Assembly: GCA_937873695.1 (NCBI GenBank)
Contig: CALMYL010000013.1
Location: forward strand, 1-64,000
DNA length: 64,000 nt
Origin: an uncultured Ignavibacteria bacterium
GTDB lineage: Bacteria > Bacteroidota > Ignavibacteria > Tepidaquicellales > OLB5
Reading direction: 5' to 3'
The translations under genes and the position numbers were made by a program. Positions 1 through 64,000 of this stretch are shown here, piece after piece. The stretch's first letter is position 1; the number at the start of each line of letters is the position of its first letter. Below the pieces are notes generated by a model. That model saw nothing but the letters and a program-made list of their open reading frames with translations. It was not told where the DNA came from and searched no databases.

Positions 1-3000
1 TTCTTTTACGAATATACACCTTAATTTCTTGTCTACAAAATCGAGGTCACTTCAAAAATATCCATATGGTGACGGAGGAGAAGTTATCATTTCAAAATTT
101 GATCCTTCAATTGTCCTTTACAATGAAAATAATAATGGCAAATTGCGAAGATCCATTGATGGCGGTACGAGTTATGGTATTATTAGTATACCCGGATTTT
201 GGGGAACAGCAGGTGCAGATTGGCTTGGAGCAATGATTGAGCATCCAACTACTCAAGGTACTTTTTATCATGCTAAAAGAAATGGTGATGCTGACAAAAT
301 AAATTTTTGGAAATCAACTGATTTCGGTGCTACATGGGGTGGTATCTCACCTTTCGGTAGTGTTGATGCACTTTGTGCACCCCAAACTATAGCTATTAGT
401 ACAAAAGAGCCGCAAAAAATATATATGTCTTCAAGCGGATTCTTTGGAGATTTTCCATTTCCTTTTGGAAGAGGATTGTATAAAAGTACTGATGATGGGG
501 AGCATTGGGATGTGCTGATAACGGAAGATGACGAACAAATAATTCCTTTTAAGTATATTACTAGAGTAATTACAGCGCCTTCAGAAAATTCAGCCAATCC
601 TGATGAAGTTTATCTAACACTTTCCGGTTTTGAAAATATCAATGAGGGTCATGTTTTTAAATCAACAAATGAAGGCGCTAATTGGATAAATATAAATGGA
701 AATTTACCAAATACTCCCGCTAATGATATAGTTTGGTGGCAATCAGGCTGCGGAAATTCATCAAAGACTATTGCGGTTGCAACAGATGTAGGAGTATTCA
801 GCTCGACCAATGAAGGTGATACGTGGAAATTGATAGCTGAAGGATTACCCATTGTACCTTTATTGGATCTAGAATACGTCCCGTTTAAAAATTCTATTAG
901 AGCGGCAACTTTTGGCAGAGGAGTATGGGAAGTTGAACTTGACGGTGACATTTATATAAAAGATAATGTATATTTCCCCATTGAAGCAATTGTGGATAAG
1001 AATATTGTTGTTTGCAGTGGGGGGGTTTTAAATTTTACCGGTGGTGGTATAGTAAGATTTGCACAAGATAAACAGATAACAGTGCTTTACGGTGGTAAAA
1101 TTACAGGCTCTTCAACAGCAATATTTTACGGTAATGGTGCAGCATGGAAAGGTATCGTTGTTGAACCGGGAGGTGAGGCCGATTTGGATAATTGTTTTTT
1201 TGATCATACTTCAACGCCAATAACTTTAAATGGTGATCTATTTGTTTCATCTCCTCAGGTTAGTATTTCGAACTGTACATTTTACAAGAATGTTGCAGGT
1301 GTTGGCACAATAAATCTTAATAACCGCGATAATGTGATTATTGAAAATTGTAATTGGGATTACCCTAACAATGCCAATATACAAAGGGTCGCGATAAATT
1401 CTATAAACTCAAATGATTTGTTGATAAATAATAATCACTTTAACCAATCAACATTAGAAGACGTGAATTTCGGTGCAATTTCAATTGATTATGGCAACAA
1501 TATTACTATATCCAATAATGATATTTTTAAAATTGCTAAAGGGATAACAATCCTCAATTGCAGCCCGTTCATTTATAGAAATGATATTATTTGTCCTCTC
1601 AGTCCTTCTAGTTTTCAAAGTTGCGGAATTACAATGTCGAACTCGTATTCTTCAAATTTGAAACAAAATTATATCAAAAATTATGGAACGGGGATCAAAC
1701 TTCTGAATAGTTCACCCTTGATGTTCGAGAATGTATTCTTGAATAATCTTGAAGAAGCAACTGCGCTCGTTTGCGAAACAAATTCTTCACCCCGCTTAAA
1801 GCCGCAGGAATCAAACGGACAGACAATATGGGATGCAGGTAAGAATGAATTTGAAGCATTGTATACGGACGAAAATGTAAATTATGGTTTTGGTCTGAAT
1901 GTAGCTAACTATAGCTTCCCTGATCTGGATTTTGGATGCAATACTATAACTACTTCTACATATAGTATCACAGGTAACATTGCCTACTGTATTGGTGCAG
2001 TAGAACATTACTTAGTAGCAAGGCGCAATATCTGGAGTTTTACTGAAAACGTTTGTGATGCATATTATGATGATTCGTATCCTTATTGCGAAAACGGTTC
2101 CGGTGGTTCAGGGAAAGAAAAAGATCCACCGCCCCAACCTATTATTGTTAATTATGGGAATGGTATTTACGATACAATTCAGTTAACTACAAGAAATGTA
2201 CAGGTAAATTCTGATCAGGCTTTGTATCTCTCAGCAAATAATGATGAAATAACCGGTAATTACCAATCTGCAATCACAAAATATGAACAAGTAATCCAAA
2301 ACTATCAGGATAGCTTAACGGCGATTAACTCGTTGAGAAAATTGCTGCATTGCAAAGATAAGATGAATGCAGATACGACCGCCTATTCACAGCTCAGGGG
2401 TTACTATCAGGCTAAAATATTGTCAAATTTAGCTGATACTGTATTTGTGAATGTCGCAGAAGAATTAGCGGCTAAATGTTTAGTACGCATGGGTCACCCG
2501 ACAAATGCTATAGATGAATATGAAGTAATTATCTCAAATACTAATGATTCAGCCAAAATACTCTGCGCTGAGCTGAATATTATTGAAACATACCTGATAA
2601 TTCAGAACAGTGGTGATTCACCAAACTACACAGGGCAATTAGGTTACCTTAAACCCATGGGCAAAGAAGATGCATATAAAAAGATCATGGATAGGCTTCA
2701 TAAGGGCAAAAACAAGAAACCCGTTAATCAAATGCCAAAAGAATATCAGTTATCACAAAACTATCCGAATCCGTTTAACCCCGTGACTAAGATCAAATAT
2801 GCTTTGCCATATGCTTCGAACGTCACTTTAAAAGTATATGATATTCTGGGACGGGAAGTAATTTCACTTGTAAATGAATTCAAAGATGCTGGTTCTTATA
2901 TTATTGAATTTAACGGCAAAAATTACGCAAGCGGAGTCTACTTCTATAGAATTGAAGCCGAAGGTCAAAATGGCAGGAAATATGTGGAACGTAAGAAAAT

Positions 3001-3016
3001 GGTGCTGGTGAAATAG
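1..3016 (+). CDS. T9SS-secreted protein: BNR propeller, beta-helix, TPR, sorting domain (5' partial)
   Basis: The frame is open to the left edge, so the true N-terminus and signal peptide lie outside the window; the first in-window start-like codon is TTG at 29. Counting from there, residues 1-310 carry BNR/sortilin-type blades (repeats such as KSTDDGEHW, KSTNEGANW and SSTNEGDTW, closing with TFGRGVWEVEL). Residues about 340-640 are an Asn-rich right-handed beta-helix region (NosD-like). Residues 740-870 look like TPR helices. The last 90 residues are a type A T9SS sorting domain (QNYPNPFNP, then VYDILGREV and GVYFYRIEA). Probably exported across the outer membrane and surface-anchored or released. 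The substrate is unknown; the propeller suggests binding or scaffolding rather than catalysis, since no catalytic set is visible. Confidence 0.85.
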   Translation, partial: SFTNIHLNFLSTKSRSLQKYPYGDGGEVIISKFDPSIVLYNENNNGKLRRSIDGGTSYGIISIPGFWGTAGADWLGAMIEHPTTQGTFYHAKRNGDADKINFWKSTDFGATWGGISPFGSVDALCAPQTIAISTKEPQKIYMSSSGFFGDFPFPFGRGLYKSTDDGEHWDVLITEDDEQIIPFKYITRVITAPSENSANPDEVYLTLSGFENINEGHVFKSTNEGANWININGNLPNTPANDIVWWQSGCGNSSKTIAVATDVGVFSSTNEGDTWKLIAEGLPIVPLLDLEYVPFKNSIRAATFGRGVWEVELDGDIYIKDNVYFPIEAIVDKNIVVCSGGVLNFTGGGIVRFAQDKQITVLYGGKITGSSTAIFYGNGAAWKGIVVEPGGEADLDNCFFDHTSTPITLNGDLFVSSPQVSISNCTFYKNVAGVGTINLNNRDNVIIENCNWDYPNNANIQRVAINSINSNDLLINNNHFNQSTLEDVNFGAISIDYGNNITISNNDIFKIAKGITILNCSPFIYRNDIICPLSPSSFQSCGITMSNSYSSNLKQNYIKNYGTGIKLLNSSPLMFENVFLNNLEEATALVCETNSSPRLKPQESNGQTIWDAGKNEFEALYTDENVNYGFGLNVANYSFPDLDFGCNTITTSTYSITGNIAYCIGAVEHYLVARRNIWSFTENVCDAYYDDSYPYCENGSGGSGKEKDPPPQPIIVNYGNGIYDTIQLTTRNVQVNSDQALYLSANNDEITGNYQSAITKYEQVIQNYQDSLTAINSLRKLLHCKDKMNADTTAYSQLRGYYQAKILSNLADTVFVNVAEELAAKCLVRMGHPTNAIDEYEVIISNTNDSAKILCAELNIIETYLIIQNSGDSPNYTGQLGYLKPMGKEDAYKKIMDRLHKGKNKKPVNQMPKEYQLSQNYPNPFNPVTKIKYALPYASNVTLKVYDILGREVISLVNEFKDAGSYIIEFNGKNYASGVYFYRIEAEGQNGRKYVERKKMVLVK

Positions 3017-3048
3017 TATTCAATGTATTGTTACAATTGTAATTTCTA

Positions 3049-3084
3049 AACCTGAGGGGTCTCAAAAAACCTCTCAGGTTTTAT
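3049..3084 (+). terminator. Rho-independent terminator after the T9SS gene
   Basis: An 11-bp stem with one G-T wobble (AACCTGAGGGG at 3049-3059 with CCTCTCAGGTT at 3070-3080) closes a 10-base loop and runs into TTTTATT. It follows the stop of the T9SS gene by about 30 bases and separates it from the convergent transporter operon. Confidence 0.75.
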
Positions 3085-3124
3085 TAATATGACCCCCTCT
3101 ACATCCCACATGTCAGAGACAGTT

Positions 3125-4006
3125 CTACGACCTTTTAGGGGGAGAAGCTGATCTAAAATACTCATACGTTTCAGAAAATAATATTCCCGCAACCATTATG
3201 CCGCCGCCTAATAGCTGCCAGGGCGAGAAGTGTTCGTTAATAAAAATTACCGCAAGCAGCACCGCCGCAGGCTGCTCCCATGTATAAATAATGCTGGCAC
3301 GAATGGGCGTTGTATCTTTCTGGAACCTGTTAAGCAGTATGGTTGTAACAAATGTCGCCAGAATGCCCATATACAACAATGATAAAATTTCATTCTGCGT
3401 AAATGCTATGGCCCGGAAGTCCTCAAAAATAAGTCCCGTACCGCCTGCGGCAATAACAACAAACCATAGCTGTATAAATATCAGCGTAATTATATCATAT
3501 TTGTTGGTATATACATCAACGTAAATAATATAAAATGCCCATGCAAACGCGCAGAATATTGTGATAAGGTCGCCGATATTAAGCCCGTTAACATCGGGCT
3601 GTGTGAGCAGGTACAGCCCCGCAAGCACGACTGCAACGCCTATCCAGTTTTCAATGTGAACCTTCTTTTTCACAACTGCGTACTGCGCAAAAGGGACTAT
3701 CAGTATTGTTATGCCTGTAATTAAAGCGGAGTTTGACGCGGTGGTGTATATCATGCCGATGGTCTGTGTGCAGAATCCCGCGAACTGGAAAAATCCAAGC
3801 AGTAAGCCGGCTTTAATTATGCCGGGAGAGGTGAATTTCAACCTGCCGAAAAATATAAGCGTAAACAGCAATGCGCCTATCAGGAATCTTATCCCCACAA
3901 AATAGAACGGGGGGATTGTTGCCATTGAAATTTTTACTATGGGGAAAGTGCCTGCCCATATTGTGGCAGTCAGAAATAAAAGCAGCTCTGCTTTATATCG
4001 CTTCAA
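3125..4006 (-). CDS. EamA/DMT-family inner-membrane transporter
   Basis: A 293-residue protein with about ten hydrophobic segments arranged as two EamA repeats (residues about 6-138 and 148-282), the normal size for a drug/metabolite transporter. The first repeat begins with ATIWAGTFPIVK, typical of the family. The start is TTG at 4006 (reads MKRYKAELLL); no ATG fits better. It is the last gene of a minus-strand run, nine bases after the UbiA-type gene. EamA proteins export amino acids, nucleosides or other metabolites, and some relatives (ArnE/ArnF) flip polyprenyl-phosphate sugars. The link to the UbiA and GT-C neighbours makes a lipid-linked sugar flippase an attractive guess, but no substrate can be read from sequence. 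Confidence 0.85.
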   Translation of the reverse strand: MKRYKAELLLFLTATIWAGTFPIVKISMATIPPFYFVGIRFLIGALLFTLIFFGRLKFTSPGIIKAGLLLGFFQFAGFCTQTIGMIYTTASNSALITGITILIVPFAQYAVVKKKVHIENWIGVAVVLAGLYLLTQPDVNGLNIGDLITIFCAFAWAFYIIYVDVYTNKYDIITLIFIQLWFVVIAAGGTGLIFEDFRAIAFTQNEILSLLYMGILATFVTTILLNRFQKDTTPIRASIIYTWEQPAAVLLAVIFINEHFSPWQLLGGGIMVAGILFSETYEYFRSASPPKRS

Positions 4007-4015
4007 TTGGGTAAA

Positions 4016-4936
4016 TTAAGGATAAAGTTTCTGGAGAAGCTGCGGCAGGTATGGTATGCTTTGCCTGTATATAATGAGTATTGAAAACCCGAACCATGCC
4101 AGTACATCAAGTATTATGGGGATATCTTTTGTGACAATTGATGTTGGTGATTCACCCAAATTCTTCTGATGCATCAGGTACATATAACGGAATATGCCGT
4201 ATATCACAAACGGTGTTGTGTATATAAGCTTTTCGGTGCCGAATGTGTACACAGTTCTTTCTGAAACCGTGTACAGGGCGTATGAAATTATCGTTCCCGC
4301 TGCTGCGATTGTGTTTATCTGGTCGGCAAATTCAACGGAATACTCCTTTAAGACTTTGCGCTGCTTATCAATGTTCTCTTTGTTGACAATCTGCGAGAGC
4401 TCACTGCGCCGTTTTGATATTGCGAGGAATAGCGATATAAAAATTGTGGTAAGTATCATCCAGCTTGATACCGATACACCTATAGCGGCTGCGCCGCCGA
4501 GTACACGCAGCATAAACCCGAACGATATAAAAAATACATCTAGCAGTACAATTGATTTTACTTTTAACGAATACAGCAAGTTTGTTATAAGGTAAAGTAC
4601 TATTACAAATGAAAATACGGGTCTCTGGAAGATGAGTCCTGCCGCGATGCCGATAACGATTATCACAAGGAAAAGCATTGCCTGTTTTACGCTTACTTCC
4701 CCTGATGCGATAGGGCGGTATTTTTTCTTGGGGTGTACCCTGTCGCTATCAACATCCATTATATCATTAATAATATACACTGCGCTTGATGCCAGCGAAA
4801 ATATTATGAATGCCGCAATGGAGGGTATGACATACTCCCAATGGAAAATATGCCGCGAAAATAACAGAGGAGCAAAAACGAAGAAGTTTTTGATCCATTG
4901 CTTGGGGCGAATAAGTTTAAAAAGGTGGATTATCAT
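4016..4936 (-). CDS. UbiA-family polyprenyl-phosphate phosphoribosyltransferase-like protein
   Basis: A 306-residue integral membrane UbiA-superfamily protein. The first aspartate-rich site is NDIMDVDSD at residues 57-65, followed directly by RVHPKKKYRPIASG. That RxHPxKxxRPIASG pattern is characteristic of the decaprenyl-phosphate phosphoribosyltransferase branch (5-phosphoribose-1-diphosphate plus polyprenyl phosphate), not of quinone or heme prenyltransferases. A second cytoplasmic motif, SKRRSELSQI, lies near residue 170. It is sandwiched between a GT-C glycosyltransferase gene and an EamA transporter gene, consistent with making a lipid-linked pentose donor. The DprE1/E2 epimerases that would convert ribose to arabinose are not in the window, so the final sugar is open. 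Confidence 0.8.
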   Translation of the reverse strand: MIIHLFKLIRPKQWIKNFFVFAPLLFSRHIFHWEYVIPSIAAFIIFSLASSAVYIINDIMDVDSDRVHPKKKYRPIASGEVSVKQAMLFLVIIVIGIAAGLIFQRPVFSFVIVLYLITNLLYSLKVKSIVLLDVFFISFGFMLRVLGGAAAIGVSVSSWMILTTIFISLFLAISKRRSELSQIVNKENIDKQRKVLKEYSVEFADQINTIAAAGTIISYALYTVSERTVYTFGTEKLIYTTPFVIYGIFRYMYLMHQKNLGESPTSIVTKDIPIILDVLAWFGFSILIIYRQSIPYLPQLLQKLYP

Positions 4937-4961
4937 TTATCAGATATATTACAGTACGATT

Positions 4962-6515
4962 TTATTTATTGTTTTCAGGGAGGACCTTATCCCAGTTTAT
5001 CTTATATACAAACATCTCAATGCCGCCGCAGATAGTATTCTTTTCAAGTTTCTGGCTGTGAACCTGTGTGAATGCGCCCGAATAATTTGCCATAATGTAC
5101 TCAAACCAGTCAGGGTAAATAATTATATAGTTCACCCCTTTTGCCTTCAGGAATTTAAACAGGGCTTTAGAGCCTTCTTCATAACTCATTTTCTGGAACC
5201 CGAAAACTTCGGGGGTTACAAGTCCCGCCATATCAACTACATACTTCTTTGTCTTGAATGTTATGATGCCGATATCATTCATGCCGAAGGCGGTTTCACC
5301 GGGCAGGTTTTTATTCAGCCATTCGGCAATTCTGCCCTGCTGGTTATTGATATTTTCAACGTTCCATCCAAGCACACCGGCAAACAGCACACCGCTGTTA
5401 ATTGATACAACAAGTATTACTGCAATTGTTGCTTTTCTGAAGAGTGTGTAACGCTTATAGCCTTTGGCTTCGTAATACCCGTGCAGTTTACGCAATATAT
5501 ATATTGCAGATATGTTAATAAATGGAATAAGCGGAATTAAATACCTGCCATGATGCCGCCAGTTTGGAGCTATAAATGATGAAACCAGGGGAAGCAGGAA
5601 GATCCACAGGTTTATCAAAAGAAAGCTGTTATCAATTTTCTTCTTTATAATAGTATATACAAAGTAAACTGCGCTAATACCCCATAGTAAAAAAATAATA
5701 AAATTATCTTTTATGAATATCTTGGCTGATTCAATTACAAACGTAAAGTTAGGCAGGTACTTTGCGGAACCGACCTGTCCTTCGTAGGTGTTAGGTAAAA
5801 ATCCGCCAGTATGCATGAATGAAAATACAGGGTAAGGCAGCAGCAGCAGGATAAAGATCACTCCGGATAATACCAGCTTTGGGAAATTTCCTTTTAATTT
5901 ATTCCTCAGCAGAAATAATGTGGTAAGGTAATAAAGACCCGCAAGCAGGTATGTTTCTGGCCGCGTATTAGCGGCAATGCCAAGCAATAATCCGGTTGCC
6001 AAGGATACCTTACCGGCTGTAATTTCTTTTAAGTGACTGCTGAAAATGAGAACGCTCAGCAGTACAAAGAGAGTTATTTCCATTCCCGAGAGTGATGACC
6101 AGAGCAGCCTTCCGGCTGCCATTGTGATCAGCGTAATGAGCAGTGAATAGATGCCGTCAAATCCGAGTCTAACGCACAATTTGTATAACTGAATGAGGGC
6201 GAGCAGAAAAAAAAATGAGCTGACAAATAATGCATAGGGCAATATCAGATTCTGTGAAAACAGAAATGGTACTGCAAGAATAATTACCCATAGCGGTGAA
6301 GTTGTGCCCGGGGTTGGCTCGCCCGGGTTATATTGATAAAAAAATCCATGCGCGAAATTTTCCGCGAAGCGGAAGTGTATCCACACATCGTCAAGCGGCG
6401 CGCCAAAGCTTCCGCCTGAGATAGTATATTCCGTAATTAAATAAGCAGCCTGTATGCATACGTAAAGGATAATTATTGTTAAAATGTGCTTATCAGTATT
6501 TTTGAATAATCGCAA
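4962..6515 (-). CDS. GT-C fold membrane glycosyltransferase
   Basis: A 517-residue polytopic membrane protein. The first periplasmic loop carries an Asp pair (PLDDVWIHFRFAENF, D42-D43), the position where GT-C enzymes such as ArnT, PMT and arabinofuranosyltransferases hold the catalytic or metal Asp. It is followed by PGTTSPLW and about ten more hydrophobic segments, then a soluble C-terminal domain of about 110 residues. The start is TTG at 6515. It is the first gene of a minus-strand trio with the UbiA-type gene (25 bases downstream) and the EamA gene. GT-C enzymes use polyprenyl-phosphate sugars, so the UbiA neighbour may supply its donor. The acceptor is unknown. Confidence 0.75.
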   Translation of the reverse strand: MRLFKNTDKHILTIIILYVCIQAAYLITEYTISGGSFGAPLDDVWIHFRFAENFAHGFFYQYNPGEPTPGTTSPLWVIILAVPFLFSQNLILPYALFVSSFFFLLALIQLYKLCVRLGFDGIYSLLITLITMAAGRLLWSSLSGMEITLFVLLSVLIFSSHLKEITAGKVSLATGLLLGIAANTRPETYLLAGLYYLTTLFLLRNKLKGNFPKLVLSGVIFILLLLPYPVFSFMHTGGFLPNTYEGQVGSAKYLPNFTFVIESAKIFIKDNFIIFLLWGISAVYFVYTIIKKKIDNSFLLINLWIFLLPLVSSFIAPNWRHHGRYLIPLIPFINISAIYILRKLHGYYEAKGYKRYTLFRKATIAVILVVSINSGVLFAGVLGWNVENINNQQGRIAEWLNKNLPGETAFGMNDIGIITFKTKKYVVDMAGLVTPEVFGFQKMSYEEGSKALFKFLKAKGVNYIIIYPDWFEYIMANYSGAFTQVHSQKLEKNTICGGIEMFVYKINWDKVLPENNK

Positions 6516-6682
6516 AATAATGTACTGTTATCCTGTTATTTAGCCTTTAATTTAAGATATCAATAATAATTCAGGTAAAAGTATCTCATTTGAAAGATAT
6601 ATTCAATTCAGAAATACCTGCAAAAAACGGTCATTTTTCAGAGGGTTTACTTGAAATAGAATTTCTATCCGCACTGAGTTCT

Positions 6683-6894
6683 GTTACTTTCTTTTGAGCG
6701 ATCAAAAGAAAGTAACCAAAGAAAAATCGCCCGCTGCTGAAAATTGCCTGAAATTATTTTCGCTTTACGGGAAAATAACTCGTCACGCTTGTTCCGCACC
6801 ACAGGTGCGATTTGCGTGACTCAAACAGATTTTCCCGAGTTTATTCTGCTCAAATAATTTCTCCGACTGCTTATGCAGTCGGGCGGCAATTTTC
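6683..6894. repeat. Nested hairpin intergenic element, copy 1
   Basis: Most of the 467-base gap 6516-6982 is this element; 6516-6682 shows nothing recognisable. It opens with a perfect 14-bp palindrome (6683-6696 with 6703-6716, loop AGCGAT). Then comes a set of nested stems: 6739-6748 with 6885-6894, 6750-6759 with 6852-6861, 6768-6776 with 6829-6837, 6782-6788 with 6814-6820, and 6795-6800 with 6804-6809. A side hairpin lies at 6863-6870/6875-6882. A second copy lies at 23132-23264 with matching stems and a compensatory G-C to A-T change. A small minus-strand ORF inside it (6783-6971) is judged spurious. Confidence 0.8.
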
Positions 6895-6924
6895 AAAGGC
6901 GGGATTAGATAAAAAAGAGTTACA

Positions 6925-6957
6925 AAATAAAAACCCCTCACCAATTTAGGGAGGGGT
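6925..6957 (-). terminator. Rho-independent terminator of the mutase operon
   Basis: On the minus strand, ACCCCTC (6951-6957) pairs with GAGGGGT (6933-6939) and is followed by TTTTTATTTT. It lies just after the mutase stop at 6983, so it should end the mntA-hepT-mutase transcript. Confidence 0.75.
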
Positions 6958-6982
6958 AAAGAAATCATCAAAAATGCATATT

Positions 6983-8665
6983 TTAAAATACAGCCTGTTC
7001 TTCGTAAACGCCGAAGGGCTCCTTAAGCGCATTGCACATTTCGCCTAGAGTAACATGATTCCTTGCGCAGTCAAGAATTCTCGGCATCAGGTTCAGGTTA
7101 TCATTGGCGGCCTGAACCATAGCGGAAAGTGTTTCCTGTACCTTTTCGTTGTTGCGTGATGCTTTCAGTTCTTTTAATCTTGCTACCTGAACGCGTTCAA
7201 CTTCTTTTGAGATCTTAAGTATCGGTATATCTATCTTTTCATCTTCTTCAATGAAGTCATTCAAACCGACAACGATTTTTTCTTTCTTATCAAGTTCTAA
7301 CTGGTAATGATATGCAGCGTCAGCGATCTCTTTCTGGAAGAATCCCGCTTCAATTGATGCAATTACACCTCCAAGAGCGTCAATTTTTTCGAAATATCTT
7401 TCTGCTTCATCTTCCATTTTCTTGGTGAGAGCTTCAACATAATAGCTGCCGCCTAAAGGATCTACTGTATTTATAACACCGTGTTCATATCCTATTATCT
7501 GCTGGGTGCGTAATGCAATTTTTACAGCTTTATCTGATGGCAGCGCAAGTGTTTCATCCATTGAGTTTGTATGCAGACTCTGCGTGCCGCCAAGTACTGC
7601 TGCCAGCGCTTCGATGGCTGTCCTTACGATATTATTTTCAGGCTGCTGAGCAGTTAATGAACATCCCGCTGTCTGTGTATGGAAGCGCAGAGTCCATGAC
7701 TTGGGATTTTTAGCGCCGTATTTGTTGCGCATGCGTTTTGCGTAAATTTTCCTTGCGGCGCGGAACTTTGCTATTTCTTCGAAGAAATCTAAATGTGAAT
7801 TGAAGAAGAATGAAATTCTGGGTGCAAATGAATCAACATCCATGCCGCGTGCTATGCACGCTTCAATATAGGCAAAGCCATCAGCCAGTGTAAATGCCAG
7901 TTCCTGCGCAGCGGTTGAACCCGCTTCGCGGATATGGTACCCGCTTACTGATACGGGGTTGAACTTGGGAACGTTATCCCTGCAATACTCTATCATATCA
8001 ACAATAATTCTCATTGAAGGTTCAGGGTGATAGATGAATTCCTTCTGCGCAATGTATTCCTTTAAAATATCATTCTGCATTGTACCATGCAGTTTGTTAA
8101 AAGGTACGCCCTGTTCTTCGGCTACGCCCAGATAAAACGCAAGCATCATTGCTGCAGGTGAGTTGATCGTCATAGAAGTTGATACTTTATCCAGAGGAAT
8201 CCCGTTGAACAGAACCTTCATGTCATCCAGCGAAGATATTGCGACTCCGCAAATACCAACTTCGCCTTCGGCAAGCTCGTCATCGGAATCCCACCCCATG
8301 AGTGTGGGCATATCAAACGCTGTCGAAAGTCCCGTTTGACCGTGCGCCAAAAGGTACTTAAAGCGCTCATTGGTATCTTCAGGGGAGCCGAAGCCCGCGA
8401 ACTGGCGCATGGTCCACAGTTTACCGCGGTACAGGTTGTGATGAATTCCGCGTGTGTAGGGGAACTCACCGGGGTAACCTATTTCTGAATCATGATCGAT
8501 GTTCTTTACATCTTCTGGGGTGTAGAGCAGTTCAACTTCTTCACCGCTGAGTGATGTGAACTTCATATCAGTTGTAGGAAGCTCTTCGGCGGTTTTAAGC
8601 CACTCTTTTTTTGATGCGCTTTTGTTCAGTAATGGACTTGCTTTTTTTCCGTTTTGGATGGACAT
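6983..8665 (-). CDS. Adenosylcobalamin-dependent acyl-CoA mutase, large subunit (isobutyryl-CoA mutase-like)
   Basis: At 560 residues this is the catalytic TIM-barrel chain of the methylmalonyl-CoA mutase family ([63 protein letters not shown]). It lacks the C-terminal DxHxxG cobalamin-binding domain, so it needs a separately encoded small subunit, which is not in the window. Numbering matches Propionibacterium MutB exactly. At the two substrate-discriminating positions this protein has F89 (not Tyr) and Q207 (not Arg; context KEYIAQKE). That pair is the known isobutyryl-CoA mutase (IcmA) signature, so carbon-skeleton isomerisation of isobutyryl/n-butyryl-CoA or a similar uncharged acyl-CoA is more likely than methylmalonyl-CoA. 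It starts six bases after hepT and is followed by a terminator. Confidence 0.9.
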
Positions 8666-8671
8666 ATATAT

Positions 8672-9037
8672 TTAATTAAAATTTTCTCTTTGTATTTTTT
8701 CAATTGTAGTTTTAAAACTATGAAGTTTTTCTTTGCATAAATTGTAAACTATTACGTGATCAATTTCATCATAATTGTGTGAAACAAAGTCTCTGAAACG
8801 AATAACATCAGTCCAGTTGACTTCCTGATACTTTTTTAATAATTCCGGGTCACGTTTGTTGATATTCTTAACCGCTTCACCTATACTTTGAAGTCTCATA
8901 ATGATAGAATCAAGTAATGTGACACCGTCCGGATTTAATACAAAATCATGCGGAATATTTATCTTGACAAATCTCTCTTCTATTATATCTATTGATTCGG
9001 AAATAAACTCAAGGTCCTCAAGTATAATATCAAGCAT
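8672..9037 (-). CDS. hepT: HepT-like HEPN ribonuclease toxin (DUF86)
   Basis: A 121-residue all-helical HEPN protein of the DUF86/HepT class. The active-site motif RX4-HxY is present as RDFVSHNY near residue 85, and LDSIIMRLQSIGEAVK matches the family's central helix. HepT enzymes cleave RNA and are silenced by the MntA nucleotidyltransferase, which in characterised pairs attaches AMP to the Tyr of this motif. Its start overlaps the end of the mntA gene by eight bases, the standard arrangement. It is followed after six bases by the acyl-CoA mutase gene, so toxin and metabolic enzyme probably share a transcript. Confidence 0.85.
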   Translation of the reverse strand: MLDIILEDLEFISESIDIIEERFVKINIPHDFVLNPDGVTLLDSIIMRLQSIGEAVKNINKRDPELLKKYQEVNWTDVIRFRDFVSHNYDEIDHVIVYNLCKEKLHSFKTTIEKIQRENFN

Positions 9038-9329
9038 ATATAGCTTCTGTTTTCGATCTCCTAATCAAGGATTTTCTGGTGATATTTCGTTTGTTAATAA
9101 TGTCAACTCGTCTGCCGAATTCATCTTCAAGGAAAACGGCTAATGCGACCATATTACTATAATCTGCTTCATCAAACTCTACAATAAAGTCAATATCACT
9201 ATCGGCTGTCTGTTCGTCGCGTGCATACGAGCCCATGAGTCCGATTGAAAGAACTCCGTATTTATCATGAAGAAAAATCCTGTTTTTCCTTATGAATTCG
9301 ATGATATTTTCTTTATTTAAATTTTGCAT
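9030..9329 (-). CDS. mntA: MntA-like nucleotidyltransferase antitoxin
   Basis: A 99-residue minimal nucleotidyltransferase. The signature GSYARDEQTADSDIDF (GSx10DxD) holds the two metal-binding aspartates, and a third acidic residue follows in RRVDIIN. It is the size of MntA-type antitoxins, which AMPylate and inactivate their HepT partner. It overlaps hepT by eight bases and leads the minus-strand operon that continues into the mutase. The divergent gap to moeB (9330-9475) must hold promoters in both directions, but no clear elements are visible there. Confidence 0.85.
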   Translation of the reverse strand: MQNLNKENIIEFIRKNRIFLHDKYGVLSIGLMGSYARDEQTADSDIDFIVEFDEADYSNMVALAVFLEDEFGRRVDIINKRNITRKSLIRRSKTEAIYA

Positions 9330-9475
9330 TGGGGCAAAAATAATGATTTTTAACTTACTATTCTATTGCTAAATGGGTATGAACATCCCGAAAACCGGCT
9401 GAAAATGCAATTTCATACCACAATTTGATGTTATAACCTTTATATATAATTACTTTTTAGCTAATTTTGTTCGCA

Positions 9476-10663
9476 ATGAAGGATATTACCAAAAATATCA
9501 CTATAGATAATATAGATTTATCCGCAAATGAACTTGAGCGTTACAGCAGGCATCTGGTAATTCACGAAGTCGGAAAAGCCGGTCAATTGAAGCTGAAAGC
9601 TGCAAGCGTGCTGATCCCGGGTGCCGGCGGACTTGGCTCGCCGATATCCATGTATCTTGCGGCAGCTGGAGTTGGGAGACTGGGGATTGTTGATTTTGAT
9701 GAGTTGAGTTACTCAAACCTGCAAAGGCAGGTTTTGTATTCCACAAATGATGTGGGTCACCAAAAAACTGAACTTGCAAAACAGCGTTTATTGGAGATTA
9801 ATCCGAATATAGAAATTACTCTATATAATGAGCGGCTCACGGGGGATAATGCATTTGATATTCTGCGGGATTACGATATTATCGCCGATGGTACCGATAA
9901 CTTTGCCACCCGGTATCTTGTTAATGATGCATGCGTGATACTGGGTAAACCTTTTGTTTACGGCAGCATATTAAGATTTGACGGACAGGTATCCTTTTTT
10001 GATCCCAAAACGGGTCCTTGTTACCGGTGTCTTTACCCTGAGCCTCCGCTTGCGGGTGATTCACCCAACTGCGCCGATGGCGGGGTTCTTGGTGTCCTTC
10101 CGGGAATTGTGGGCAGCCTTCAGGCAAACGAGGTGATAAAGTTCATAATTGGCAAGGGTGAATTGCTGAATAGCAGGCTGTTACTTATTGATGCACTGAA
10201 TATGAAGTTCCGTGAAGTTAAATTTGCAAAAGATCCTGACTGCCCGGTTTGCGGCAGTGATCCGTTAATTACTGAATTGATAGATTATGAATTATTCTGC
10301 AATAACACAAATAAAAAGGAAGATATGACAGAACACAATGAATGGGAAATTACCGTTGAAGAATATAAACAAAGGATTGACAGCGGCGAAAAAGTTTACC
10401 TGCTTGATATCCGCGAACCGCATGAAAGGGATATATCCAATATTGGCGGCGTGCTGATACCAATGAGTGAACTGCCTGAGAGGATGAATGAACTGCCGGA
10501 AGATAAAGATACCGAAATAATTGTATATTGCAGAACAGGCAACCGTTCGCATCATGTAACTTTATACCTGAAGGATAATGTTGGTTACACGAAAGTAAAA
10601 AACATGCTTGGCGGTATTCACGCCTGGCATGACAGAATTGACCCTGAAGTAAAGAAATATTAA
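9476..10663 (+). CDS. moeB: MoeB/ThiF-type adenylyltransferase fused to a rhodanese domain
   Basis: A 395-residue two-domain protein. The N-terminal E1-like domain begins [18 protein letters not shown], has the ATP loop GAGGLGSP (residues about 49-56), a [10 protein letters not shown] motif, and zinc cysteines CYRC and CPVC. The C-terminal 110 residues form a rhodanese domain with active-site loop CRTGNRS. The architecture is that of MoeZ/MoeBR and Uba4: adenylation and sulfur transfer to the C-terminal glycine of MoaD- or ThiS-like carrier proteins. ATG at 9476 is preferred over a TTG nine bases upstream because the protein then starts normally as MKDITKN. nadA follows after two bases, so the two are co-transcribed. 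The carrier protein is not in the window. Confidence 0.9.
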
Positions 10664-10665
10664 AA

Positions 10666-11625
10666 ATGGAAACTACATTAAATAAACCCGTTATAAATAT
10701 ACCTCCGCTTAATCTGGAAGAAGAGATAATTGCATTAAAAAAGAAAATGAATGCTGTTATTCTTGCGCATTATTACCAGGAATCAGAAATCCAGGATCTT
10801 GCGGATCACATTGGCGACTCGCTTGAACTCTCGCGCCGGGCTGCATCGACTGAAGCGGATGTAATAGTATTTGCCGGAGTTCATTTTATGGCGGAGACCG
10901 CCAAGATACTGAATCCAACAAAAAAAGTATTATTGCCTGATCTTAACGCCGGCTGCTCGCTTGCCGAAGGCTGCCCTGCGCCGTTGTTTAAGAAATTCCG
11001 TGAAGAACATCTTGATCATTTGGTGATAAGTTACATAAACTGCTCCGCAGCCGTAAAGGCGCTGAGTGATATTATATGCACATCATCAAATGCAGTAAAG
11101 ATAGTTGAGCAGATACCGAAAGAACAGAATATAATATTCGCGCCTGATAAGAATTTGGGCCGCTACATAATTAAAAAGACAGGCCGCGATATGCTTCTTT
11201 GGGACGGCAGCTGTATTGTTCATGAAACTTTCAGTGATAAAAAAATAATCGGGCTTAAAACTGAATATCCAAATGCGTTACTTATAGCTCACCCTGAATG
11301 CGAAGAAGCAGTGCTGAACCGTGCGGATTTTGTTGGCTCAACCAGCGCATTGCTTAACTTCACAAAAGAAAACGATGCAAATGAATTTATTGTTGCCACA
11401 GAAGAAGGCATAATCTACCAGATGCAGAAGGCTTCGCCTTCTAAGAAATTCATTCCCGCACCGCCAAATGCAAATTGTGCTTGTAATGAGTGTCCCTACA
11501 TGAAATTAAATACCATGGAAAAACTCTATCTTTGCATGAAAGACGGAAAACCTGAAATAACGCTTGATGAGGAAATCCGCGTGAGAGCTTTGAAACCGAT
11601 TCAGAAAATGTTAGAAATGAGTTGA
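10666..11625 (+). CDS. nadA: Quinolinate synthase
   Basis: A 319-residue NadA. It condenses iminoaspartate with dihydroxyacetone phosphate to quinolinate for NAD synthesis. Hallmarks are [20 protein letters not shown] at the N-terminus, [13 protein letters not shown], and cysteines for the [4Fe-4S] cluster in [11 protein letters not shown], in the [15 protein letters not shown] region, and in the C-terminal CACNECPYM. Length is normal. It sits two bases after moeB and one base before hicB. NadB and NadC are not nearby. Tryptophan dioxygenase is also present in this window, but NadA indicates that NAD is made from aspartate. Confidence 0.95.
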
Positions 11626-11626
11626 T

Positions 11627-11845
11627 ATGAAAGTAAAAAACTATACTGCAGTAATTGAAAAATGTCCAGATACTGAATTGTATGTTGGGCACATTCCCGG
11701 ATTTCCCGGTGCGCATTCACAAGGAGAAACCCTTGATGAGTTGAATGAAAATCTTAAAGAAGTTGTTAAGATGCTGCTTGAAGATGGTGAACCGGTTATG
11801 GAAACGGAATTTATTGGAACTCAGAATCTGTTGATTGAAGTCTGA
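11627..11845 (+). CDS. hicB: HicB-family antitoxin
   Basis: A 72-residue protein with the HicB fold: KNYTAVIEKCPDTELYVGHIPGFPGAHSQGETLDELNENLKE is cut short here to its key parts, namely the YTAVIEK strand, the GFPGAHSQG turn and the LDELNENLKE helix. It has no extra C-terminal DNA-binding domain, so it belongs to the short HicB type. It neutralises the HicA mRNA interferase encoded next. It begins one base after the nadA stop, and its TGA overlaps the hicA ATG by one base, so all three are translationally coupled. Confidence 0.85.
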   Translation: MKVKNYTAVIEKCPDTELYVGHIPGFPGAHSQGETLDELNENLKEVVKMLLEDGEPVMETEFIGTQNLLIEV

Positions 11846-12069
11846 TGGGGAAAATTCCGGTTTTAAAACCAAGTGAACTTATAAAAGTTTTACATAAACT
11901 TGGTTTTGTTGAAGTAAGACAAAGGGGCTCACATATTCAATTCAGGCACTCTGATGGTCGCGGGACAACAGTTCCAAATCATAAGGGACGAGATATTTCG
12001 CCAATACTGCTGAAGCAAATTATGAAAGATATTAAAATGGAGTTAACAGAACTCAATAAACTTCTATGA
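11845..12069 (+). CDS. hicA: HicA-family mRNA interferase toxin
   Basis: A 74-residue HicA/YcfA protein with a double-stranded-RNA-binding-like fold. The conserved block LHKLGFVEVRQRGSH ends in the catalytic His (H30), followed by TTVPNHKGRDISP and a C-terminal helix. HicA cleaves mRNAs in a ribosome-independent manner when free of HicB. Gene order is antitoxin first. Its stop overlaps the start of the DUF971 gene (ATGA), so the toxin-antitoxin pair is wedged inside an otherwise metabolic operon without any spacer. Confidence 0.88.
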   Translation: MGKIPVLKPSELIKVLHKLGFVEVRQRGSHIQFRHSDGRGTTVPNHKGRDISPILLKQIMKDIKMELTELNKLL

Positions 12070-12377
12070 TACTTACTCAATTCAAACGTAACCCCGATAA
12101 TTCCACATTTCATATTTCATTTGATGACGGAATGGAATTCGATGTCGCAGCAAAATTACTGCGCGAGCACTGCCCCTGCGCAGGATGCAGCGGCGAAGAA
12201 GTGCTGCTCTACAAATATACCCCGGTTAACAAAGAGCCATTAACAGAAGAATCATTTATGCTTGAAAAAGCTGAGATTGTGGGTAATTATGCCATTCAGC
12301 TTAAATGGAAAGACGGGCACGATACCGGCCTGTATAACTGGCAATTTCTGAGAGAACTTGCCCAGTTAAAAAACTAA
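12066..12377 (+). CDS. DUF971 protein (gamma-butyrobetaine hydroxylase N-terminal-like)
   Basis: A 103-residue single-domain DUF971 protein: a beta-rich module with the conserved EHCPCAGCSGEE loop and the terminal GLYNWQFLRELA. The same module sits at the N-terminus of gamma-butyrobetaine/trimethyllysine hydroxylases, where it binds zinc, and is found next to or fused with Mrp-type Fe-S carriers. A standalone copy has no settled function. The start overlaps the hicA stop by four bases (ATGA), making it the last gene of the moeB-nadA-hicB-hicA operon. A role in iron-sulfur or sulfur-carrier handling would fit moeB and nadA but is inference. Confidence 0.8.
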   Translation: MILTQFKRNPDNSTFHISFDDGMEFDVAAKLLREHCPCAGCSGEEVLLYKYTPVNKEPLTEESFMLEKAEIVGNYAIQLKWKDGHDTGLYNWQFLRELAQLKN

Positions 12378-12483
12378 CCGCAATGGTTAGTTTTGAAATA
12401 GCTTATTCAATTGCAAATTTATCCTTTATACATTATTATTAAATTATTATGGTTAATAGTATCATATATACTCAAATCACAAA

Positions 12484-15114
12484 ATGAAAAACAGATCTAC
12501 GGCATTAATAGCATTTATTTTGTTTTTATCTATAACATTATTCTACTTTTTGTTTGGTAATTTCAGCTCAAAAGAAATTACAATTGACGAAAACGGCAAA
12601 CGCTTTCCGCATTCAGAGAAAAAGGATCCCCAAAAACCATCGGGTGTAATGGAATCAATGCAGCTGATGAGCGAGATAAGGGCATTCCCGGATAGTGACA
12701 TTCCGCAGGATAAATTTTTCACAGGGTATGAGCATTCCAAATCCATGCCCAACTATGATGCTGTATATGATTCGCCAACACAGTGGCAGTCAATCGGACC
12801 CAATAACATCGGCGGCAGAAGCCTTTGTATGGCTTTCAGTCCAACAGATACTGCTACACTATTTATGGGCTCAGCATCAGGCGGGCTGTGGAAATCAGTG
12901 ACCGGCGGACTGGGCGCAAATGCATGGACACTTATCGAAACAGGATTCCCCTCACTTGCGGTAAGTTCAATAGCGATTGACTCAGCCAACCCGCAAACAA
13001 TGTATATAGGCACGGGTGAAAGTTACGGTTACCAGTATTCGCAAAACGGACTTGATATACGCGTTACACGCGGCATGTACGGCATCGGGATATTAAAAAC
13101 CACCAATGGCGGCACTTCGTGGGTTAAATCACTTGACTGGTCATACAATAACCAGCGGGGTGTGTGGAGCGTAATACTCAATCCGAAAAACAGGAATACT
13201 GTTTACGCAGCGACTACCGAGGGTGTATGGAAATCGATCAATGCGGGTTCAACGTGGTTCCAGGTGCTCAACTACCAGATGGCAATGGATATGGAGATTA
13301 ACCCGGTTGATACGAGTGTACTATATGTATCAATTGGTAATTTAACAAACAACGTTCCCAATGCAAATGTTGGAATATACAAATCAACCAATGCAGGCAC
13401 TTCTTGGACGAAGTTGACCGGGGGATTGCCGGCATCATGGACGGGTAAAACCACCATTGAGCTATACAAAGGAAACCCGGATTTTGTATACGCAAGTATT
13501 GCAAATGATCTTTCGTATGTTGGTTATTATTCCAGCACAAATGCAGGTACATCGTGGAGCCTAAAGGGTACGGGGGTTGGTATAGGCAACCAGGGATGGT
13601 ATAACAACGCTCACATGGTGAAAGCAAATGACCCGAACCAGATTGTAGTTGGTACAATTGACCTGGTGAAATCAGTAAACGGCGGAACCAGTTTTACAAC
13701 AAAATCAAACTGGTCAGCGTGGAATACCGGCGCAACACCGCCAGGTCAGCCGGAAAGTTCATCAAGCAATTTTGCACATGCTGATCATCATTATTTTATT
13801 TCAAATCCGTTAGACCCCAATAAGTTATACTGCATTACAGATGGCGGGCTTTACCGCTCAAATGATTTTGGCGAGACTTATTATTCATGCAATGGCGGAT
13901 ACGTTACATCGCAATTTTATGCGAGCTTTGCAAATTCGATGCAGGATTCAATTTTCTGCCTTGGCGGCCTGCAGGATAACCGCTCAGCGTTTTACCAGGG
14001 TACAACTGCATGGTATAAAACATTTGTTGGCGATGGATTCACATGTGCCATCAATTCACAAAATGATAATATCTGCTACACTGAGTATTCCTACGGAGAT
14101 ATTTACCGCTCAGGTAACAGGGGAGTAAGCTGGTCAAACATCGGACCCCCGGGAGCAGGCAATGCTTCAAACTACTGCTTTGCGGCGCCGTTCATTTCAA
14201 CACGCGCAAATCCGAATATACTTTATGTCGGCGGAACGAATCTGTATAAATCCACAACCGGAAGCGGCTCATGGGTAAACGTTGGTATACTTGGTGCCAA
14301 GGCGCTATCAATGGATGCATCGGCAACATCAAGTGATACGGTTTATATTGGAACCATTCCGGTAATTAACAGCCAGGATGCAAAAATTTACAAGTTGACC
14401 GGAAATACTTTAACAGATGTATCAAACGGGCAATTGCCAAACCGCTACCCGACTGATATTCACGTTAACCCGAATAATTCTATGATAGTATATGCAACCT
14501 TTGGTGGGTTTGGTACAGGGCATGTTTACCGCACAACAAACGGCGGCGCAGCCTGGCAGAATATTTCAGGGAATCTGCCGGATATTCCGCACCAGACAGT
14601 CTGTATAGATCCGCTGTACCAGCAGAATATATACGTTGGCAACGATCTTGGTGTATACGTAAGCACAAACGCAGGTGCAAACTGGTTCACGTTTGCAGCG
14701 GGAATGCCATATGCTTTGGTATTCGATCTGACAGTGGTTAACACAAGCCGGAACATTAGGGCAACAACGCACGGCAGCGGAATTTATGAAAGGGACCTGA
14801 TAGAAAATCCGATAGGCATTGAACCGGTATCAAATGAAATTCCGAAAGAATTTTCGCTTTCGCAGAATTATCCTAATCCGTTTAACCCGTCAACAAAAAT
14901 AAAATTTGATATTAGCGGTAAATCAGCAGCACAGACATTCCTGTCTGTGTATGATATTCAGGGTAAGCTAATAGCAACACTTCTTGATAAACAACTTAAA
15001 CCCGGTAGTTATGAGGTAACATTTGATGGCAGCAACCTGGCTTCGGGCATATATCTATATCAAATAAATGCCGGAGATTTTATTGAAACGAAAAAAATGA
15101 TTCTATTGAAATAG
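12484..15114 (+). CDS. T9SS-secreted BNR/sortilin-type propeller protein
   Basis: An 876-residue exported protein. Residues 1-27 are a basic and hydrophobic signal or anchor (MKNRSTALIAFILFLSITLF). Residues about 90-775 hold many BNR-like blades (GGLWKSVTGG, GILKTTNGGTSW, GVWKSINAGSTW, GIYKSTNAGTSW, HVYRTTNGGAAW, GVYVSTNAGANW), enough for two stacked propellers as in oligoxyloglucan-hydrolase-like or VPS10 proteins. The final 85 residues are a type A T9SS sorting domain with QNYPNPFNPSTKIKF and GIYLYQINAG. A short palindromic repeat is embedded in frame in that domain (14929-14950). Followed by a terminator. I see no catalytic signature that identifies a glycosidase, so the function stays open. 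Confidence 0.85.
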   Translation: MKNRSTALIAFILFLSITLFYFLFGNFSSKEITIDENGKRFPHSEKKDPQKPSGVMESMQLMSEIRAFPDSDIPQDKFFTGYEHSKSMPNYDAVYDSPTQWQSIGPNNIGGRSLCMAFSPTDTATLFMGSASGGLWKSVTGGLGANAWTLIETGFPSLAVSSIAIDSANPQTMYIGTGESYGYQYSQNGLDIRVTRGMYGIGILKTTNGGTSWVKSLDWSYNNQRGVWSVILNPKNRNTVYAATTEGVWKSINAGSTWFQVLNYQMAMDMEINPVDTSVLYVSIGNLTNNVPNANVGIYKSTNAGTSWTKLTGGLPASWTGKTTIELYKGNPDFVYASIANDLSYVGYYSSTNAGTSWSLKGTGVGIGNQGWYNNAHMVKANDPNQIVVGTIDLVKSVNGGTSFTTKSNWSAWNTGATPPGQPESSSSNFAHADHHYFISNPLDPNKLYCITDGGLYRSNDFGETYYSCNGGYVTSQFYASFANSMQDSIFCLGGLQDNRSAFYQGTTAWYKTFVGDGFTCAINSQNDNICYTEYSYGDIYRSGNRGVSWSNIGPPGAGNASNYCFAAPFISTRANPNILYVGGTNLYKSTTGSGSWVNVGILGAKALSMDASATSSDTVYIGTIPVINSQDAKIYKLTGNTLTDVSNGQLPNRYPTDIHVNPNNSMIVYATFGGFGTGHVYRTTNGGAAWQNISGNLPDIPHQTVCIDPLYQQNIYVGNDLGVYVSTNAGANWFTFAAGMPYALVFDLTVVNTSRNIRATTHGSGIYERDLIENPIGIEPVSNEIPKEFSLSQNYPNPFNPSTKIKFDISGKSAAQTFLSVYDIQGKLIATLLDKQLKPGSYEVTFDGSNLASGIYLYQINAGDFIETKKMILLK
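14929..14950. repeat. TTCC-loop palindrome inside the T9SS sorting domain
   Basis: CACAGACA-TTCC-TGTCTGTG (14930-14949) is a perfect 8-bp stem with a four-base loop, read in frame as AAQTFLSV within the sorting domain. A sister palindrome with the same loop and one compensatory pair change lies between genes at 56326-56347. Confidence 0.75.
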
Positions 15115-15130
15115 TGAAATATTTTTTTAG

Positions 15131-15156
15131 GGCGATCAGCAGAGGTCGCCTTTTTT
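15131..15156 (+). terminator. Rho-independent terminator
   Basis: GGCGATC (15131-15137) pairs with GGTCGCC (15144-15150) with one wobble, followed by six T residues. It lies 16 bases past the stop of the T9SS gene. Confidence 0.85.
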
Positions 15157-15231
15157 ATTTTACTGTCTCACTTTCATATGGGTTACATAATAATTGATTT
15201 TGTTTAAATAGTCAGCCGAAATACAGCAATT

Positions 15232-17043
15232 GTGAAGTCTTCATCTTCAAAAAGTAAAAATCCGAAAAAAACAAAGGTACGAACTTCCATTTCAGAAAAA
15301 AGCACAGCTGAAAATCGTTATATAGTCTTTTCCAAGTATGTTCTAACAGGGCTGCTCGTTATCCTTGTTGGAATACTCGCCACTTCGAAATTGTTTATAG
15401 ATGATGATGTATTCTGGCATCTGGCAACCGGCAGGTATATTGCGGAAACGGGTTTTTCCATTCCTACATATGATGTGTTTGGATTTGTAACTGCCGGGAC
15501 CTACTGGATTCCGTTTGAATGGGGATGGGATTTATTGACATATTTTTTTTACAGCATGGGTGATTACATGATGCTTTCGGTATTAAGATTAATTCTGGTA
15601 TTGGGAATATTTGTTGTACTGTATTTATCCGCAAAACTGGCTAAGCTGCCATTAAGTATTTATGCCTTATTGGCGGTCATCCTTGCATTCGGAATGCTTG
15701 TGCGCTTCAGTGTCCGTCCGCATATTGTATCTTACGCTTTTCTAATGCTGCTGTTATTCATGTTATATTCATTTTACCATTACAAAAAAAATATTAAAAT
15801 ATTGTACATTTTGCCGGTCATATTCCTGATTTGGGCAAATATGCACATGGGTGTATTGCTTGGTGCGGGAATATTTTTTCTTTTTGTAATAACTGTTTCT
15901 GTGAATTATTATTTTGCCAAGGGTAAAGATCATGAATACAATTTTTCCTCAGCTGATCTGAAAACGCTGCTGGTAATATTTTTACTCAGTATTGCAGCGC
16001 TTTTACTTAATCCGCATTTTGTACAGACCTATCAGTATGCAATATCGCATTCGCAAATGGATTCACTTGATGATATCCAGGAATGGAAGTCTCCCTTTGA
16101 TGCGAAGTTCGCTTCATTCTATTATATAAAAATTTATTACTTTTATTTATTGCTTGCCTTAGCTGTGCTGTATTATTCTTTCAGGAAGAAAGATATTTTT
16201 ACCGCATTGCTTGTAGTTTTTACGGCGGTGTATTCAACGCAGTCGCTGCGCTTTATATATGATTACATGATAATCATAACCATACCGGCTGTAATTTCTT
16301 TGGGGTGGCTGGTAAATCAAAACGCGCGAAATTTAGCCGGCAGGCTGTTTGGCAGCGTGTATTTTAATATTGCTCTAATTATCATAACATCATACCTGAT
16401 TGTGAATACATACAACAATTCCATTTACAAAGAGCATCTCGGAAACATCTTCCGTGAATCCGGAACGGGGATCAACGAAGATTTTTACCCGGTGCAATTG
16501 GCTGAATTCATGAAGAAGGAAAAAATTACGGAGCTTGGTGCAAACCCATTCAATAATCTGCGCATGGGAGGATATTTCATCTGGAACTTCCCCGGGAAAA
16601 GGAATTTTATTGATAGCCGCAATCTGAATAACGAAATTATGGCTGAATACAAAAGCATTGACGGGCGCCATGCAGAATTTGAAAACAAACTCGATAATTA
16701 CGGGATTGATTATGTAATGTACAGTCTGCCTTATTTAACAACCAGTGCGGGAGATATTGAAAAGAACCTTATAGCATATTTGAGCACAAGTGAAAACTGG
16801 AAACTTATCTACTGGGATGACAAGTCATTTCTGTACGTAAGAGACACGGATAAATTCCGTGAAGTTATTTCTAGGAATGAATACAAATATATTAACCCTT
16901 CAAATTATATTTTCCACAGGAATATAATTACCGATGCATTAAAGAATGATAAGCAAAGAGTAGTTTCTGAATTACAGCGCAAGCAAGCCGAAGAACCTTC
17001 CGGCAGATTAGTAAATGATATGATTATGAAGCTTGGTTTGTAA
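15232..17043 (+). CDS. Polytopic membrane protein, GT-C glycosyltransferase-like
   Basis: A 603-residue protein with a short basic cytoplasmic N-terminus rich in Ser and Lys, then about ten to twelve membrane segments and a soluble C-terminal region of about 170 residues. The first extracytoplasmic loop reads IDDDVFWHLATGRYIAETG, an acidic cluster plus WHLxTGR, as seen in GT-C-like membrane proteins that accept polyprenyl-linked sugars. The start is GTG at 15232; no upstream alternative is visible. It stands alone between a terminator and the ATP-grasp group, transcribed in the same direction. Neither donor nor acceptor can be read; a non-enzymatic membrane protein cannot be excluded. Confidence 0.6.
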   Translation: MKSSSSKSKNPKKTKVRTSISEKSTAENRYIVFSKYVLTGLLVILVGILATSKLFIDDDVFWHLATGRYIAETGFSIPTYDVFGFVTAGTYWIPFEWGWDLLTYFFYSMGDYMMLSVLRLILVLGIFVVLYLSAKLAKLPLSIYALLAVILAFGMLVRFSVRPHIVSYAFLMLLLFMLYSFYHYKKNIKILYILPVIFLIWANMHMGVLLGAGIFFLFVITVSVNYYFAKGKDHEYNFSSADLKTLLVIFLLSIAALLLNPHFVQTYQYAISHSQMDSLDDIQEWKSPFDAKFASFYYIKIYYFYLLLALAVLYYSFRKKDIFTALLVVFTAVYSTQSLRFIYDYMIIITIPAVISLGWLVNQNARNLAGRLFGSVYFNIALIIITSYLIVNTYNNSIYKEHLGNIFRESGTGINEDFYPVQLAEFMKKEKITELGANPFNNLRMGGYFIWNFPGKRNFIDSRNLNNEIMAEYKSIDGRHAEFENKLDNYGIDYVMYSLPYLTTSAGDIEKNLIAYLSTSENWKLIYWDDKSFLYVRDTDKFREVISRNEYKYINPSNYIFHRNIITDALKNDKQRVVSELQRKQAEEPSGRLVNDMIMKLGL

Positions 17044-17193
17044 TACCATATCAATGACCCCGCTTTTAAATCTCCTGATTTTTCCGTAAATTTGTAGTTC
17101 CAACGAATAAAAAACCCAAAAAAACACACAAAAACAGCATTTTTGGCTTAGAATTTAGAAAAATTAATATATTTAAAGGAGTAATATAATAGA

Positions 17194-18300
17194 ATGAAGA
17201 AAATCGGAATATTGTTTGGACAGGAAAATACTTTTCCCCAGGCTTTTATTGATAGAGTGAACCACAAAGCAAGGGAAGCGAATCTGGAAATTACAGCTGA
17301 GTTTGTACAGATTGATAAAGTTATACAGGGTGAGCCGCTGAAATATCACGTTATTATAGATAGAATTTCACAGGATGTACCATTTTACCGCGCATTCTTA
17401 AAAAATGCAGCATCTAGCGGAACCGCTGTTATTAATAATCCATTTTGGTGGAGCGCTGATGAAAAATTCTTCAATAACGCCTTAATGACTAAAATAGGCG
17501 TACCTGTTCCTAAGACAGTGATACTTCCTTCTAACCAGCTGCCAACCGATACAAATCATAACTCATTCCGCAATCTTGCCTTCCCGTTGGATTGGGAGGG
17601 TATATTCAGCTACATTGGTTTCCCGGCGTATTTTAAACCGCATGCCGGAGGCGGATGGAAGAGTGTATATAAATGCAGCAACCCTGAGGAATTGTTTAAA
17701 GTTTACAGCGAAACAGAACAACTGGTAATGATGCTTCAGGAAGAAATAGTATTTGATGAATACTACCGCTGCTACTGCCTGGATAGACAGGATGTTTGGG
17801 TAATGCCTTATGAACCGAGGAATCCGCACCACTTAAGATACTTAAAAGATACAACCGTTGCGCCCGAAAAGAATAAAATGCTTACCGATGTTGTACTTAA
17901 AATAAACCGCGCGCTTGGATATGATTTTAATACTGTTGAGCTTGCTTTAAGGGATGGCATTCCGTATGCTATTGATTTCTGCAATCCCGCGCCTGATGCT
18001 GATGTACATTCAGTTGGCGAAGCCAACTTTGAGTGGATTGTTGAAGCTGCCGCGAATATGGCGATCCGCCGTGCGATGGAACACAGGGAAGGTCTGAATA
18101 ATTTAACATGGGGTGATTTTATTTATTCATCAGCCAACAATGAACCGCTTGTTGAAGGTGCATACGACGCCTCTGTAAAAAAAAAGCCCAAAAGTAAATT
18201 AGGCACAAAGAAAACAGCAAAGAAAACATCGGCTGGCGAAAGTAATGCAGATGGTGAAGTTAAAGCTGAGAAAAAAAGTAAAAAGATTAAAGCTGCGTAA
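17194..18300 (+). CDS. ATP-grasp ligase with a lysine-rich tail
   Basis: A 368-residue ATP-grasp protein. The N-terminal third is a pre-ATP-grasp domain (KKIGILFGQENTFPQAFIDRV); the ATP-binding part includes KIGVPVPKTVILPSN, FPAYFKPHAGGGWKSVYKC and MLQEEIVFDEYYRCYC. The metal site is AIDFCNPAPDAD near residue 266. These enzymes form amide bonds through an acyl phosphate. The last about 40 residues are a Lys/Ala/Ser tail (KKKPKSKLGTKKTAKK), probably disordered and nucleic-acid- or membrane-interacting. A good ribosome site, AAAGGAG at 17175-17181, precedes the ATG. It heads a same-strand group with YbdK, M29 and a second ATP-grasp-like enzyme, suggesting a peptide-like product. Substrates are unknown. 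Confidence 0.75.
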   Translation: MKKIGILFGQENTFPQAFIDRVNHKAREANLEITAEFVQIDKVIQGEPLKYHVIIDRISQDVPFYRAFLKNAASSGTAVINNPFWWSADEKFFNNALMTKIGVPVPKTVILPSNQLPTDTNHNSFRNLAFPLDWEGIFSYIGFPAYFKPHAGGGWKSVYKCSNPEELFKVYSETEQLVMMLQEEIVFDEYYRCYCLDRQDVWVMPYEPRNPHHLRYLKDTTVAPEKNKMLTDVVLKINRALGYDFNTVELALRDGIPYAIDFCNPAPDADVHSVGEANFEWIVEAAANMAIRRAMEHREGLNNLTWGDFIYSSANNEPLVEGAYDASVKKKPKSKLGTKKTAKKTSAGESNADGEVKAEKKSKKIKAA

Positions 18301-18303
18301 AAG

Positions 18304-18599
18304 TTGACCTCACCCCCATCACGCCTTCGGCGTGATTTCCCCCTCTCCAAAGGAGAGGGGAGTGGCTACAACAAATGCGTCAGTTTCCGCAGAGTTCCTT
18401 ACATGAGACTCCGCGTGGACCGGGTAAGTTTTTCACCCATTGCCCCCCTCTCCTTATAGGAGAGGGGCTGTGGGGTGAGGTGATAATAAAACAAATGCGT
18501 CAGGTCGTAATTCGCCGCGGCGAACTGATGCCACATACAATGACCTCACCCCCATCACGCCTTCGGCGTGATGTTCCCCTCTCCAAAGGAGAGGGGAAG
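18304..18599. repeat. Composite GC-rich palindromic repeat region
   Basis: This fills the 373-base gap between the ATP-grasp and YbdK genes. Two near-identical direct copies (18304-18362 and 18541-18599) each hold the hairpin ATCACGC-CTTCGG-CGTGAT, which has a C(TTCG)G loop, followed by CCCCTCTCC...GGAGAGGGG. Between them an inverted, partial copy lies at 18444-18482 (CCCCTCTCC...GGAGAGGGG...GTGGGGTGAGG). A direct repeat ACAAATGCGTCAG occurs at 18370-18382 and 18491-18503. No ORF in it is convincing. The CCTCACCCC/CTCTCC style is common among dispersed intergenic palindromes. Confidence 0.75.
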
Positions 18600-18673
18600 T
18601 TAGAATAGAATATGACTATATATTGCATTATTAATCTTTAATATATAGATTGTAATTCAACATTATAAAAACT

Positions 18674-19783
18674 ATGGATAAGCATATTTTTACACTTGGT
18701 ATTGAAGAAGAGTTCATGCTGGTTGATCCTGAAACCAGGGGGCTTGTATCACATATGCAGCAAATTGTTGACTCAGGTAAAGTACTGTTAAAAGAGCAGA
18801 TTAAGCCTGAAATGCACGCTTCGGTTGTGGAAGTAGGTACAAAAATATGCCGTGATATCCATGAAGCGCGGGAAGAGGTTACCGGTCTTCGTTCAAATCT
18901 AGCTGCGCTTGCAAAAGAAGCGGGATTCAGAATTGCCGCAGCGGGAACACATCCGTTCACTCACTGGAATGATGTTACTATTACCGATCACCCGCGTTAC
19001 CATGAAATAGTAAAAGAAATGCAGGAAGCCGCGCGCGCGAATTTGATCTTCGGTCTGCACGTGCATGTTGGTTTACCAAACCGTGAGGTCGGAATACAGA
19101 TAATGAACGCAGTTAGGTATTTTATTCCGCATATTTTTGCGCTTTCAACAAACTCGCCTTTCTGGCTTGGGCGCAACACAGGATTTAAATCATACCGCGT
19201 AAAAGTTTTTGATAAGTTCCCAAGAACAGGCATTCCCGATTATTATGATACAGTTACGGAGTTCGATAACTACGTGAACCTGTTAATCAAAACCAATTGT
19301 ATAGATAACGGCAAGAAGATCTGGTACGATATAAGGCTTCATCCTTATTTTAATACGCTCGAGTTCCGCATGTGCGATATACCAATGAGAGTTGATGAAA
19401 CGATCTGTCTTGCGGCATTAATGCAGGCGGTGGTTGTGAAGCTTTACAAATTGATGAGACAGAATTTAGGATTCAGAATTTACCGCCGTGCGCTTATTAA
19501 CGAAAACAAATGGCGCGCAGCAAGATACGGAACCGAAGGCAAGCTCATTGATTTCGGCAAGCAGGAAGAAGTTGATTTCAAGATACTTGCAATGGAGCTT
19601 ATTTCATTTATCAGTGATGTAGTTGATGACCTTGGCAGCTGGGATGAGGTGAACTACATTCTCCAGATGCTTCAGAACGGCACCGGCGCCGACAGGCAGC
19701 TTGCCGTTTGGGACGGAACGCAGGAAGGACTGAAGAAGGTTGTTGATTTTATTATAGAAGAAACACACATTGGCTTAAAATAG
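18674..19783 (+). CDS. ybdK: Carboxylate-amine ligase, YbdK/GCS2 family
   Basis: A 369-residue member of the glutamate-cysteine ligase GCS2 family, glutamine-synthetase-like fold. Family marks are FTLGIEEEFMLVDPETRGL at the start, MHASVVEVGTKICRD (substrate and metal acidic residues), GLHVHVGLPN (metal-binding histidines), and EFRMCDIPMRVDE. YbdK enzymes show weak glutamate-cysteine ligase activity in E. coli, but their natural products are mostly unknown. Here it follows an ATP-grasp ligase gene across a repeat-rich gap and precedes an M29 aminopeptidase gene by 34 bases. The context suggests stepwise assembly of a small peptide or amide rather than glutathione synthesis. Confidence 0.88.
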   Translation: MDKHIFTLGIEEEFMLVDPETRGLVSHMQQIVDSGKVLLKEQIKPEMHASVVEVGTKICRDIHEAREEVTGLRSNLAALAKEAGFRIAAAGTHPFTHWNDVTITDHPRYHEIVKEMQEAARANLIFGLHVHVGLPNREVGIQIMNAVRYFIPHIFALSTNSPFWLGRNTGFKSYRVKVFDKFPRTGIPDYYDTVTEFDNYVNLLIKTNCIDNGKKIWYDIRLHPYFNTLEFRMCDIPMRVDETICLAALMQAVVVKLYKLMRQNLGFRIYRRALINENKWRAARYGTEGKLIDFGKQEEVDFKILAMELISFISDVVDDLGSWDEVNYILQMLQNGTGADRQLAVWDGTQEGLKKVVDFIIEETHIGLK

Positions 19784-19817
19784 AATTTTATATAACTTAA
19801 AGAATATATTTTACTTA

Positions 19818-20837
19818 ATGGACGAGACACATACAGTTATTGATTTTGATAAAGAACTTTCCGAAGGGGCTTATAACGCGATAGTAGTTTGTTTAAGGTT
19901 AAAACCTGAAGAAAGAATAACCATCATCACTGACAATGAATCCCTTGAAATTGCATCAGCTTTGGTTGCAGAAATAAAAAAAGTGGGTTCACCCTTCAGC
20001 CTTATGGTAATAGAAGATTACGCTTCAAGGCCGCTTAAAAATATGCCACAGCAGATACTTGATGACCTTGCAAAGAGCCAGGTAAGTATTTTCTGCGCAA
20101 TTGCCCATACAGGTGAACTTCGCTCAAGAATTGATATGACGGAAGTTGTGGATGCCCACAAAATAAGGCACGGGCATATGGTTAATATCAACAAACAGAT
20201 AATGCTTGAAGGAATGCGTGCAGACTTTCTGAAAGTGGATGAACTATCACAAAAACTTATTGATAAGGCGCGCAAAGCAAAAACCATCACAGTTAAGAAC
20301 ACAGCCGGTACAAATATGGTTGCTGAATTTTCTAAGTCACTTAAATGGCTTAAAACCAGCGGCATAATTTCAGTGGAAAAGTGGGGAAACCTTCCGGGCG
20401 GCGAGATATTCACTTCACCTTACAACGTAAACGGAGTTTTTGTAGTAGATGGCGTTGTGGGAGACTATCTCTGCCAGAAGTACGGCGACCTTAAAGAAAC
20501 GCCGCTTTCAATCTGGATAAAAGACTCACGAATTACAAAAATGGAGTGTGTTAACAAAGAGCTTCTTGAAGAATTTACTGCATATACAATGACCGATGAA
20601 AACAGTAACCGCGTTGGTGAATTTGCCATTGGAACGAACATTGCCTGCAAACACGTAATTGGTCATATTTTGCAGGATGAAAAACTGCCGACTGTGCATA
20701 TAGCATTCGGGCATCCGTATTCGGCTCACACAGGGGCTGACTGGCAGTCAACAACGCATATTGACTGCGTAAGCGTAGCGTGCAGTATATGGCTTGATGA
20801 TGAGCAGGTTATGGATAACGGGATTTTCCTGATATAG
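19818..20837 (+). CDS. M29-family metallo-aminopeptidase-like protein
   Basis: A 339-residue protein of the thermophilic leucyl aminopeptidase family M29 (AmpS/AmpT type). The C-terminal half holds NLPGGEIFTSP (metal-ligand Glu), VGEFAIGTN (second Glu), and HIAFGHPYSAHTGADWQSTTHID, which supplies His and Asp ligands of the two-metal site. M29 enzymes remove N-terminal residues with Co2+ or Zn2+. It is somewhat short (usual length about 370-410), and the N-terminal domain looks divergent. It lies between the YbdK ligase and two lipoprotein genes, so it may process or hydrolyse the product of the ligase group; this is inference from neighbourhood. Confidence 0.8.
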   Translation: MDETHTVIDFDKELSEGAYNAIVVCLRLKPEERITIITDNESLEIASALVAEIKKVGSPFSLMVIEDYASRPLKNMPQQILDDLAKSQVSIFCAIAHTGELRSRIDMTEVVDAHKIRHGHMVNINKQIMLEGMRADFLKVDELSQKLIDKARKAKTITVKNTAGTNMVAEFSKSLKWLKTSGIISVEKWGNLPGGEIFTSPYNVNGVFVVDGVVGDYLCQKYGDLKETPLSIWIKDSRITKMECVNKELLEEFTAYTMTDENSNRVGEFAIGTNIACKHVIGHILQDEKLPTVHIAFGHPYSAHTGADWQSTTHIDCVSVACSIWLDDEQVMDNGIFLI

Positions 20838-20870
20838 CTTAACAGCTTGTAACCTAATCTAAAAATAAAA

Positions 20871-21290
20871 ATGAAAGCAATTCTTAACATCTTTTTTATT
20901 CTGCTTGCAGCCGCATTTTGTTTTAATGGATGTTCTGAAAATGATACATCCGTAAATTCAAATAATAATGTTACAAACCAGGTACCAAACAAACCAAAGA
21001 ACCCTTACCCTGCAGATAGTTTAGAAAATATTGATACCAGTGTTATTATGGTCCTTTCATGGCAGTGCAGTGACCCTGACCCGAATGATACTTTGAAATA
21101 TGATGTGTTTATCAGCAATGATCTGCCGGTTGGCAATACGCCAATTGTGACCGATCTTCCAAATCCTTCTTTTGGATTGGGAATTGTAGCCGCCAGCACA
21201 AATTATTACTGGAAGGTAACTGCCAGAGATAACAAAGGCGGGTCTGCAACAAGCAATACCTGGCGCTTTAAAACACAAATAAGGCATTGA
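20871..21290 (+). CDS. Exported lipoprotein with an Fn3/Ig-like domain (paralogue 1)
   Basis: A 139-residue lipoprotein. A hydrophobic signal is followed by the lipobox FNGC (Cys at about residue 23) and a Ser/Asn-rich linker starting SENDTSVN, without a clear inner-membrane retention Asp. The remaining 95 residues form one fibronectin-type-III-like beta sandwich ending TSNTWRFKT. A tandem paralogue follows at 21358-21774; both share ADS, DPxxNDTLKxDVF and NxWRF in register. Probably attached to a cell-envelope membrane and involved in binding. The position between the M29 peptidase and an ATP-grasp-like gene may be incidental. Confidence 0.75.
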   Translation: MKAILNIFFILLAAAFCFNGCSENDTSVNSNNNVTNQVPNKPKNPYPADSLENIDTSVIMVLSWQCSDPDPNDTLKYDVFISNDLPVGNTPIVTDLPNPSFGLGIVAASTNYYWKVTARDNKGGSATSNTWRFKTQIRH

Positions 21291-21357
21291 GACTTTTTTA
21301 TAGTGAATTTAATGTATTAATTAAACAACTTAAATAGTGTAAACTGCACAAAAAAAA

Positions 21358-21774
21358 ATGAAACGCTACATTATTGGCTTAATTTTAAGCTCAGCCCTGT
21401 TTATCAGCCTTAACAGCTGCAAAAAAGATGATACTTCTGTAAATAACGGTGATACAAATAATCCGCCTACTGTACCTGTAAACCCGGTTCCTGCTGATAG
21501 TACTGCCGGAATAGATGACAGTACCGATGTTCATCTTGCCTGGGAAAGTACAGAACCCGACTTGAATGATACTCTTAAATTTGATGTGTTTGTTGGAACA
21601 AGCCTGCCGCTAAGCGAGGTACCGCTGGCAGCGAACCTGACTTCACCCGCATACAATTTGGGGATGCTGCCATTTCCGGGAACTACATACTTCTGGCAGA
21701 TAAAAGCGAAAGATAATCATGGCGCTTCATCCACCGGCAATGTGTGGAGATTCACTATCAGAACAAGACCATAA
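21358..21774 (+). CDS. Exported lipoprotein with an Fn3/Ig-like domain (paralogue 2)
   Basis: A 138-residue tandem paralogue of the preceding lipoprotein. The signal ends in the lipobox LNSC followed by KKDDTSVN, so the region just after the lipid Cys is more charged than in paralogue 1. One beta-sandwich domain follows (PDLNDTLKFDVFVG, TYFWQIKAKDNHGASS, NVWRFTIRT). Same length, same domain boundaries and adjacency point to local duplication. It starts 67 bases after paralogue 1 and ends 15 bases before the ATP-grasp-like gene. The ligand is unknown. Confidence 0.75.
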   Translation: MKRYIIGLILSSALFISLNSCKKDDTSVNNGDTNNPPTVPVNPVPADSTAGIDDSTDVHLAWESTEPDLNDTLKFDVFVGTSLPLSEVPLAANLTSPAYNLGMLPFPGTTYFWQIKAKDNHGASSTGNVWRFTIRTRP

Positions 21775-21789
21775 AATAAAACATATAAT

Positions 21790-22977
21790 TTGGTACCAGA
21801 GATAAGAAAAAAATATAACGCGGAATTTACACAGGAAAAGTATGAAGCTTTTGTTAAAGATCTTAATACTACTTACGATTTTCCCATAGAGTTCCGCATT
21901 GCTGAAACACCGATATTTATCGGTAAAGAATTTAAGAATGAGATATTGAATGCGGTTGATGTAATTACATCTTACCTCATGAGTCCGGAATATCAGAAGA
22001 TATCAATGAACGCCATACCTGAAGGTATGGCGGTACCAAATGACCCCGGTTATCCCGCAATGATGGCAATTGATTTTGCTATTTGTAAGGATGAAGACGG
22101 TAAATATATCCCCAAACTTATTGAACTGCAGGGCTTTTCCTCGCTGTTTTTCTATGAGCTGCTGCAGAACTATATGTTCCGCAAGCATTTCAGTATTGAT
22201 GAACGCTACGGCGGGTTGTTTAATATTCATAAGCCGGATGAATATCTTGATATCCTGAAACGGGTAGTCATCGGGAATTCCAACCCGGAAAACGTAATAC
22301 TGCTTGAAATTGAACCCGATAATCAGAAGACCAGAATAGATTTTGAATGCTGTTATACTTACATAGGAGTTAAGCCGGTTTGCCTGAGTGATATTACCAA
22401 GGAGGGCAAAGACCTTTATTATATGAATAACGGGAAGAAGACGAAAATAGAACGCATCTATAATAGAGTAATATTTGATGAGCTTGAAAGAAGGAAGGAT
22501 CTGAAATTCGGGTTCAGCTTCCAGGATGAGCTGAATGTTACATGGGTACCGCATCCTAATTGGTTTTACAGGATCAGCAAATACTCGCTTCCTTTCTTAA
22601 AGAATAAATATGTACCTGAAACAGAATTCCTGTGTGATATCAAAACATATCCCGCTGACCTGGAAAATTATGTACTGAAGCCGCTTTTCAGCTTCGCGGG
22701 AGTTGGCGTTGTGTTTGATGTCACAAAAGAAATACTTGATGGCATTACAGACCGCACGAATTACATTCTGCAGAAAAAAATAAACTATGAGCCGGTTATC
22801 GAAACACCCGATCAGCCCGCAAAAGCTGAGCTTAGATTATTGTTTGTGCATGATAACGGCAAGCCGTATCTAGTTAATAATCTTGTGCGCTTAAGCAAAG
22901 GTAAGATGATGGGTGTGGATTTCAACAAAGAAAAAACATGGGTAGGCTCGAGTCTGGCTTATTTTGAACATCTGTAA
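21790..22977 (+). CDS. Probable circularly permuted ATP-grasp / glutathionylspermidine synthase-like ligase
   Basis: A 395-residue soluble protein with TTG start at 21790. Features reminiscent of circularly permuted ATP-grasp enzymes are YIPKLIELQGFSSLFFYELL (an acidic substrate or metal segment), RIYNRVIFDELERR, then late in the chain YVLKPLFSFAGVGVVFDVTKE (a K-P-L..G.G.G nucleotide loop) and NYILQKKI. In these enzymes the ATP-binding Lys loop comes after the metal segment, which matches the order here. The family call is from memory of motif order and could be wrong at superfamily detail. It is the last gene of the ligase group beginning at 17194. Confidence 0.55.
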   Translation: MVPEIRKKYNAEFTQEKYEAFVKDLNTTYDFPIEFRIAETPIFIGKEFKNEILNAVDVITSYLMSPEYQKISMNAIPEGMAVPNDPGYPAMMAIDFAICKDEDGKYIPKLIELQGFSSLFFYELLQNYMFRKHFSIDERYGGLFNIHKPDEYLDILKRVVIGNSNPENVILLEIEPDNQKTRIDFECCYTYIGVKPVCLSDITKEGKDLYYMNNGKKTKIERIYNRVIFDELERRKDLKFGFSFQDELNVTWVPHPNWFYRISKYSLPFLKNKYVPETEFLCDIKTYPADLENYVLKPLFSFAGVGVVFDVTKEILDGITDRTNYILQKKINYEPVIETPDQPAKAELRLLFVHDNGKPYLVNNLVRLSKGKMMGVDFNKEKTWVGSSLAYFEHL

Positions 22978-23070
22978 AGTCTTGATAAACATCGATTGTA
23001 CAGGTAATTGTAAGTAGTTTTCTTATTACTGATTTTGTTTATTTTCTCAGAAATTTCTTTTGTTCTTTTT

Positions 23071-23264
23071 GTCTTGACATCCCGCATCAAGTGCGGGACA
23101 GGCTCCAATAACCAAAAAAGTCAAGGCTTATGAAAATTGCCTGAAATTATTTTCGCCTTACAGGAAAATAACTCCTCGCCTGACGGCTCGTCAAACAGAT
23201 TTTCCTGTGTTGATTCTGCTCAAATAATTTCCCCGACTGCTGGAGCAGTTTGTCGGCATTTTTC
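23071..23264. repeat. Nested hairpin intergenic element, copy 2
   Basis: This is the main content of the 460-base gap 22978-23437; the remainder shows nothing recognisable. Stems are 23132-23141 with 23255-23264 (one mismatch), 23143-23152 with 23222-23231, and 23160-23169 with 23199-23208 (ACAGGAAAAT with ATTTTCCTGT). The apical hairpin is TGACG-GCT-CGTCA. Upstream lies another palindrome, TCCCGCA-TCAAG-TGCGGGA (23080-23098), flanked by GTCTTGAC (23071-23078) and GTCAAGGC (23120-23127), where copy 1 has its 14-bp palindrome. Sequence and structure match copy 1 at 6739-6894, with paired changes in the third stem. Confidence 0.8.
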
Positions 23265-23437
23265 ATAAGGCCGTTTAGAAGCAAAAAAACATTAATTGTC
23301 CCATACTAAATCCAAATTCGTAATTTCTGATTCTCAATTCGCAATTTTCCTCCAATCCCGCACCCAAAATTTTTAAATTGTTTTTATAGTCATTGCTTAG
23401 TATTTTTGTGTTCTAAATTTTGTAAAAAACAGATAAT

Positions 23438-24178
23438 ATGAGCCGTAAATTGAAATTTTTTGCTGTTTTATTGGTTTTTTGCGGTTTTACTCTCAATTCT
23501 CAAGCCCAATTGCTCCCGAGTTTTGCCTTTGCAGGTGGAGTAACAGCCGGGTGGCACTTCAATCCAGTTAAAAATTTAAATACAGAGCTCAAAAACGCAG
23601 GATTTCCTGAGTTTTCAGAAAGCGGCTTTTTCACAACCGGCGGCGGCGGCTTTATTGATCTTCCAATGAAGAGCAATTTCCTTAGGATTGGCGGATTTGG
23701 AAACGGATTTACCTCTAAATTAACCAAACAGGTGAATGATACCCTTAAGAAGGATGCCAATTATTCATTGGGGCAGGGCGGATTTAGTTTTGAATACGTT
23801 ATGGTACTTGGCAAAGTGATCGATATTTCATTTGGCTCGCAGTTTTCTACGGGTACATTAAAACTTGAACTTTACAAATACGGTAATGATCTGGGCAATT
23901 ACAGCAATTCATATAATGAATTTCAGTCAAACGGTTCAACAGGCAATATTACACGGACCTACAAATCAAGATTCTATACCGTTCAGCCTCAGGTGGGAAT
24001 CGGAATTATGCTGAGGAAATTTATGTATCTTAAAATTGACTGCGGTTACCAGATAGGCGCACAGAACACTTGGCGTGTAGATAATGATGTGGAAGTTAAA
24101 AATTTCCCTTCAGGAATTGAAGCAAAGGGGCTTGTTTTGAATGTTGGCCTTAATTTTGGATTATTCATTAGGGATTAA
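23438..24178 (+). CDS. Outer-membrane beta-barrel-like protein
   Basis: A 246-residue exported protein. Residues 1-23 form a signal peptide ending in SQAQ. The rest is Gly- and aromatic-rich with alternating amphipathic strands and ends in FGLFIRD after a final strand, resembling an eight- to ten-stranded barrel of the porin-family or OmpW size class. No conserved domain is recognised with certainty. It precedes the nucleotide-sugar genes by 14 bases, so co-transcription with the polysaccharide genes is likely, but a direct role in export is not shown. Confidence 0.6.
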   Translation: MSRKLKFFAVLLVFCGFTLNSQAQLLPSFAFAGGVTAGWHFNPVKNLNTELKNAGFPEFSESGFFTTGGGGFIDLPMKSNFLRIGGFGNGFTSKLTKQVNDTLKKDANYSLGQGGFSFEYVMVLGKVIDISFGSQFSTGTLKLELYKYGNDLGNYSNSYNEFQSNGSTGNITRTYKSRFYTVQPQVGIGIMLRKFMYLKIDCGYQIGAQNTWRVDNDVEVKNFPSGIEAKGLVLNVGLNFGLFIRD

Positions 24179-24192
24179 AAAGGAAATTATAT

Positions 24193-25185
24193 TTGAAGAA
24201 TATTTTAGTAACCGGGGGCGCCGGTTTTATTGGAACGAACTTTGTCTATTATATAACAGGCAAAGGCCACAAAGTCACAGTACTTGATAAGCTTACATAT
24301 GCAGGCGGGAAAGATAATCTTGAGCCGCTCATAACCGAAGGTAAAGTTGATTTTATTCATGGCGATATCTGTGATGAAGACATTGTTAAAAAAGCCGTAA
24401 GCGGCTGTGACTCAGTGATACATTTTGCCGCTGAAAGCCATAACACACGCAGCGAAACCGACCCTGATCTTTTCTACCGCACAAATGTTACGGGAACCAA
24501 AGTAATGCTTGAAAAAGCATTTGAAAAGGGCGTGGATAAATTCATTCACATATCCACAGATGAAGTTTACGGCTCGATTGCCGATGGTTATTTTGCCGAA
24601 GGCGATAAAAAACTTGGCGATAGCCAGGCAACATCAGCATATTCAAAATCAAAGTCACAGGCCGATGATCTTGCTATGGAATTCGGAAGGAACTATCCCG
24701 TAGTTGTGTTAAGGCCCACAAATAATTTCGGGCCGTGGCAGTACCCTGAAAAAGCATTACCAAGGTGGATATCAAATATATTGCTCGGCAGCAAAATTCC
24801 GTTATGGGGTGAGGGTCTGCAGGTAAGAGACTGGCTGTACGCTCCGCTTACAGCAGAATGTCTTGAATTCCTGCTGGATAAAGGCGAAGCCGGCAACGCA
24901 TACAATGTTGCGGCTAACCATAACCCTGAAATTACAAATAAAATGGCGGCTGAGTGGCTTTGTGAGCTGCTTAATGTAAACAAGGATGAGTTTATTGAAT
25001 TTATTCCTGACCCAAGGCCAAACCATGATTTCCGCTACGCGCTGAATGTTGATAAGATAACAAACCTTGGGTTTAAACCCAAAATTGATCCGTTCAACCA
25101 GTTCAAATCAACTGTTGAGTGGTACAAACAAAACGAAGCATGGTGGAAAAAACGCAAAGAAGAAGCAGAAAGTATATACAAATAG
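24193..25185 (+). CDS. NAD-dependent sugar-nucleotide dehydratase (dTDP-glucose 4,6-dehydratase-like)
   Basis: A 330-residue extended SDR. The N-terminal Rossmann motif is GGAGFIG, followed by DKLTYAGGKDNLEPL, HFAAESHNTRS, STDEVYGS with Asp-Glu in the dehydratase position, and the catalytic YSKSK. The C-terminal sugar-binding half contains LRPTNNFGPWQYPEKALP. RfbB-type dehydratases make dTDP-4-keto-6-deoxyglucose. The STDEVYG plus DKLTYAG combination fits that class, but other NDP-sugar dehydratases or epimerases are possible. The start is TTG at 24193, giving the conserved MKNILVTGGAG N-terminus. It leads a run with a UDP-sugar dehydrogenase and a 2-epimerase. Confidence 0.75.
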   Translation: MKNILVTGGAGFIGTNFVYYITGKGHKVTVLDKLTYAGGKDNLEPLITEGKVDFIHGDICDEDIVKKAVSGCDSVIHFAAESHNTRSETDPDLFYRTNVTGTKVMLEKAFEKGVDKFIHISTDEVYGSIADGYFAEGDKKLGDSQATSAYSKSKSQADDLAMEFGRNYPVVVLRPTNNFGPWQYPEKALPRWISNILLGSKIPLWGEGLQVRDWLYAPLTAECLEFLLDKGEAGNAYNVAANHNPEITNKMAAEWLCELLNVNKDEFIEFIPDPRPNHDFRYALNVDKITNLGFKPKIDPFNQFKSTVEWYKQNEAWWKKRKEEAESIYK

Positions 25186-25260
25186 GTTCTGATACACGAA
25201 TTAAAATTTAAATTTCACTAGTACACTACCAAGAAATCACTATCAAGGGGAAAATAATTA

Positions 25261-26598
25261 ATGAGTGAAGTATTAAGAGAAAAAATTAAACAGAAAAAAG
25301 CTAAGATCGGTATTATCGGACTGGGATATGTCGGGTTGCCGCTTGCCATAGAATTTGCAAGAAAAGGTTTTAACGTTCACGGAGTAGATCTGGATCAGAA
25401 TAAGATCAAACTTATACAGCAGAAAAAAAATTATATCAAAGATGTTATCAATAAAGATTTCCTTTACGCTATTAATAATAACCTCTTCACTGCTTCTAAT
25501 AATTATGATAAAATTGGCGACCAGGAAATAATATTCATCTGTGTGCCAACACCTGTAACCGATAATAAAACTCCGGATATTTCATACATAATGGATTCAA
25601 CCGGAGAGATATTCAAAAGGATGAAAAGGCATACACTTATCATTCTTAAGAGCACAACATTTCCCGGAACAACAGAGGATTATGTTCAGCCTTTGCTTGA
25701 ATCTAAAGGGTGGAAAGTCGGTAAGGATTATTACCTCTCATTTTCACCTGAGCGCGTTGACCCGGGCAACAAAGTATATAACACCGGCAATACTCCTATA
25801 GTAGTTGGCGGTGTTACCAAAAAATGCCAGGAACTTTCTGTCATGATAATGCAGGAAGTAGCCACAAAGGTTCACCAGGTATCTTCGCCGCGTGCTGCTG
25901 AAATGGAGAAGCTGCTTGAAAATATTTTCCGCAGTGTGAATATAGCGCTGGTTAACGAACTGGCTAGGCTTTGCGACAGGATGGGAAATGTAAATATATG
26001 GGAAGTTATTGATGCCGCGGCTACAAAACCCTTCGGTTATATGCCGTTTTACCCTGGACCCGGAATCGGCGGACACTGCATACAGATTGACCCGTACTAC
26101 CTGGACTGGGCTGCAAAGCAGTATGATTTCCATACAAACTTTGTTGAACTTGCCGCTGAATCAAACGAAGAAATGCCGTTTTATGTGAGAGATATGGTAA
26201 TGCGTGAAATTGCCAACGCACCCGTTAAGGCAAGCGAAGCAAATGTGCTTATACTTGGAACAACATTCAAACGCGATGTCGAAGATCCGCGTAATTCACC
26301 GGCTATAAAAGTAATTGAGCTGTTATATAAAGAAGGCATCCAGAATATTAATTTCCACGACCCGTACATGAGAAATATCCGTCTGATGGATAAAATATTC
26401 CGTGTGCAGGAACTGAACGAAAAGCTGCTTAAGGATGCCGATGTAACAGTTATTGTTACCGATCATACAACATATGATTATGAATGGATAGTTGCGTTTT
26501 CTAAACGTATTGTTGATACACGTAACGCCACAAAGAAACTGAAACTGAACAGGGAAAAGATTACCCTGCTTGGGGCTAATTCTTTCAAGATAGGCTAG
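25261..26598 (+). CDS. UDP-N-acetylhexosamine 6-dehydrogenase (WecC/WbpA family)
   Basis: A 445-residue nucleotide-sugar dehydrogenase. The N-terminal NAD-binding motif is GIIGLGYVGLPLA; then come CVPTPVTDNKTPDISYI, KSTTFPGTTED, SFSPERVDPG, the catalytic Cys in GIGGHCIQIDPYYL, and the C-terminal GTTFKRDVEDPRNSPA. The enzyme oxidises the C6 hydroxyl to a carboxylate in two steps. GHCIQIDPYYL with STTFPGTTED fits the WbpA/WecC branch acting on N-acetylhexosamines rather than UDP-glucose dehydrogenase. The next gene encodes a UDP-GlcNAc 2-epimerase, so UDP-ManNAc to UDP-ManNAc uronate for surface polysaccharide is the simplest reading. Confidence 0.85.
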   Translation: MSEVLREKIKQKKAKIGIIGLGYVGLPLAIEFARKGFNVHGVDLDQNKIKLIQQKKNYIKDVINKDFLYAINNNLFTASNNYDKIGDQEIIFICVPTPVTDNKTPDISYIMDSTGEIFKRMKRHTLIILKSTTFPGTTEDYVQPLLESKGWKVGKDYYLSFSPERVDPGNKVYNTGNTPIVVGGVTKKCQELSVMIMQEVATKVHQVSSPRAAEMEKLLENIFRSVNIALVNELARLCDRMGNVNIWEVIDAAATKPFGYMPFYPGPGIGGHCIQIDPYYLDWAAKQYDFHTNFVELAAESNEEMPFYVRDMVMREIANAPVKASEANVLILGTTFKRDVEDPRNSPAIKVIELLYKEGIQNINFHDPYMRNIRLMDKIFRVQELNEKLLKDADVTVIVTDHTTYDYEWIVAFSKRIVDTRNATKKLKLNREKITLLGANSFKIG

Positions 26599-26613
26599 TT
26601 TATTCAGGTAAGA

Positions 26614-27759
26614 TTGAATAAAAAGAAAAAGATAATTTCGGTTGTAGGGGCAAGACCCAATTTTATGAAACTTGCCCCTATTGAACTGGAGCTTGCGAGA
26701 CACAAAAACCTTTTCACACATTTTATTGTACATACCGGTCAGCATTATGACCATAAACTTTCCAAAGTTTTTTTCAGGGATCTTAATTTGCCGGAACCTG
26801 ATATTTTTCTTGGTGCCGGCTCAGGCTCGCATGCTGAGCAGACTGCGCGCATAATGACAGAGTTTGAAAAAGTGGTACTGAAGGAAAAACCGGATCTTGT
26901 AATAGTGTTTGGCGATGTTAATTCAACTGTTGCCTGCGCGCTTGTGTGCTCCAAGATACACCATAACGGCGGAACGATTCCGATAGCTCATGTTGAAGCC
27001 GGGCTGCGAAGTTTTGATAATACAATGCCCGAAGAGATAAACCGTATTGTAACTGATTCACTTTCTGATATTCTTTTTATCACAGAAAAAGAAGGCGTGA
27101 AGAATTTGCTTAAAGAAGGTGTAAGCAGAAAGAAGATACATCTTGTCGGTGATACGATGATAGATTCACTTGTTTATTTCAGAAAAAAATTCAGTTCCTC
27201 GGGTATCCTTACTAAGCTAAGGCTCAAAAAAAGGAAGTATATTCTTGCAACAATTCACAGGCCGGTGAACGTTGATAATAAAGCGAACCTTGCAAAGATA
27301 ATTTCAATTTTCGAAAAAGTATCTGCGAAGGCACTGAAGTTTGAACCGGAAGCAAAAATTGTATTGCCGATCCATCCCCGGACACTTAAAATGGCAGAAA
27401 GTTTCTCACTTTTGGAAAGACTGAATAATATACCCGGTTTGTTGACTATTGATCCTGCGGGATATACAGATTTTGTAAAACTTCTCACCGATTCCAAACT
27501 TGTGATCACCGATTCAGGAGGCATCCAGGAAGAAGCAACTTTTTTGAAGATTCCCTGTTTAACATTACGAGACTCGTTTGAAAGACCTGAAACTCTCAGA
27601 ATTGGTTCAAATACATTGTGCGGTCTCAATGAATTTCTGGTTGTAAGAAAAACAGCTGAGATTTTTGCAGGAAAATACAAAAATGGAAGAATCCCCCGCT
27701 TAATGGATGGAAAAGCCTCTAAGAGGATCGTAAACGCAATTAAGGCCCGCCTGCTGTAG
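26614..27759 (+). CDS. wecB: UDP-N-acetylglucosamine 2-epimerase (non-hydrolysing)
   Basis: A 381-residue GT-B-fold epimerase. Family signatures are VVGARPNFMKLAPI at the start, HTGQHYDHKLSKVFF, VFGDVNSTVACAL, HVEAGLRSFDNTMPEEINR, and DSGGIQEEATFLKIPCLTLRDSFERPE near the C-terminus. It interconverts UDP-GlcNAc and UDP-ManNAc. The start is TTG at 26614, 15 bases after the dehydrogenase stop; no ATG precedes the conserved region. Together with the upstream dehydrogenase it can supply UDP-ManNAc uronic acid. Glycosyltransferases for assembly are not adjacent. Confidence 0.92.
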   Translation: MNKKKKIISVVGARPNFMKLAPIELELARHKNLFTHFIVHTGQHYDHKLSKVFFRDLNLPEPDIFLGAGSGSHAEQTARIMTEFEKVVLKEKPDLVIVFGDVNSTVACALVCSKIHHNGGTIPIAHVEAGLRSFDNTMPEEINRIVTDSLSDILFITEKEGVKNLLKEGVSRKKIHLVGDTMIDSLVYFRKKFSSSGILTKLRLKKRKYILATIHRPVNVDNKANLAKIISIFEKVSAKALKFEPEAKIVLPIHPRTLKMAESFSLLERLNNIPGLLTIDPAGYTDFVKLLTDSKLVITDSGGIQEEATFLKIPCLTLRDSFERPETLRIGSNTLCGLNEFLVVRKTAEIFAGKYKNGRIPRLMDGKASKRIVNAIKARLL

Positions 27760-27830
27760 ACCATCAAAAACTGTTAAATTGTTATTTTACTGATTATATT
27801 ATTGTATTTTCTATGTTTCAAAAAAGAATT

Positions 27831-27883
27831 AACTTTAAATTCCGGCAGTGATCATTTTCGCTGTTTATCCGGAGCTTAAAGTT
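27831..27883. other. Structured inverted repeat upstream of lpxH
   Basis: AACTTTAA (27831-27838) pairs with TTAAAGTT (27876-27883). Inside these arms lie CCGG/CCGG and CAG/CTG pairings in register, enclosing a loop near TGATCATTTTCG. No T-run follows, so this is not a terminator; it lies 17 bases before the TTG start of the LpxH-like gene and could be an operator or mRNA leader. No protein or riboswitch class is recognised. Confidence 0.5.
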
Positions 27884-27899
27884 AATAAAATCATAGTTT

Positions 27900-28688
27900 T
27901 TGAACGGAAAAAAACACTATTTCTTTTCTGATGTTCATTTAGGCTTTCAGGATTTTGCGGAAGAAAAGTCAAAAGAACGGAAACTTGTCAGTTTCCTGGA
28001 AGGTATAAGAACTGACGCTCTGAAGATATATATAGTGGGAGATCTCTTCGATTGCTGGATAGAATACCGCAGGGCTGTACCAAAAGGATTTTACAGAACA
28101 CTGGCAAAGCTGAACGAAATAGTTGAACAGGGAATTGAAGTGAATTTCTTTTCAGGCAACCATGATTTCTGGCTGAATACTTACTTGAGAGATGATGTGG
28201 GGCTTAAGCTCTACAATGATTCACTTGATACAATAATTGAGGGCAAGCGTTTCTTCATTACTCATGGTGATGGACTTTCAAAAGGTGATACAGGTTACAA
28301 GATCATCAAAAAGATACTTCGCAGTCCGTTCAACCAGTTTTTATATTCACTTGTTCACCCCGATATAGGATTATGGCTTGCGCAGGGGTCTTCAAAAAAA
28401 TCGAGGCTGCATACCGATGATAAACAAAGAATTGAAGAAACATACGGCAGTGAAAACAAAACCGGCTCGCACGGCTCCGGCGGAATGAGAGATTTTGCAT
28501 CAGCGAAAATTGCTGAGGGAGTTGATTATGTTGTTATGGGGCACATTCATAAGCCGCAGGATATTGAGCTGACAGGCAGTAATCGCAAAGGTCATTACAT
28601 TACCCTGGGTGACTGGATAAGAAACTTTACTTACGGCGAATATTCAAATGGCAATTTTGAACTGAAAAAATTTATGAAGGATAATTAG
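27900..28688 (+). CDS. lpxH: UDP-2,3-diacylglucosamine pyrophosphatase-like metallophosphoesterase
   Basis: A 262-residue calcineurin-like phosphoesterase. All metal-binding blocks are present: FSDVHLGF, GDLFDCWIEY, GNHDFWL, THGDGLSKGD and MGHIHKP. The DVHLG...DLFDCW...GNHDFW pattern fits LpxH and its Bacteroidota relatives, which hydrolyse UDP-2,3-diacylglucosamine to lipid X in lipid A synthesis at the inner membrane. The start is TTG at 27900. It is followed after 16 bases by the PBP1A gene, so an envelope-building role fits. A related phosphoesterase with another substrate cannot be excluded. Confidence 0.8.
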   Translation: MNGKKHYFFSDVHLGFQDFAEEKSKERKLVSFLEGIRTDALKIYIVGDLFDCWIEYRRAVPKGFYRTLAKLNEIVEQGIEVNFFSGNHDFWLNTYLRDDVGLKLYNDSLDTIIEGKRFFITHGDGLSKGDTGYKIIKKILRSPFNQFLYSLVHPDIGLWLAQGSSKKSRLHTDDKQRIEETYGSENKTGSHGSGGMRDFASAKIAEGVDYVVMGHIHKPQDIELTGSNRKGHYITLGDWIRNFTYGEYSNGNFELKKFMKDN

Positions 28689-28704
28689 AAAGTTTTAAAT
28701 ATAG

Positions 28705-31032
28705 ATGTTCGGCGGAAAAAATAAAAAAAATAAAAATACGAAAGATCCAAAAACCATAGAGCGGGAAGAATATTTTAATAACCGCGACTACAGGCGTAAG
28801 ATGATGAATAAAAAGAAAAGGTCATCAACGCGCAAACTCAGTATTTTCGCTTTTTTCCTTATAGCAGCGGCAGTAGTTGCAATTGCGTACGGCGCATATC
28901 TTTTTAACGGTCTTCCGCCCCTTTCGAGTCTGGAAAATCCGAAAACCGATCTTGCAACAAAAATATATTCTGAAGACGGCGAACTGATCGACCAGCTTTT
29001 CATTGAAAACCGCACAATAGTATCAATTGATGCAATTCCAAAAGATCTGATAAATGCGCTGATTGCCACAGAGGACCGTAAGTTTTACAAGCACTGGGGT
29101 ATAGATCTTGACCGTATTGTGAAGGCAATGTTCAAAAATGTAATGAGCTTTTCTATCAAAGAAGGCGCAAGTACAATTACGCAGCAGCTTGCCAGGAATC
29201 TTTATCGCGCAGAAATAGGGCAGGCTATTTCACTTACCCGAAAATTGAGAGAAGCTATTACCGCCGTACAGATAGAAAAGACCTATACAAAAGAAGAAAT
29301 TTTGCTGTTGTATCTTAACCAGGTATATTTTGGCAGGGGAGCGTATGGTGTGGAAGCTGCTGCAAAGACCTTCTTTGATAAATCGGTGACTGATCTTACA
29401 CTGGATGAATGCGCAATGCTGATTGGTATGGTAAAGAACCCTTCGGGGTATTACGATCCCATTGAAAATCCTGAAAACTGCATGGATAGAAGGAACATCG
29501 TTCTTAACAATATGCAGGAAGAAGGGTATATTACAAAAGAGGTTTACGAGCTTGCTAAAAACGATCCGATAAAAGCGCAGCCCAGGACAATACAAAAACG
29601 ATCAACCGGTCTGGGGGGACAGTTCAGCGAATATGTAAGACAGGTACTTGAGAAAAAAGCTGAAAAGTACGGCTTTAATATTTACAGAGACGGTTTAATT
29701 GTAACAACATCCCTCAACAGCCGCATGCAGAAGCATGCAGTTGACGCGGTTAACAATCAGCTTAAGGATTTCCAGCGGGCGTTTAATTCCACATGGAACT
29801 GGAAGGGTAACCGCCAGCTTTTGAATGACGCGGTAGAAAAATACATTAAGCAAAGCGATGAATATAAAAAGGCTAAGACAGACAGCGACAGGCAGCGAAT
29901 TTTTAATAAGCTGAAACAGGATAATGAGTTTGTAGAAAAGGTTAAAGAACGCGAAATTGCCGTGCAGGTAGGTTTTGTTGTAATTGATCCCAAAACCGGC
30001 GAGATAAAAGCAATGGTGGGTCAGAACCCGAATTACCCGTTTAAATACGGGCTCAATCATGTTACACAGATTAAACGTCAGCCCGGTTCATCATTCAAAC
30101 CGTTTGTATATACAACAGCCATTGAAAATGGCTATTCACCGGCATATACAATTTCCAATGACCCGCTTAAAGTAGTTATAGGAGGACAGACATGGTCACC
30201 TAAAGGCGGCGGTACGGGCGGAATGGTATCACTGCGTGAAGGTATAACACACTCAATAAATATTGTTGCGGTTAGAACCGCGATGGAAATAGCGCCGATT
30301 GACCAGGTTATAAAGCTTGCGCACAAAATGGGAATAAATTCTGATCTGCCGAATGTACTTTCACTTGCTCTAGGTGTAGGCGAAGTATCACCGCTTGAAA
30401 TGACAAGCGCTTATGGTGTTTTCCCGAATGAGGGCATATGGGTAGAGCCCCACGCAATTTTAAGGATTGAAGACCGCTATGGCAATATCATTGAAGAAAC
30501 TATTCCCGAAACACGCGAGGTAATAAGCGAAGGTGTTGCTTATATAATGAGCGATATGATGGAAGATGTTGTCAATGATGGTACCGCTGCATCAATTAGG
30601 AACTGGTTCAACAGACCTGCAGCAGGTAAAACGGGAACAACACAGGATTACACAGATGCATGGTTTGTAGGGTTTACTCCCCAGCTGGTTGCCGGGTGCT
30701 GGCTTGGCTTTGATGACCCAAGGATAAAATTCGGCGGCGGATACGGACAGGGCGGAAGAGCCGCTGCGCCGATATGGGGAAGGTTCATGAAATATGTTTA
30801 CGATGACCCGCAGACAACAATGGAACTTAAGTATTTTGAAATGCCCCCTGATGTTGAAGAAGCGAATATCTGTTCTGTAACCGGATTGCTTGCAAATGAA
30901 ACCTGCCCGGCATATAATGACCTTATCCTCAAAAGGAACACCGGCCGAAGATGCTCAATGACACATGCTTATACACCGACAGAAGGCACTGAAACTACAG
31001 GTGAACCACCGCCGGGAAGTATAGGGTTTTAA
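28705..31032 (+). CDS. Class A penicillin-binding protein (PBP1A-like)
   Basis: A 775-residue bifunctional peptidoglycan synthase. A basic cytoplasmic stretch (residues 1-45) precedes one membrane anchor (about 46-68). The GT51 glycosyltransferase domain holds ATEDRKFYKHWGID (catalytic E123), GASTITQQLARNLY and the KEEILLLYLNQVYFG block. The transpeptidase domain has the nucleophile Ser in PGSSFKPF, then SINIVA and KTGTT. The C-terminal about 60 residues include a Cys-containing tail (NICSVTGLLANETCP) common in this group. It polymerises lipid II and cross-links stem peptides in the periplasm. Likely co-transcribed with the LpxH-type gene. Confidence 0.92.
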   Translation: MFGGKNKKNKNTKDPKTIEREEYFNNRDYRRKMMNKKKRSSTRKLSIFAFFLIAAAVVAIAYGAYLFNGLPPLSSLENPKTDLATKIYSEDGELIDQLFIENRTIVSIDAIPKDLINALIATEDRKFYKHWGIDLDRIVKAMFKNVMSFSIKEGASTITQQLARNLYRAEIGQAISLTRKLREAITAVQIEKTYTKEEILLLYLNQVYFGRGAYGVEAAAKTFFDKSVTDLTLDECAMLIGMVKNPSGYYDPIENPENCMDRRNIVLNNMQEEGYITKEVYELAKNDPIKAQPRTIQKRSTGLGGQFSEYVRQVLEKKAEKYGFNIYRDGLIVTTSLNSRMQKHAVDAVNNQLKDFQRAFNSTWNWKGNRQLLNDAVEKYIKQSDEYKKAKTDSDRQRIFNKLKQDNEFVEKVKEREIAVQVGFVVIDPKTGEIKAMVGQNPNYPFKYGLNHVTQIKRQPGSSFKPFVYTTAIENGYSPAYTISNDPLKVVIGGQTWSPKGGGTGGMVSLREGITHSINIVAVRTAMEIAPIDQVIKLAHKMGINSDLPNVLSLALGVGEVSPLEMTSAYGVFPNEGIWVEPHAILRIEDRYGNIIEETIPETREVISEGVAYIMSDMMEDVVNDGTAASIRNWFNRPAAGKTGTTQDYTDAWFVGFTPQLVAGCWLGFDDPRIKFGGGYGQGGRAAAPIWGRFMKYVYDDPQTTMELKYFEMPPDVEEANICSVTGLLANETCPAYNDLILKRNTGRRCSMTHAYTPTEGTETTGEPPPGSIGF

Positions 31033-31171
31033 ATAGATTCAGGATCTATTGAAAAATATTGTTCTTTTAGTCCAATTTTAAATATAAGTGCCGTTTCTAT
31101 TTTGCAGATTTATATGCATTTATGATAAAAGTCATTCTTTTTAATGATAAAGAGTGTTAAGTTTGTAATGT

Positions 31172-31579
31172 ATGAATGAACATTTCAGAAATATGATAAG
31201 TATGTTTGTAGCATTAATAATGCTTGCCGGAGGCAATTTTACATTTGCCCTGGCGCATGGCGATTGCTTAATAAGCTCTGAGATGCATATTACATGTGAA
31301 ATGGAATGCTGCAAAGAAAATCCCTGTATAACTGATGATCTTGATGGCGAAGTAGAAATTGCAGATGAATCAAATTCCTGCTGCAAGACCCATGTTGATG
31401 AAGCATTAACTGGTGATGTACCTCTGCCTGTGCTGGCGAACAATTCTGAGAATTTAAAATCTTTTGGAGCGGTAACCGGTACTGAGTTTTTATTTTCAGA
31501 AAACAGCGGATTTCATTCATTTATTCACAAACACAAAACTACAAACATTCTCCTTATAACTTCAGTTCTCCGTATTTAA
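31172..31579 (+). CDS. Small exported Cys-rich protein
   Basis: A 135-residue protein with a signal peptide ending near FALAHG and then clusters of cysteines: HGDC, CEMECCKENPC and CCKTH. The C-terminal 50 residues lack Cys and carry His-rich FHSFIHKHK. No known domain is recognised. It starts a same-strand set with a double YHS/TRASH-like protein and a TonB-dependent receptor bearing a Cys-rich plug segment. The Cys and His content and the company suggest metal binding in the periplasm, possibly copper or a similar soft metal; this is inference. Confidence 0.6.
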   Translation: MNEHFRNMISMFVALIMLAGGNFTFALAHGDCLISSEMHITCEMECCKENPCITDDLDGEVEIADESNSCCKTHVDEALTGDVPLPVLANNSENLKSFGAVTGTEFLFSENSGFHSFIHKHKTTNILLITSVLRI

Positions 31580-31670
31580 TATTCCCGTTTGTTCTCAATT
31601 CACCCGATAATTAATGCCTGCGGTAAGATACTGCGGGGTATTTATAAATAATTTTTCATGAAAATCTAAT

Positions 31671-32054
31671 ATGAAATTATACTTCATCCTATCCGTAATT
31701 GTATTTATGGCAGCTTTAACCAAAGCAGAATATTCCCATAGTGAATTCAGCGGCATTTATGCTGATACATCACTCAAATGTCCTGTAACCGGAGATGTGA
31801 TCTCCGGCGAACATATAATGTTCAGGTATATAGATAAAGATGTAAAATTCTGCAATGATGGCTGTGTAATGGCGTTTAAAAAGGAACCCGCGAAATTCAG
31901 TGAGCATGTAAAATGTATGCCATGTAATGATGATGACGGGAAACTTATCATAAATACAACACATAACGGAGTTAAGTATTATTTCTGCGGTGAAGGCTGC
32001 AAGGGTAAATTTGAATCAGAGCCTGAGGCATACCTGAAGAAATTCATGAAATGA
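31671..32054 (+). CDS. Exported double YHS/TRASH-like metal-binding protein
   Basis: A 127-residue protein with a signal peptide (MKLYFILSVIVFMAALTKA) and two tandem treble-clef modules. The first is CPVTGDVIS...FRYIDKDVKFCNDGC...KEPAKF; the second, slightly degenerate, is CMPCNDDDGK...VKYYFCGEGC...SEPEAYLKKF. The spacing (C-P-x-T/C ... F-C-x-x-G-C ... F) is that of YHS and TRASH domains, which bind copper or other heavy metals in sensors, chaperones and Cu-ATPases. It is 13 bases upstream of the TonB receptor gene. A periplasmic metal carrier for that receptor is plausible. Confidence 0.75.
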   Translation: MKLYFILSVIVFMAALTKAEYSHSEFSGIYADTSLKCPVTGDVISGEHIMFRYIDKDVKFCNDGCVMAFKKEPAKFSEHVKCMPCNDDDGKLIINTTHNGVKYYFCGEGCKGKFESEPEAYLKKFMK

Positions 32055-32067
32055 GAATGAAACTAAA

Positions 32068-34311
32068 ATGAAAATTAATTTAAAATATTCTATAATAATA
32101 CTGTTCCTTTCCTTCGGGAGTGTTTTTTCGCAAAGTATTACCGGTTATGTTTTTGGTGATGATGAAGGCAAAAAGCAGCCGCTTGATGCGGCCGTGGTGA
32201 AATGGATAAATACTACCAAAGGAACAATTACAGATGAAAAAGGTAAGTTTGAACTTGCCTTAACCAACATTACAGATAAAAGGCTTGTGGTTTCATACGC
32301 GGGTTATAAAACAGATACAATTGATGCTACCGATAAACAGTCAGTTGAAGTTGTTATGATACCCAACATGACTACAAGCACTATAAATGTTGAAGATGAT
32401 AAAAAATCAACTCACTTTGGCAATTACAACGCAAAGACTGAAGTAATCACATCGCAGGAACTTGTTAAAGAAGCATGCTGTGACCTTGCGGGATGTTTCG
32501 GTAGGAATTCCTCCGTGGAAGTAGCTGTGACTGATATCATAACAGATGCAAAGGAGCTTAAAATACTGGGACTCGAAGGCGCATATACGCAATTACTTGT
32601 AGATAACATGCCGCTGATGTCTGGGCTGAATGTTAAATACGGAATATCAAGCATAGCGGGAACGCAGATCGATAAGATAACAATTTCAAAGGGCTCGAAT
32701 TCCGTTATACAGGGATATGAATCCATAAGCGGTATTATGAATGTAATACTTAAAGATTACAACAATTCTGATAGACTTATGGTTAACGGATTTATGAACA
32801 GCATGTATGAAAAGCAGTTTAACCTGAACTTCGGAAACAAGGTATCAAAGAACTGGAGCAATATCTTAACACTGCAGACCGTGCAGAAATCAAATGTGAT
32901 GGATGATAACGGTGATAGTTTCCTTGATAACCCGCTTATTACGAGATATGTTATATATAATAAGTGGAACTTAAGCGATAAGGATAACAAAACCGAATTT
33001 AATATTGCGGGCAGATACTGGAACGAAAAACGCGATGGCGGCCAGACAAATGACCCTTCTCATTCAGGTACTCATACTACCGGACATAAATTGTATGAGC
33101 AGAACGTGAAGATAAATTCCGTTGAAGGTTACTCACGCATGAGCAAACAGTTCAATGAAAGCTCAGATATGAAGTTGTATCTTACTTCAAGTTATTATGA
33201 CCAGGTTTCGCAGTACGGAAATACCGGTTACGATGCCAAACAGACCAGCTTTTCTGCTATGGGATTTTATGAATTTGAAATAATGCCCAGAAGTTACCTT
33301 AAAACAGGGTTGAGTTACAAGTACCAGAAAATTGATGAGATGATAAAATTCAACGATACAACTTCAAAAACGTATGCGGGAAATTATATAAAGACCGAAG
33401 CTATCCCGGGCGTGTTTGCTGAAAATTCCATCAGCTTTCTTGAAGATAAAGCGTCACTTATGACAGGCATCAGGTTTGATAATCATAACGAACACGGACT
33501 TGTTGTAACTCCCCGCGCGCTTTTCCGCTATCAGCCGGTTAAGACAATTGTGTTCAGGGCATCCGTTGGTACGGGATTCAGAACATTGAACCTTTTCAGT
33601 GAATACTCAAATCTTCTTGCAAGCTCAAGGAATGTGGTAATTTCAGGCACTCTGAGCCCGGAGAAAACTCTCAACTACGGCGCAGATGTTCTGTTCTATT
33701 TCGGCGGGGCTGATTATTCAGGCAGCGTGAATGTTGATTTCTACAGGACTGAGTTCAGCAATAAAATTATCCCAGATTATGATTCAAATCCACGCGAAGT
33801 GATTTTCGCCAACCTGAACGGGAAGGCTTTCAGCAATGTTATGCAGACTGAGCTTAGCCTGACAGTGCTTCGCAATATTGACGTTAAACTTGCGTATAAA
33901 TTCATTGATCTTAAATATGACAACAACGGCGTAAGATATGAGCAGCCTTTTGTTTCAAAACACAGATTTCTTTCAACAATTTCATACATTACTCCCAATA
34001 AGCAGTGGTCATTCAGCGCGGGCTTGAACTGGTTCGGCAAACAGCGTTTGCCTTCAACGGCATCAAATCCGGTTGAATACCAGAGACCAACTGAATCTGA
34101 GCCATATACATTGCTGAATGCACAGGTTAATAAAAATTTCAAGTTTTTTGAAATTTACGCGGGAGTTGAAAACTTATTGAATTTCAAACAGGATAACCCG
34201 ATCATCGCGGCTGATGATCCTTTCGGTCAGTATTTTGATACCTCATTTATCTGGGGTCCGACCAAAGGCAGAGAGATCTATGCGGGCTTCAGGTTTATTT
34301 TAGGGAAGTAG
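32068..34311 (+). CDS. TonB-dependent outer-membrane receptor, probable metal-related
   Basis: A 747-residue receptor. A signal peptide ends near VFSQS; residues 24-100 are a carboxypeptidase-regulatory-like beta sandwich (CarboxypepD_reg type). The plug domain (about 115-230) contains EACCDLAGCFGRNSSVEV and the conserved ILGLEGAYTQLLVDNMPLMSGL. The rest is a 22-strand barrel ending in REIYAGFRFILGK. A Cys-Cys motif at the plug entrance, followed by xSVxVxxTDxxT, matches a Bacteroidota receptor subgroup that I associate with heavy-metal-domain neighbours. With the double YHS protein and the Cys-rich protein upstream, uptake or handling of a soft metal is likely; the metal itself is not identified. 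Confidence 0.82.
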   Translation: MKINLKYSIIILFLSFGSVFSQSITGYVFGDDEGKKQPLDAAVVKWINTTKGTITDEKGKFELALTNITDKRLVVSYAGYKTDTIDATDKQSVEVVMIPNMTTSTINVEDDKKSTHFGNYNAKTEVITSQELVKEACCDLAGCFGRNSSVEVAVTDIITDAKELKILGLEGAYTQLLVDNMPLMSGLNVKYGISSIAGTQIDKITISKGSNSVIQGYESISGIMNVILKDYNNSDRLMVNGFMNSMYEKQFNLNFGNKVSKNWSNILTLQTVQKSNVMDDNGDSFLDNPLITRYVIYNKWNLSDKDNKTEFNIAGRYWNEKRDGGQTNDPSHSGTHTTGHKLYEQNVKINSVEGYSRMSKQFNESSDMKLYLTSSYYDQVSQYGNTGYDAKQTSFSAMGFYEFEIMPRSYLKTGLSYKYQKIDEMIKFNDTTSKTYAGNYIKTEAIPGVFAENSISFLEDKASLMTGIRFDNHNEHGLVVTPRALFRYQPVKTIVFRASVGTGFRTLNLFSEYSNLLASSRNVVISGTLSPEKTLNYGADVLFYFGGADYSGSVNVDFYRTEFSNKIIPDYDSNPREVIFANLNGKAFSNVMQTELSLTVLRNIDVKLAYKFIDLKYDNNGVRYEQPFVSKHRFLSTISYITPNKQWSFSAGLNWFGKQRLPSTASNPVEYQRPTESEPYTLLNAQVNKNFKFFEIYAGVENLLNFKQDNPIIAADDPFGQYFDTSFIWGPTKGREIYAGFRFILGK

Positions 34312-34336
34312 ATTATGTAAGAGGATATTATTATTA

Positions 34337-34510
34337 TTTATGAACAAGGGGCTGTAGCCCCTTGTTCTGGAAATACACTACACTTTTCCTCTCATTCCCA
34401 AACTTTAGTTTGGGAATGTTGTTGTATTGTGGGGTCAAGTCTTAGTTTTATCAACACGAAGCTTGAGCTTCGTCTGATACTTCCGTCCCAAACCGGAGTT
34501 TGGGACGGAG
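34337..34510. repeat. Four-hairpin repeat unit, copy 1
   Basis: The 442-base gap 34312-34753 is dominated by two direct copies offset by 188 bases. Each holds four separate palindromes: AACAAGGGGCTGTAGCCCC with its continuation, a CATTCCCAAACT...AGTTTGGGAATG stem, ACGAAGC-TTGA-GCTTCGT, and CGTCCCAAAC-CGGA-GTTTGGGACG. The first could end transcription of the TonB gene, but no strong T-run follows. No protein-coding potential is evident. Confidence 0.8.
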
Positions 34511-34524
34511 AATAAATACTAATG

Positions 34525-34696
34525 TTTATGAACAAGGGGCTGTAGCCCCTTGTTTCTTTTACACGCCACTTTTCCTCTCATTCCCAGACTCTAGTTTGGG
34601 AATGTTGTTGTATTGTGGGGTCAAGTCTTAGTTTTATCAACACGAAGCTGGAGCTTCGTCTGATACTTCCGTCCCAAACCGGAGTTTGGGACGGAG
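34525..34696. repeat. Four-hairpin repeat unit, copy 2
   Basis: A second direct copy of the preceding unit, nearly identical except for a short stretch after the first hairpin and three to four point changes. In hairpin two, A-T became G-T, which keeps pairing; the loop of hairpin three changed from TTGA to TGGA. It ends 57 bases before the scpA start. Confidence 0.8.
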
Positions 34697-34753
34697 GGTG
34701 ATTCCTGTTACTGCATTTAAATTCAAAAAAGATACCTTTATATTCGCAGGAAT

Positions 34754-35509
34754 ATGTACAGAATAAAGCTCAATGAATTCGAGGGTCCGTTAGACCTGCT
34801 GCTGTTCTTTATCCAGCGGGATGAGCTTGATATACACAATATTCCCATTTCAAAAATTACCAATGAATTCTGCGAATACGTGAATTATATCCAGGTGCTC
34901 GATCTTGAGCTTGCAAGCGAGTTTATCTTAATGGCGGCTACGCTCATACAGATAAAAGCCAAGATGATGCTTTATAAACCTGAAGAAACCACCGAAGAGG
35001 AAGAAGATCCCAGGTACGAGCTTGTAAAACGCCTTCTTGAATATAAAAGGTTCAAAGATGCCTCGCAGGAATTTGCAAACCTTGAGGAGGAGCACCGCAA
35101 AGTGTTTTACCGCAGCGATTTTGACGGCGATTATAGAATTGACGAAGAAGCTGAGGAAGATGTAACTATACAGAATTTAACACTTTACAATCTCATCAAG
35201 GCATACAAATATGCCATGGAGCATCAGCCTAAAGAAGTTGTTCACAATATTACCAGGCTTAATGTTTCAATTGATGAACAGATCGAGCTGGTAAATACTC
35301 TTTGTACACAGAATGAATACGTATCTTTTCTGAGTATGATAATAGGAATGGAGAAAATAAGGGTAGTTGTAACATTTATTGCAATTCTTGAAATGGCAAA
35401 AAACGGCATTATTGGCCTAAAAATAAATGAATCATTAACTGATTTTGTTGTGTTTAAGATAGCAGAAATGCCCGAAGAGGGCATTATTGAAACTTCCAGT
35501 TTTAATTAG
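34754..35509 (+). CDS. scpA: Segregation and condensation protein A
   Basis: A 251-residue kleisin. The N-terminal MYRIKLNEFEGPLDLLLFFIQRDELDI block and ISKITNEFCEYV are the classical ScpA signature; a helical middle includes FILMAATLIQIKAKMML and an acidic linker (EETTEEEEDPR). The C-terminal winged-helix end lies about residues 170-245. ScpA bridges SMC heads and binds ScpB in bacterial condensin. scpB follows 140 bases later with no recognisable element between. SMC is not in the window. Confidence 0.93.
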   Translation: MYRIKLNEFEGPLDLLLFFIQRDELDIHNIPISKITNEFCEYVNYIQVLDLELASEFILMAATLIQIKAKMMLYKPEETTEEEEDPRYELVKRLLEYKRFKDASQEFANLEEEHRKVFYRSDFDGDYRIDEEAEEDVTIQNLTLYNLIKAYKYAMEHQPKEVVHNITRLNVSIDEQIELVNTLCTQNEYVSFLSMIIGMEKIRVVVTFIAILEMAKNGIIGLKINESLTDFVVFKIAEMPEEGIIETSSFN

Positions 35510-35649
35510 ATTTTTGCATTTTGCTCTTTATTTACCAAAAAAGCTTTATTATATTCGTAATCTACTAAATTAATTCAGGCTTTCTTGCGAGTGTGGTATC
35601 TCGTTGTTAATTTTGTAAATTGAAGTTTTTATAATAATATATACCATAA

Positions 35650-36483
35650 ATGAATTTTGACGGCATAAAAAAAATTGTTGAAGTTTTGATCTTTTCATCA
35701 GATAGACCCCTTACGCTGAAACAGATGAAAGATATCATCAACCAGGAAAAATCCGAAACAGGCGTAACAGCGGATATCCGAAATATTGAAAAAGCAGCCA
35801 ACGAGCTTATTGAAAAATATAATTCCGGCGATTTTTCTTTCAATATTATACAGGTTGCCGGCGCATACCGTTTTGCTACAAAACGTGAGTTTGCTCCCTG
35901 GCTGGCAAAGCTTAACAAGGAAAAATTAAAACGCCGTCTGTCACAATCAGCCCTGGAAACACTGGCGATTATTGCATACAGCCAGCCTATAACAAAGGGT
36001 GAAATTGAAGCAGTAAGAGGGGTTAACGTAGATTATATTATAGGTTCATTGCTTGAAAAGGACCTGATAACAATTAAAGGTCGCGCTGAAGTTGTGGGAA
36101 GGCCAATGTTATACGGAACTACCGATAATCTGCTTGAGTATTTGGGTATAAATGATATTTCGGATCTACCTCATCTTAAAGCAATTGATGAAATCATCAA
36201 GGCGGGTCCGCCGGATGGCGTTTCGCAATCCGATATTGATTTCTATGAAGAAATAAACCACATACGCGAAAAGCTGGTATCCGGCGGCAACGCCGCAGCG
36301 CAGCTTATTTCGGAGGTGGATTCACAAAATACAGAAGGTGCGGTTATACATGAGCTGAACCCCGAAGATCTGAACTCCGAAGAGCAGAACAGCGTTAGAG
36401 AGTTTGCCGGAGAAGAAAGCGAAATGGAAATCAATGCGGGCTCAGAAGGTGCAGAAAGTATCAGTGATGAAGAAAGTAATTAA
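35650..36483 (+). CDS. scpB: Segregation and condensation protein B
   Basis: A 277-residue ScpB: two winged-helix domains, including IKKIVEVLIFSSDRPLTLKQ and the strongly conserved LSQSALETLAIIAYSQPITKGEIEAVRGV and GRPMLYGTTDNLLEYLGI segments (each longer than quoted only in context). The last about 75 residues are an acidic, probably disordered tail (NPEDLNSEEQNS). It is a dimeric accessory subunit of the SMC-ScpAB complex. Its end overlaps the pseudouridine synthase start by 17 bases, indicating coupling. Confidence 0.93.
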   Translation: MNFDGIKKIVEVLIFSSDRPLTLKQMKDIINQEKSETGVTADIRNIEKAANELIEKYNSGDFSFNIIQVAGAYRFATKREFAPWLAKLNKEKLKRRLSQSALETLAIIAYSQPITKGEIEAVRGVNVDYIIGSLLEKDLITIKGRAEVVGRPMLYGTTDNLLEYLGINDISDLPHLKAIDEIIKAGPPDGVSQSDIDFYEEINHIREKLVSGGNAAAQLISEVDSQNTEGAVIHELNPEDLNSEEQNSVREFAGEESEMEINAGSEGAESISDEESN

Positions 36484-37543
36484 AAAAAGAACTTTTAAAA
36501 GATCTGATGATGTACCTGAATATGTGAACCCTGAGAAAAAAACATGGGGAAAGCAGGACGCCGAAGAAGATTATATTGAGGCAGCAAATGATACAAACGA
36601 AACAAAACTTACAAGACTAAACAAATTTATTTCGAATGCGGGAGTAACCGCAAGAAGAAAAGCAGATGAATTAATATTTACAGGAAGGGTTACAGTAAAC
36701 ATGCAGACTGTTACAGAACCGGGCACAAAAGTGAACCCGGAAAAGGATGTAGTTAAAGTTGACGGCGAGAAAATAAAGCCGCAGTCAGAATTTATCTACG
36801 TTGTACTTTTTAAACCAAGAGGTTATGTAACTACCACTCACGATGATAAAGGCAGACCGACCGTGATGGATCTTATAGGTCTTAACACCCGCCTGTACCC
36901 CATTGGCAGGCTTGACTACGATACCGATGGTGTATTGCTACTTACCAACGATGGTGAGTTTTCAAACATGATGATGCATCCAAGGCATAAGATATTTAAA
37001 ACATACTTTGCCAAGCTTGATAAACCCATGGAAGAGAACGATACCAAAAAGCTGCGCGAAGGAGTAATGATAGACGGCCGCCCGACATCAAGGGCTAAGG
37101 TAAGGATAATACCGAATACCGGCGAGCAGAATATCTGGATATCCATCCACGAAGGCAGGAACCGGCAGGTAAGAAGAATGCTTGAAGCGCTTGGTTATAT
37201 AGTGCAGAGATTAAAACGGGTAGAGTATGCCAGGATAGGGCTTGACGGCTTAAAGCCGGGTGAGTGGAGATACTTAACACCTGAAGAGTTTATTGAAGCT
37301 AAGAAACTTGCGACTCCAAAACCTGCTGTTTTCAGAAAACCGCAGCCTGAAGTACCTGAAGGCGAACCGGTAAAGAAAGAGAAAAAGGGCAAGAAGGGCG
37401 GCAAGAAGAAGAAGAAAGAGAAAAATAAGCTCAAAAAAGCCGCAGCTGTTCAGCAGCCGTCTTCAGGCTCTGATGTTCTTGAGAGTATTTCCAAAGAACT
37501 TGAAAATATTTCTGAACAGATATCTGATAACAGGGAAGATTAA
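36467..37543 (+). CDS. RluB/RsuA-family rRNA pseudouridine synthase
   Basis: A 358-residue protein. An S4 RNA-binding domain (TRLNKFISNAGVTARRKADE) precedes the catalytic domain with GRLDYDTDGVLLLTNDGE, which carries the nucleophilic Asp, and then GRNRQVRRMLEALGY. This is the large-subunit RluB type, modifying a uridine in 23S rRNA, though RsuA/RluE-like targets are possible. ATG at 36467 is preferred to a TTG at 36404 because it overlaps scpB by only 17 bases and begins MKKVIKKRTFKR. The C-terminus has a long Lys-rich tail (GKKGGKKKKKEKNKLKK), probably extra RNA contacts. A ScpB-RluB neighbourhood is common in bacteria. Confidence 0.9.
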   Translation: MKKVIKKRTFKRSDDVPEYVNPEKKTWGKQDAEEDYIEAANDTNETKLTRLNKFISNAGVTARRKADELIFTGRVTVNMQTVTEPGTKVNPEKDVVKVDGEKIKPQSEFIYVVLFKPRGYVTTTHDDKGRPTVMDLIGLNTRLYPIGRLDYDTDGVLLLTNDGEFSNMMMHPRHKIFKTYFAKLDKPMEENDTKKLREGVMIDGRPTSRAKVRIIPNTGEQNIWISIHEGRNRQVRRMLEALGYIVQRLKRVEYARIGLDGLKPGEWRYLTPEEFIEAKKLATPKPAVFRKPQPEVPEGEPVKKEKKGKKGGKKKKKEKNKLKKAAAVQQPSSGSDVLESISKELENISEQISDNRED

Positions 37544-37564
37544 TTAAGTTCATATATTTTTAGA

Positions 37565-37650
37565 GCAGTTACTTGGAAAGTAACTGCCGGAATTTCCGGG
37601 ACACAATTAAGCTCTGAGGGGTTTTCTTTAGATTGTGTCCTTTTGTATTT
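37565..37650 (+). terminator. Multi-hairpin terminator/leader between rluB-like gene and lysS
   Basis: GCAGTTACTT (37565-37574) pairs with AAGTAACTGC (37578-37587) around a GGA loop. CCGG-AATTT-CCGG follows at 37588-37596 and beyond. A larger stem of GGACACAAT (37599-37607) with ATTGTGTCC (37632-37640) then runs into TTTTGTATTTT. The last stem plus T-run is a normal terminator; the extra hairpins are unusual. Confidence 0.65.
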
Positions 37651-37686
37651 TACTTATTTCATTTTTTTATGATTTAACATACCAAC

Positions 37687-37691
37687 AGGAG
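37687..37691 (+). promoter_or_regulatory. Shine-Dalgarno site for lysS
   Basis: AGGAG lies eight bases upstream of the TTG at 37700 and fixes that codon as the lysS start. Clear Shine-Dalgarno sites are rare in this window. Confidence 0.75.
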
Positions 37692-37699
37692 AATTTTTT

Positions 37700-39265
37700 T
37701 TGCAGGAAATTAACGATTTAGTTAAGCAGCGCCTTGCGGCGCTTGAAGAAATAAAAAAGCTAGGCGTGAATCCTTACCCGCACAGGTTTGATGTTAAGGC
37801 AGATTCCGCCGGAATATTAAGCACATTCAAAGATCCCGCTGATGAGGCCGAAGCCGAAGCGCATAAACAGAAGATAATTTCGGTGGCAGGCAGAATTATG
37901 GCAATCCGCAAAATGGGAAAAGCAAGCTTTTTCCAGGTAAAAGATGCAACCGGAAAGATACAGATATACATCAGGCAAAATGATGTTGGAGAACAAATGT
38001 ACAAACTATTCAAATTGCTTGATATTGGTGATATTGTTGGTGTGAACGGTTTTGTTTTCCGTACCAAGATGGGTGAAGTTTCAGTCCACGCCTCGGCAAT
38101 TGAACTACTTACGAAAACTATTCAGCCTTTGCCTGTTGTAAAAGAAGAAACCACCGAAACCGGTGAAAAGATCATTCATGACGCGTTTGCCGATGTTGAG
38201 CTTCGCTACAGGCAGAGATATATTGATCTTATTGTAAACGACCACGTTAAGGATACATTTGTAAAACGCACACAGATCATTCACGCAATAAAGCGTACTC
38301 TTGAAGGTTACAATTTTTTTGAAGTGGAAACTCCCACACTGCAATCAATTTACGGGGGTGCTAATGCAAGACCGTTTATTACTCAGCATAATGCGCTGAA
38401 TATTCCGTTATACCTCAGAATTTCTAACGAGCTTTATTTAAAAAGACTTGTTGTAGGCGGATTCAACCGAGTGTACGAGTTTGTTAAAGATTTTCGTAAT
38501 GAAGGAATTGACAGAACCCATAATCCTGAGTTCACACAGGTTGAGTGGTACCAGGCTTATGGCGATTACAACGACAGCATGAATCTCTTCGAAGAGGTTG
38601 TTGAAAACGCCTGCCTTGCAGTAAACAATACTACCAAAGTTGATTACCAGGGAACAGAAATTGATTTTAAACGCCCGTGGCGTAGACTTAAAATGGTTGA
38701 TGCAATCGCTGAAAAGTGCGGCATTGATGTACTTAACATGAAAAAAGCTGATATCATTCAGTATATGAAGGATAAAGAAATTGATCTTGATCCTAAAATT
38801 ATGCACAGTAAGGGACTCGTTATAGCGGCGCTGTTTGAAGCTACCTGCGAAGAGAGCCTTGAACAGCCGACATTTATTCTGGATCACCCCATTGATACAA
38901 CGCCGCTTTGCAAGCCGCTTCGCGAATACACCATGCAGCAGCTTGAAGATATGAAGAAGGATCCGGAAGCAGTAATATTTGTTGAAAGGTTTGAGCCGTA
39001 CATAAATAAATGGGAGCTGGGTAATTCATACACCGAGCTTAATGACCCGGTATTGCAGCGCAGTTTGCTTGAAGAACAGGTTGAGCGCGGAAGAGGAGGC
39101 GAAGAGGAGACTCACCCGCTGGATGAAGACTTTTTGCGTGCCATTGAAGTGGGTATGCCGCCAACTACAGGGGTTGGACTTGGAGTTGACAGACTTGTTA
39201 TGCTGCTCACAAATTCAGCAACTATCAGGGATGTGTTATTCTTCCCGTTAATGAGACCGTTGTGA
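37700..39265 (+). CDS. lysS: Lysyl-tRNA synthetase, class II
   Basis: A 521-residue LysRS. The N-terminal OB fold (about residues 50-150) is followed by the class II core: motif 1 around FFEVETPTLQSIYGGANARP, motif 2 in VYEFVKDFRNEGIDRTHNPEF, and motif 3 in GVGLGVDRLVML near the C-terminus. It charges tRNA-Lys with lysine in the cytoplasm. It starts with TTG, supported by an AGGAG eight bases upstream. The multi-hairpin region before it ends the upstream transcript and might also act as a leader. No T-box signature is seen. Confidence 0.96.
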   Translation: MQEINDLVKQRLAALEEIKKLGVNPYPHRFDVKADSAGILSTFKDPADEAEAEAHKQKIISVAGRIMAIRKMGKASFFQVKDATGKIQIYIRQNDVGEQMYKLFKLLDIGDIVGVNGFVFRTKMGEVSVHASAIELLTKTIQPLPVVKEETTETGEKIIHDAFADVELRYRQRYIDLIVNDHVKDTFVKRTQIIHAIKRTLEGYNFFEVETPTLQSIYGGANARPFITQHNALNIPLYLRISNELYLKRLVVGGFNRVYEFVKDFRNEGIDRTHNPEFTQVEWYQAYGDYNDSMNLFEEVVENACLAVNNTTKVDYQGTEIDFKRPWRRLKMVDAIAEKCGIDVLNMKKADIIQYMKDKEIDLDPKIMHSKGLVIAALFEATCEESLEQPTFILDHPIDTTPLCKPLREYTMQQLEDMKKDPEAVIFVERFEPYINKWELGNSYTELNDPVLQRSLLEEQVERGRGGEEETHPLDEDFLRAIEVGMPPTTGVGLGVDRLVMLLTNSATIRDVLFFPLMRPL

Positions 39266-39281
39266 TCTTTTGCCTGAGTAG

Positions 39282-39336
39282 CCACGCTCTTTAGAGCGTG
39301 GAAGAATTAGTTTAACTCCATAGGGACTTTAGTCCC
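39282..39336. repeat. Pair of CTTTAG-centred palindromes after lysS
   Basis: CCACGCTCTTTAGAGCGTGG (39282-39301) and GGGACTTTAGTCCC (39323-39336) are perfect palindromes around a TTTA/CTTTAG centre. They resemble the hairpins of the 34337-34696 units (centres CTTTAG, CTGTAG). They may help end lysS transcription but lack T-runs. Confidence 0.65.
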
Positions 39337-39352
39337 CAATTAAAAAAGTTTA

Positions 39353-39835
39353 ATGCTGTTCAAAGAAAACATAAACGGATATTTATATTCAACCGATAAA
39401 GATAAATTACAATTTGATGTAATTCATAATTATCTTTCAAAAGAATCATACTGGGCTAAGGGAATTTCGTCTGATATCTTAATGCGAGTGATCGAAAACT
39501 CCGAATGCTTTGGGATATATAAAGGCAGTGAACAGGTTGGATTTGCAAGAGTCGTGACAGATAAGGCAACATTTGGTTACCTTGGTGATGTGTTTGTTCT
39601 CGAGCCGCACCGCGGCAAAGGACTTTCAAAAAACCTGATGGCATTTATTCTTAGACACCCTGAACTTCAGGGCTTCAGAAGGTGGATGCTTCTTACAAGG
39701 GACGCACAGGGGTTATACTCACAGTTTGGATTTATAAAATTCCACGCCCCTGATAGATGTATGGAGCTATGGTACCCGAATGTTTACAGCGGTAACCCCG
39801 ATAAAAAAGGAATAGCCGCAAAAGAAAATAACTGA
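39353..39835 (+). CDS. GNAT-family N-acetyltransferase
   Basis: A 160-residue single GNAT domain. Strands FGIYKGSEQVGFARVVTDK and YLGDVFVLEPHRGKGLSKNL contain the acetyl-CoA pyrophosphate loop (HRGKGLSKNL matches Q/RxxGxG/A); the C-terminal GLYSQFGFIKF is the usual beta-bulge end. It matches small cytoplasmic GNATs of unknown substrate, often annotated simply as GNAT acetyltransferase. It sits between the lysS palindromes and the cystathionine beta-synthase gene (37-base gap), which may be chance. Confidence 0.85.
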   Translation: MLFKENINGYLYSTDKDKLQFDVIHNYLSKESYWAKGISSDILMRVIENSECFGIYKGSEQVGFARVVTDKATFGYLGDVFVLEPHRGKGLSKNLMAFILRHPELQGFRRWMLLTRDAQGLYSQFGFIKFHAPDRCMELWYPNVYSGNPDKKGIAAKENN

Positions 39836-39872
39836 TCTCAAGTAATCTTTGTAATGAAAGTGATATTTTAAT

Positions 39873-41231
39873 ATGAAAGTAGTAAACAGTATTCTGGAAC
39901 TCTTCGGGAAAACCCCTTTGGTTAAGCTGAATCACATCACCAAAGATATTAAAGCCCAGGTGTTCGCGAAAATGGAATCAATGAATCCCGGTGCAAGTGT
40001 TAAAGACAGGATAGGCCTTGCGATGATTGAGGACGCTGAAAAACGCGGACTGTTAAAACCCGGTGGTACCATAATTGAAGCAACAAGCGGTAATACGGGT
40101 ATAGGTCTTGCGCTGACCTCAGCTGTAAAGGGTTATAAATGTATATTTACTATGACGGAGAAAGTTTCTGTTGAAAAACGCCGTTACCTGCAGGCGCTTG
40201 GCGCCGATGTTGTTATATGCCCTATGACCGCAAAACATGATACCCCCGAAAATTATGTAAGTGTTGCAAAAAGAATAAATGCAGATACACCGAACTCACT
40301 GTTTATTTACCAGTATAATAATCCTTCAAATCCTGATGCTCATTATCATACTACGGGTCCTGAACTATGGGAACAGACACAGGGCAGGATAACTCATTTT
40401 GTTGGAAGTCTTGGCACAGGCGGAACGGTAAGCGGTACAGGCAGATTTTTGAAAGAAAAGAATCCGAATATAAAAATTATAGCTGCTGATCCGTACGGCT
40501 CGATCTTCAAAACCTACAAAGAGTCAGGCATTATGACCGAAGGCACCCCTTACCTTGTTGAAGGCATTGGTCAGGATATGCTTCCTGAAAATGTGCACTT
40601 TAAGTATATTGATGAAATTATAAATATTACCGATAAAGATTCATTCCACCTTTCACGACGTTTGGGCAGGGAAGAAGGAATATTCTGCGGCGGAAGTACA
40701 GGAACAAATCTAGCTGCAGCTTTAAGGGTAGCCAAAGATCTTGATGAGAACGGTGTTGTTGTTTTTGTGGTATGTGATACCGGGGAAAGGTATCTCAGCA
40801 AACATCATTCCGATGAATGGATGCGTGAAAAACGCCTGCTTGAAAAGGATAAAACTACGATCGGTGTGGTGTTTCAGACGAAACTCTCGGGTGGTTTGCC
40901 GAATATGATATCAGCTGCGCCAGCTGAAACTATAGGTGAAGCGCTGGCAAGACTTGAGCAGTATAATGTATCACAGATTCCGGTGCTTGATGAAAACCGC
41001 TCAGTTGGCGCGCTTACAGAGGGCGACCTGATGAGCATGATAATTGATGACCCTCGAACTATTGATAAGAAAGTATCTGAAGTAATGGGAAAGCCCTATC
41101 CTGTTATAGATGAATCTGAAGATATCAGGCACGGCATACAGTATTTGAAAGAATCACCGGCAATACTTGTAAGTCAGTACGGCAGGCTGATAGGTATATT
41201 AACAAGATACGACGTACTTGATTTTGTGTGA
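39873..41231 (+). CDS. cbs: Cystathionine beta-synthase (PLP domain plus CBS pair)
   Basis: A 452-residue two-part protein. Residues 1-320 form a fold-type II PLP domain with the Schiff-base Lys in [13 protein letters not shown] (K44), the substrate loop TSGNTGIG, and the phosphate loop [10 protein letters not shown]. Residues about 330-452 are a pair of CBS domains ([20 protein letters not shown] and [19 protein letters not shown]). The architecture is that of cystathionine beta-synthase without the heme segment: serine plus homocysteine to cystathionine. The CBS pair probably senses an adenosyl ligand. The cystathionine lyase gene follows at 41740, separated only by a GxxExxY inverted-repeat cassette. 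Confidence 0.9.
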
Positions 41232-41258
41232 TTGACGGCATACTTTTTTAAAATCTTG

Positions 41259-41731
41259 CCCGCAAAGACGCAAAGAAATCTATAGGTTTTGTGAAATTGA
41301 ATAATTTATTCAATAGTAAAATACATAATGACTGAGAATGAAATAGCAACTATAGTAGTAGATTTGTGTATTAAGATTCATAAGACTTTAGGTCCCGGTT
41401 TATTGGAATCTGTTTATGAATCAGCTCTGTGTTATGAATTATCAAGATTAAATATACCATTCGAAAGACAAAAAGAAATTTCCGTGATTTACGAAAATGT
41501 CGTTCTTGATGTTGGATTTAGAGCTGACGTTATTGTAGAGGATAAAGTAATTGTTGAATTAAAATCTATTGAAAATTTGCTAAACGTACACCATAAGACT
41601 TTGATAACATATTTAAAACTTTCAGATAGAAGATTGGGATTATTAATAAACTTTAATGTAAACTTACTAAAGGACGGCATTTCACGTAAGGTTAACAAAT
41701 TATAACTTTGCGTTCTTTGCGTCTTTGCGGG
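41259..41731. mobile_element. Inverted-repeat cassette 1 carrying a GxxExxY gene
   Basis: A perfect 19-bp inverted repeat, CCCGCAAAGACGCAAAGAA at 41259-41277 and its reverse complement at 41713-41731, encloses one ORF. The arms are internally repetitive (GCAAAGA twice; the right arm adds a third CTTTGCG just inside). Outside the arms lie AAAATCTT (41250-41257) and AAAATATT (41732-41739), a 7/8 direct match that could be a target duplication but is AT-rich. There is no transposase. The 473-base cassette sits between two transsulfuration genes. Confidence 0.65.
41328..41705 (+). CDS. GxxExxY family protein (PD-(D/E)XK-like)
   Basis: A 125-residue small soluble protein. The name-giving motif is GLLESVY within LGPGLLESVYESALCYEL. 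The nuclease-like core is FRADVIVEDKVIVELKS, where an Asp and the ExK pair form a PD-(D/E)XK arrangement. The C-terminal helix and strand (YLKLSDRRLGLLINFN) are also typical. The family is widespread but, as far as I know, has no established function. The gene lies wholly within a 19-bp inverted repeat, and no toxin or partner gene is adjacent. A second member at 47620-47994 is likewise flanked by inverted repeats. Confidence 0.85.
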   Translation: MTENEIATIVVDLCIKIHKTLGPGLLESVYESALCYELSRLNIPFERQKEISVIYENVVLDVGFRADVIVEDKVIVELKSIENLLNVHHKTLITYLKLSDRRLGLLINFNVNLLKDGISRKVNKL

Positions 41732-41739
41732 AAAATATT

Positions 41740-42888
41740 ATGAAATTTTCGACTAAAGCTATACACGCCGGCAACCAACCTGACCCGACTACGGGAGCGG
41801 TGAATATACCGATATACGCAACATCAACATATGCCGATGAAGCGTTCGGTGTATCCAAAGGATTTGATTACGGAAGAACAATTAACCCAACGCGCGTAGC
41901 GCTTGAAACAAATATTGCCGCACTAGAAAACGCAAAACACGGTTTTGCATTTTCAAGCGGAATGGGCGCAACTCATGCAATCGCAACACTTCTCGAAAAA
42001 GGTGATCATGTAATTGTATCACAGAACGTTTACGGCGGAACATACAGGATATTTGAACGAATCTTCCGTAAAATGGGACTCGATTTTTCATGGGTAGATA
42101 CTTCAAAAGAACCGGAGATAAAAGCAGCCTTAAAGCCCAATACAAAAATGATATTTGTGGAAACACCCACAAATCCAATGCTTACGCTTACTGATCTTGA
42201 AATGATATCAAAGTTCGCAAAAGCCAATAAGCTTATTTCTGTTTGCGATAATACATTTATGAGTCCGTATTTCCAGAATCCGCTTGATTTAGGGATTGAT
42301 ATAGTTGTACACAGCACAACAAAATACATCAACGGGCACAGTGACGCTATTGGCGGCTTTGCCGCGGCATCAAACCCGGAAATTGCCGAGCAGCTGAAGT
42401 TCATACAAAATTCCGTTGGTGCGGTACCTTCACCATTTGATTGTTACTTAGTCCTTCGCGCAACTAAAACACTTGCACTAAGAATGGAAAGACACAATGA
42501 AAATGCTGTGAAGCTGGCTGCTGTTCTTCACGAAAAGTATAAAGACAAAATTAAGCACGTATTTTATCCGGGGCTGCCATCACATCCCCAGCATGAGCTT
42601 GCTAAAAAACAAATGCGCGGCTTTGGCGGAATGATTTCAATCGAGCTTGGTTCGCTTGATAATGCAGTTAAATTCTTCAACGGACTCAAAATTTTCTCTC
42701 GTGCTGAGTCACTTGGCGGAGTAGAGAGTTTAGTATGCCACCCCGTCAGCATGACCCACGGCGCGGTGCCGAAAGAAGAACGCGAAAAATTCGGTTTGAC
42801 CGATGGACTTGTAAGGCTATCAGTAGGCGTTGAAGATTACGATGATCTGCTTGAAGATATTACTAATGCACTGGCGGGAGTTAAATAA
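41740..42888 (+). CDS. Cystathionine gamma-lyase/synthase (Cys/Met PLP family)
   Basis: A 382-residue trans-sulfuration enzyme. PLP lysine K195 lies in HSTTKYINGHSDA; other family marks are GFDYGRTINPTRVALE, AFSSGMGATHAI, FVETPTNPML, and GVESLVCHPVSMTH. ATG at 41740 is preferred; a longer reading from TTG 41725 would begin inside the right arm of the inverted-repeat cassette. With the cystathionine beta-synthase upstream, gamma-lyase (cystathionine to cysteine) is the most consistent role, though gamma-synthase activity cannot be excluded from sequence. It is followed without spacing by a class V aminotransferase. Confidence 0.88.
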   Translation: MKFSTKAIHAGNQPDPTTGAVNIPIYATSTYADEAFGVSKGFDYGRTINPTRVALETNIAALENAKHGFAFSSGMGATHAIATLLEKGDHVIVSQNVYGGTYRIFERIFRKMGLDFSWVDTSKEPEIKAALKPNTKMIFVETPTNPMLTLTDLEMISKFAKANKLISVCDNTFMSPYFQNPLDLGIDIVVHSTTKYINGHSDAIGGFAAASNPEIAEQLKFIQNSVGAVPSPFDCYLVLRATKTLALRMERHNENAVKLAAVLHEKYKDKIKHVFYPGLPSHPQHELAKKQMRGFGGMISIELGSLDNAVKFFNGLKIFSRAESLGGVESLVCHPVSMTHGAVPKEEREKFGLTDGLVRLSVGVEDYDDLLEDITNALAGVK

Positions 42889-44034
42889 ATGCTGGATAAT
42901 CACAATGAAATACGCGCGCAGTTCCCGTTTATGGAGAAGTTCATTTACTTTGATGCTGCGCATTATACGCCGTACCCGCAAAGATCGGTTAAGAAACTCA
43001 ATGAATTCATAAATACATTTACGACTGATTATCTTAATCTAAGTCTGGTTAATATTAACCTGTCACGTGAGTTCAGAAGCACGTGCGGTAAACTGCTTAA
43101 CTGCGAAGCTGAGGATATTATAATCACATCTAATACCACACACGGGATAAATATTTTCGCAAACGGCATTCAGCTTGATCCTAAAGATAATAATGTAGCA
43201 ATGCTTGATTCGGAATTCCCCGCGGTAGTATACCCGTGGCTAAACCGGGAAAAACTCGGTAAAGCTACTGTAATGCTGATACCAAGCGATAAAGGCTATG
43301 CCAATGAAGCCTTGATCAAGCGTACGCTTATGGATTTCAATGTACGTGTATTTACCATAAGTTTGGTACAGTTCCTTGGTTACAGGCACTCCATACGTAA
43401 TATTGCGGAATTCTGCAAAAAACGCAATATTTACCTTGTAATTGATGCAATTCAGGCTACCGGCGTGTGCCCCGTTGATGTGCAGGAAATGGGAATTGAT
43501 TTTTTAAGCACAGGTAACCAGAAGTGGCTTATGTCGCCCGCAGGATTGGGCTTTACCTACATTTCAAAGAAATACCGCGAGCTGATAAATCCAACATATG
43601 CAGGCACTACGAATGTTAACTACAACTTCGATAATTTTCTGGATTACAAGCTTGATTTCAAAACATCCGGCGAAGCGTATGAGAACTCAACCCTCAATAC
43701 ACTTGGGATGATTGGCACCGATGTAGTATTGAAATATTTTATGGAGCTTGGCGTAAAAAATATATTTGATCATATCATAGATATCCAGAATAAGCTTATC
43801 AGTTTACTGGATAAAACAAAATATAAAGTTGAAAGCGATCTCTCGGCGGAACACCGCTCTAATATTCTGATTTTTTCTCATGTTGATAGCACTAAGAACA
43901 AAGAAGTACAGAAGATGCTGGAAGATAAGAAAATTTATATCGCAGTCCGTGAAGGATTCCTGAGAGTTTCACCTCATATTTATAATAACTACAGCGATGC
44001 TGAACAATTAGCTGAAAGCTTGAACAGTTTTTAA
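42889..44034 (+). CDS. Class V PLP aminotransferase-like enzyme
   Basis: A 381-residue fold-type I enzyme of the cysteine desulfurase/isopenicillin-N epimerase group. PLP contacts are D186 in LVIDAIQATGVCPVDV and the Schiff-base K212 in STGNQKWLMSP. There is no conserved catalytic Cys loop of IscS/SufS near the C-terminus, so it is unlikely to be a housekeeping desulfurase. Kynureninase was considered, but the active-site context differs. It begins at the base after the cystathionine lyase stop, so sulfur amino-acid metabolism (for example a lyase or selenocysteine-lyase-like reaction) is a fair guess. Confidence 0.8.
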   Translation: MLDNHNEIRAQFPFMEKFIYFDAAHYTPYPQRSVKKLNEFINTFTTDYLNLSLVNINLSREFRSTCGKLLNCEAEDIIITSNTTHGINIFANGIQLDPKDNNVAMLDSEFPAVVYPWLNREKLGKATVMLIPSDKGYANEALIKRTLMDFNVRVFTISLVQFLGYRHSIRNIAEFCKKRNIYLVIDAIQATGVCPVDVQEMGIDFLSTGNQKWLMSPAGLGFTYISKKYRELINPTYAGTTNVNYNFDNFLDYKLDFKTSGEAYENSTLNTLGMIGTDVVLKYFMELGVKNIFDHIIDIQNKLISLLDKTKYKVESDLSAEHRSNILIFSHVDSTKNKEVQKMLEDKKIYIAVREGFLRVSPHIYNNYSDAEQLAESLNSF

Positions 44035-44058
44035 TTCTGCAATTTATTACTGAATAAT

Positions 44059-44448
44059 ATGACGTACCACAATTCAAAAACCGTAACAACATCCTTCGAA
44101 GAAACGATCGAGAAAGTAACCGAAGAGCTGAAAAAAGAAGGCTTTGGGGTACTTACTGAAATAGACGTAAAGGAAACATTAAAGAAAAAACTTGATGTGG
44201 ATTTCCGCAAATACAGGATTTTGGGTGCATGCAATCCGCCGCTGGCATACAAGGCATTGAGCGAAGAAGAGAACATAGGGGTAATGCTGCCCTGTAATGT
44301 AATTGTTCAGGAAAAAGAGGGCGGTGTTGTGCAGGTATCGGCTATTAATCCGATGGAATCAATGAAGGCAGTCGCAAATCCAAATCTTGAAGAAGTCGCA
44401 TCAACTGTCAGCAGTAAACTTGCTAAGGTAATAGAGAACTTAAAATAA
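44059..44448 (+). CDS. DUF302 domain protein
   Basis: A 129-residue single-domain DUF302 protein: beta-alpha units beginning SFEETIEKVTEELKKEGFGVLTEIDV, then RILGACNPPLAYKALSEEENIGVMLPCNVIV, the region that defines the family. No signal peptide is visible, so it is probably cytoplasmic. DUF302 proteins often lie near redox or metal-stress genes, but no function is established. It follows the aminotransferase by 24 bases and precedes the methyltransferase by six, so it is in the same operon. Confidence 0.85.
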   Translation: MTYHNSKTVTTSFEETIEKVTEELKKEGFGVLTEIDVKETLKKKLDVDFRKYRILGACNPPLAYKALSEEENIGVMLPCNVIVQEKEGGVVQVSAINPMESMKAVANPNLEEVASTVSSKLAKVIENLK

Positions 44449-44454
44449 AATAAA

Positions 44455-45621
44455 TTGGCTGCTATATTTTTAAAGAAGAACGAATCCCGCAGGATACGTA
44501 ACGGTCACCAGTGGGTATTCAGCAATGAAATTGCCAAAACAGAAGGCAGCCCCAACAGCGGCATACTTGCTGAGCTTTTTGACCAGAAGGAATATCTGGG
44601 TACGGGATTTTATAACAAGAATTCGCTGATATCCTTAAGACTGCTTAACAATACATATGAAGATGATCTGGGTTCATACATTAAGGATCCTATCTTAAAG
44701 GCAAATGACCTGAGAAAGACATTTTACCCAAACCGTGAATCATACCGAATGGTATTTAGTGAAAGCGACTTCCTGCCAGGACTCATTATAGATAAATACA
44801 ACAATACATACGTTATGCAGGTATACTGCTTTGGTATGAATGAAAATATCCAGCTTGTGGTTGATGTATTGAAGAACGACCTTGGCGCGGAAAATATCTT
44901 TACACGCAACGACCCGTATTTCAGGAAACTCGAAGGGCTGCCTGAAGATGATACTGTGTATCTTGGCGAAGCTGCGCCTGAAACAATTGATGACGGCACA
45001 TTGAAGTATAAGATAGATTTCGCTGCATCACAAAAAACAGGATTTTATTTTGATCAATGCGATAACAGGGAATTCATTGAGAAAATATCAAAGGATAAAA
45101 CGGTATTGGATGCGTTCTGTAATTCCGGGGGATTTGGAATGCATGCCGCCAGAGGCGGCGCGGGATATGTTACATTCCTTGACTCATCAAAAGGTGAAAT
45201 AGAAAATGCAGAGAAGAATTTTGCATTGAATGAGCTGACGAGTGAAACTGATTTTATAGTTATGGATGTGTTTGATTACCTGCAGAAAAGTATCGATGCC
45301 GGCAGAACGTTTGATATAGTTATGGTGGACCCGCCCGCGTTTGCGAAAAGCCGCAAAAGCATCCCAACCGCTTTAAAAGGCTATGCTAAACTGAATAAAA
45401 TGGCTGCAAGCTGTGTTGGAGTTGATGGTTACCTTGTCACGTCCTCATGTTCACATCATATTTCACAGGAAGATTTCCTTGAAGCTGTCATTAGCGGCGC
45501 ATCAAAAACAGACCGTAAACTTCAGCAGGTGCATCTTAATGGTGCATCATTCGACCATCCTTCGATACCTGGTATGAATGAAACAACATACCTTAAATTT
45601 GCGGTTTTTAAGGTATTTTAG
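44455..45621 (+). CDS. Class I SAM-dependent rRNA methyltransferase (RlmI-like)
   Basis: A 388-residue protein. An N-terminal PUA domain (AIFLKKNESRRIRNGHQWVFSNEI) precedes a Rossmann methyltransferase with motif I VLDAFCNSGGFGMHAA and motif IV DIVMVDPPAFAKSRKSI, and SSCSHHISQEDF in the late motif. This is the RlmI (23S rRNA m5C1962) class. The start is TTG at 44455. The stop codon overlaps the stop of the convergent MNT gene by four bases, a compact tail-to-tail arrangement that leaves no room for a terminator. Confidence 0.85.
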   Translation: MAAIFLKKNESRRIRNGHQWVFSNEIAKTEGSPNSGILAELFDQKEYLGTGFYNKNSLISLRLLNNTYEDDLGSYIKDPILKANDLRKTFYPNRESYRMVFSESDFLPGLIIDKYNNTYVMQVYCFGMNENIQLVVDVLKNDLGAENIFTRNDPYFRKLEGLPEDDTVYLGEAAPETIDDGTLKYKIDFAASQKTGFYFDQCDNREFIEKISKDKTVLDAFCNSGGFGMHAARGGAGYVTFLDSSKGEIENAEKNFALNELTSETDFIVMDVFDYLQKSIDAGRTFDIVMVDPPAFAKSRKSIPTALKGYAKLNKMAASCVGVDGYLVTSSCSHHISQEDFLEAVISGASKTDRKLQQVHLNGASFDHPSIPGMNETTYLKFAVFKVF

Positions 45622-45935
45622 TTTGTAATTTCTATTCCGAATCTTTTAACAGAAAGAATGATCGGGGAAATCTCATCCTCTTCAAATTTCTTTAGGGATA
45701 CTAAGTAGGGCTCAATTCTGGAATCAGTTTTTCCTGTTAACTTCCAGGCAATACTTGCTTTCGTATCCGGATCCATTTTGTCATCAGATACAATCAGAAG
45801 ATCAATATCACTATCAGAATTCATTGTTCCCTCAGCGTAACTGCCGTATAGATAAGCTTTGTTGACTGAAATTCCTGACTTTTTTAGATCTTCAATGTAT
45901 TTTCTTAATTTTATTACAATTTCTCTTTCAGCCAT
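45618..45935 (-). CDS. MNT-domain nucleotidyltransferase antitoxin
   Basis: A 105-residue minimal nucleotidyltransferase with GSYAEGTMNSDSDIDLLIV, the GSx10DxD metal site. A third acidic residue (SRIEPYLV) may complete it. It is encoded downstream of and overlapping (22 bases) a HEPN-domain gene, the common HEPN-MNT module order. The module lies convergent to the RlmI-like gene. It probably AMPylates or otherwise blocks its HEPN partner, as known for related pairs. Confidence 0.83.
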   Translation of the reverse strand: MAEREIVIKLRKYIEDLKKSGISVNKAYLYGSYAEGTMNSDSDIDLLIVSDDKMDPDTKASIAWKLTGKTDSRIEPYLVSLKKFEEDEISPIILSVKRFGIEITN

Positions 45936-46297
45936 ATCTTAAATTCCAATGTTTGGTTATAATAGCTCCATGCCTTTTCTTTATCAGGTAAATCAGGTTC
46001 ATAATCCGGATATCTGCCTTCTAATTGATACTTCATCAGTATACCTGCCAAAGTTTCAAATTCTTCAGGTAACTTTACTCCGCATTTTTCAGCAAGAAAA
46101 AAAATGTTGTGGGATTTTGGTGCAAATTCACCGCTGGTGTTCACAATTATTGATTTTAAAATCTTTTCAACTGACAAATGACAGAAAAATAGTCCGTGAA
46201 GTATCTTATCGTTTTCAAGCAGCAATTTAGCAGTTTCAATATCTGAATCTGCGCCTGCAATCCAATACTCTACCTGTTTATTATGATTTGCTGACAT
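45914..46297 (-). CDS. HEPN-domain protein, partner of MNT
   Basis: A 127-residue helical HEPN protein. The diagnostic FFCHLSVEKILKSIIV helix is followed by PKSHNIFFLAEKC and EGRYPDYEP. Unlike many HEPN toxins it has only one Arg, in GRYPDY, and no RX4-6H ribonuclease motif. It may therefore be non-catalytic or a substrate-docking HEPN, or may use a different site. It is first in a two-gene minus-strand operon with the MNT protein. A divergent gap of 149 bases separates it from the tryptophan dioxygenase gene. Confidence 0.83.
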   Translation of the reverse strand: MSANHNKQVEYWIAGADSDIETAKLLLENDKILHGLFFCHLSVEKILKSIIVNTSGEFAPKSHNIFFLAEKCGVKLPEEFETLAGILMKYQLEGRYPDYEPDLPDKEKAWSYYNQTLEFKIWLKEKL

Positions 46298-46446
46298 TAT
46301 TGTAATATACTTTTATTTGTATTAAATTATTATGAAAATTGCTGTATTGAAATATTAAATCTGATAATTTCTGGTTCAAAAATCTATCTTTTAAAATTCA
46401 ATGAATACCCTTATTTTACAATCTTAAATCTCAAAAATCACTGAAA

Positions 46447-47538
46447 ATGAGCAAGTTTCCGCCTATATATTACGCAGATTACCTTCAGCTTGAAAGTCTG
46501 CTGAATTCACAGAAACCCAAAAGCACTGAGTACGGCTATAAGGCGCATGATGAAATGCTGTTTATAATTGTACACCAAGCTTATGAGCTTTGGTTCAAGC
46601 AGATACTGCATGAAGTTGATTCCGTAAACACAATGTTCCGTGATGATGTAGTTGATGAAAAAAGCATAGGCATTGCTGTATCGCGTCTTCATAGGGTCAC
46701 AGAAATTCAGAAACTGCTTATTGAACAGCTCAGGGTACTTGAAACAATGACCCCGCTCGATTTTCTTGAGTTCAGGGATTTTCTTATTCCTGCAAGCGGA
46801 TTTCAGAGTTTCCAATTCCGTTTGATCGAAAATAAACTCGGGCTTTCGGATGAAAAACGCATTCAGTACAATAACGTGGATTACCTGAATACACTAGAGG
46901 AATCACACAGGAAGCTTATATTAGAAACTGTGAACAATCCCTCGCTATTTGAACTGGTTGAAAAATGGCTTGAGCGTACGCCTTTTCTGAATTCGCAGAG
47001 TTTTAATTTCTGGCAAAGTTATAAAGAAGCAGTTGAAAGAATGCTTGAGCACGATACTAAGATAATAATGGAAAACCCTACTCTTACCGAAAAGAAAAGG
47101 GAATTCCAGCTTCGCAATATTGAACTGAACCACGAGAATTTTGAAGCATTGTTTGATGAAGCTAAACATGACGAGCTTGTAAAAGAAGGAAGAAGACATC
47201 TTTCGAACCGTTCAATGCTGGCCGCTATATTTATAAATCTATACAGGGATGAGCCTATTTTGCATTTGCCGTTCATGTTCTTAAATACTCTTGTTGAAAT
47301 GGATGAGCTCTTTACCGAGTGGCGCTACAGGCACGCACTGATGGTGCAACGGATGATAGGGACTAAGATAGGTACGGGCGGCTCATCGGGTCACCAGTAC
47401 TTAATGTCAACAGTTGATAAACACAGGGTATTTACTGACCTGTTCAATCTCCCAACGTTCCTGATTCCCCGCTCAGAACTGCCCAAACTACCGGCGGAGC
47501 TAATCAAAGAGTTAAGTTTCAATTTCAGCAACAGATAA
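46447..47538 (+). CDS. kynA: Tryptophan 2,3-dioxygenase
   Basis: A 363-residue TDO. It oxidises L-tryptophan to N-formylkynurenine using heme. Family marks are YADYLQLESLL, HDEMLFIIVHQAYELWFKQILHE near the N-terminus, FREFLDF-like text as FLEFRDFLIPASGFQS, and RYRHALMVQRMIGTKIGTGG with the heme-ligand His followed by SSGHQYL. The length is larger than many bacterial TDOs (about 280) and closer to the animal-like form. A GxxExxY cassette follows. Other kynurenine-route candidates (SDR, aldehyde dehydrogenase, RidA) lie within 10 kb, but kynurenine monooxygenase, kynureninase and HAO are absent. Confidence 0.93.
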   Translation: MSKFPPIYYADYLQLESLLNSQKPKSTEYGYKAHDEMLFIIVHQAYELWFKQILHEVDSVNTMFRDDVVDEKSIGIAVSRLHRVTEIQKLLIEQLRVLETMTPLDFLEFRDFLIPASGFQSFQFRLIENKLGLSDEKRIQYNNVDYLNTLEESHRKLILETVNNPSLFELVEKWLERTPFLNSQSFNFWQSYKEAVERMLEHDTKIIMENPTLTEKKREFQLRNIELNHENFEALFDEAKHDELVKEGRRHLSNRSMLAAIFINLYRDEPILHLPFMFLNTLVEMDELFTEWRYRHALMVQRMIGTKIGTGGSSGHQYLMSTVDKHRVFTDLFNLPTFLIPRSELPKLPAELIKELSFNFSNR

Positions 47539-47567
47539 TAATAGTACTTTTTAAGAAGAAAAAATTT

Positions 47568-48021
47568 AACCACGAATTGCACAAATTTCACGAACGTTTT
47601 TATGTTTTATATGACTTGAATGAATGAACCAATTTATAAAGAAGAATCTTATAAAATAATCGGTTGTTGTTTAGAGGTTTATAATGAATTAGGACCTGGA
47701 TTTCTTGAGGTAGTATTTAAGGATGCATTGGAGATAGAATTTCAGCTTAATAATATACCTTACTCAAGGGAAAAATTGTTTGAGGTATTTTACAAAGGAA
47801 AACCTACAAACAAAAAGTATAATGCTGATTTTGTTGTTTATGATAAAATAATTCTTGAAGTTAAAACTTACAAAAGGTTATCTGATGATAATTTGCTGCA
47901 GTCACTTAACTATTTAAAAGTAACTAAACTAAAGTTAGGTATATTAGCGAATTTTGGTGAGACTTCTTTTAATTCCAAAAGAGTCGTTTTTTAATTAGTG
48001 TAATTAGTGAAATTCGTAGTT
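47568..48021. mobile_element. Inverted-repeat cassette 2 carrying a GxxExxY gene
   Basis: Arms 47568-47594 and 47995-48021 are 27-base inverted repeats matching at 22 of 27 positions (consensus AACCACGAATTGCAC plus AAATTTCACGAA). The right arm starts directly after the stop codon of the enclosed gene. The total, 454 bases, is close to cassette 1 (473). The same arm family is found at 48871-48894 and 48981-49004. Confidence 0.6.
47620..47994 (+). CDS. GxxExxY family protein (PD-(D/E)XK-like), second copy
   Basis: A 124-residue protein. The motif appears as GFLEVVF in ELGPGFLEVVFKDALEIEF, with Phe replacing the final Tyr. The nuclease-like core is YNADFVVYDKIILEVKTY (Asp and ExK). It resembles the copy at 41328-41705 but is clearly diverged, for example in NKKYNADF versus DVGFRADV. 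It is flanked by 27-base imperfect inverted repeats and lies between the tryptophan dioxygenase and SDR genes. The function is unknown; there is no neighbouring partner gene. Confidence 0.83.
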   Translation: MNEPIYKEESYKIIGCCLEVYNELGPGFLEVVFKDALEIEFQLNNIPYSREKLFEVFYKGKPTNKKYNADFVVYDKIILEVKTYKRLSDDNLLQSLNYLKVTKLKLGILANFGETSFNSKRVVF

Positions 48022-48060
48022 ATTGATTCAAAAAAAATGATATTGTAAAATAGTGAAAAA

Positions 48061-48849
48061 ATGAAAATAGATCTTACAGGAAAAAACGCCGTAGTATGCG
48101 GAAGCTCGCAGGGTATAGGCAGGGCAATTGCAATTGAGTTTGCCAGAAGCGGCGCAAATGTTGTGCTGGTTGCAAGAAACGAAGAATCGCTGCGCAAAGT
48201 ATTACGCGAATTGCCCGCTTCAAAAACTCAGAACCATAATTTTATTGTGGCAGATTTCTCAAATCCTGAGGAGCTGCGCGGAAAGATGAGCAATTTTGCA
48301 AGTGAAACAAAGCCTGTGCATATACTTGTAAATAATACAGGTGGCCCCAAAGGCGGGGAAATTCTTAAAGCCGAAACCGGTGAGTTTGAACAGGCTTTCC
48401 GCAATCATTTGATCTGTAATCAGATAATGGTACAGGCGCTTGTTGAAGGTATGAAAAGAAATGAATATGGCAGGATAATTAACATTATTTCAACATCCGT
48501 TAAGCAGCCAATAAGGAATCTTGGTGTATCAAATACCATCCGCGCAGCGGTTGCAAACTGGTCAAAAACACTTTCGGTTGAGCTGGCTCCCTTTGGAATT
48601 ACCGTAAATAACATACTGCCGGGTGCAACCAGGACCGAAAGACTTTTCGGAATTTTTAAATCACGCTCTGAGGCAAGCGGAAAGTCATTGGTGGAAATAG
48701 AAAAAGAGTGGCTGAATGAAATTCCCGCAGGCAGGTTTGCTGAACCTGAAGAGCCTGCATATGCCGCAGCCTTTCTTGCTTCGCCATTGGCAGGATACAT
48801 CAACGGCATAAATCTGCCTGTTGATGGCGGCAGGCTTAACTGTTTGTGA
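48061..48849 (+). CDS. SDR-family oxidoreductase with non-canonical catalytic residues
   Basis: A 262-residue classical-size SDR. The cofactor loop is CGSSQGIG (residues 13-20), followed by VARN and NNTGG in place of NNAG. In the active-site region Ser144 or Ser146 is present, but the YxxxK position reads SNTIR (residues 157-161), so both Tyr and Lys are replaced, by Ser and Arg. The C-terminal PGATRTERL and GGRL are ordinary. This SNxxR group is seen among SDRs annotated as 3-oxoacyl-ACP reductases, with uncertain chemistry. It lies between two inverted-repeat loci, downstream of the tryptophan dioxygenase. Confidence 0.85.
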   Translation: MKIDLTGKNAVVCGSSQGIGRAIAIEFARSGANVVLVARNEESLRKVLRELPASKTQNHNFIVADFSNPEELRGKMSNFASETKPVHILVNNTGGPKGGEILKAETGEFEQAFRNHLICNQIMVQALVEGMKRNEYGRIINIISTSVKQPIRNLGVSNTIRAAVANWSKTLSVELAPFGITVNNILPGATRTERLFGIFKSRSEASGKSLVEIEKEWLNEIPAGRFAEPEEPAYAAAFLASPLAGYINGINLPVDGGRLNCL

Positions 48850-48870
48850 TGATATTTGAGAAGATTTTTT

Positions 48871-49004
48871 AACCGCGAATTGCACTAATTTCACAATTAA
48901 GAATTGGTTAAACTATTTTAGGTAATCTGTATTATATATCGAGTCTATTTAACTGTAATTCAAAACTACAAAGCAAATTCGTACAATTCGTGAAATTTGT
49001 GGTT
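48871..49004. repeat. Inverted-repeat pair of cassette-2 type without an ORF
   Basis: Left arm 48871-48894 (AACCGCGAATTGCAC and onwards) is nearly identical to the left arm of cassette 2. Right arm 48981-49004 is its reverse complement at 18 of 24 positions. The 86 bases between hold no ORF. It may be an empty or collapsed cassette. The whole lies in the gap 48850-49060. Confidence 0.6.
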
Positions 49005-49060
49005 CATGCATTTGATTTTGAAATATAAATAAACAAAATAACAATAAATAAAATTAAACT

Positions 49061-49363
49061 ATGCTATCATACAACGTTACAATAAATGTAGATGATGATA
49101 TCCATGATGATTGGGTTGACTGGATGACAACACAGCACATTCCGGATGTAATTGCGACAAAGTGCTTTAATAATTACAGTATGCACAGGCTGCTTTCTCC
49201 GGAACCTGAAGAAGGCACATCGTATGTGATTCAGTACATGTGCGATAATGTTGAAGATTACGAGCGCTACCAGATAGAGCACGCAGCTTTGCTGCAGAAT
49301 GCGCACCAGGAAAAATTCGGCGGCAAGTTCACAGCGATAAGATCGCTGATGGAAGAGGTCTGA
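49061..49363 (+). CDS. DUF4286 family protein
   Basis: A 100-residue ferredoxin-like small protein matching DUF4286: LSYNVTINVDDDIHDDWVDWM at the start, HIPDVIATKCFNNYSMHRL, and YVIQYMCDNVEDYERYQ. The family is common in Bacteroidota and has no known function. The fold resembles dimeric alpha-beta barrel proteins such as EthD or monooxygenase-like domains. A short zinc-ribbon gene follows. Confidence 0.8.
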   Translation: MLSYNVTINVDDDIHDDWVDWMTTQHIPDVIATKCFNNYSMHRLLSPEPEEGTSYVIQYMCDNVEDYERYQIEHAALLQNAHQEKFGGKFTAIRSLMEEV

Positions 49364-49365
49364 AC

Positions 49366-49399
49366 CAATTAACAATGAGCAATTAACAATGATCAATTA
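49366..49399. repeat. Short tandem repeat before the zinc-ribbon gene
   Basis: A 14-base unit CAATTAACAATGAG occurs at 49366-49379 and, with one change, at 49380-49393, followed by a partial CAATTA. It immediately precedes the ATG at 49399. Confidence 0.7.
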
Positions 49400-49602
49400 T
49401 GGATCATTCAGAAGAGAACAAGTCGAAACCTGATGGCGGAATTGATCCTGAGGAATTAACAAAGCTTTTTGAGAAGCTAAAGCTGAATAAATTCCAGTTC
49501 TGCCCGTATTGCCAAAGCGCGGTTGAGTATATTTGGGTGCACGGCCATTACCAATGCCCCAAATGCAAAAATGTGGTGATAAGCTGCTGCGGAGAGAGTT
49601 GA
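49399..49602 (+). CDS. Small zinc-ribbon protein
   Basis: A 67-residue protein. After an acidic, Lys-containing start (EENKSKPDGGIDPEELTKLFEKLKL) it has one zinc ribbon: CPYC, then CPKC 17 residues later, with an extra CC in ISCCGES. This could be a small RNA-, DNA- or protein-binding adaptor; no family is recognised. It lies between DUF4286 and the aldehyde dehydrogenase, 35 bases after the former. It is short, but the paired CxxC motifs and its position support coding. Confidence 0.7.
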   Translation: MDHSEENKSKPDGGIDPEELTKLFEKLKLNKFQFCPYCQSAVEYIWVHGHYQCPKCKNVVISCCGES

Positions 49603-49653
49603 AATTGCGAAATATTGAAATAGTGATTTGGTGAGTAGGAGATTTGTTGAGTC

Positions 49654-49677
49654 GGTAAGTTGGTAAGTGGGTAAGTA
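49654..49677. repeat. GGTAAGT octamer tandem repeat
   Basis: Three 8-base units GGTAAGTN in a row lie in the 117-base gap before the aldehyde dehydrogenase. The flanks (GGTGAGTAGG, TTGTTGAGT) look like decayed units. Such runs can vary in copy number. Confidence 0.65.
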
Positions 49678-49719
49678 TGTTAGTGATCAAGTATATTATT
49701 TAACTTTTGATTTAGATTA

Positions 49720-51156
49720 ATGATTAAAAACTATATAAACGGTGAATTACTTGAACCGATATCGGAGAAATACTTCGATAACTACGATCCGGCTATTGGC
49801 GAAACGTACGGTATTGTACCTGATTCCGATGAGCGGGATGTTGAGCTGGCTGTTGCCGCAGCGGAAGCTGCTTTCCCTGCATGGTCTGCAACACCGCCTG
49901 ATGAACGGTCGCGCATAATGTTCAAAATTGCGGAGCTTATTAAACGCGATCTTGCTGAATTCGCAAGGGCGGAATGCATTGATAACGGCAAACCGCTTAC
50001 CCTGGCTAAAACCGTTGATATTCCCCGGGCTGTTAAAAATTTCGAGTTCTTTGCCTCGGCAATACATGGTTTTGCAAGTGAAGCTCACCAGATGGATGGT
50101 GAGGCGGTTAATTATACATTACGCAATCCAGTGGGAATAGTAGGCGCAATATCACCGTGGAATCTGCCGCTGTATCTGTTTACATGGAAGATCGCTCCGG
50201 CATTGATCACAGGAAATTGCGTAATTGCCAAACCATCTGAAATTACACCAATGACGGCGTTTCTGCTCTCGGAAGCATGCATTGAGGCGGGTCTGCCTGA
50301 AGGAGTACTGAATATTGTGCACGGTTACGGGCATAAAGTCGGCAGAGCCATTACAGCTCACCCCAAAATTAAGGCAATTACATTCACGGGCGGCACAAAA
50401 ACGGGAGCCGATATTGCATCGGTTGCTGCGCCGATGTTTAAGAAGTTATCACTTGAGCTTGGCGGAAAGAATCCCAACCTAATTTTTGCTGACGCGAATT
50501 ATGAAAAAATGCTGAGCACAACTGTTATGTCATCATTCCGCAATCAGGGCGAAATTTGTTTGTGCGGCTCGAGGATATTTGTTGAAAAGCCAATTTATGA
50601 CAAGTTCAAAAAGGATTTTGTTGAACGCACCAAAGCTTTAAAAATCGGCGACCCGCTGCAAAATGATACTGACCAGGGAGCGATAGTATCAAAAGAGCAC
50701 ATGGAAAAAGTTTTAGGTTACATTAAACTTGCACAGGATGAAGGCGGTACAATTCTTTGCGGCGGCAATCAGTTCACACCCGAAGGCAGATGTGATAACG
50801 GCTGGTTTATTGAACCTACGATTATTGAAGGTTTGGCATATAATTGCAGAACAAACCAGGAAGAGATTTTCGGTCCGGTTGTGACAATAACGCCTTTTGA
50901 AACCGAAGAAGAAGTACTAATGATGGCAAACAGCACTGAGTATGGGCTGGCATCGATTATATGGACGGAGAATCTCTCCCGTGCGCACAGGACGGCGGCG
51001 AATATTCAGACCGGAATAGTTTGGATAAATTGCTGGATGGTGCGCGACCTGCGCACGCCGTTCGGCGGAATGAAATCCTCCGGCGTTGGCAGGGAAGGCG
51101 GCATGGAAGCACTCAGATTCTTTACTGAACCTAAAAATGTTTGTGTAAAATTATAG
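49720..51156 (+). CDS. Aldehyde dehydrogenase (2-aminomuconate/2-hydroxymuconate semialdehyde type)
   Basis: A 478-residue NAD(P)-dependent ALDH. Catalytic residues are C280 in RNQGEICLCGSR, E256 in LELGGKNP, and N148 in SPWNLP. The C-terminal NCWMVRDLRTPFGGMKSSGVGREGG strongly resembles muconic-semialdehyde dehydrogenases (XylG/DmpC, AMSDH), whose substrate carboxylate is held by Arg in this segment. Oxidation of 2-aminomuconate semialdehyde in tryptophan breakdown fits kynA and the RidA protein nearby. Betaine-aldehyde-like specificities are less likely. Confidence 0.85.
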   Translation: MIKNYINGELLEPISEKYFDNYDPAIGETYGIVPDSDERDVELAVAAAEAAFPAWSATPPDERSRIMFKIAELIKRDLAEFARAECIDNGKPLTLAKTVDIPRAVKNFEFFASAIHGFASEAHQMDGEAVNYTLRNPVGIVGAISPWNLPLYLFTWKIAPALITGNCVIAKPSEITPMTAFLLSEACIEAGLPEGVLNIVHGYGHKVGRAITAHPKIKAITFTGGTKTGADIASVAAPMFKKLSLELGGKNPNLIFADANYEKMLSTTVMSSFRNQGEICLCGSRIFVEKPIYDKFKKDFVERTKALKIGDPLQNDTDQGAIVSKEHMEKVLGYIKLAQDEGGTILCGGNQFTPEGRCDNGWFIEPTIIEGLAYNCRTNQEEIFGPVVTITPFETEEEVLMMANSTEYGLASIIWTENLSRAHRTAANIQTGIVWINCWMVRDLRTPFGGMKSSGVGREGGMEALRFFTEPKNVCVKL

Positions 51157-51229
51157 TTTTATGATTGTCTTATACCGGTGGGAAAATGGAGAAGAGTAAA
51201 TATTTTTTCCATAAATTAACTTAAATTTT

Positions 51230-52885
51230 ATGATGCTCGGAATCTGTATAGAACTTAAAACCACATGCAAACACTGCAGTTCACCCCTTATGCTGAACGC
51301 ATTCACTGAAAATGTCTTATGCCCTTCGTGCAATAAGTATAACTACTTTGATGGTGAAGAGTGGAAGAACCTGCTTGAAGATGCAATGCAGGAAGCTCCC
51401 AAAATGCAATTGGGCGAGGGGCAGCCTTCAACAATAATGCGCGGGCAGTATACATACCAGCTTATGTATGGCAGGCAGGAACCCAGATGCGGTGAGTGCA
51501 AAACAAATATTGATATTTCGAAGATTGAGGAGTATTCTTCAAAAGGAAATGTTTTATGCAAAAAATGTTCTGCTGAAATCTTCGTCCGGAAACCGGATGA
51601 GCTCATATCAGAAGGTTTTTCAAATGTAAAATATCTGGTAGGTGAAGATGATGACCAGTTGAAGAAGAATCCAGAACCCGGCAAATTGCCATCTTCGGCA
51701 AAACCGGTGTTGTTTACTTGCCCTGCATGTGCGGGGAATCTTGAGATTGACGGCACAGACCGGATGGTGAACTGCAAATTCTGCGATTCGCAGATATATC
51801 TGCCGGATGACCTTTGGTTAAGACTCCATCCTGTTAAGGAAGTATCACGCTGGTACATGGTTCTTGATGAAAACGCTTTGCCGCCACAGGGCAAAATGCC
51901 TGAATGGTATTACCTTTCAGATATGATAGCAGACAGGCATGGCAATGTATATTTTGCTACGGCGCAGGATGGCGAAAATGATTTTATGGTGTGGTCAATT
52001 GATAAGGAGCTCAATACTCGCTGGATAAGAAAAGATATAAAGTTCAATTACGAGCATACCAGGATGGAAATTGCTCACGACGGTAACTTGTACCTTTATA
52101 ATGAAAACAGGCATTCACTGGTTAAGATCAGCTCAAAAGATGGTTCATTAATATCAAAGCTGGAAGGAAGCAAAGACCGTAAAAAACTTAATATGAAAGG
52201 CTGCAAGCGGCTTGTTGCGTATCCCGACGGGACTTTGCTCGCTAATATCAATCACGTTTTTGCACGATTCAATGAAGATGGTGATAGGGTTGAGCTGTGG
52301 GAGTCGAAGAAATTCGGGCTCTTTTCAGCGGGTGTAGGGGATGATATCCCCGAAGGTGATGGTGAATGGGCACCGTACGTGAAAGATGTGGGTTCCAGCC
52401 CAAAGAAGATAAACGGTGATTTTACTTACATGAACATAGGTTTGGACGGTTATTTGTATATGCTTGACAGAAGCTCCAGTGATGGTGAGCTTGCCAAATA
52501 TGAGCTATCAGGTACACAGGTATGGTCAAAATACATTCCTTTAAACTATAAAGAGTGCCGCCCGTGCCAGGATGAAAGGGGTTACATTTATATTATCGGA
52601 ACCGATGATAATTCAAATACAAGGATCATCAGGTACCATACATCATCTGATAGTTTTGAAACAATTGTAACTGATCTCAGAGAAGGCGGCCTTCTTGAAG
52701 AAGAAGATACAATTGCAGTACTGCCTGATGGTACTGTGTTTGCGGCGAAATTCTATAACAGGCTTAAAGTATTTTCGCCAACTATGGAAATGATCTACCG
52801 CTCTGAACAGAGCAAAGAAGATGACGAACTGGAACAAAGAAGAAGAAAAGACAAAATTGAAAAAGACGAGGAGTTTGAAGACTGA
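51230..52885 (+). CDS. Triple zinc-ribbon plus beta-propeller protein of unknown function
   Basis: A 551-residue protein without signal peptide. Three zinc ribbons are clear: C13/C16 with C31/C34, C87/C90 with C110/C113, and C164/C167 with C182/C185. From about residue 205 to 525 the chain shows repeated beta blades (DRHGNVYFATAQDG, AHDGNLYLYNENRHS, YPDGTLLANINH, GLDGYLYMLDR, DERGYIYIIGTDD, LPDGTVFAAKFYN), consistent with a six- to seven-blade propeller. A highly charged tail (QRRRKDKIEKDEEF) ends it. Its stop overlaps the start of the DAO gene by one base (TGATG), implying coupled translation. I know of no described family with this architecture. Confidence 0.7.
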   Translation: MMLGICIELKTTCKHCSSPLMLNAFTENVLCPSCNKYNYFDGEEWKNLLEDAMQEAPKMQLGEGQPSTIMRGQYTYQLMYGRQEPRCGECKTNIDISKIEEYSSKGNVLCKKCSAEIFVRKPDELISEGFSNVKYLVGEDDDQLKKNPEPGKLPSSAKPVLFTCPACAGNLEIDGTDRMVNCKFCDSQIYLPDDLWLRLHPVKEVSRWYMVLDENALPPQGKMPEWYYLSDMIADRHGNVYFATAQDGENDFMVWSIDKELNTRWIRKDIKFNYEHTRMEIAHDGNLYLYNENRHSLVKISSKDGSLISKLEGSKDRKKLNMKGCKRLVAYPDGTLLANINHVFARFNEDGDRVELWESKKFGLFSAGVGDDIPEGDGEWAPYVKDVGSSPKKINGDFTYMNIGLDGYLYMLDRSSSDGELAKYELSGTQVWSKYIPLNYKECRPCQDERGYIYIIGTDDNSNTRIIRYHTSSDSFETIVTDLREGGLLEEEDTIAVLPDGTVFAAKFYNRLKVFSPTMEMIYRSEQSKEDDELEQRRRKDKIEKDEEFED

Positions 52886-54000
52886 TGCTTTCTTTCTGGG
52901 AAAAAAATTCATTTCTTGAATACGATATTATCATCGTTGGCAGCGGTATACTTGGTCTTTCAACCGCATGTGAGATAAAGGAAAGATATCCTGCAAAAAA
53001 TATTATTGTGCTTGAGCGAGGTATACTGCCAACCGGTGCAAGCACCAAAAACGCGGGTTTCCTTTGCTTTGGTTCACTTACCGAAATACTTGCGGATTTT
53101 AAACTGAAAGGCGAAGCGGAAACACTTTCCCTTGTGGAAAAAAGATGGAAGGGAATAAATTACCTTAAAGAGAGACTTTCAGAAAATAAGATCGGCTATC
53201 ACTCATACGGCGGGTATGATCTTATTGATACACCCCGCTCATCGGCTATCAGAGAAATGGACCGCGTCAACGCACTTTTGAGGCAGGTTTTTGATAAAGA
53301 TGTGTTTGAAGTTTCAGACGGCAGGATAAAAGAATTCGGGTTTAGTTCAGAGCTTGTTTCACACCTGGTTTATTCACCTTTTGAGGCACAGATAGATACC
53401 GGTGAAATGATGAAAACTCTAATCAAGTATGCCCAGTTCCTGGGCGTACAGATAACAAACGGCGCAGGGGCAAAAGAAATATCCGGAGGGAAAGTTTCTG
53501 TGTGGCACTCTGCTTTAAATGAGCAGGTAACATTTAGATCTGAAAAGGTCATTGTTTGCGCCAACGCATTTGTGAACCGGATCCTTCCTGAGCCTGAAGT
53601 GAAACCGGGGAGGGGACAGGTACTTATTACCAATGAAATTGAAGAGCTTAAGTTCAAAGGAATTTTCCATTACGATGAAGGTTATTATTATTTCAGGAAT
53701 TACGGTAACCGTGTGATAATTGGAGGCGGCAGGAATCTTGATTTCAGCGGAGAAGAATCATTTGAATTCAGCTATAATGAAAAAATAATTGATGACCTTA
53801 AAAATAAGCTTGATAACATGATACTGCCCGGCTTGAAGTATGAAATAACCGATAAATGGACTGGTATAATGGGATTCACTGAAAACAAACTGCCCGAAGT
53901 TAAGGTTATTGATGGAAATACAATTGCAGCATTAAGCTGCAACGGTATGGGTATCGCGCTTTCAAGCTACATTGCCCGGGAAATTGTAGATCATTTATAA
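52885..54000 (+). CDS. FAD-dependent DAO-family oxidoreductase
   Basis: A 371-residue flavoprotein. The FAD motif is YDIIIVGSGILGLSTACEI (GxGxxG at residues 19-24), followed by VLERGILPTGASTKNAGF, a strong DadA/GlpD-like pattern, and C-terminal GFTENKLPEVKVI and SCNGMGIALSS. DAO enzymes oxidise amino acids, amines or hydroxyacids. It is translationally coupled to the zinc-ribbon/propeller gene upstream. Its stop overlaps the convergent HEAT-like gene by six bases. L-2-hydroxyglutarate oxidase- or glycine/sarcosine oxidase-like substrates are possible. Confidence 0.85.
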   Translation: MLSFWEKNSFLEYDIIIVGSGILGLSTACEIKERYPAKNIIVLERGILPTGASTKNAGFLCFGSLTEILADFKLKGEAETLSLVEKRWKGINYLKERLSENKIGYHSYGGYDLIDTPRSSAIREMDRVNALLRQVFDKDVFEVSDGRIKEFGFSSELVSHLVYSPFEAQIDTGEMMKTLIKYAQFLGVQITNGAGAKEISGGKVSVWHSALNEQVTFRSEKVIVCANAFVNRILPEPEVKPGRGQVLITNEIEELKFKGIFHYDEGYYYFRNYGNRVIIGGGRNLDFSGEESFEFSYNEKIIDDLKNKLDNMILPGLKYEITDKWTGIMGFTENKLPEVKVIDGNTIAALSCNGMGIALSSYIAREIVDHL

Positions 54001-54528
54001 CGTCTTTGTTGCAAGCTTCCCCAGATCTTTCAGTACCATCTTAGCCCTTGCTTTCAGTCCCGGCGTTGAATCTTTAATCAGCAAGGTAATAGTTTGTTCA
54101 AGTTCACCCGCAAGTTCAGGGTATTGTTCACATATCCTTGCGGAAACGGTCATTGCAAAACAGCGCACGGCAACTGTTTCATTCGGGTCAGCTATATAAT
54201 TCATACAATGGTCAAATACTTTCGCCCTGTGTTTCACGGGGATATTCAGGAACTGCAGAACACGGATCACATTTCTTTTTACAGCAACATGAATATCCTT
54301 TTCATCCAGCTTTTTAACTATCCTGCCGATATTTTTTTCAACAAGCTTCGGATTTTCTTCGGCAACAACGCTTAATACCCATGAAATGCGCTGCACAACC
54401 CGGTATTCATCATTTAAAAAAATAAATAAAAAGTGCCTGAACCGGTCTTCATCATTACCGATCCAGGCAGCTATTTTTAGTACCTGTTTTTTGGAGTGCT
54501 CCTTTAAAACTTCTTCGCGGATATCCAT
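53995..54528 (-). CDS. HEAT-repeat-like helical protein
   Basis: A 177-residue all-helical protein with repeated amphipathic helix pairs (FRHFLFIFLNDEYRVVQRISWVLS, RIVKKLDEKDIHVAVKRNVIRVL, HCMNYIADPNETVAVRCFAMTV) separated by DPNE/DEKD turns, typical of HEAT repeats. It is probably a soluble scaffold. No catalytic residues are seen. It shares a six-base tail overlap with the DAO gene and starts 11 bases before the DinB gene's stop on the same strand, so it is probably transcribed with DinB. Confidence 0.6.
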   Translation of the reverse strand: MDIREEVLKEHSKKQVLKIAAWIGNDEDRFRHFLFIFLNDEYRVVQRISWVLSVVAEENPKLVEKNIGRIVKKLDEKDIHVAVKRNVIRVLQFLNIPVKHRAKVFDHCMNYIADPNETVAVRCFAMTVSARICEQYPELAGELEQTITLLIKDSTPGLKARAKMVLKDLGKLATKTL

Positions 54529-54539
54529 TTTTGCATTAA

Positions 54540-55040
54540 TTACATATTGGTTTCATCAGCGGTTGGTCCGTAAGAACTTGGTAATGGAATATCAAGCAGC
54601 CTTAAGTAAACACCAAGCTGCGCGCGGTGATGTACTTCATGGTTAAACACAAATGAACGAAGCACAGCAGCTTTTGGCAGTGTGAAAAATATTTTTTCAC
54701 CCTGTCTCATTGTCCAGTTTTCCATGAACTTCGCATCATCTGCTTTTTTCAAACACTCGGTTGCTTTTGCCACCTGTTCATCAAAGTTCTTTACAAGCTC
54801 TTCGGTTGTTTTTGGAACTACTGGTTTGTATTCCCACTTCGCGAAATCAAGTTCGTCCTGATCGAGTGTAACCATTGTCCACCCAAGAAGCTCTGATACA
54901 TGGTGGGCAAGATTGCCAAGCTTCATCGATTTTGCGTGTGGTGTCCAGTCGGCCTTATCCATTGGCACACGTTCAAGTAACTTTCTTGTTGCGGCAGCTT
55001 CCTGCTGAAGCTCCGCGATAAAAACTTCGTTCATTCCCAT
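54540..55040 (-). CDS. DinB-family protein
   Basis: A 166-residue four-helix DinB/YfiT-like protein when started at the Met corresponding to 55040; a longer reading adds 23 hydrophobic, poorly coding residues. The three metal histidines are in GNLAHHVSELLGW and FNHEVHHRAQL. DinB proteins include metal-dependent thiol transferases using bacillithiol, mycothiol or glutathione, and others of unknown function. It probably forms an operon with the HEAT-like gene, 11 bases downstream. Confidence 0.8.
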   Translation of the reverse strand: MGMNEVFIAELQQEAAATRKLLERVPMDKADWTPHAKSMKLGNLAHHVSELLGWTMVTLDQDELDFAKWEYKPVVPKTTEELVKNFDEQVAKATECLKKADDAKFMENWTMRQGEKIFFTLPKAAVLRSFVFNHEVHHRAQLGVYLRLLDIPLPSSYGPTADETNM

Positions 55041-55237
55041 AGAATTGATATATTTTAGGATTATTGAATAATAGAAAAGCAAAATAACTTTACGCAAACG
55101 GTTAAACAATGAAATTCGGGAAATATGCCTGTTAAATAATTGTTAAATGCGGAACTTTACAATTGTTTTTGCACTACAATATTCATAATTTTGTTAACTT
55201 ATGGGAAATGAAAGTTCCTGTTGAAATTATTGAAAAT

Positions 55238-56311
55238 ATGAAGAAAATCGCGTTTTTGCTGTTTTTTGCTTTTGCTGTAACCGGTACTTATTCGGGTGAC
55301 CCCAGCTGGTACAAGCTTCTGACGGGCACTATTGATTCATACCCTGTTACCATGAGCTTGGTTAAGTTTGGAGATGAAGTACGCGGCTTCTATTATTATG
55401 ATAAATATAAACAGCCATTGGATGTTTACGGAAATGTAAAGGGTGATTCAATTACGCTGTATTCATATTCAGGTTATGACGATTCCGAATCTTTTAAGGG
55501 TGTTTTAAAGGGCAGCAATTTTTCAGGTAAATGGGATAAACCTTCGCAGAGTAAAATTTTCAATTTTTCATTGACCACTGATAAAAAGCAAAGCGGCTAT
55601 TTTGAATTTGTTTATGTTGAAGGCAAGGAAAGATTTTTTAAGGATCTTGAGTCCCCGTTCTGCAGTTACACTGAAGGTACTATCTGGCCGTCGGATAATT
55701 ACGCGGATGCACAGTTTGTCAGGAATTACATACTGAAATCAAAGAACATGAAGACAGGCGCATCGGAAATTGGCGGGCAGATGTTAGCAAATAAGAAAAA
55801 ATTCATGAAGGAATTCAGGGAATATAACAAAGATCTTAAACGTGATGATATGGGCGACGGTTGGAGCTATTCACTTGAAAGCCAGAATATAAATATTCCG
55901 GTATTTTTTAATGATAAACTTTTTGTAATATCTAATTTTGATTATTCATATACAGGCGGTGCGCACGGAAATTATGGAACATTCTTCGCAAACCTTGATC
56001 TGAAGCGGAAAAAAGTGCTTACCCTTGATGATGTTATGACAAAAAAAGGAATTGAAAAAATGCCCGCATTGCTTGAAAAATACTTCAAGATACAAAGAGG
56101 CGTGCCGCAGGAAAAAACACTGCAGGATGCGGGTTTGTTTCTTGATACAATTCCCGTAAATGAGAATTTTATGATATCACCCGGCAACATTATGTTCAAT
56201 TACATTCCATATGAAATTGCATCATATGCTGATGGTGAAATAAAGATCACGATTCCCTACAGTGAATTTGCTGAATTCGTGAAACCGGAAGTCATTGAAT
56301 TATTCAAATAG
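55238..56311 (+). CDS. Exported DUF3298-domain protein
   Basis: A 357-residue protein with a signal peptide (MKKIAFLLFFAFAVTGTYS); ATG at 55238 is preferred to an upstream start at 55163 that would add 25 non-signal residues. The N-terminal half is beta-rich without a recognised domain. The C-terminal half matches the RsiV/DUF3298 type: YTGGAHGNYGTFFANLDL, DDVMTKKGIEKMP, FNYIPYEIASYADGEIKITIPYSE. It is likely periplasmic, possibly sensing lysozyme-like ligands as RsiV does; the function is uncertain. Confidence 0.75.
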   Translation: MKKIAFLLFFAFAVTGTYSGDPSWYKLLTGTIDSYPVTMSLVKFGDEVRGFYYYDKYKQPLDVYGNVKGDSITLYSYSGYDDSESFKGVLKGSNFSGKWDKPSQSKIFNFSLTTDKKQSGYFEFVYVEGKERFFKDLESPFCSYTEGTIWPSDNYADAQFVRNYILKSKNMKTGASEIGGQMLANKKKFMKEFREYNKDLKRDDMGDGWSYSLESQNINIPVFFNDKLFVISNFDYSYTGGAHGNYGTFFANLDLKRKKVLTLDDVMTKKGIEKMPALLEKYFKIQRGVPQEKTLQDAGLFLDTIPVNENFMISPGNIMFNYIPYEIASYADGEIKITIPYSEFAEFVKPEVIELFK

Positions 56312-56325
56312 AGTTTTAATTAGTA

Positions 56326-56347
56326 GCACAGGCATTCCTGCCTGTGC
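56326..56347. repeat. TTCC-loop palindrome between genes
   Basis: GCACAGGCA-TTCC-TGCCTGTGC is a perfect 9-bp stem with loop TTCC. It is the sister of the in-gene copy at 14929-14950, with the A-T pair replaced by G-C. It lies 11 bases before the RidA ATG, so it may affect that gene's translation. Confidence 0.75.
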
Positions 56348-56358
56348 AATATAAAAAT

Positions 56359-56811
56359 ATGGCAAAAACCGTTAATTCTGATACTGATGCTGTGAATTCT
56401 TCAAAAGCACCTGAACCCGTAGGGTTGTACCCGCACGCAAGGCGTGCAGGTAATCTGCTGTTCCTTTCGGGAGTGGGTCCAAGGGAGCGCGGCACAAAAA
56501 AGATTCCCGGTGTTACGCTTGATGAAAGCGGGAACATTGTTACTTATGATATCGAAACCCAGTGCCGTTCGGTATTTCAGAATGTAAAGTGGATACTGGA
56601 AGAGGCAGGCTCAGGGTGGGATAAACTGATAGATGTTACCGTATTTCTCACCAATATGAAGGATGACTTCCTGGTATACAACAGGCTTTGGGCGGAGTAT
56701 TTTAAGGATAACCAGCCCTGCCGCACAACCATTGAAATTAACTGTTTGCCAACACCTATAGCTATTGAACTGAAATGTATTGCGCTTGCGGAAAACAACG
56801 GGCAGAAATAA
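56359..56811 (+). CDS. RidA-family protein (2-aminomuconate deaminase-like)
   Basis: A 150-residue RidA/YjgF protein; ATG at 56359 is chosen because a GTG at 56344 lies in the upstream palindrome. Family marks are LLFLSGVGPRERGTKK, QCRSVFQNVKWILEEAG, DVTVFLTNMKDDF, and the conserved Arg in PCRTTIEINCLP. The N-terminal KAPEPVGLYPHARRAG and the GVGPR segment fit the 2-aminomuconate deaminase-like branch of tryptophan degradation rather than RidA proper. It overlaps the SGNH gene start by 37 bases. Enamine/imine deamination is the family reaction. Confidence 0.8.
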   Translation: MAKTVNSDTDAVNSSKAPEPVGLYPHARRAGNLLFLSGVGPRERGTKKIPGVTLDESGNIVTYDIETQCRSVFQNVKWILEEAGSGWDKLIDVTVFLTNMKDDFLVYNRLWAEYFKDNQPCRTTIEINCLPTPIAIELKCIALAENNGQK

Positions 56812-57482
56812 TAACTTTTATTTCCGCTATAAGCTTAATTATTCTAATTCCTGCATATTTTATGATATCTGAGGCTACTGTGAAACATAAATATACATAT
56901 CTTGCAGTTGGCGACTCATACACCATTGGTGAGATGGTAAAAGAAAATGAACGCTTTCCTATGCAGTTAAGCCAGAGGCTTAATTCCGACAGCATTGATA
57001 TTGCTGAACCGCTAATCATTGCCAAAACCGGGTGGACAACCGATGAGCTGCTTGCCGCAATAAAAGAAAAAAATGTTAAAGATACATTCAGTATTGTTAC
57101 TCTTTTGATTGGAGTAAATAACCAGTACCGCGGGCGAAGTTCTGAAGAATACCGCGCGGAACTGAAACAGCTTTTGGATATTGCAATAAAATATACGGGA
57201 GGTAAAAATGAACATGTGTTTGTGCTATCAATACCTGACTGGGGTGTAACCCCCTTTGCTGAAGGCAAAGACCGCGGCAAAATTGCCGCTGAAATTGATG
57301 AGTATAACCGTGTAAAGAAGGAAGAATGCGAAAAGCTGGGTGTGAAATATTACGATATTACCGAAATATCCCGCAACACCGATCCCGCTTTGATAGCATC
57401 AGACGGACTTCATCCATCAGGCAAAATGTATAAAATGTGGGTTGATAAAATTTACATCGATATTAGACCAATTTTAAAATGA
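56775..57482 (+). CDS. SGNH/GDSL-family hydrolase
   Basis: A 235-residue SGNH esterase. Block I is GDSYTIGE with the nucleophile Ser; block III is IGVNNQYRG; block V is DGLHPSGKM with catalytic Asp and His. The start at 56775 gives an N-terminal hydrophobic segment (ITFISAISLIILIPAYFM) that could anchor or export the enzyme, at the cost of a 37-base overlap with the RidA gene. A later Met (56862) would give a soluble form lacking it. Likely an acyl esterase or lipase with unknown substrate. Confidence 0.8.
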   Translation: MYCACGKQRAEIITFISAISLIILIPAYFMISEATVKHKYTYLAVGDSYTIGEMVKENERFPMQLSQRLNSDSIDIAEPLIIAKTGWTTDELLAAIKEKNVKDTFSIVTLLIGVNNQYRGRSSEEYRAELKQLLDIAIKYTGGKNEHVFVLSIPDWGVTPFAEGKDRGKIAAEIDEYNRVKKEECEKLGVKYYDITEISRNTDPALIASDGLHPSGKMYKMWVDKIYIDIRPILK

Positions 57483-57549
57483 AGTAACTTCTGACTTCAA
57501 ATGTCTTTTCAAATATCATCAGACTTTTGAAGTCTTATAACCTGAACAC

Positions 57550-58770
57550 TTGAAAATCAATCCCGCCGAAATATTGATTAAAGATTTCACCTACGAACTT
57601 CCCCCAGAAAAGATCGCGCAGTTCCCATTGAAAGAACGTGACAGCTCAAAGTTATTAATTTACAATAAGGGCAAAATTTCTCATGATATATTCCGCAATA
57701 TTGCAGGTATTATTCCTGAAAACTCCCTGCTTATTTTTAACGATACAAAAGTTATTAATGCCAGGTTAAAGTTTCAGAATCCTGCCGGTAAAGAAATTGA
57801 AGTATTCACACTGGAACCGGAAGGAAATACAGAGCTTGTTACTGCATTAAGTACAAAGGGTTCAGTGAGCTGGGTATGTTTGGTAGGGAATCTCAAAGCA
57901 TGGAAATCAGGAACTTTAACAACGAGCAGAATTTTTAACGGCACGGAGTGCCGGCTTGAAGCCGAGCTTATTTCCAAACAAGCGGATGCATTTCTTGTCA
58001 AATTAAGCTGGCAGCCTGAAGAGCTTACCTTTGCTGAAATTCTCGAAATATTCGGGCAGATTCCGCTTCCGCCGTACATGAAGCGTGATGCCACACCAGA
58101 TGATATGACGACATACCAGACGGTATACTCTGAATCCGAAGGCTCCGTTGCGGCACCAACTGCGGGACTGCATTTCACTCATGGTGTGCTGGATTCTCTC
58201 AAAAAAAATAATATAAAAACCGGATTTGTTACACTCCACATAGGCGCCGGAACATTTAAGCCGGTAAAGACTGATAGTATTTCTGAGCACGATATGCATT
58301 CAGAAAGCATATATATTGAGCTAAGCCTGGTGGAAGAAATTGCAGTAAATATTGGTGCAAACAGAATTATTGCCGTGGGCACAACTTCAATGCGGACTGT
58401 TGAATCACTTTACTGGTTCGGTGTTCAGTTAATTCAGGGCAGGCATAAAGGCGGCGAGCTAAACATAACTCAATGGGAGCCGTATGAAAATGAACCCGAA
58501 GATCCTGCAAAAGCCTTTCAGGCTATCATTTCGTATATGAAACAAAACAACCTGAAATACCTTTACGGAAAAACCAATATTATTATTGTTCCCGGGTATG
58601 ATTTTAAGGTATTTTCAGGCATAATAACAAATTTTCACCAGCCCCAAAGCACGCTTTTGCTGCTGATTGCTGCATTTATTGGCAGCGACTGGAAGGGGCT
58701 CTATGAATATGCTTTAAATAATGATTTCCGTTTCTTAAGTTACGGTGACAGCTCATTATTATTGAAGTAA
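57550..58770 (+). CDS. queA: S-adenosylmethionine:tRNA ribosyltransferase-isomerase
   Basis: A 406-residue QueA, which transfers and isomerises the ribosyl of SAM onto 7-aminomethyl-7-deazaguanine in tRNA, making epoxyqueuosine. Family marks are FTYELPPEKIAQFPLKERDSS, LIFNDTKVINARL, GQIPLPPYMKRD, SVAAPTAGLHFT, TLHIGAGTFKPV and FHQPQSTLLLLIAAF. It is longer than the E. coli enzyme (356), mainly through inserts in the first half. The start is TTG at 57550. Its last about 60 bases have a decayed duplicate at 61047-61109, beyond the S41 peptidase gene. Confidence 0.95.
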   Translation: MKINPAEILIKDFTYELPPEKIAQFPLKERDSSKLLIYNKGKISHDIFRNIAGIIPENSLLIFNDTKVINARLKFQNPAGKEIEVFTLEPEGNTELVTALSTKGSVSWVCLVGNLKAWKSGTLTTSRIFNGTECRLEAELISKQADAFLVKLSWQPEELTFAEILEIFGQIPLPPYMKRDATPDDMTTYQTVYSESEGSVAAPTAGLHFTHGVLDSLKKNNIKTGFVTLHIGAGTFKPVKTDSISEHDMHSESIYIELSLVEEIAVNIGANRIIAVGTTSMRTVESLYWFGVQLIQGRHKGGELNITQWEPYENEPEDPAKAFQAIISYMKQNNLKYLYGKTNIIIVPGYDFKVFSGIITNFHQPQSTLLLLIAAFIGSDWKGLYEYALNNDFRFLSYGDSSLLLK

Positions 58771-58830
58771 AAAAGAATTACAGACGCATTTCATCCATTT
58801 CAATTTTTCTTAAATTAATTATTCCTTGAT

Positions 58831-61044
58831 ATGAATGAACAAACTCTTCAGAATTTCCGCGCGTTTACAAAGTTATACGGTTACATCAGGTTTTTCCATC
58901 CAAGTGATGAAGCTTCATCAATTGACTGGGATAAATTCGCAGTTTACGGGTTTGAAAAAGTAGAAAATGCCCGTGATGATAATGAGCTTAAAGCTCTGCT
59001 GCTCGAATTATTCCTGCAGGTAGCTCCCGCTATTGAAATATATTTTACAGGTGAAAATTTTACATATGATCAAAGTAAAATAATTCCCGCAGATACAACA
59101 GGGCTTCTCCCCGTCGCATGGCAGCATAAGGGAATTCAGGATAATATGGATACGATTTATGGTATTTATAAGAGTACCAGGATAAACAGGATTCCGCCTA
59201 TTATAAATCACTCTGCAATACTTTCAAAAACGATCGATGTACAAGAATTCAGAGGAAAAAAGATCAGGATAGAAGCCGGAATAAAATTTGAGCTAGAAGA
59301 AAAAGATGTTAAAGGCGAATTGTGGATAAAGTCATTAAGTGAAAACGGGACTCAATCAGGTTATAACAGTAACCGGTTCCCGTTTGGAAAATGGAAGAAA
59401 TATTCAGTTGAAATTGAAATTACAGATGAAGTATCTCAGGTTGAATATGGGGTAACGCTCTATAATGAAGGTGTGTTATTTGTTAATGGCTTCAAATTGG
59501 AGGTCTATGATGCAGGAAAATGGAAGTCAGCAGAACTTAATGATGGAAGATTTGACAAGCAGACTTTTGGCAAATCACCTGAAAACTGGAACATTGTAAA
59601 CAGCGATTATCTCTATGAGATTATTGATTTTGATACTTTTGATAATGATAAAGCGTGTTTTATACAAAGCTGTTACAAAAAACAGCCATTTGAAAAATAT
59701 CCTTTGCCGGGTGAATTGATAAATAAACCAATTTCAGGCAGCTTAAGCTGCATTGTCCCATTGGCGTTATATTCAGATACAGCCGGTACGTTGCCGCACG
59801 CTGATAGAGACACTTTGAATAATTTGCAGGCTATACTTGAAGAAAGTAAGTTCAGTGAGCTTAGCGCAGATAGTAAATACGTACGTTTGGCAGGTGCTGC
59901 CAAACTGTGGAATGTAATACAGCATTCATACCCGTACTTTGAGCTATATAATATTGACTGGAACGGCGTTTTGAATGATGCATTGAAATTTGCCATGATA
60001 AGTAAGAACGGCGTTGATTTCCTGAAATATTTGCAGATTATATCTGCTAATCTGAATGATGGTCATGCAGGTGCTGCGTACAGCAAACACAAATTCAATT
60101 ACTGTTACCCGCCGTTTTTGCTTGATCATGCCGAAGGAGAGTATGTAATAAGCCGCATCTTTGAAGAGGGCACCGGCTTATTGGAAGGAGATGTAGTATT
60201 TGAAATTGACGGAAAGGATGTTCATGAGTTTGCGGATGAAGAAGGTGAATTGATATCTTCAGCTACGGATGGCTCGCGCATTAACGGGATCCTTTGGGGC
60301 AGATTAACCAAGGGTGAAAAGGATTCAATTATTAAGATGAAGATATCTAGAGATGGTGTTAAGTTAAATGCGGAAACAAAACGCAATTTTAAATTTTCTG
60401 ATGTAAAGGAGCAGGGATACTACCCTGAATACAGACCGGAAAAAATTTCGGAAGTGAAACGCGGAATATTTTATGTTGATCTGACACGCTTAACCACTGA
60501 AGAGCTGGATGAAAAAATACCTGAACTGGCAGAAGCAAAGGGAGTGATTTTTGATGTTCGAGGCTATCCAAGATTAAGCTGTGATTTTTTGAATAACTTA
60601 TCAGATAAAAAACTATTTTCAGCTAAGTGGAATGTTCCTCAGATAATTTATCCGGATTATGAGAACCTTGTTGGCTTTGATACTTCCGAAAGATGGGAAA
60701 TGGGACCGCTTGAACCGCAATTCAAAGGAAAAGTAGTATTTATGATAAATGGCGGAGCTATCAGTTACGCTGAATCAATTATGGGAATAGTAGAGGCGTA
60801 TTCACTTGGTGAAATTATTGGAGAGCAAACTGCAGGAACAAACGGGAATATAAATCCAATATATTTACCCGGTGGCTATACCGTGTGGTTTACCGGCATG
60901 AAAGTACTTAAACATGATGATACTCCTCATCACGGGGTAGGGATTCACCCGACTATTCCGGTAAGCCGCACTATCAAGGGTATCCGTGAGAAACGCGATG
61001 AATATCTTGAAAAAGCCATTGAAGTAATTGAAAATGCCAGATAA
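58831..61044 (+). CDS. S41-family peptidase-like protein with PDZ domain
   Basis: A 737-residue protein without an obvious signal peptide. The N-terminal region reads FTKLYGYIRFFHPSDEA, as in a Bacteroidota S41 subgroup; a beta-rich middle part (about 150-260) is followed by a second RLAGAAKLWNVIQHSYPYF block and NLNDGHAG. A PDZ-like segment is LEGDVVFEIDGKDVHEF. The catalytic part has VFMINGGAISYAESIMG, where the Ser after GAI is the likely nucleophile, and GEIIGEQTAGTNG. The family cleaves protein C-termini or peptides; lack of a signal suggests a cytosolic, tricorn-like role. The gene is flanked by queA and a decayed queA tail. Confidence 0.8.
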   Translation: MNEQTLQNFRAFTKLYGYIRFFHPSDEASSIDWDKFAVYGFEKVENARDDNELKALLLELFLQVAPAIEIYFTGENFTYDQSKIIPADTTGLLPVAWQHKGIQDNMDTIYGIYKSTRINRIPPIINHSAILSKTIDVQEFRGKKIRIEAGIKFELEEKDVKGELWIKSLSENGTQSGYNSNRFPFGKWKKYSVEIEITDEVSQVEYGVTLYNEGVLFVNGFKLEVYDAGKWKSAELNDGRFDKQTFGKSPENWNIVNSDYLYEIIDFDTFDNDKACFIQSCYKKQPFEKYPLPGELINKPISGSLSCIVPLALYSDTAGTLPHADRDTLNNLQAILEESKFSELSADSKYVRLAGAAKLWNVIQHSYPYFELYNIDWNGVLNDALKFAMISKNGVDFLKYLQIISANLNDGHAGAAYSKHKFNYCYPPFLLDHAEGEYVISRIFEEGTGLLEGDVVFEIDGKDVHEFADEEGELISSATDGSRINGILWGRLTKGEKDSIIKMKISRDGVKLNAETKRNFKFSDVKEQGYYPEYRPEKISEVKRGIFYVDLTRLTTEELDEKIPELAEAKGVIFDVRGYPRLSCDFLNNLSDKKLFSAKWNVPQIIYPDYENLVGFDTSERWEMGPLEPQFKGKVVFMINGGAISYAESIMGIVEAYSLGEIIGEQTAGTNGNINPIYLPGGYTVWFTGMKVLKHDDTPHHGVGIHPTIPVSRTIKGIREKRDEYLEKAIEVIENAR

Positions 61045-61046
61045 AT

Positions 61047-61109
61047 TATGCTTTGAAAATTGATTTTCGTTTCTTAAGTTACAGTAAACCGGAACATAAA
61101 TTGAAGAAA
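61047..61109 (+). pseudogene. Decayed duplicate of the queA 3' end
   Basis: Positions 61047-61085 match 58708-58746 (queA end) at 34 of 39 bases without gaps, and ATTGAAG recurs in register at 61100-61106. Translated, YALKIDFRFLSY parallels YALNNDFRFLSY in QueA. The queA stop TAA corresponds to AAA here, so it is not functional. It lies two bases after the stop of the S41 gene. The rest of the gap to 61184 holds nothing recognisable. Confidence 0.65.
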
Positions 61110-61184
61110 CCGGCTTATTTATGGATTTTTTCATATAAGCAGATTACAATAATTGAATATGCATTCAACTAAATATATATAACA

Positions 61185-61718
61185 ATGCTCGAAACATTAC
61201 AAAAGAACTGGTGGTTAATTGCAGTAAGGGGTGTGCTTGCAATAGTATTTGGTATACTTGCGCTCGCATCTCCGTATATTGTGATATTTTCGCTCATAAC
61301 ATTCTTTGCTTTCTTCGCCATACTTTCTGGTTTTTTTATTCTCACACTGGCTTTCCTGGGTGAAACCGATAACAAAGGATTAAGAATAATTGAAGGATTG
61401 ATCTTTTTAGGAGCGGGAATTGTTGTATTGCTTAATCCAGTTTCAGCGCTGGGCGGAATTATGATATTCATTGCTGCATGGGCAATACTTTCGGGGCTTG
61501 TTCATATTGTTGGAGCTATAAAGATGCGCAAGGTTATAACAAACGAATGGCTGATGATACTGAACGGTGTAATATCTATTATATTCGGTATCCTGCTTGC
61601 GGGAAACCTGATACAGGGCGCGGGCGTAATGCTAATGGTATTTGGCGCATTCGCGATACTCAGCGGGATATTTTCAATCATGCTTTCATTCAGAATAAAA
61701 ACATATAAATCAAACTAA
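61185..61718 (+). CDS. HdeD-family membrane protein (DUF308)
   Basis: A 177-residue protein of six predicted membrane helices in three similar pairs (LIAVRGVLAIVFGILALASP, GLIFLGAGIVVLLNPVSALG, LNGVISIIFGILLAGN), the DUF308/HdeD pattern. E. coli HdeD is linked to acid resistance at high cell density, but the molecular role is unclear. It precedes a DUF2007 gene by 11 bases. No regulatory site is apparent. Confidence 0.88.
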   Translation: MLETLQKNWWLIAVRGVLAIVFGILALASPYIVIFSLITFFAFFAILSGFFILTLAFLGETDNKGLRIIEGLIFLGAGIVVLLNPVSALGGIMIFIAAWAILSGLVHIVGAIKMRKVITNEWLMILNGVISIIFGILLAGNLIQGAGVMLMVFGAFAILSGIFSIMLSFRIKTYKSN

Positions 61719-61729
61719 ATAATATAATC

Positions 61730-62074
61730 ATGGCAGAAGACGAAAATGTAAGTCCGGGCGGGATTGATTCAGAAGGCGGCGAAGGCAGTGAAGAATTGAA
61801 CGATGAATATCTTGTATCTGTGTTTAAGACTGATAACATGGCGATAATCGCTGTTGTAAAATCAATCCTGGATGAAGCCGGTATTAAATACATGGCAAAA
61901 GGAGATAATATGCAGTCTGTTGTTCCCATAAACGCGTTTCCAGTTGATTTCCAGGTTATGCCGGGTGATGTAGAGTACGCCAAAGACCTGCTAAAGGATG
62001 TTGATGAGGATTCAGACTGGTACAACGAAGATTCACCCGATGATTCAGGTGAAGAAACTCCTGAAAAGCAATAA
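61730..62074 (+). CDS. DUF2007-domain protein (paralogue 1)
   Basis: A 114-residue cytoplasmic protein. A Ser/Glu/Gly-rich head is followed by one DUF2007 signal-transducing-like module (VSVFKTDNMAIIAVVKSILDEAG, KGDNMQSVVPINAFPVDFQV, DVEYAKDLLKDV) and an acidic tail. DUF2007 resembles the PII/GlnB ferredoxin-like fold and is often annotated as a putative signal-transducing protein without an established ligand. A tandem paralogue begins 46 bases later. Confidence 0.85.
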   Translation: MAEDENVSPGGIDSEGGEGSEELNDEYLVSVFKTDNMAIIAVVKSILDEAGIKYMAKGDNMQSVVPINAFPVDFQVMPGDVEYAKDLLKDVDEDSDWYNEDSPDDSGEETPEKQ

Positions 62075-62119
62075 ACCTGTTGATGAAAATTTTCAGTAGT
62101 AAATCTTTTATTGCACAGT

Positions 62120-62404
62120 ATGAATTATAATGAAGATTCTGAAACACTTGTTACGGTTTATACATCAGGTAACAATGCAATTTGCGCTTTGGTGAAATCG
62201 ATGCTTGATGAAGCCGGAATTACGTACCTGGCTAAGGGTGATAACCTGCAGAGTGCTTATCCGATAAATGCATTTCCTGTGGAATTTCAGGTGTTGACAG
62301 GTGATGTGGAGTTTGCCAGGGAATTGCTTAAGGATGTTGAAGAAAGCATTGAGATCGATTCACCTGATGATGGTGAATCAGAAGATGAATATGAAGAAGA
62401 CTAA
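62120..62404 (+). CDS. DUF2007-domain protein (paralogue 2)
   Basis: A 94-residue tandem duplicate of the preceding DUF2007 protein, started at ATG 62120 rather than an upstream TTG. The core is closely similar (VKSMLDEAGITYLAKGDNLQ, INAFPVEFQV, DVEFARELLKDVEE), while the Ser/Glu-rich head is missing and the tail is strongly acidic (EDEYEED). Similar spacing and orientation indicate local duplication. Confidence 0.85.
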   Translation: MNYNEDSETLVTVYTSGNNAICALVKSMLDEAGITYLAKGDNLQSAYPINAFPVEFQVLTGDVEFARELLKDVEESIEIDSPDDGESEDEYEED

Positions 62405-62428
62405 ACATACAGGAAAAACAAACAGATA

Positions 62429-63949
62429 ATGCTGAATATAATTAAAATTGTTTTTGTTGCGGCCCTGGTTTCATACAGCGGCCTTTCGCAAACCACCGAG
62501 GTTGTATTTATACAAATGAACGATGTTTACGAGATCGCGCCTCTTGAAGGCGGAAAGTACGGTGGACTTGCGCGCGTAAAAACCGTTATTGATAAGATTA
62601 AACAAACCAATCCTCATACATACGTAATTCTCTCGGGTGATTTTATTTCACCCAGCGCGCTTAGTACAAGCACATACGAAGATAAACGCATCAACGGCAG
62701 GCAGATGGTGGATGTTCTCAATGCCATCGGGCTGGATTTTGTTACTTTCGGTAACCATGAGTTTGACTATAAGTATGAAGTACTGCAGGATAGGCTGAAT
62801 GAGTCGAAGTTTACTTGGATATCCTCCAATACTTTTCAAAATAACAATGGTGAGATCACTCCATTCAAACAAAATGTTAACCCGGCTCCTGAATATAAAA
62901 TTATAAAAACCCCGGGGTATTTAAAGGGTCAGCCTATAAGACTTGGAGTTATCGGTATTTGCATTAACGCCAACAGGCAGTCATATGTATCATACAATGA
63001 TTATTACACTTCAGCAAAACAGGTTTATTCTACAATTAAAGACAGCATTGATTACCTAATTGGCATCACACATCTGAATATTGATGAGGATAAAAAGCTG
63101 GCAGCGGAGCTGCCTGAGCTGAAGCTCATAATGGGTGGTCATGAACACGTTAACATGCTCCATAAAGTCGGTGAAACCATAATCACCAAAGCCGATGCCA
63201 ATGCTATTACAGTGTATGTGCACAGGCTTATTTTTGATGAACAGAATAACCTGCTGGCAATTAAAAATGAACTTGTAAGCATTGATGAAAAGATACCCGA
63301 AGAGCCCAAAGTTAAAGAGCTTGTTGATGAATGGGTAACACGCGCTTTTAAAGGATTCTACGATAAGGGCTTTGACCCGCTTAAGATGGTGATTGACCTG
63401 AAGAAAGATACACTTGACGGAAAGGACGAAACTACGCGTTACTCTCAATGCGCCCTGGGTTACCTGATAGGTAACGCCATGTTTGATGCCGCTAAAGGAG
63501 TTGACCTGGCATTCTTTAACAGCGGGGCTATCAGGCTTGATGATAAGTTAACCGGTGAAGTAACGCAGTATGATATTATCCGCGTGCTTCCGTTTGGCGG
63601 AAAGATACTTAGGGTTGAGCTTAAAGGGTCATTGTTAAAGCAAATAGTTGAAACCGGATTCTCTCAGCCCGGCAGCGGCGGTTACATACAATATTACGGA
63701 CTTGAACAAACCGCAGACGGATACAAAGTTAAAAACGCGCTGATAGATGAAGATAAAACCTATTTCGCCGCAGTTGCTGATTACCTGCTGAGCGGCATGG
63801 AAAGTAATTTCGGCTATTTGACGAAAGATAACCCGGGAATTATCAAAGTAACTGAACCGGACCCCAATGATAAAAGTGATCTTTGTAATGATGTACGTTT
63901 TGCGGTAATAAATTTTCTTGAAAAATGGTATAAACCGGTTAAGAATTAA
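62429..63949 (+). CDS. 5'-nucleotidase/UshA-family metallophosphatase
   Basis: A 506-residue exported two-domain enzyme with a signal peptide ending near GLSQ. The N-terminal metallophosphoesterase holds QMNDVYEIAP, LSGDFISPSA, FGNHEFDYKY, GITHLNID and GGHEHVN. The C-terminal 5'-nucleotidase domain contains FFNSGAIRLD and LPFGGKI. In the first metal motif the usual DxH is DVY, so His is replaced by Tyr; such NDVYEI forms are known in a subgroup of the family. It probably hydrolyses nucleoside or related phosphates in the periplasm. Confidence 0.85.
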   Translation: MLNIIKIVFVAALVSYSGLSQTTEVVFIQMNDVYEIAPLEGGKYGGLARVKTVIDKIKQTNPHTYVILSGDFISPSALSTSTYEDKRINGRQMVDVLNAIGLDFVTFGNHEFDYKYEVLQDRLNESKFTWISSNTFQNNNGEITPFKQNVNPAPEYKIIKTPGYLKGQPIRLGVIGICINANRQSYVSYNDYYTSAKQVYSTIKDSIDYLIGITHLNIDEDKKLAAELPELKLIMGGHEHVNMLHKVGETIITKADANAITVYVHRLIFDEQNNLLAIKNELVSIDEKIPEEPKVKELVDEWVTRAFKGFYDKGFDPLKMVIDLKKDTLDGKDETTRYSQCALGYLIGNAMFDAAKGVDLAFFNSGAIRLDDKLTGEVTQYDIIRVLPFGGKILRVELKGSLLKQIVETGFSQPGSGGYIQYYGLEQTADGYKVKNALIDEDKTYFAAVADYLLSGMESNFGYLTKDNPGIIKVTEPDPNDKSDLCNDVRFAVINFLEKWYKPVKN

Positions 63950-63977
63950 CGACTATTATTGAGTGGAAAACATAAAT

Positions 63978-64000
63978 TTGACGACGGTTATTGCGGGCGG
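63978..64000 (+). CDS. Possible start of a further gene (3' cut by window)
   Basis: TTG at 63978 opens a frame reading MTTVIAGG to the window end. Eight residues cannot be assigned; the start is plausible given the many TTG starts here and the 28-base gap from the preceding gene. Confidence 0.25.

Follow-up and report, generated by a model that had tools for sequence, protein, structure and literature searches.

REPIN-RAYT systems combine short intergenic repeats, arranged as inverted hairpin doublets, with a Y1 HUH tyrosine transposase, RAYT (Bertels and Rainey 2011, PMC3116915). A second comparison is with MITEs and insertion sequences, in which terminal inverted repeats bound a gene and short copies arise by internal deletion. 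Rpn recombination-promoting nucleases are PD-(D/E)XK enzymes that were formerly annotated as transposases and are thought to promote recombination; their Pfam family differs from that of the GxxExxY proteins described here, and no matched arms are known for them. Cas4, including its solo-Cas4 and MGE-Cas4 forms (PMC5704561), has the closest fold to GxxExxY and the same PD-(D/E)XK and QxxxY residues, and in one published case CRISPRone called cas4 where the authors' pipeline gave a GxxExxY domain. The family models TIGR04256 and PF13366 name the protein only. In the open-access literature we found no account of GxxExxY arms or repeats or of such a system; the arm sequences occur as text in unrelated papers only, and the repeat terms combined with Flavobacterium gave only unrelated papers. 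This looks like a kind of enzyme newly linked to a jumping-repeat system, with no earlier open-access description found.

The window, by which we mean the whole stretch of 64,000 nucleotides analysed here, contains two cassettes in which a GxxExxY gene lies between inverted arms, together with a gene-less element (Table 1). The cassette at 47568-48021 is probably the copy that carries the gene in a mobile, REPIN-like repeat system; in this system a Cas4-like GxxExxY nuclease would stand in place of RAYT and act in trans on the arms.

Table 1. Features of the two GxxExxY cassettes and of the gene-less element in the window.
Feature	Position	Strand	Description
First cassette, left arm	41244..41277	+	core CCCGCAAAGACGCAAAGAA; other arm type
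First GxxExxY gene	41328..41705	+	falls in the tree half with AAG/GAG arms
First cassette, right arm	41713..41745	-	
Second cassette, left arm	47566..47594	+	outer TTAACC, then three tandem units CACGAATTG CACAAATTT CACGAA; recurs genome-wide
Second GxxExxY gene, 124 aa	47620..47994	+	minimal PD-(D/E)XK + QxxxY nuclease; clade with T-ending arm units
Second cassette, right arm	47995..48021	-	inverted copy; begins at the base after the stop codon
Gene-less mini-element	48868..49003	.	same arm family as 47568-48021; arms 48868-48894 and 48976-49003, 81 nt between

The left arm of the second cassette (47568-47594, AACCACGAATTGCACAAATTTCACGAA) and the reverse complement of its right arm (AACTACGAATTTCACTAATTACACTAA) are identical at 22 of 27 positions, and both follow one design, an outer ACC and then three tandem 9-nt units, (AC)CACnAATTn. 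The initial annotation had described 27-base arms with this degree of complementarity, a right arm abutting the stop codon (47992-47994), a length of 454 bases and an enclosed GxxExxY gene; recomputation gives the same values, and the single ORF inside matches TIGR04256 over its full length (129.9 bits, cut-off 35) and PF13366 (PDDEXK_3; 120.5 bits, cut-off 22), making it a clear family member. Inverted 27-mer pairs with at least 22 matches within 460 nt occurred once in eight first-order Markov shuffles of the whole window, an expectation of about 0.1 per window, and the real window has four, namely the cassette and three within the tandem repeat at 34337-34696. That repeat (a 186-nt unit present 1.9 times, with several short palindromes, ACAAGGGGCTGTAGCCCCTTGT, CATTCCCAAACTTTAGTTTGGGAATG and CGTCCCAAACCGGAGTTTGGGACG) is another intergenic repeat of hairpin type. 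The arm pairing is not a coincidence, since the cassette's arm family occurs about 25 times in the 3.8 Mb genome to which the window belongs; the majority of these copies are single.

The flanking ORFs encode a 363-aa protein and a 262-aa dehydrogenase-like protein, with no cas1 or cas2, and the neighbours of GxxExxY loci differ from genome to genome. Elsewhere in the window, at 45618-46297 on the minus strand, overlapping adjacent genes code for a minimal nucleotidyltransferase (PF01909) and a HEPN protein (PF05168), as is typical of MNT-HEPN toxin-antitoxin pairs.

Nine positions of the protein are invariant in 53 homologues, including E30, D70, E80, K82, Q94 and Y98; the PD-(D/E)XK residues (E30, D70, E80 and K82) are intact, and Q94 and Y98 form the QxxxY motif. 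An AlphaFold2 model (pLDDT 95.5) has Cas4 SSO0001 (4ic1) as its top structural match (Foldseek E 4.8e-5, Z 10.2), followed by a mixture of other PD-(D/E)XK enzymes. At the sequence level the match to Cas4a2 is weak (E 0.003), and profile (HMM) searches of solved-structure sequences gave matches at chance level only. The protein differs from Cas4 (PMC5704561) in its length of about 125 aa, in the absence of nearby cas genes, in having its own inverted repeats, and in lacking Fe-S cluster cysteines, the GxxExxY alignment having no invariant or near-invariant cysteine. No strand-transfer domain is recognisable in it, and the nuclease gene is the only ORF of the cassette, which has no DDE, serine or tyrosine transposase. 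Values of dN/dS are about 0.03-0.2 overall and 0.03-0.14 at the window locus (median 0.08), and the medians in two Flavobacteriaceae sets are 0.11 and 0.21, the latter set including one copy with a stop codon; judged from these sequence comparisons, the gene is under purifying selection. GxxExxY genes have also been retained for a long time at fixed loci across genera of Flavobacteriaceae.

The genome to which the window belongs has seven GxxExxY genes, six of which have arms of a common general design with different units (e.g. ACCACTAAGACACTAAG, ACCGCAAAGACGCAGAG and CCCGCAAAGACGCAAAG); the seventh has a short inverted match only. Both window cassettes have short tandem units of 8-10 nt, C[A/G]CnnA-, running inward from an outer (A)CC[A/G]C. 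The initial annotation considered the two arm sequences unrelated, and the unit sequence does differ (CACnAATT vs CGCAAAG), but the architecture is common to both, and the idea of two unrelated arm families was therefore dropped.

We gathered 193 GxxExxY genes from the genomes of relatives, from a sample of the phylum and from named GTDB genomes, and removed loci with common flanking DNA, leaving 118 loci; arms were called where a flanking inverted match exceeded the 99th percentile of shuffles. Arms are present at 77% of these deduplicated loci, as against 0.6% in shuffles, 5.6% of mismatched loci and 2.7% of 333 other ORFs in the same stretches. The possibility, raised with the initial annotation, that arms are equally frequent around unrelated genes is thus not borne out, although arms do sometimes enclose other ORFs. 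In the window's own genome (G000, contig C10, L010 2527-2991) they enclose an unrelated 129-aa ORF (2568-2957) starting MKIFPLLVFVF, which is possibly cargo, and in G007 (L082, spacer 2, from 1489) the nuclease between a dehydrogenase-like gene and the next gene is replaced by an ORF that is about 200 aa long and has hydrophobic stretches near its N-terminus; neither ORF has a match in Pfam. GxxExxY is present in half of 198 sampled genomes of the phylum, often in several copies. Plasmids contain few relatives, all distant, phages contain no relative of the first GxxExxY gene, and IMG/VR contigs contain none of the clade of the second, and nothing therefore points to a phage or plasmid element.

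Arm type follows the phylogeny of the protein. On a maximum-likelihood tree of 66 arm-labelled, deduplicated GxxExxY proteins the arm unit requires 16 changes, compared with a mean of 34.3 for shuffled labels, and none of 200 shuffles is this low. In one half of the tree the units end in AAG or GAG in 30 of 32 proteins, and in the other, which includes the second window gene, they end in AAT or GAT in 33 of 34 (vs two T-ending units among the 32 of the first half). Within the AAG/GAG half, CAC vs CGC tracks the tree (4 changes vs 8.1; 0 of 1000 shuffles) and AAG vs GAG does so weakly (p 0.03); in the half with the second window gene the AAT vs GAT signal is marginal (p 0.05-0.08). The two-way split of the tree may rest on few independent events. 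Arms of CACGAATT type occur in family members from Lentisphaerae, Calditrichota, Planctomycetota, Cloacimonadota, one deltaproteobacterium and Bacteroidota, and because these members span several phyla the link of arm and clade is not that of one host lineage. The comparison of arm sequence with GxxExxY clade proposed in the initial annotation thus comes out in favour of an association.

The genome-wide repeats point the same way. Arm copies were counted by pattern searches with reversed-pattern controls, the arms of a genome's own cassettes were subtracted, and clade membership was set at 100 bits, a limit of our own choosing. Among 198 genomes of the phylum, at least three copies of CACnAATTnCACnAATT are present in 10 of the 17 that have the clade of the second window gene, vs 7 of the 181 that do not (p 1.5e-8), and vs 5 of the 84 with only other GxxExxY genes (p 2e-6); these 84 do not differ from the 97 genomes without any GxxExxY gene (2 of 97). 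The exceptions are the seven genomes that have at least three arms without the clade and the seven in which the reverse is found; the clade genomes without the CACnAATTnCACnAATT repeat mostly have other units in their cassettes (GATT, GAAA, or CACGAATT without the spacer base). In G071 and G063 the cassette arms are CACGAAA, and this repeat has 18 and 21 copies there; elsewhere among 25 genomes there are five copies in a congener, and of the other 22 only G205 has any (two, no more than the control count), so that the unit read from these two cassettes predicted the dispersed repeats of both genomes. The GATT repeat is commonest in G079, where the cassette arms are GATT. Both G079 and G220 have many CACnAATT repeats despite different arms on their own cassettes, and in G079 some of the 65 CACnAATT copies have GATT hairpins nested inside, a combination that would fit a switch of arm type. 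The initial proposal that each GxxExxY variant has its own arm therefore stands at the level of clades, on the tree and the dispersed repeats, but the arm is not private to one copy, in that gene-less arms greatly outnumber genes and an orthologous locus can switch arm type, as G079 suggests.

These results bear on the best-surviving competing explanation, in which another, unlinked enzyme moves a repeat family whose ends are the arms, and GxxExxY is one of several passengers. The unrelated ORFs between the same arms (L010 and L082), the excess of arms over genes, the few genomes that have arms without a gene, and a single-domain nuclease without obvious strand-transfer activity all agree with it. 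A passenger, however, predicts neither the enrichment of arms at GxxExxY genes, nor the tracking of GxxExxY phylogeny by arm type across phyla, nor the match of genome-wide repeats to clade; we regard the explanation as unlikely.

Many dispersed copies are paired. G224, with one gene of the clade, has 87 sites that include 27 inward-facing pairs at 250 nt or less (0.35 neighbour pairs expected). Two of its hairpins, flanked by T/A runs, are far more stably folded as single-stranded DNA than their shuffles (z -11.4 and -8.8); the mini-element of the window folds no better than shuffles (z -0.87). The arm itself consists of direct tandem CACnAATT units and is not an imperfect palindrome, and arms and hairpins have no match in Rfam. 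At three loci (L253, L251 and L275) hairpins of GATT type lie inside hairpins of AATT type, which suggests that one lineage has seen repeat types come in successive waves. We also note that on contig C30 of the window's genome (L011, 2690-2760 and 3210-3280) two near-identical copies of CTGTTCTGATAAAATCAAAAGGCTTAACCACGAATTTCACAAATT are separated by about 520 nt; single arms accompany them, and they are apparently part of a larger duplicated repeat.

The same spacers differ among relatives. At the window locus G002 and G009 have the cassette, G003 has a single arm, G008 has a gene-less pair, G005 and G011 have a scar in which the left-arm TAATTA is fused to the right-arm TAATTA, and in G012-G014 the spacer is almost absent; the next spacer, which holds the mini-element in the window, has a full cassette in G003 and G010. 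In G004 a spacer between two conserved genes (L080) contains seven elements arranged head to tail, of which one is an intact cassette and the other six are derivatives of 119-129 nt that arose by internal deletion of the 470-nt cassette and keep both arms with pieces of the gene. Depending on the species, one spacer of Flavobacterium-like genomes is empty or is occupied by a hairpin, of either CACGAATT or GATT type, or by a CGCTAAG-type element. The orthologous spacers are too diverged for insertion junctions or target-site duplications to be placed. Linkage of arm and gene and turnover of the repeats are both well supported by the comparisons among genomes. The terminal inverted repeats around a gene and the short, internally deleted copies resemble MITEs and insertion sequences, but DDE and serine/tyrosine transposases are absent and retention at the fixed Flavobacteriaceae loci is long and vertical.

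A homing or restriction type of site-specific endonuclease could also be envisaged, cutting duplex arm-like or empty sites into which host recombination inserts the cassette, with gene-less hairpins as dead remnants. Its fold is common to restriction and homing enzymes, the arm is tied to the gene as a site would be to its enzyme, and the scar in G005 and G011 agrees with it. However, cassettes occupy many unrelated spacers and not one allelic site, and the gene-less hairpins are common, inward-paired, nested and species-variable at one spacer; by their pairing, nesting and species differences they therefore seem to be self-spreading, and we hold this mechanism to be distinctly improbable. A role for the arms as bidirectional terminators of transcription, or as RNA hairpins, of an immobile small defence or toxin nuclease gene, as the right arm abutting the stop codon and the strongly folding G224 hairpins with their T/A runs might suggest, is scarcely credible given left arms upstream of the start codon, copies dispersed away from the gene, deletion derivatives, presence/absence polymorphism, the lack of an Rfam match and nothing beyond a weak Cas4 match in PADLOC.

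In the REPIN-like system that we favour, the arm, comprising the outer (A)CC and about three tandem units of 8-10 nt, would be the site for the resident GxxExxY nuclease acting in trans, and two inverted arms would constitute an element able to fold into a single-stranded DNA hairpin. Such elements exist with the nuclease gene, with gene fragments, with an unrelated small ORF or with no more than a short loop, and in this reading have spread into intergenic spacers. We infer that GxxExxY recognises and cleaves the arms, and the insertion chemistry is proposed on the same footing: the protein would recognise the tandem units and nick or trim the extruded hairpin or the arm end, the substrate being the arm as a duplex or, more probably, a hairpin that is extruded while the DNA replicates, and host replication and repair would complete copying and insertion into new spacers.

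In both this system and REPIN-RAYT, dispersed inverted doublets form hairpins, each lineage pairs one type of repeat with one type of gene, and the resident gene has its own repeat on either side. Both also show single arms that look like remnants, clusters of tandem copies next to the gene, and elements within elements. They differ in that the enzyme here is a Cas4-like PD-(D/E)XK protein and not a Y1 HUH tyrosine transposase, that the arm consists of about three direct tandem units of 8-10 nt whereas a REPIN arm is one imperfect palindrome, and that the gene is itself enclosed in a cassette of about 0.5 kb. Because enzyme class and arm structure differ, the GxxExxY system is not a member of REPIN-RAYT. 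A wider reading, which we think possible but lean slightly against, is that these elements form a class of mobile repeats, present across phyla and not recognised before, whose mover is a minimal Cas4-like nuclease that reads modular tandem units of 8-10 nt, the unit being set by clade; the way of life of REPIN-RAYT would then have been arrived at a second time, independently.

Together, the link of arm and clade and the dispersed repeats of matching type point to a possible function for the widespread GxxExxY family, and its loci provide dozens of natural enzyme-site pairs for studies of specificity. If the proposed system is correct, a population of REPIN-like repeats can be maintained by a Cas4-like nuclease with no transposase involved, and the abundant CACGAATT, CACAGAG and CGCAAAG repeats of Bacteroidota and other phyla would be explained.
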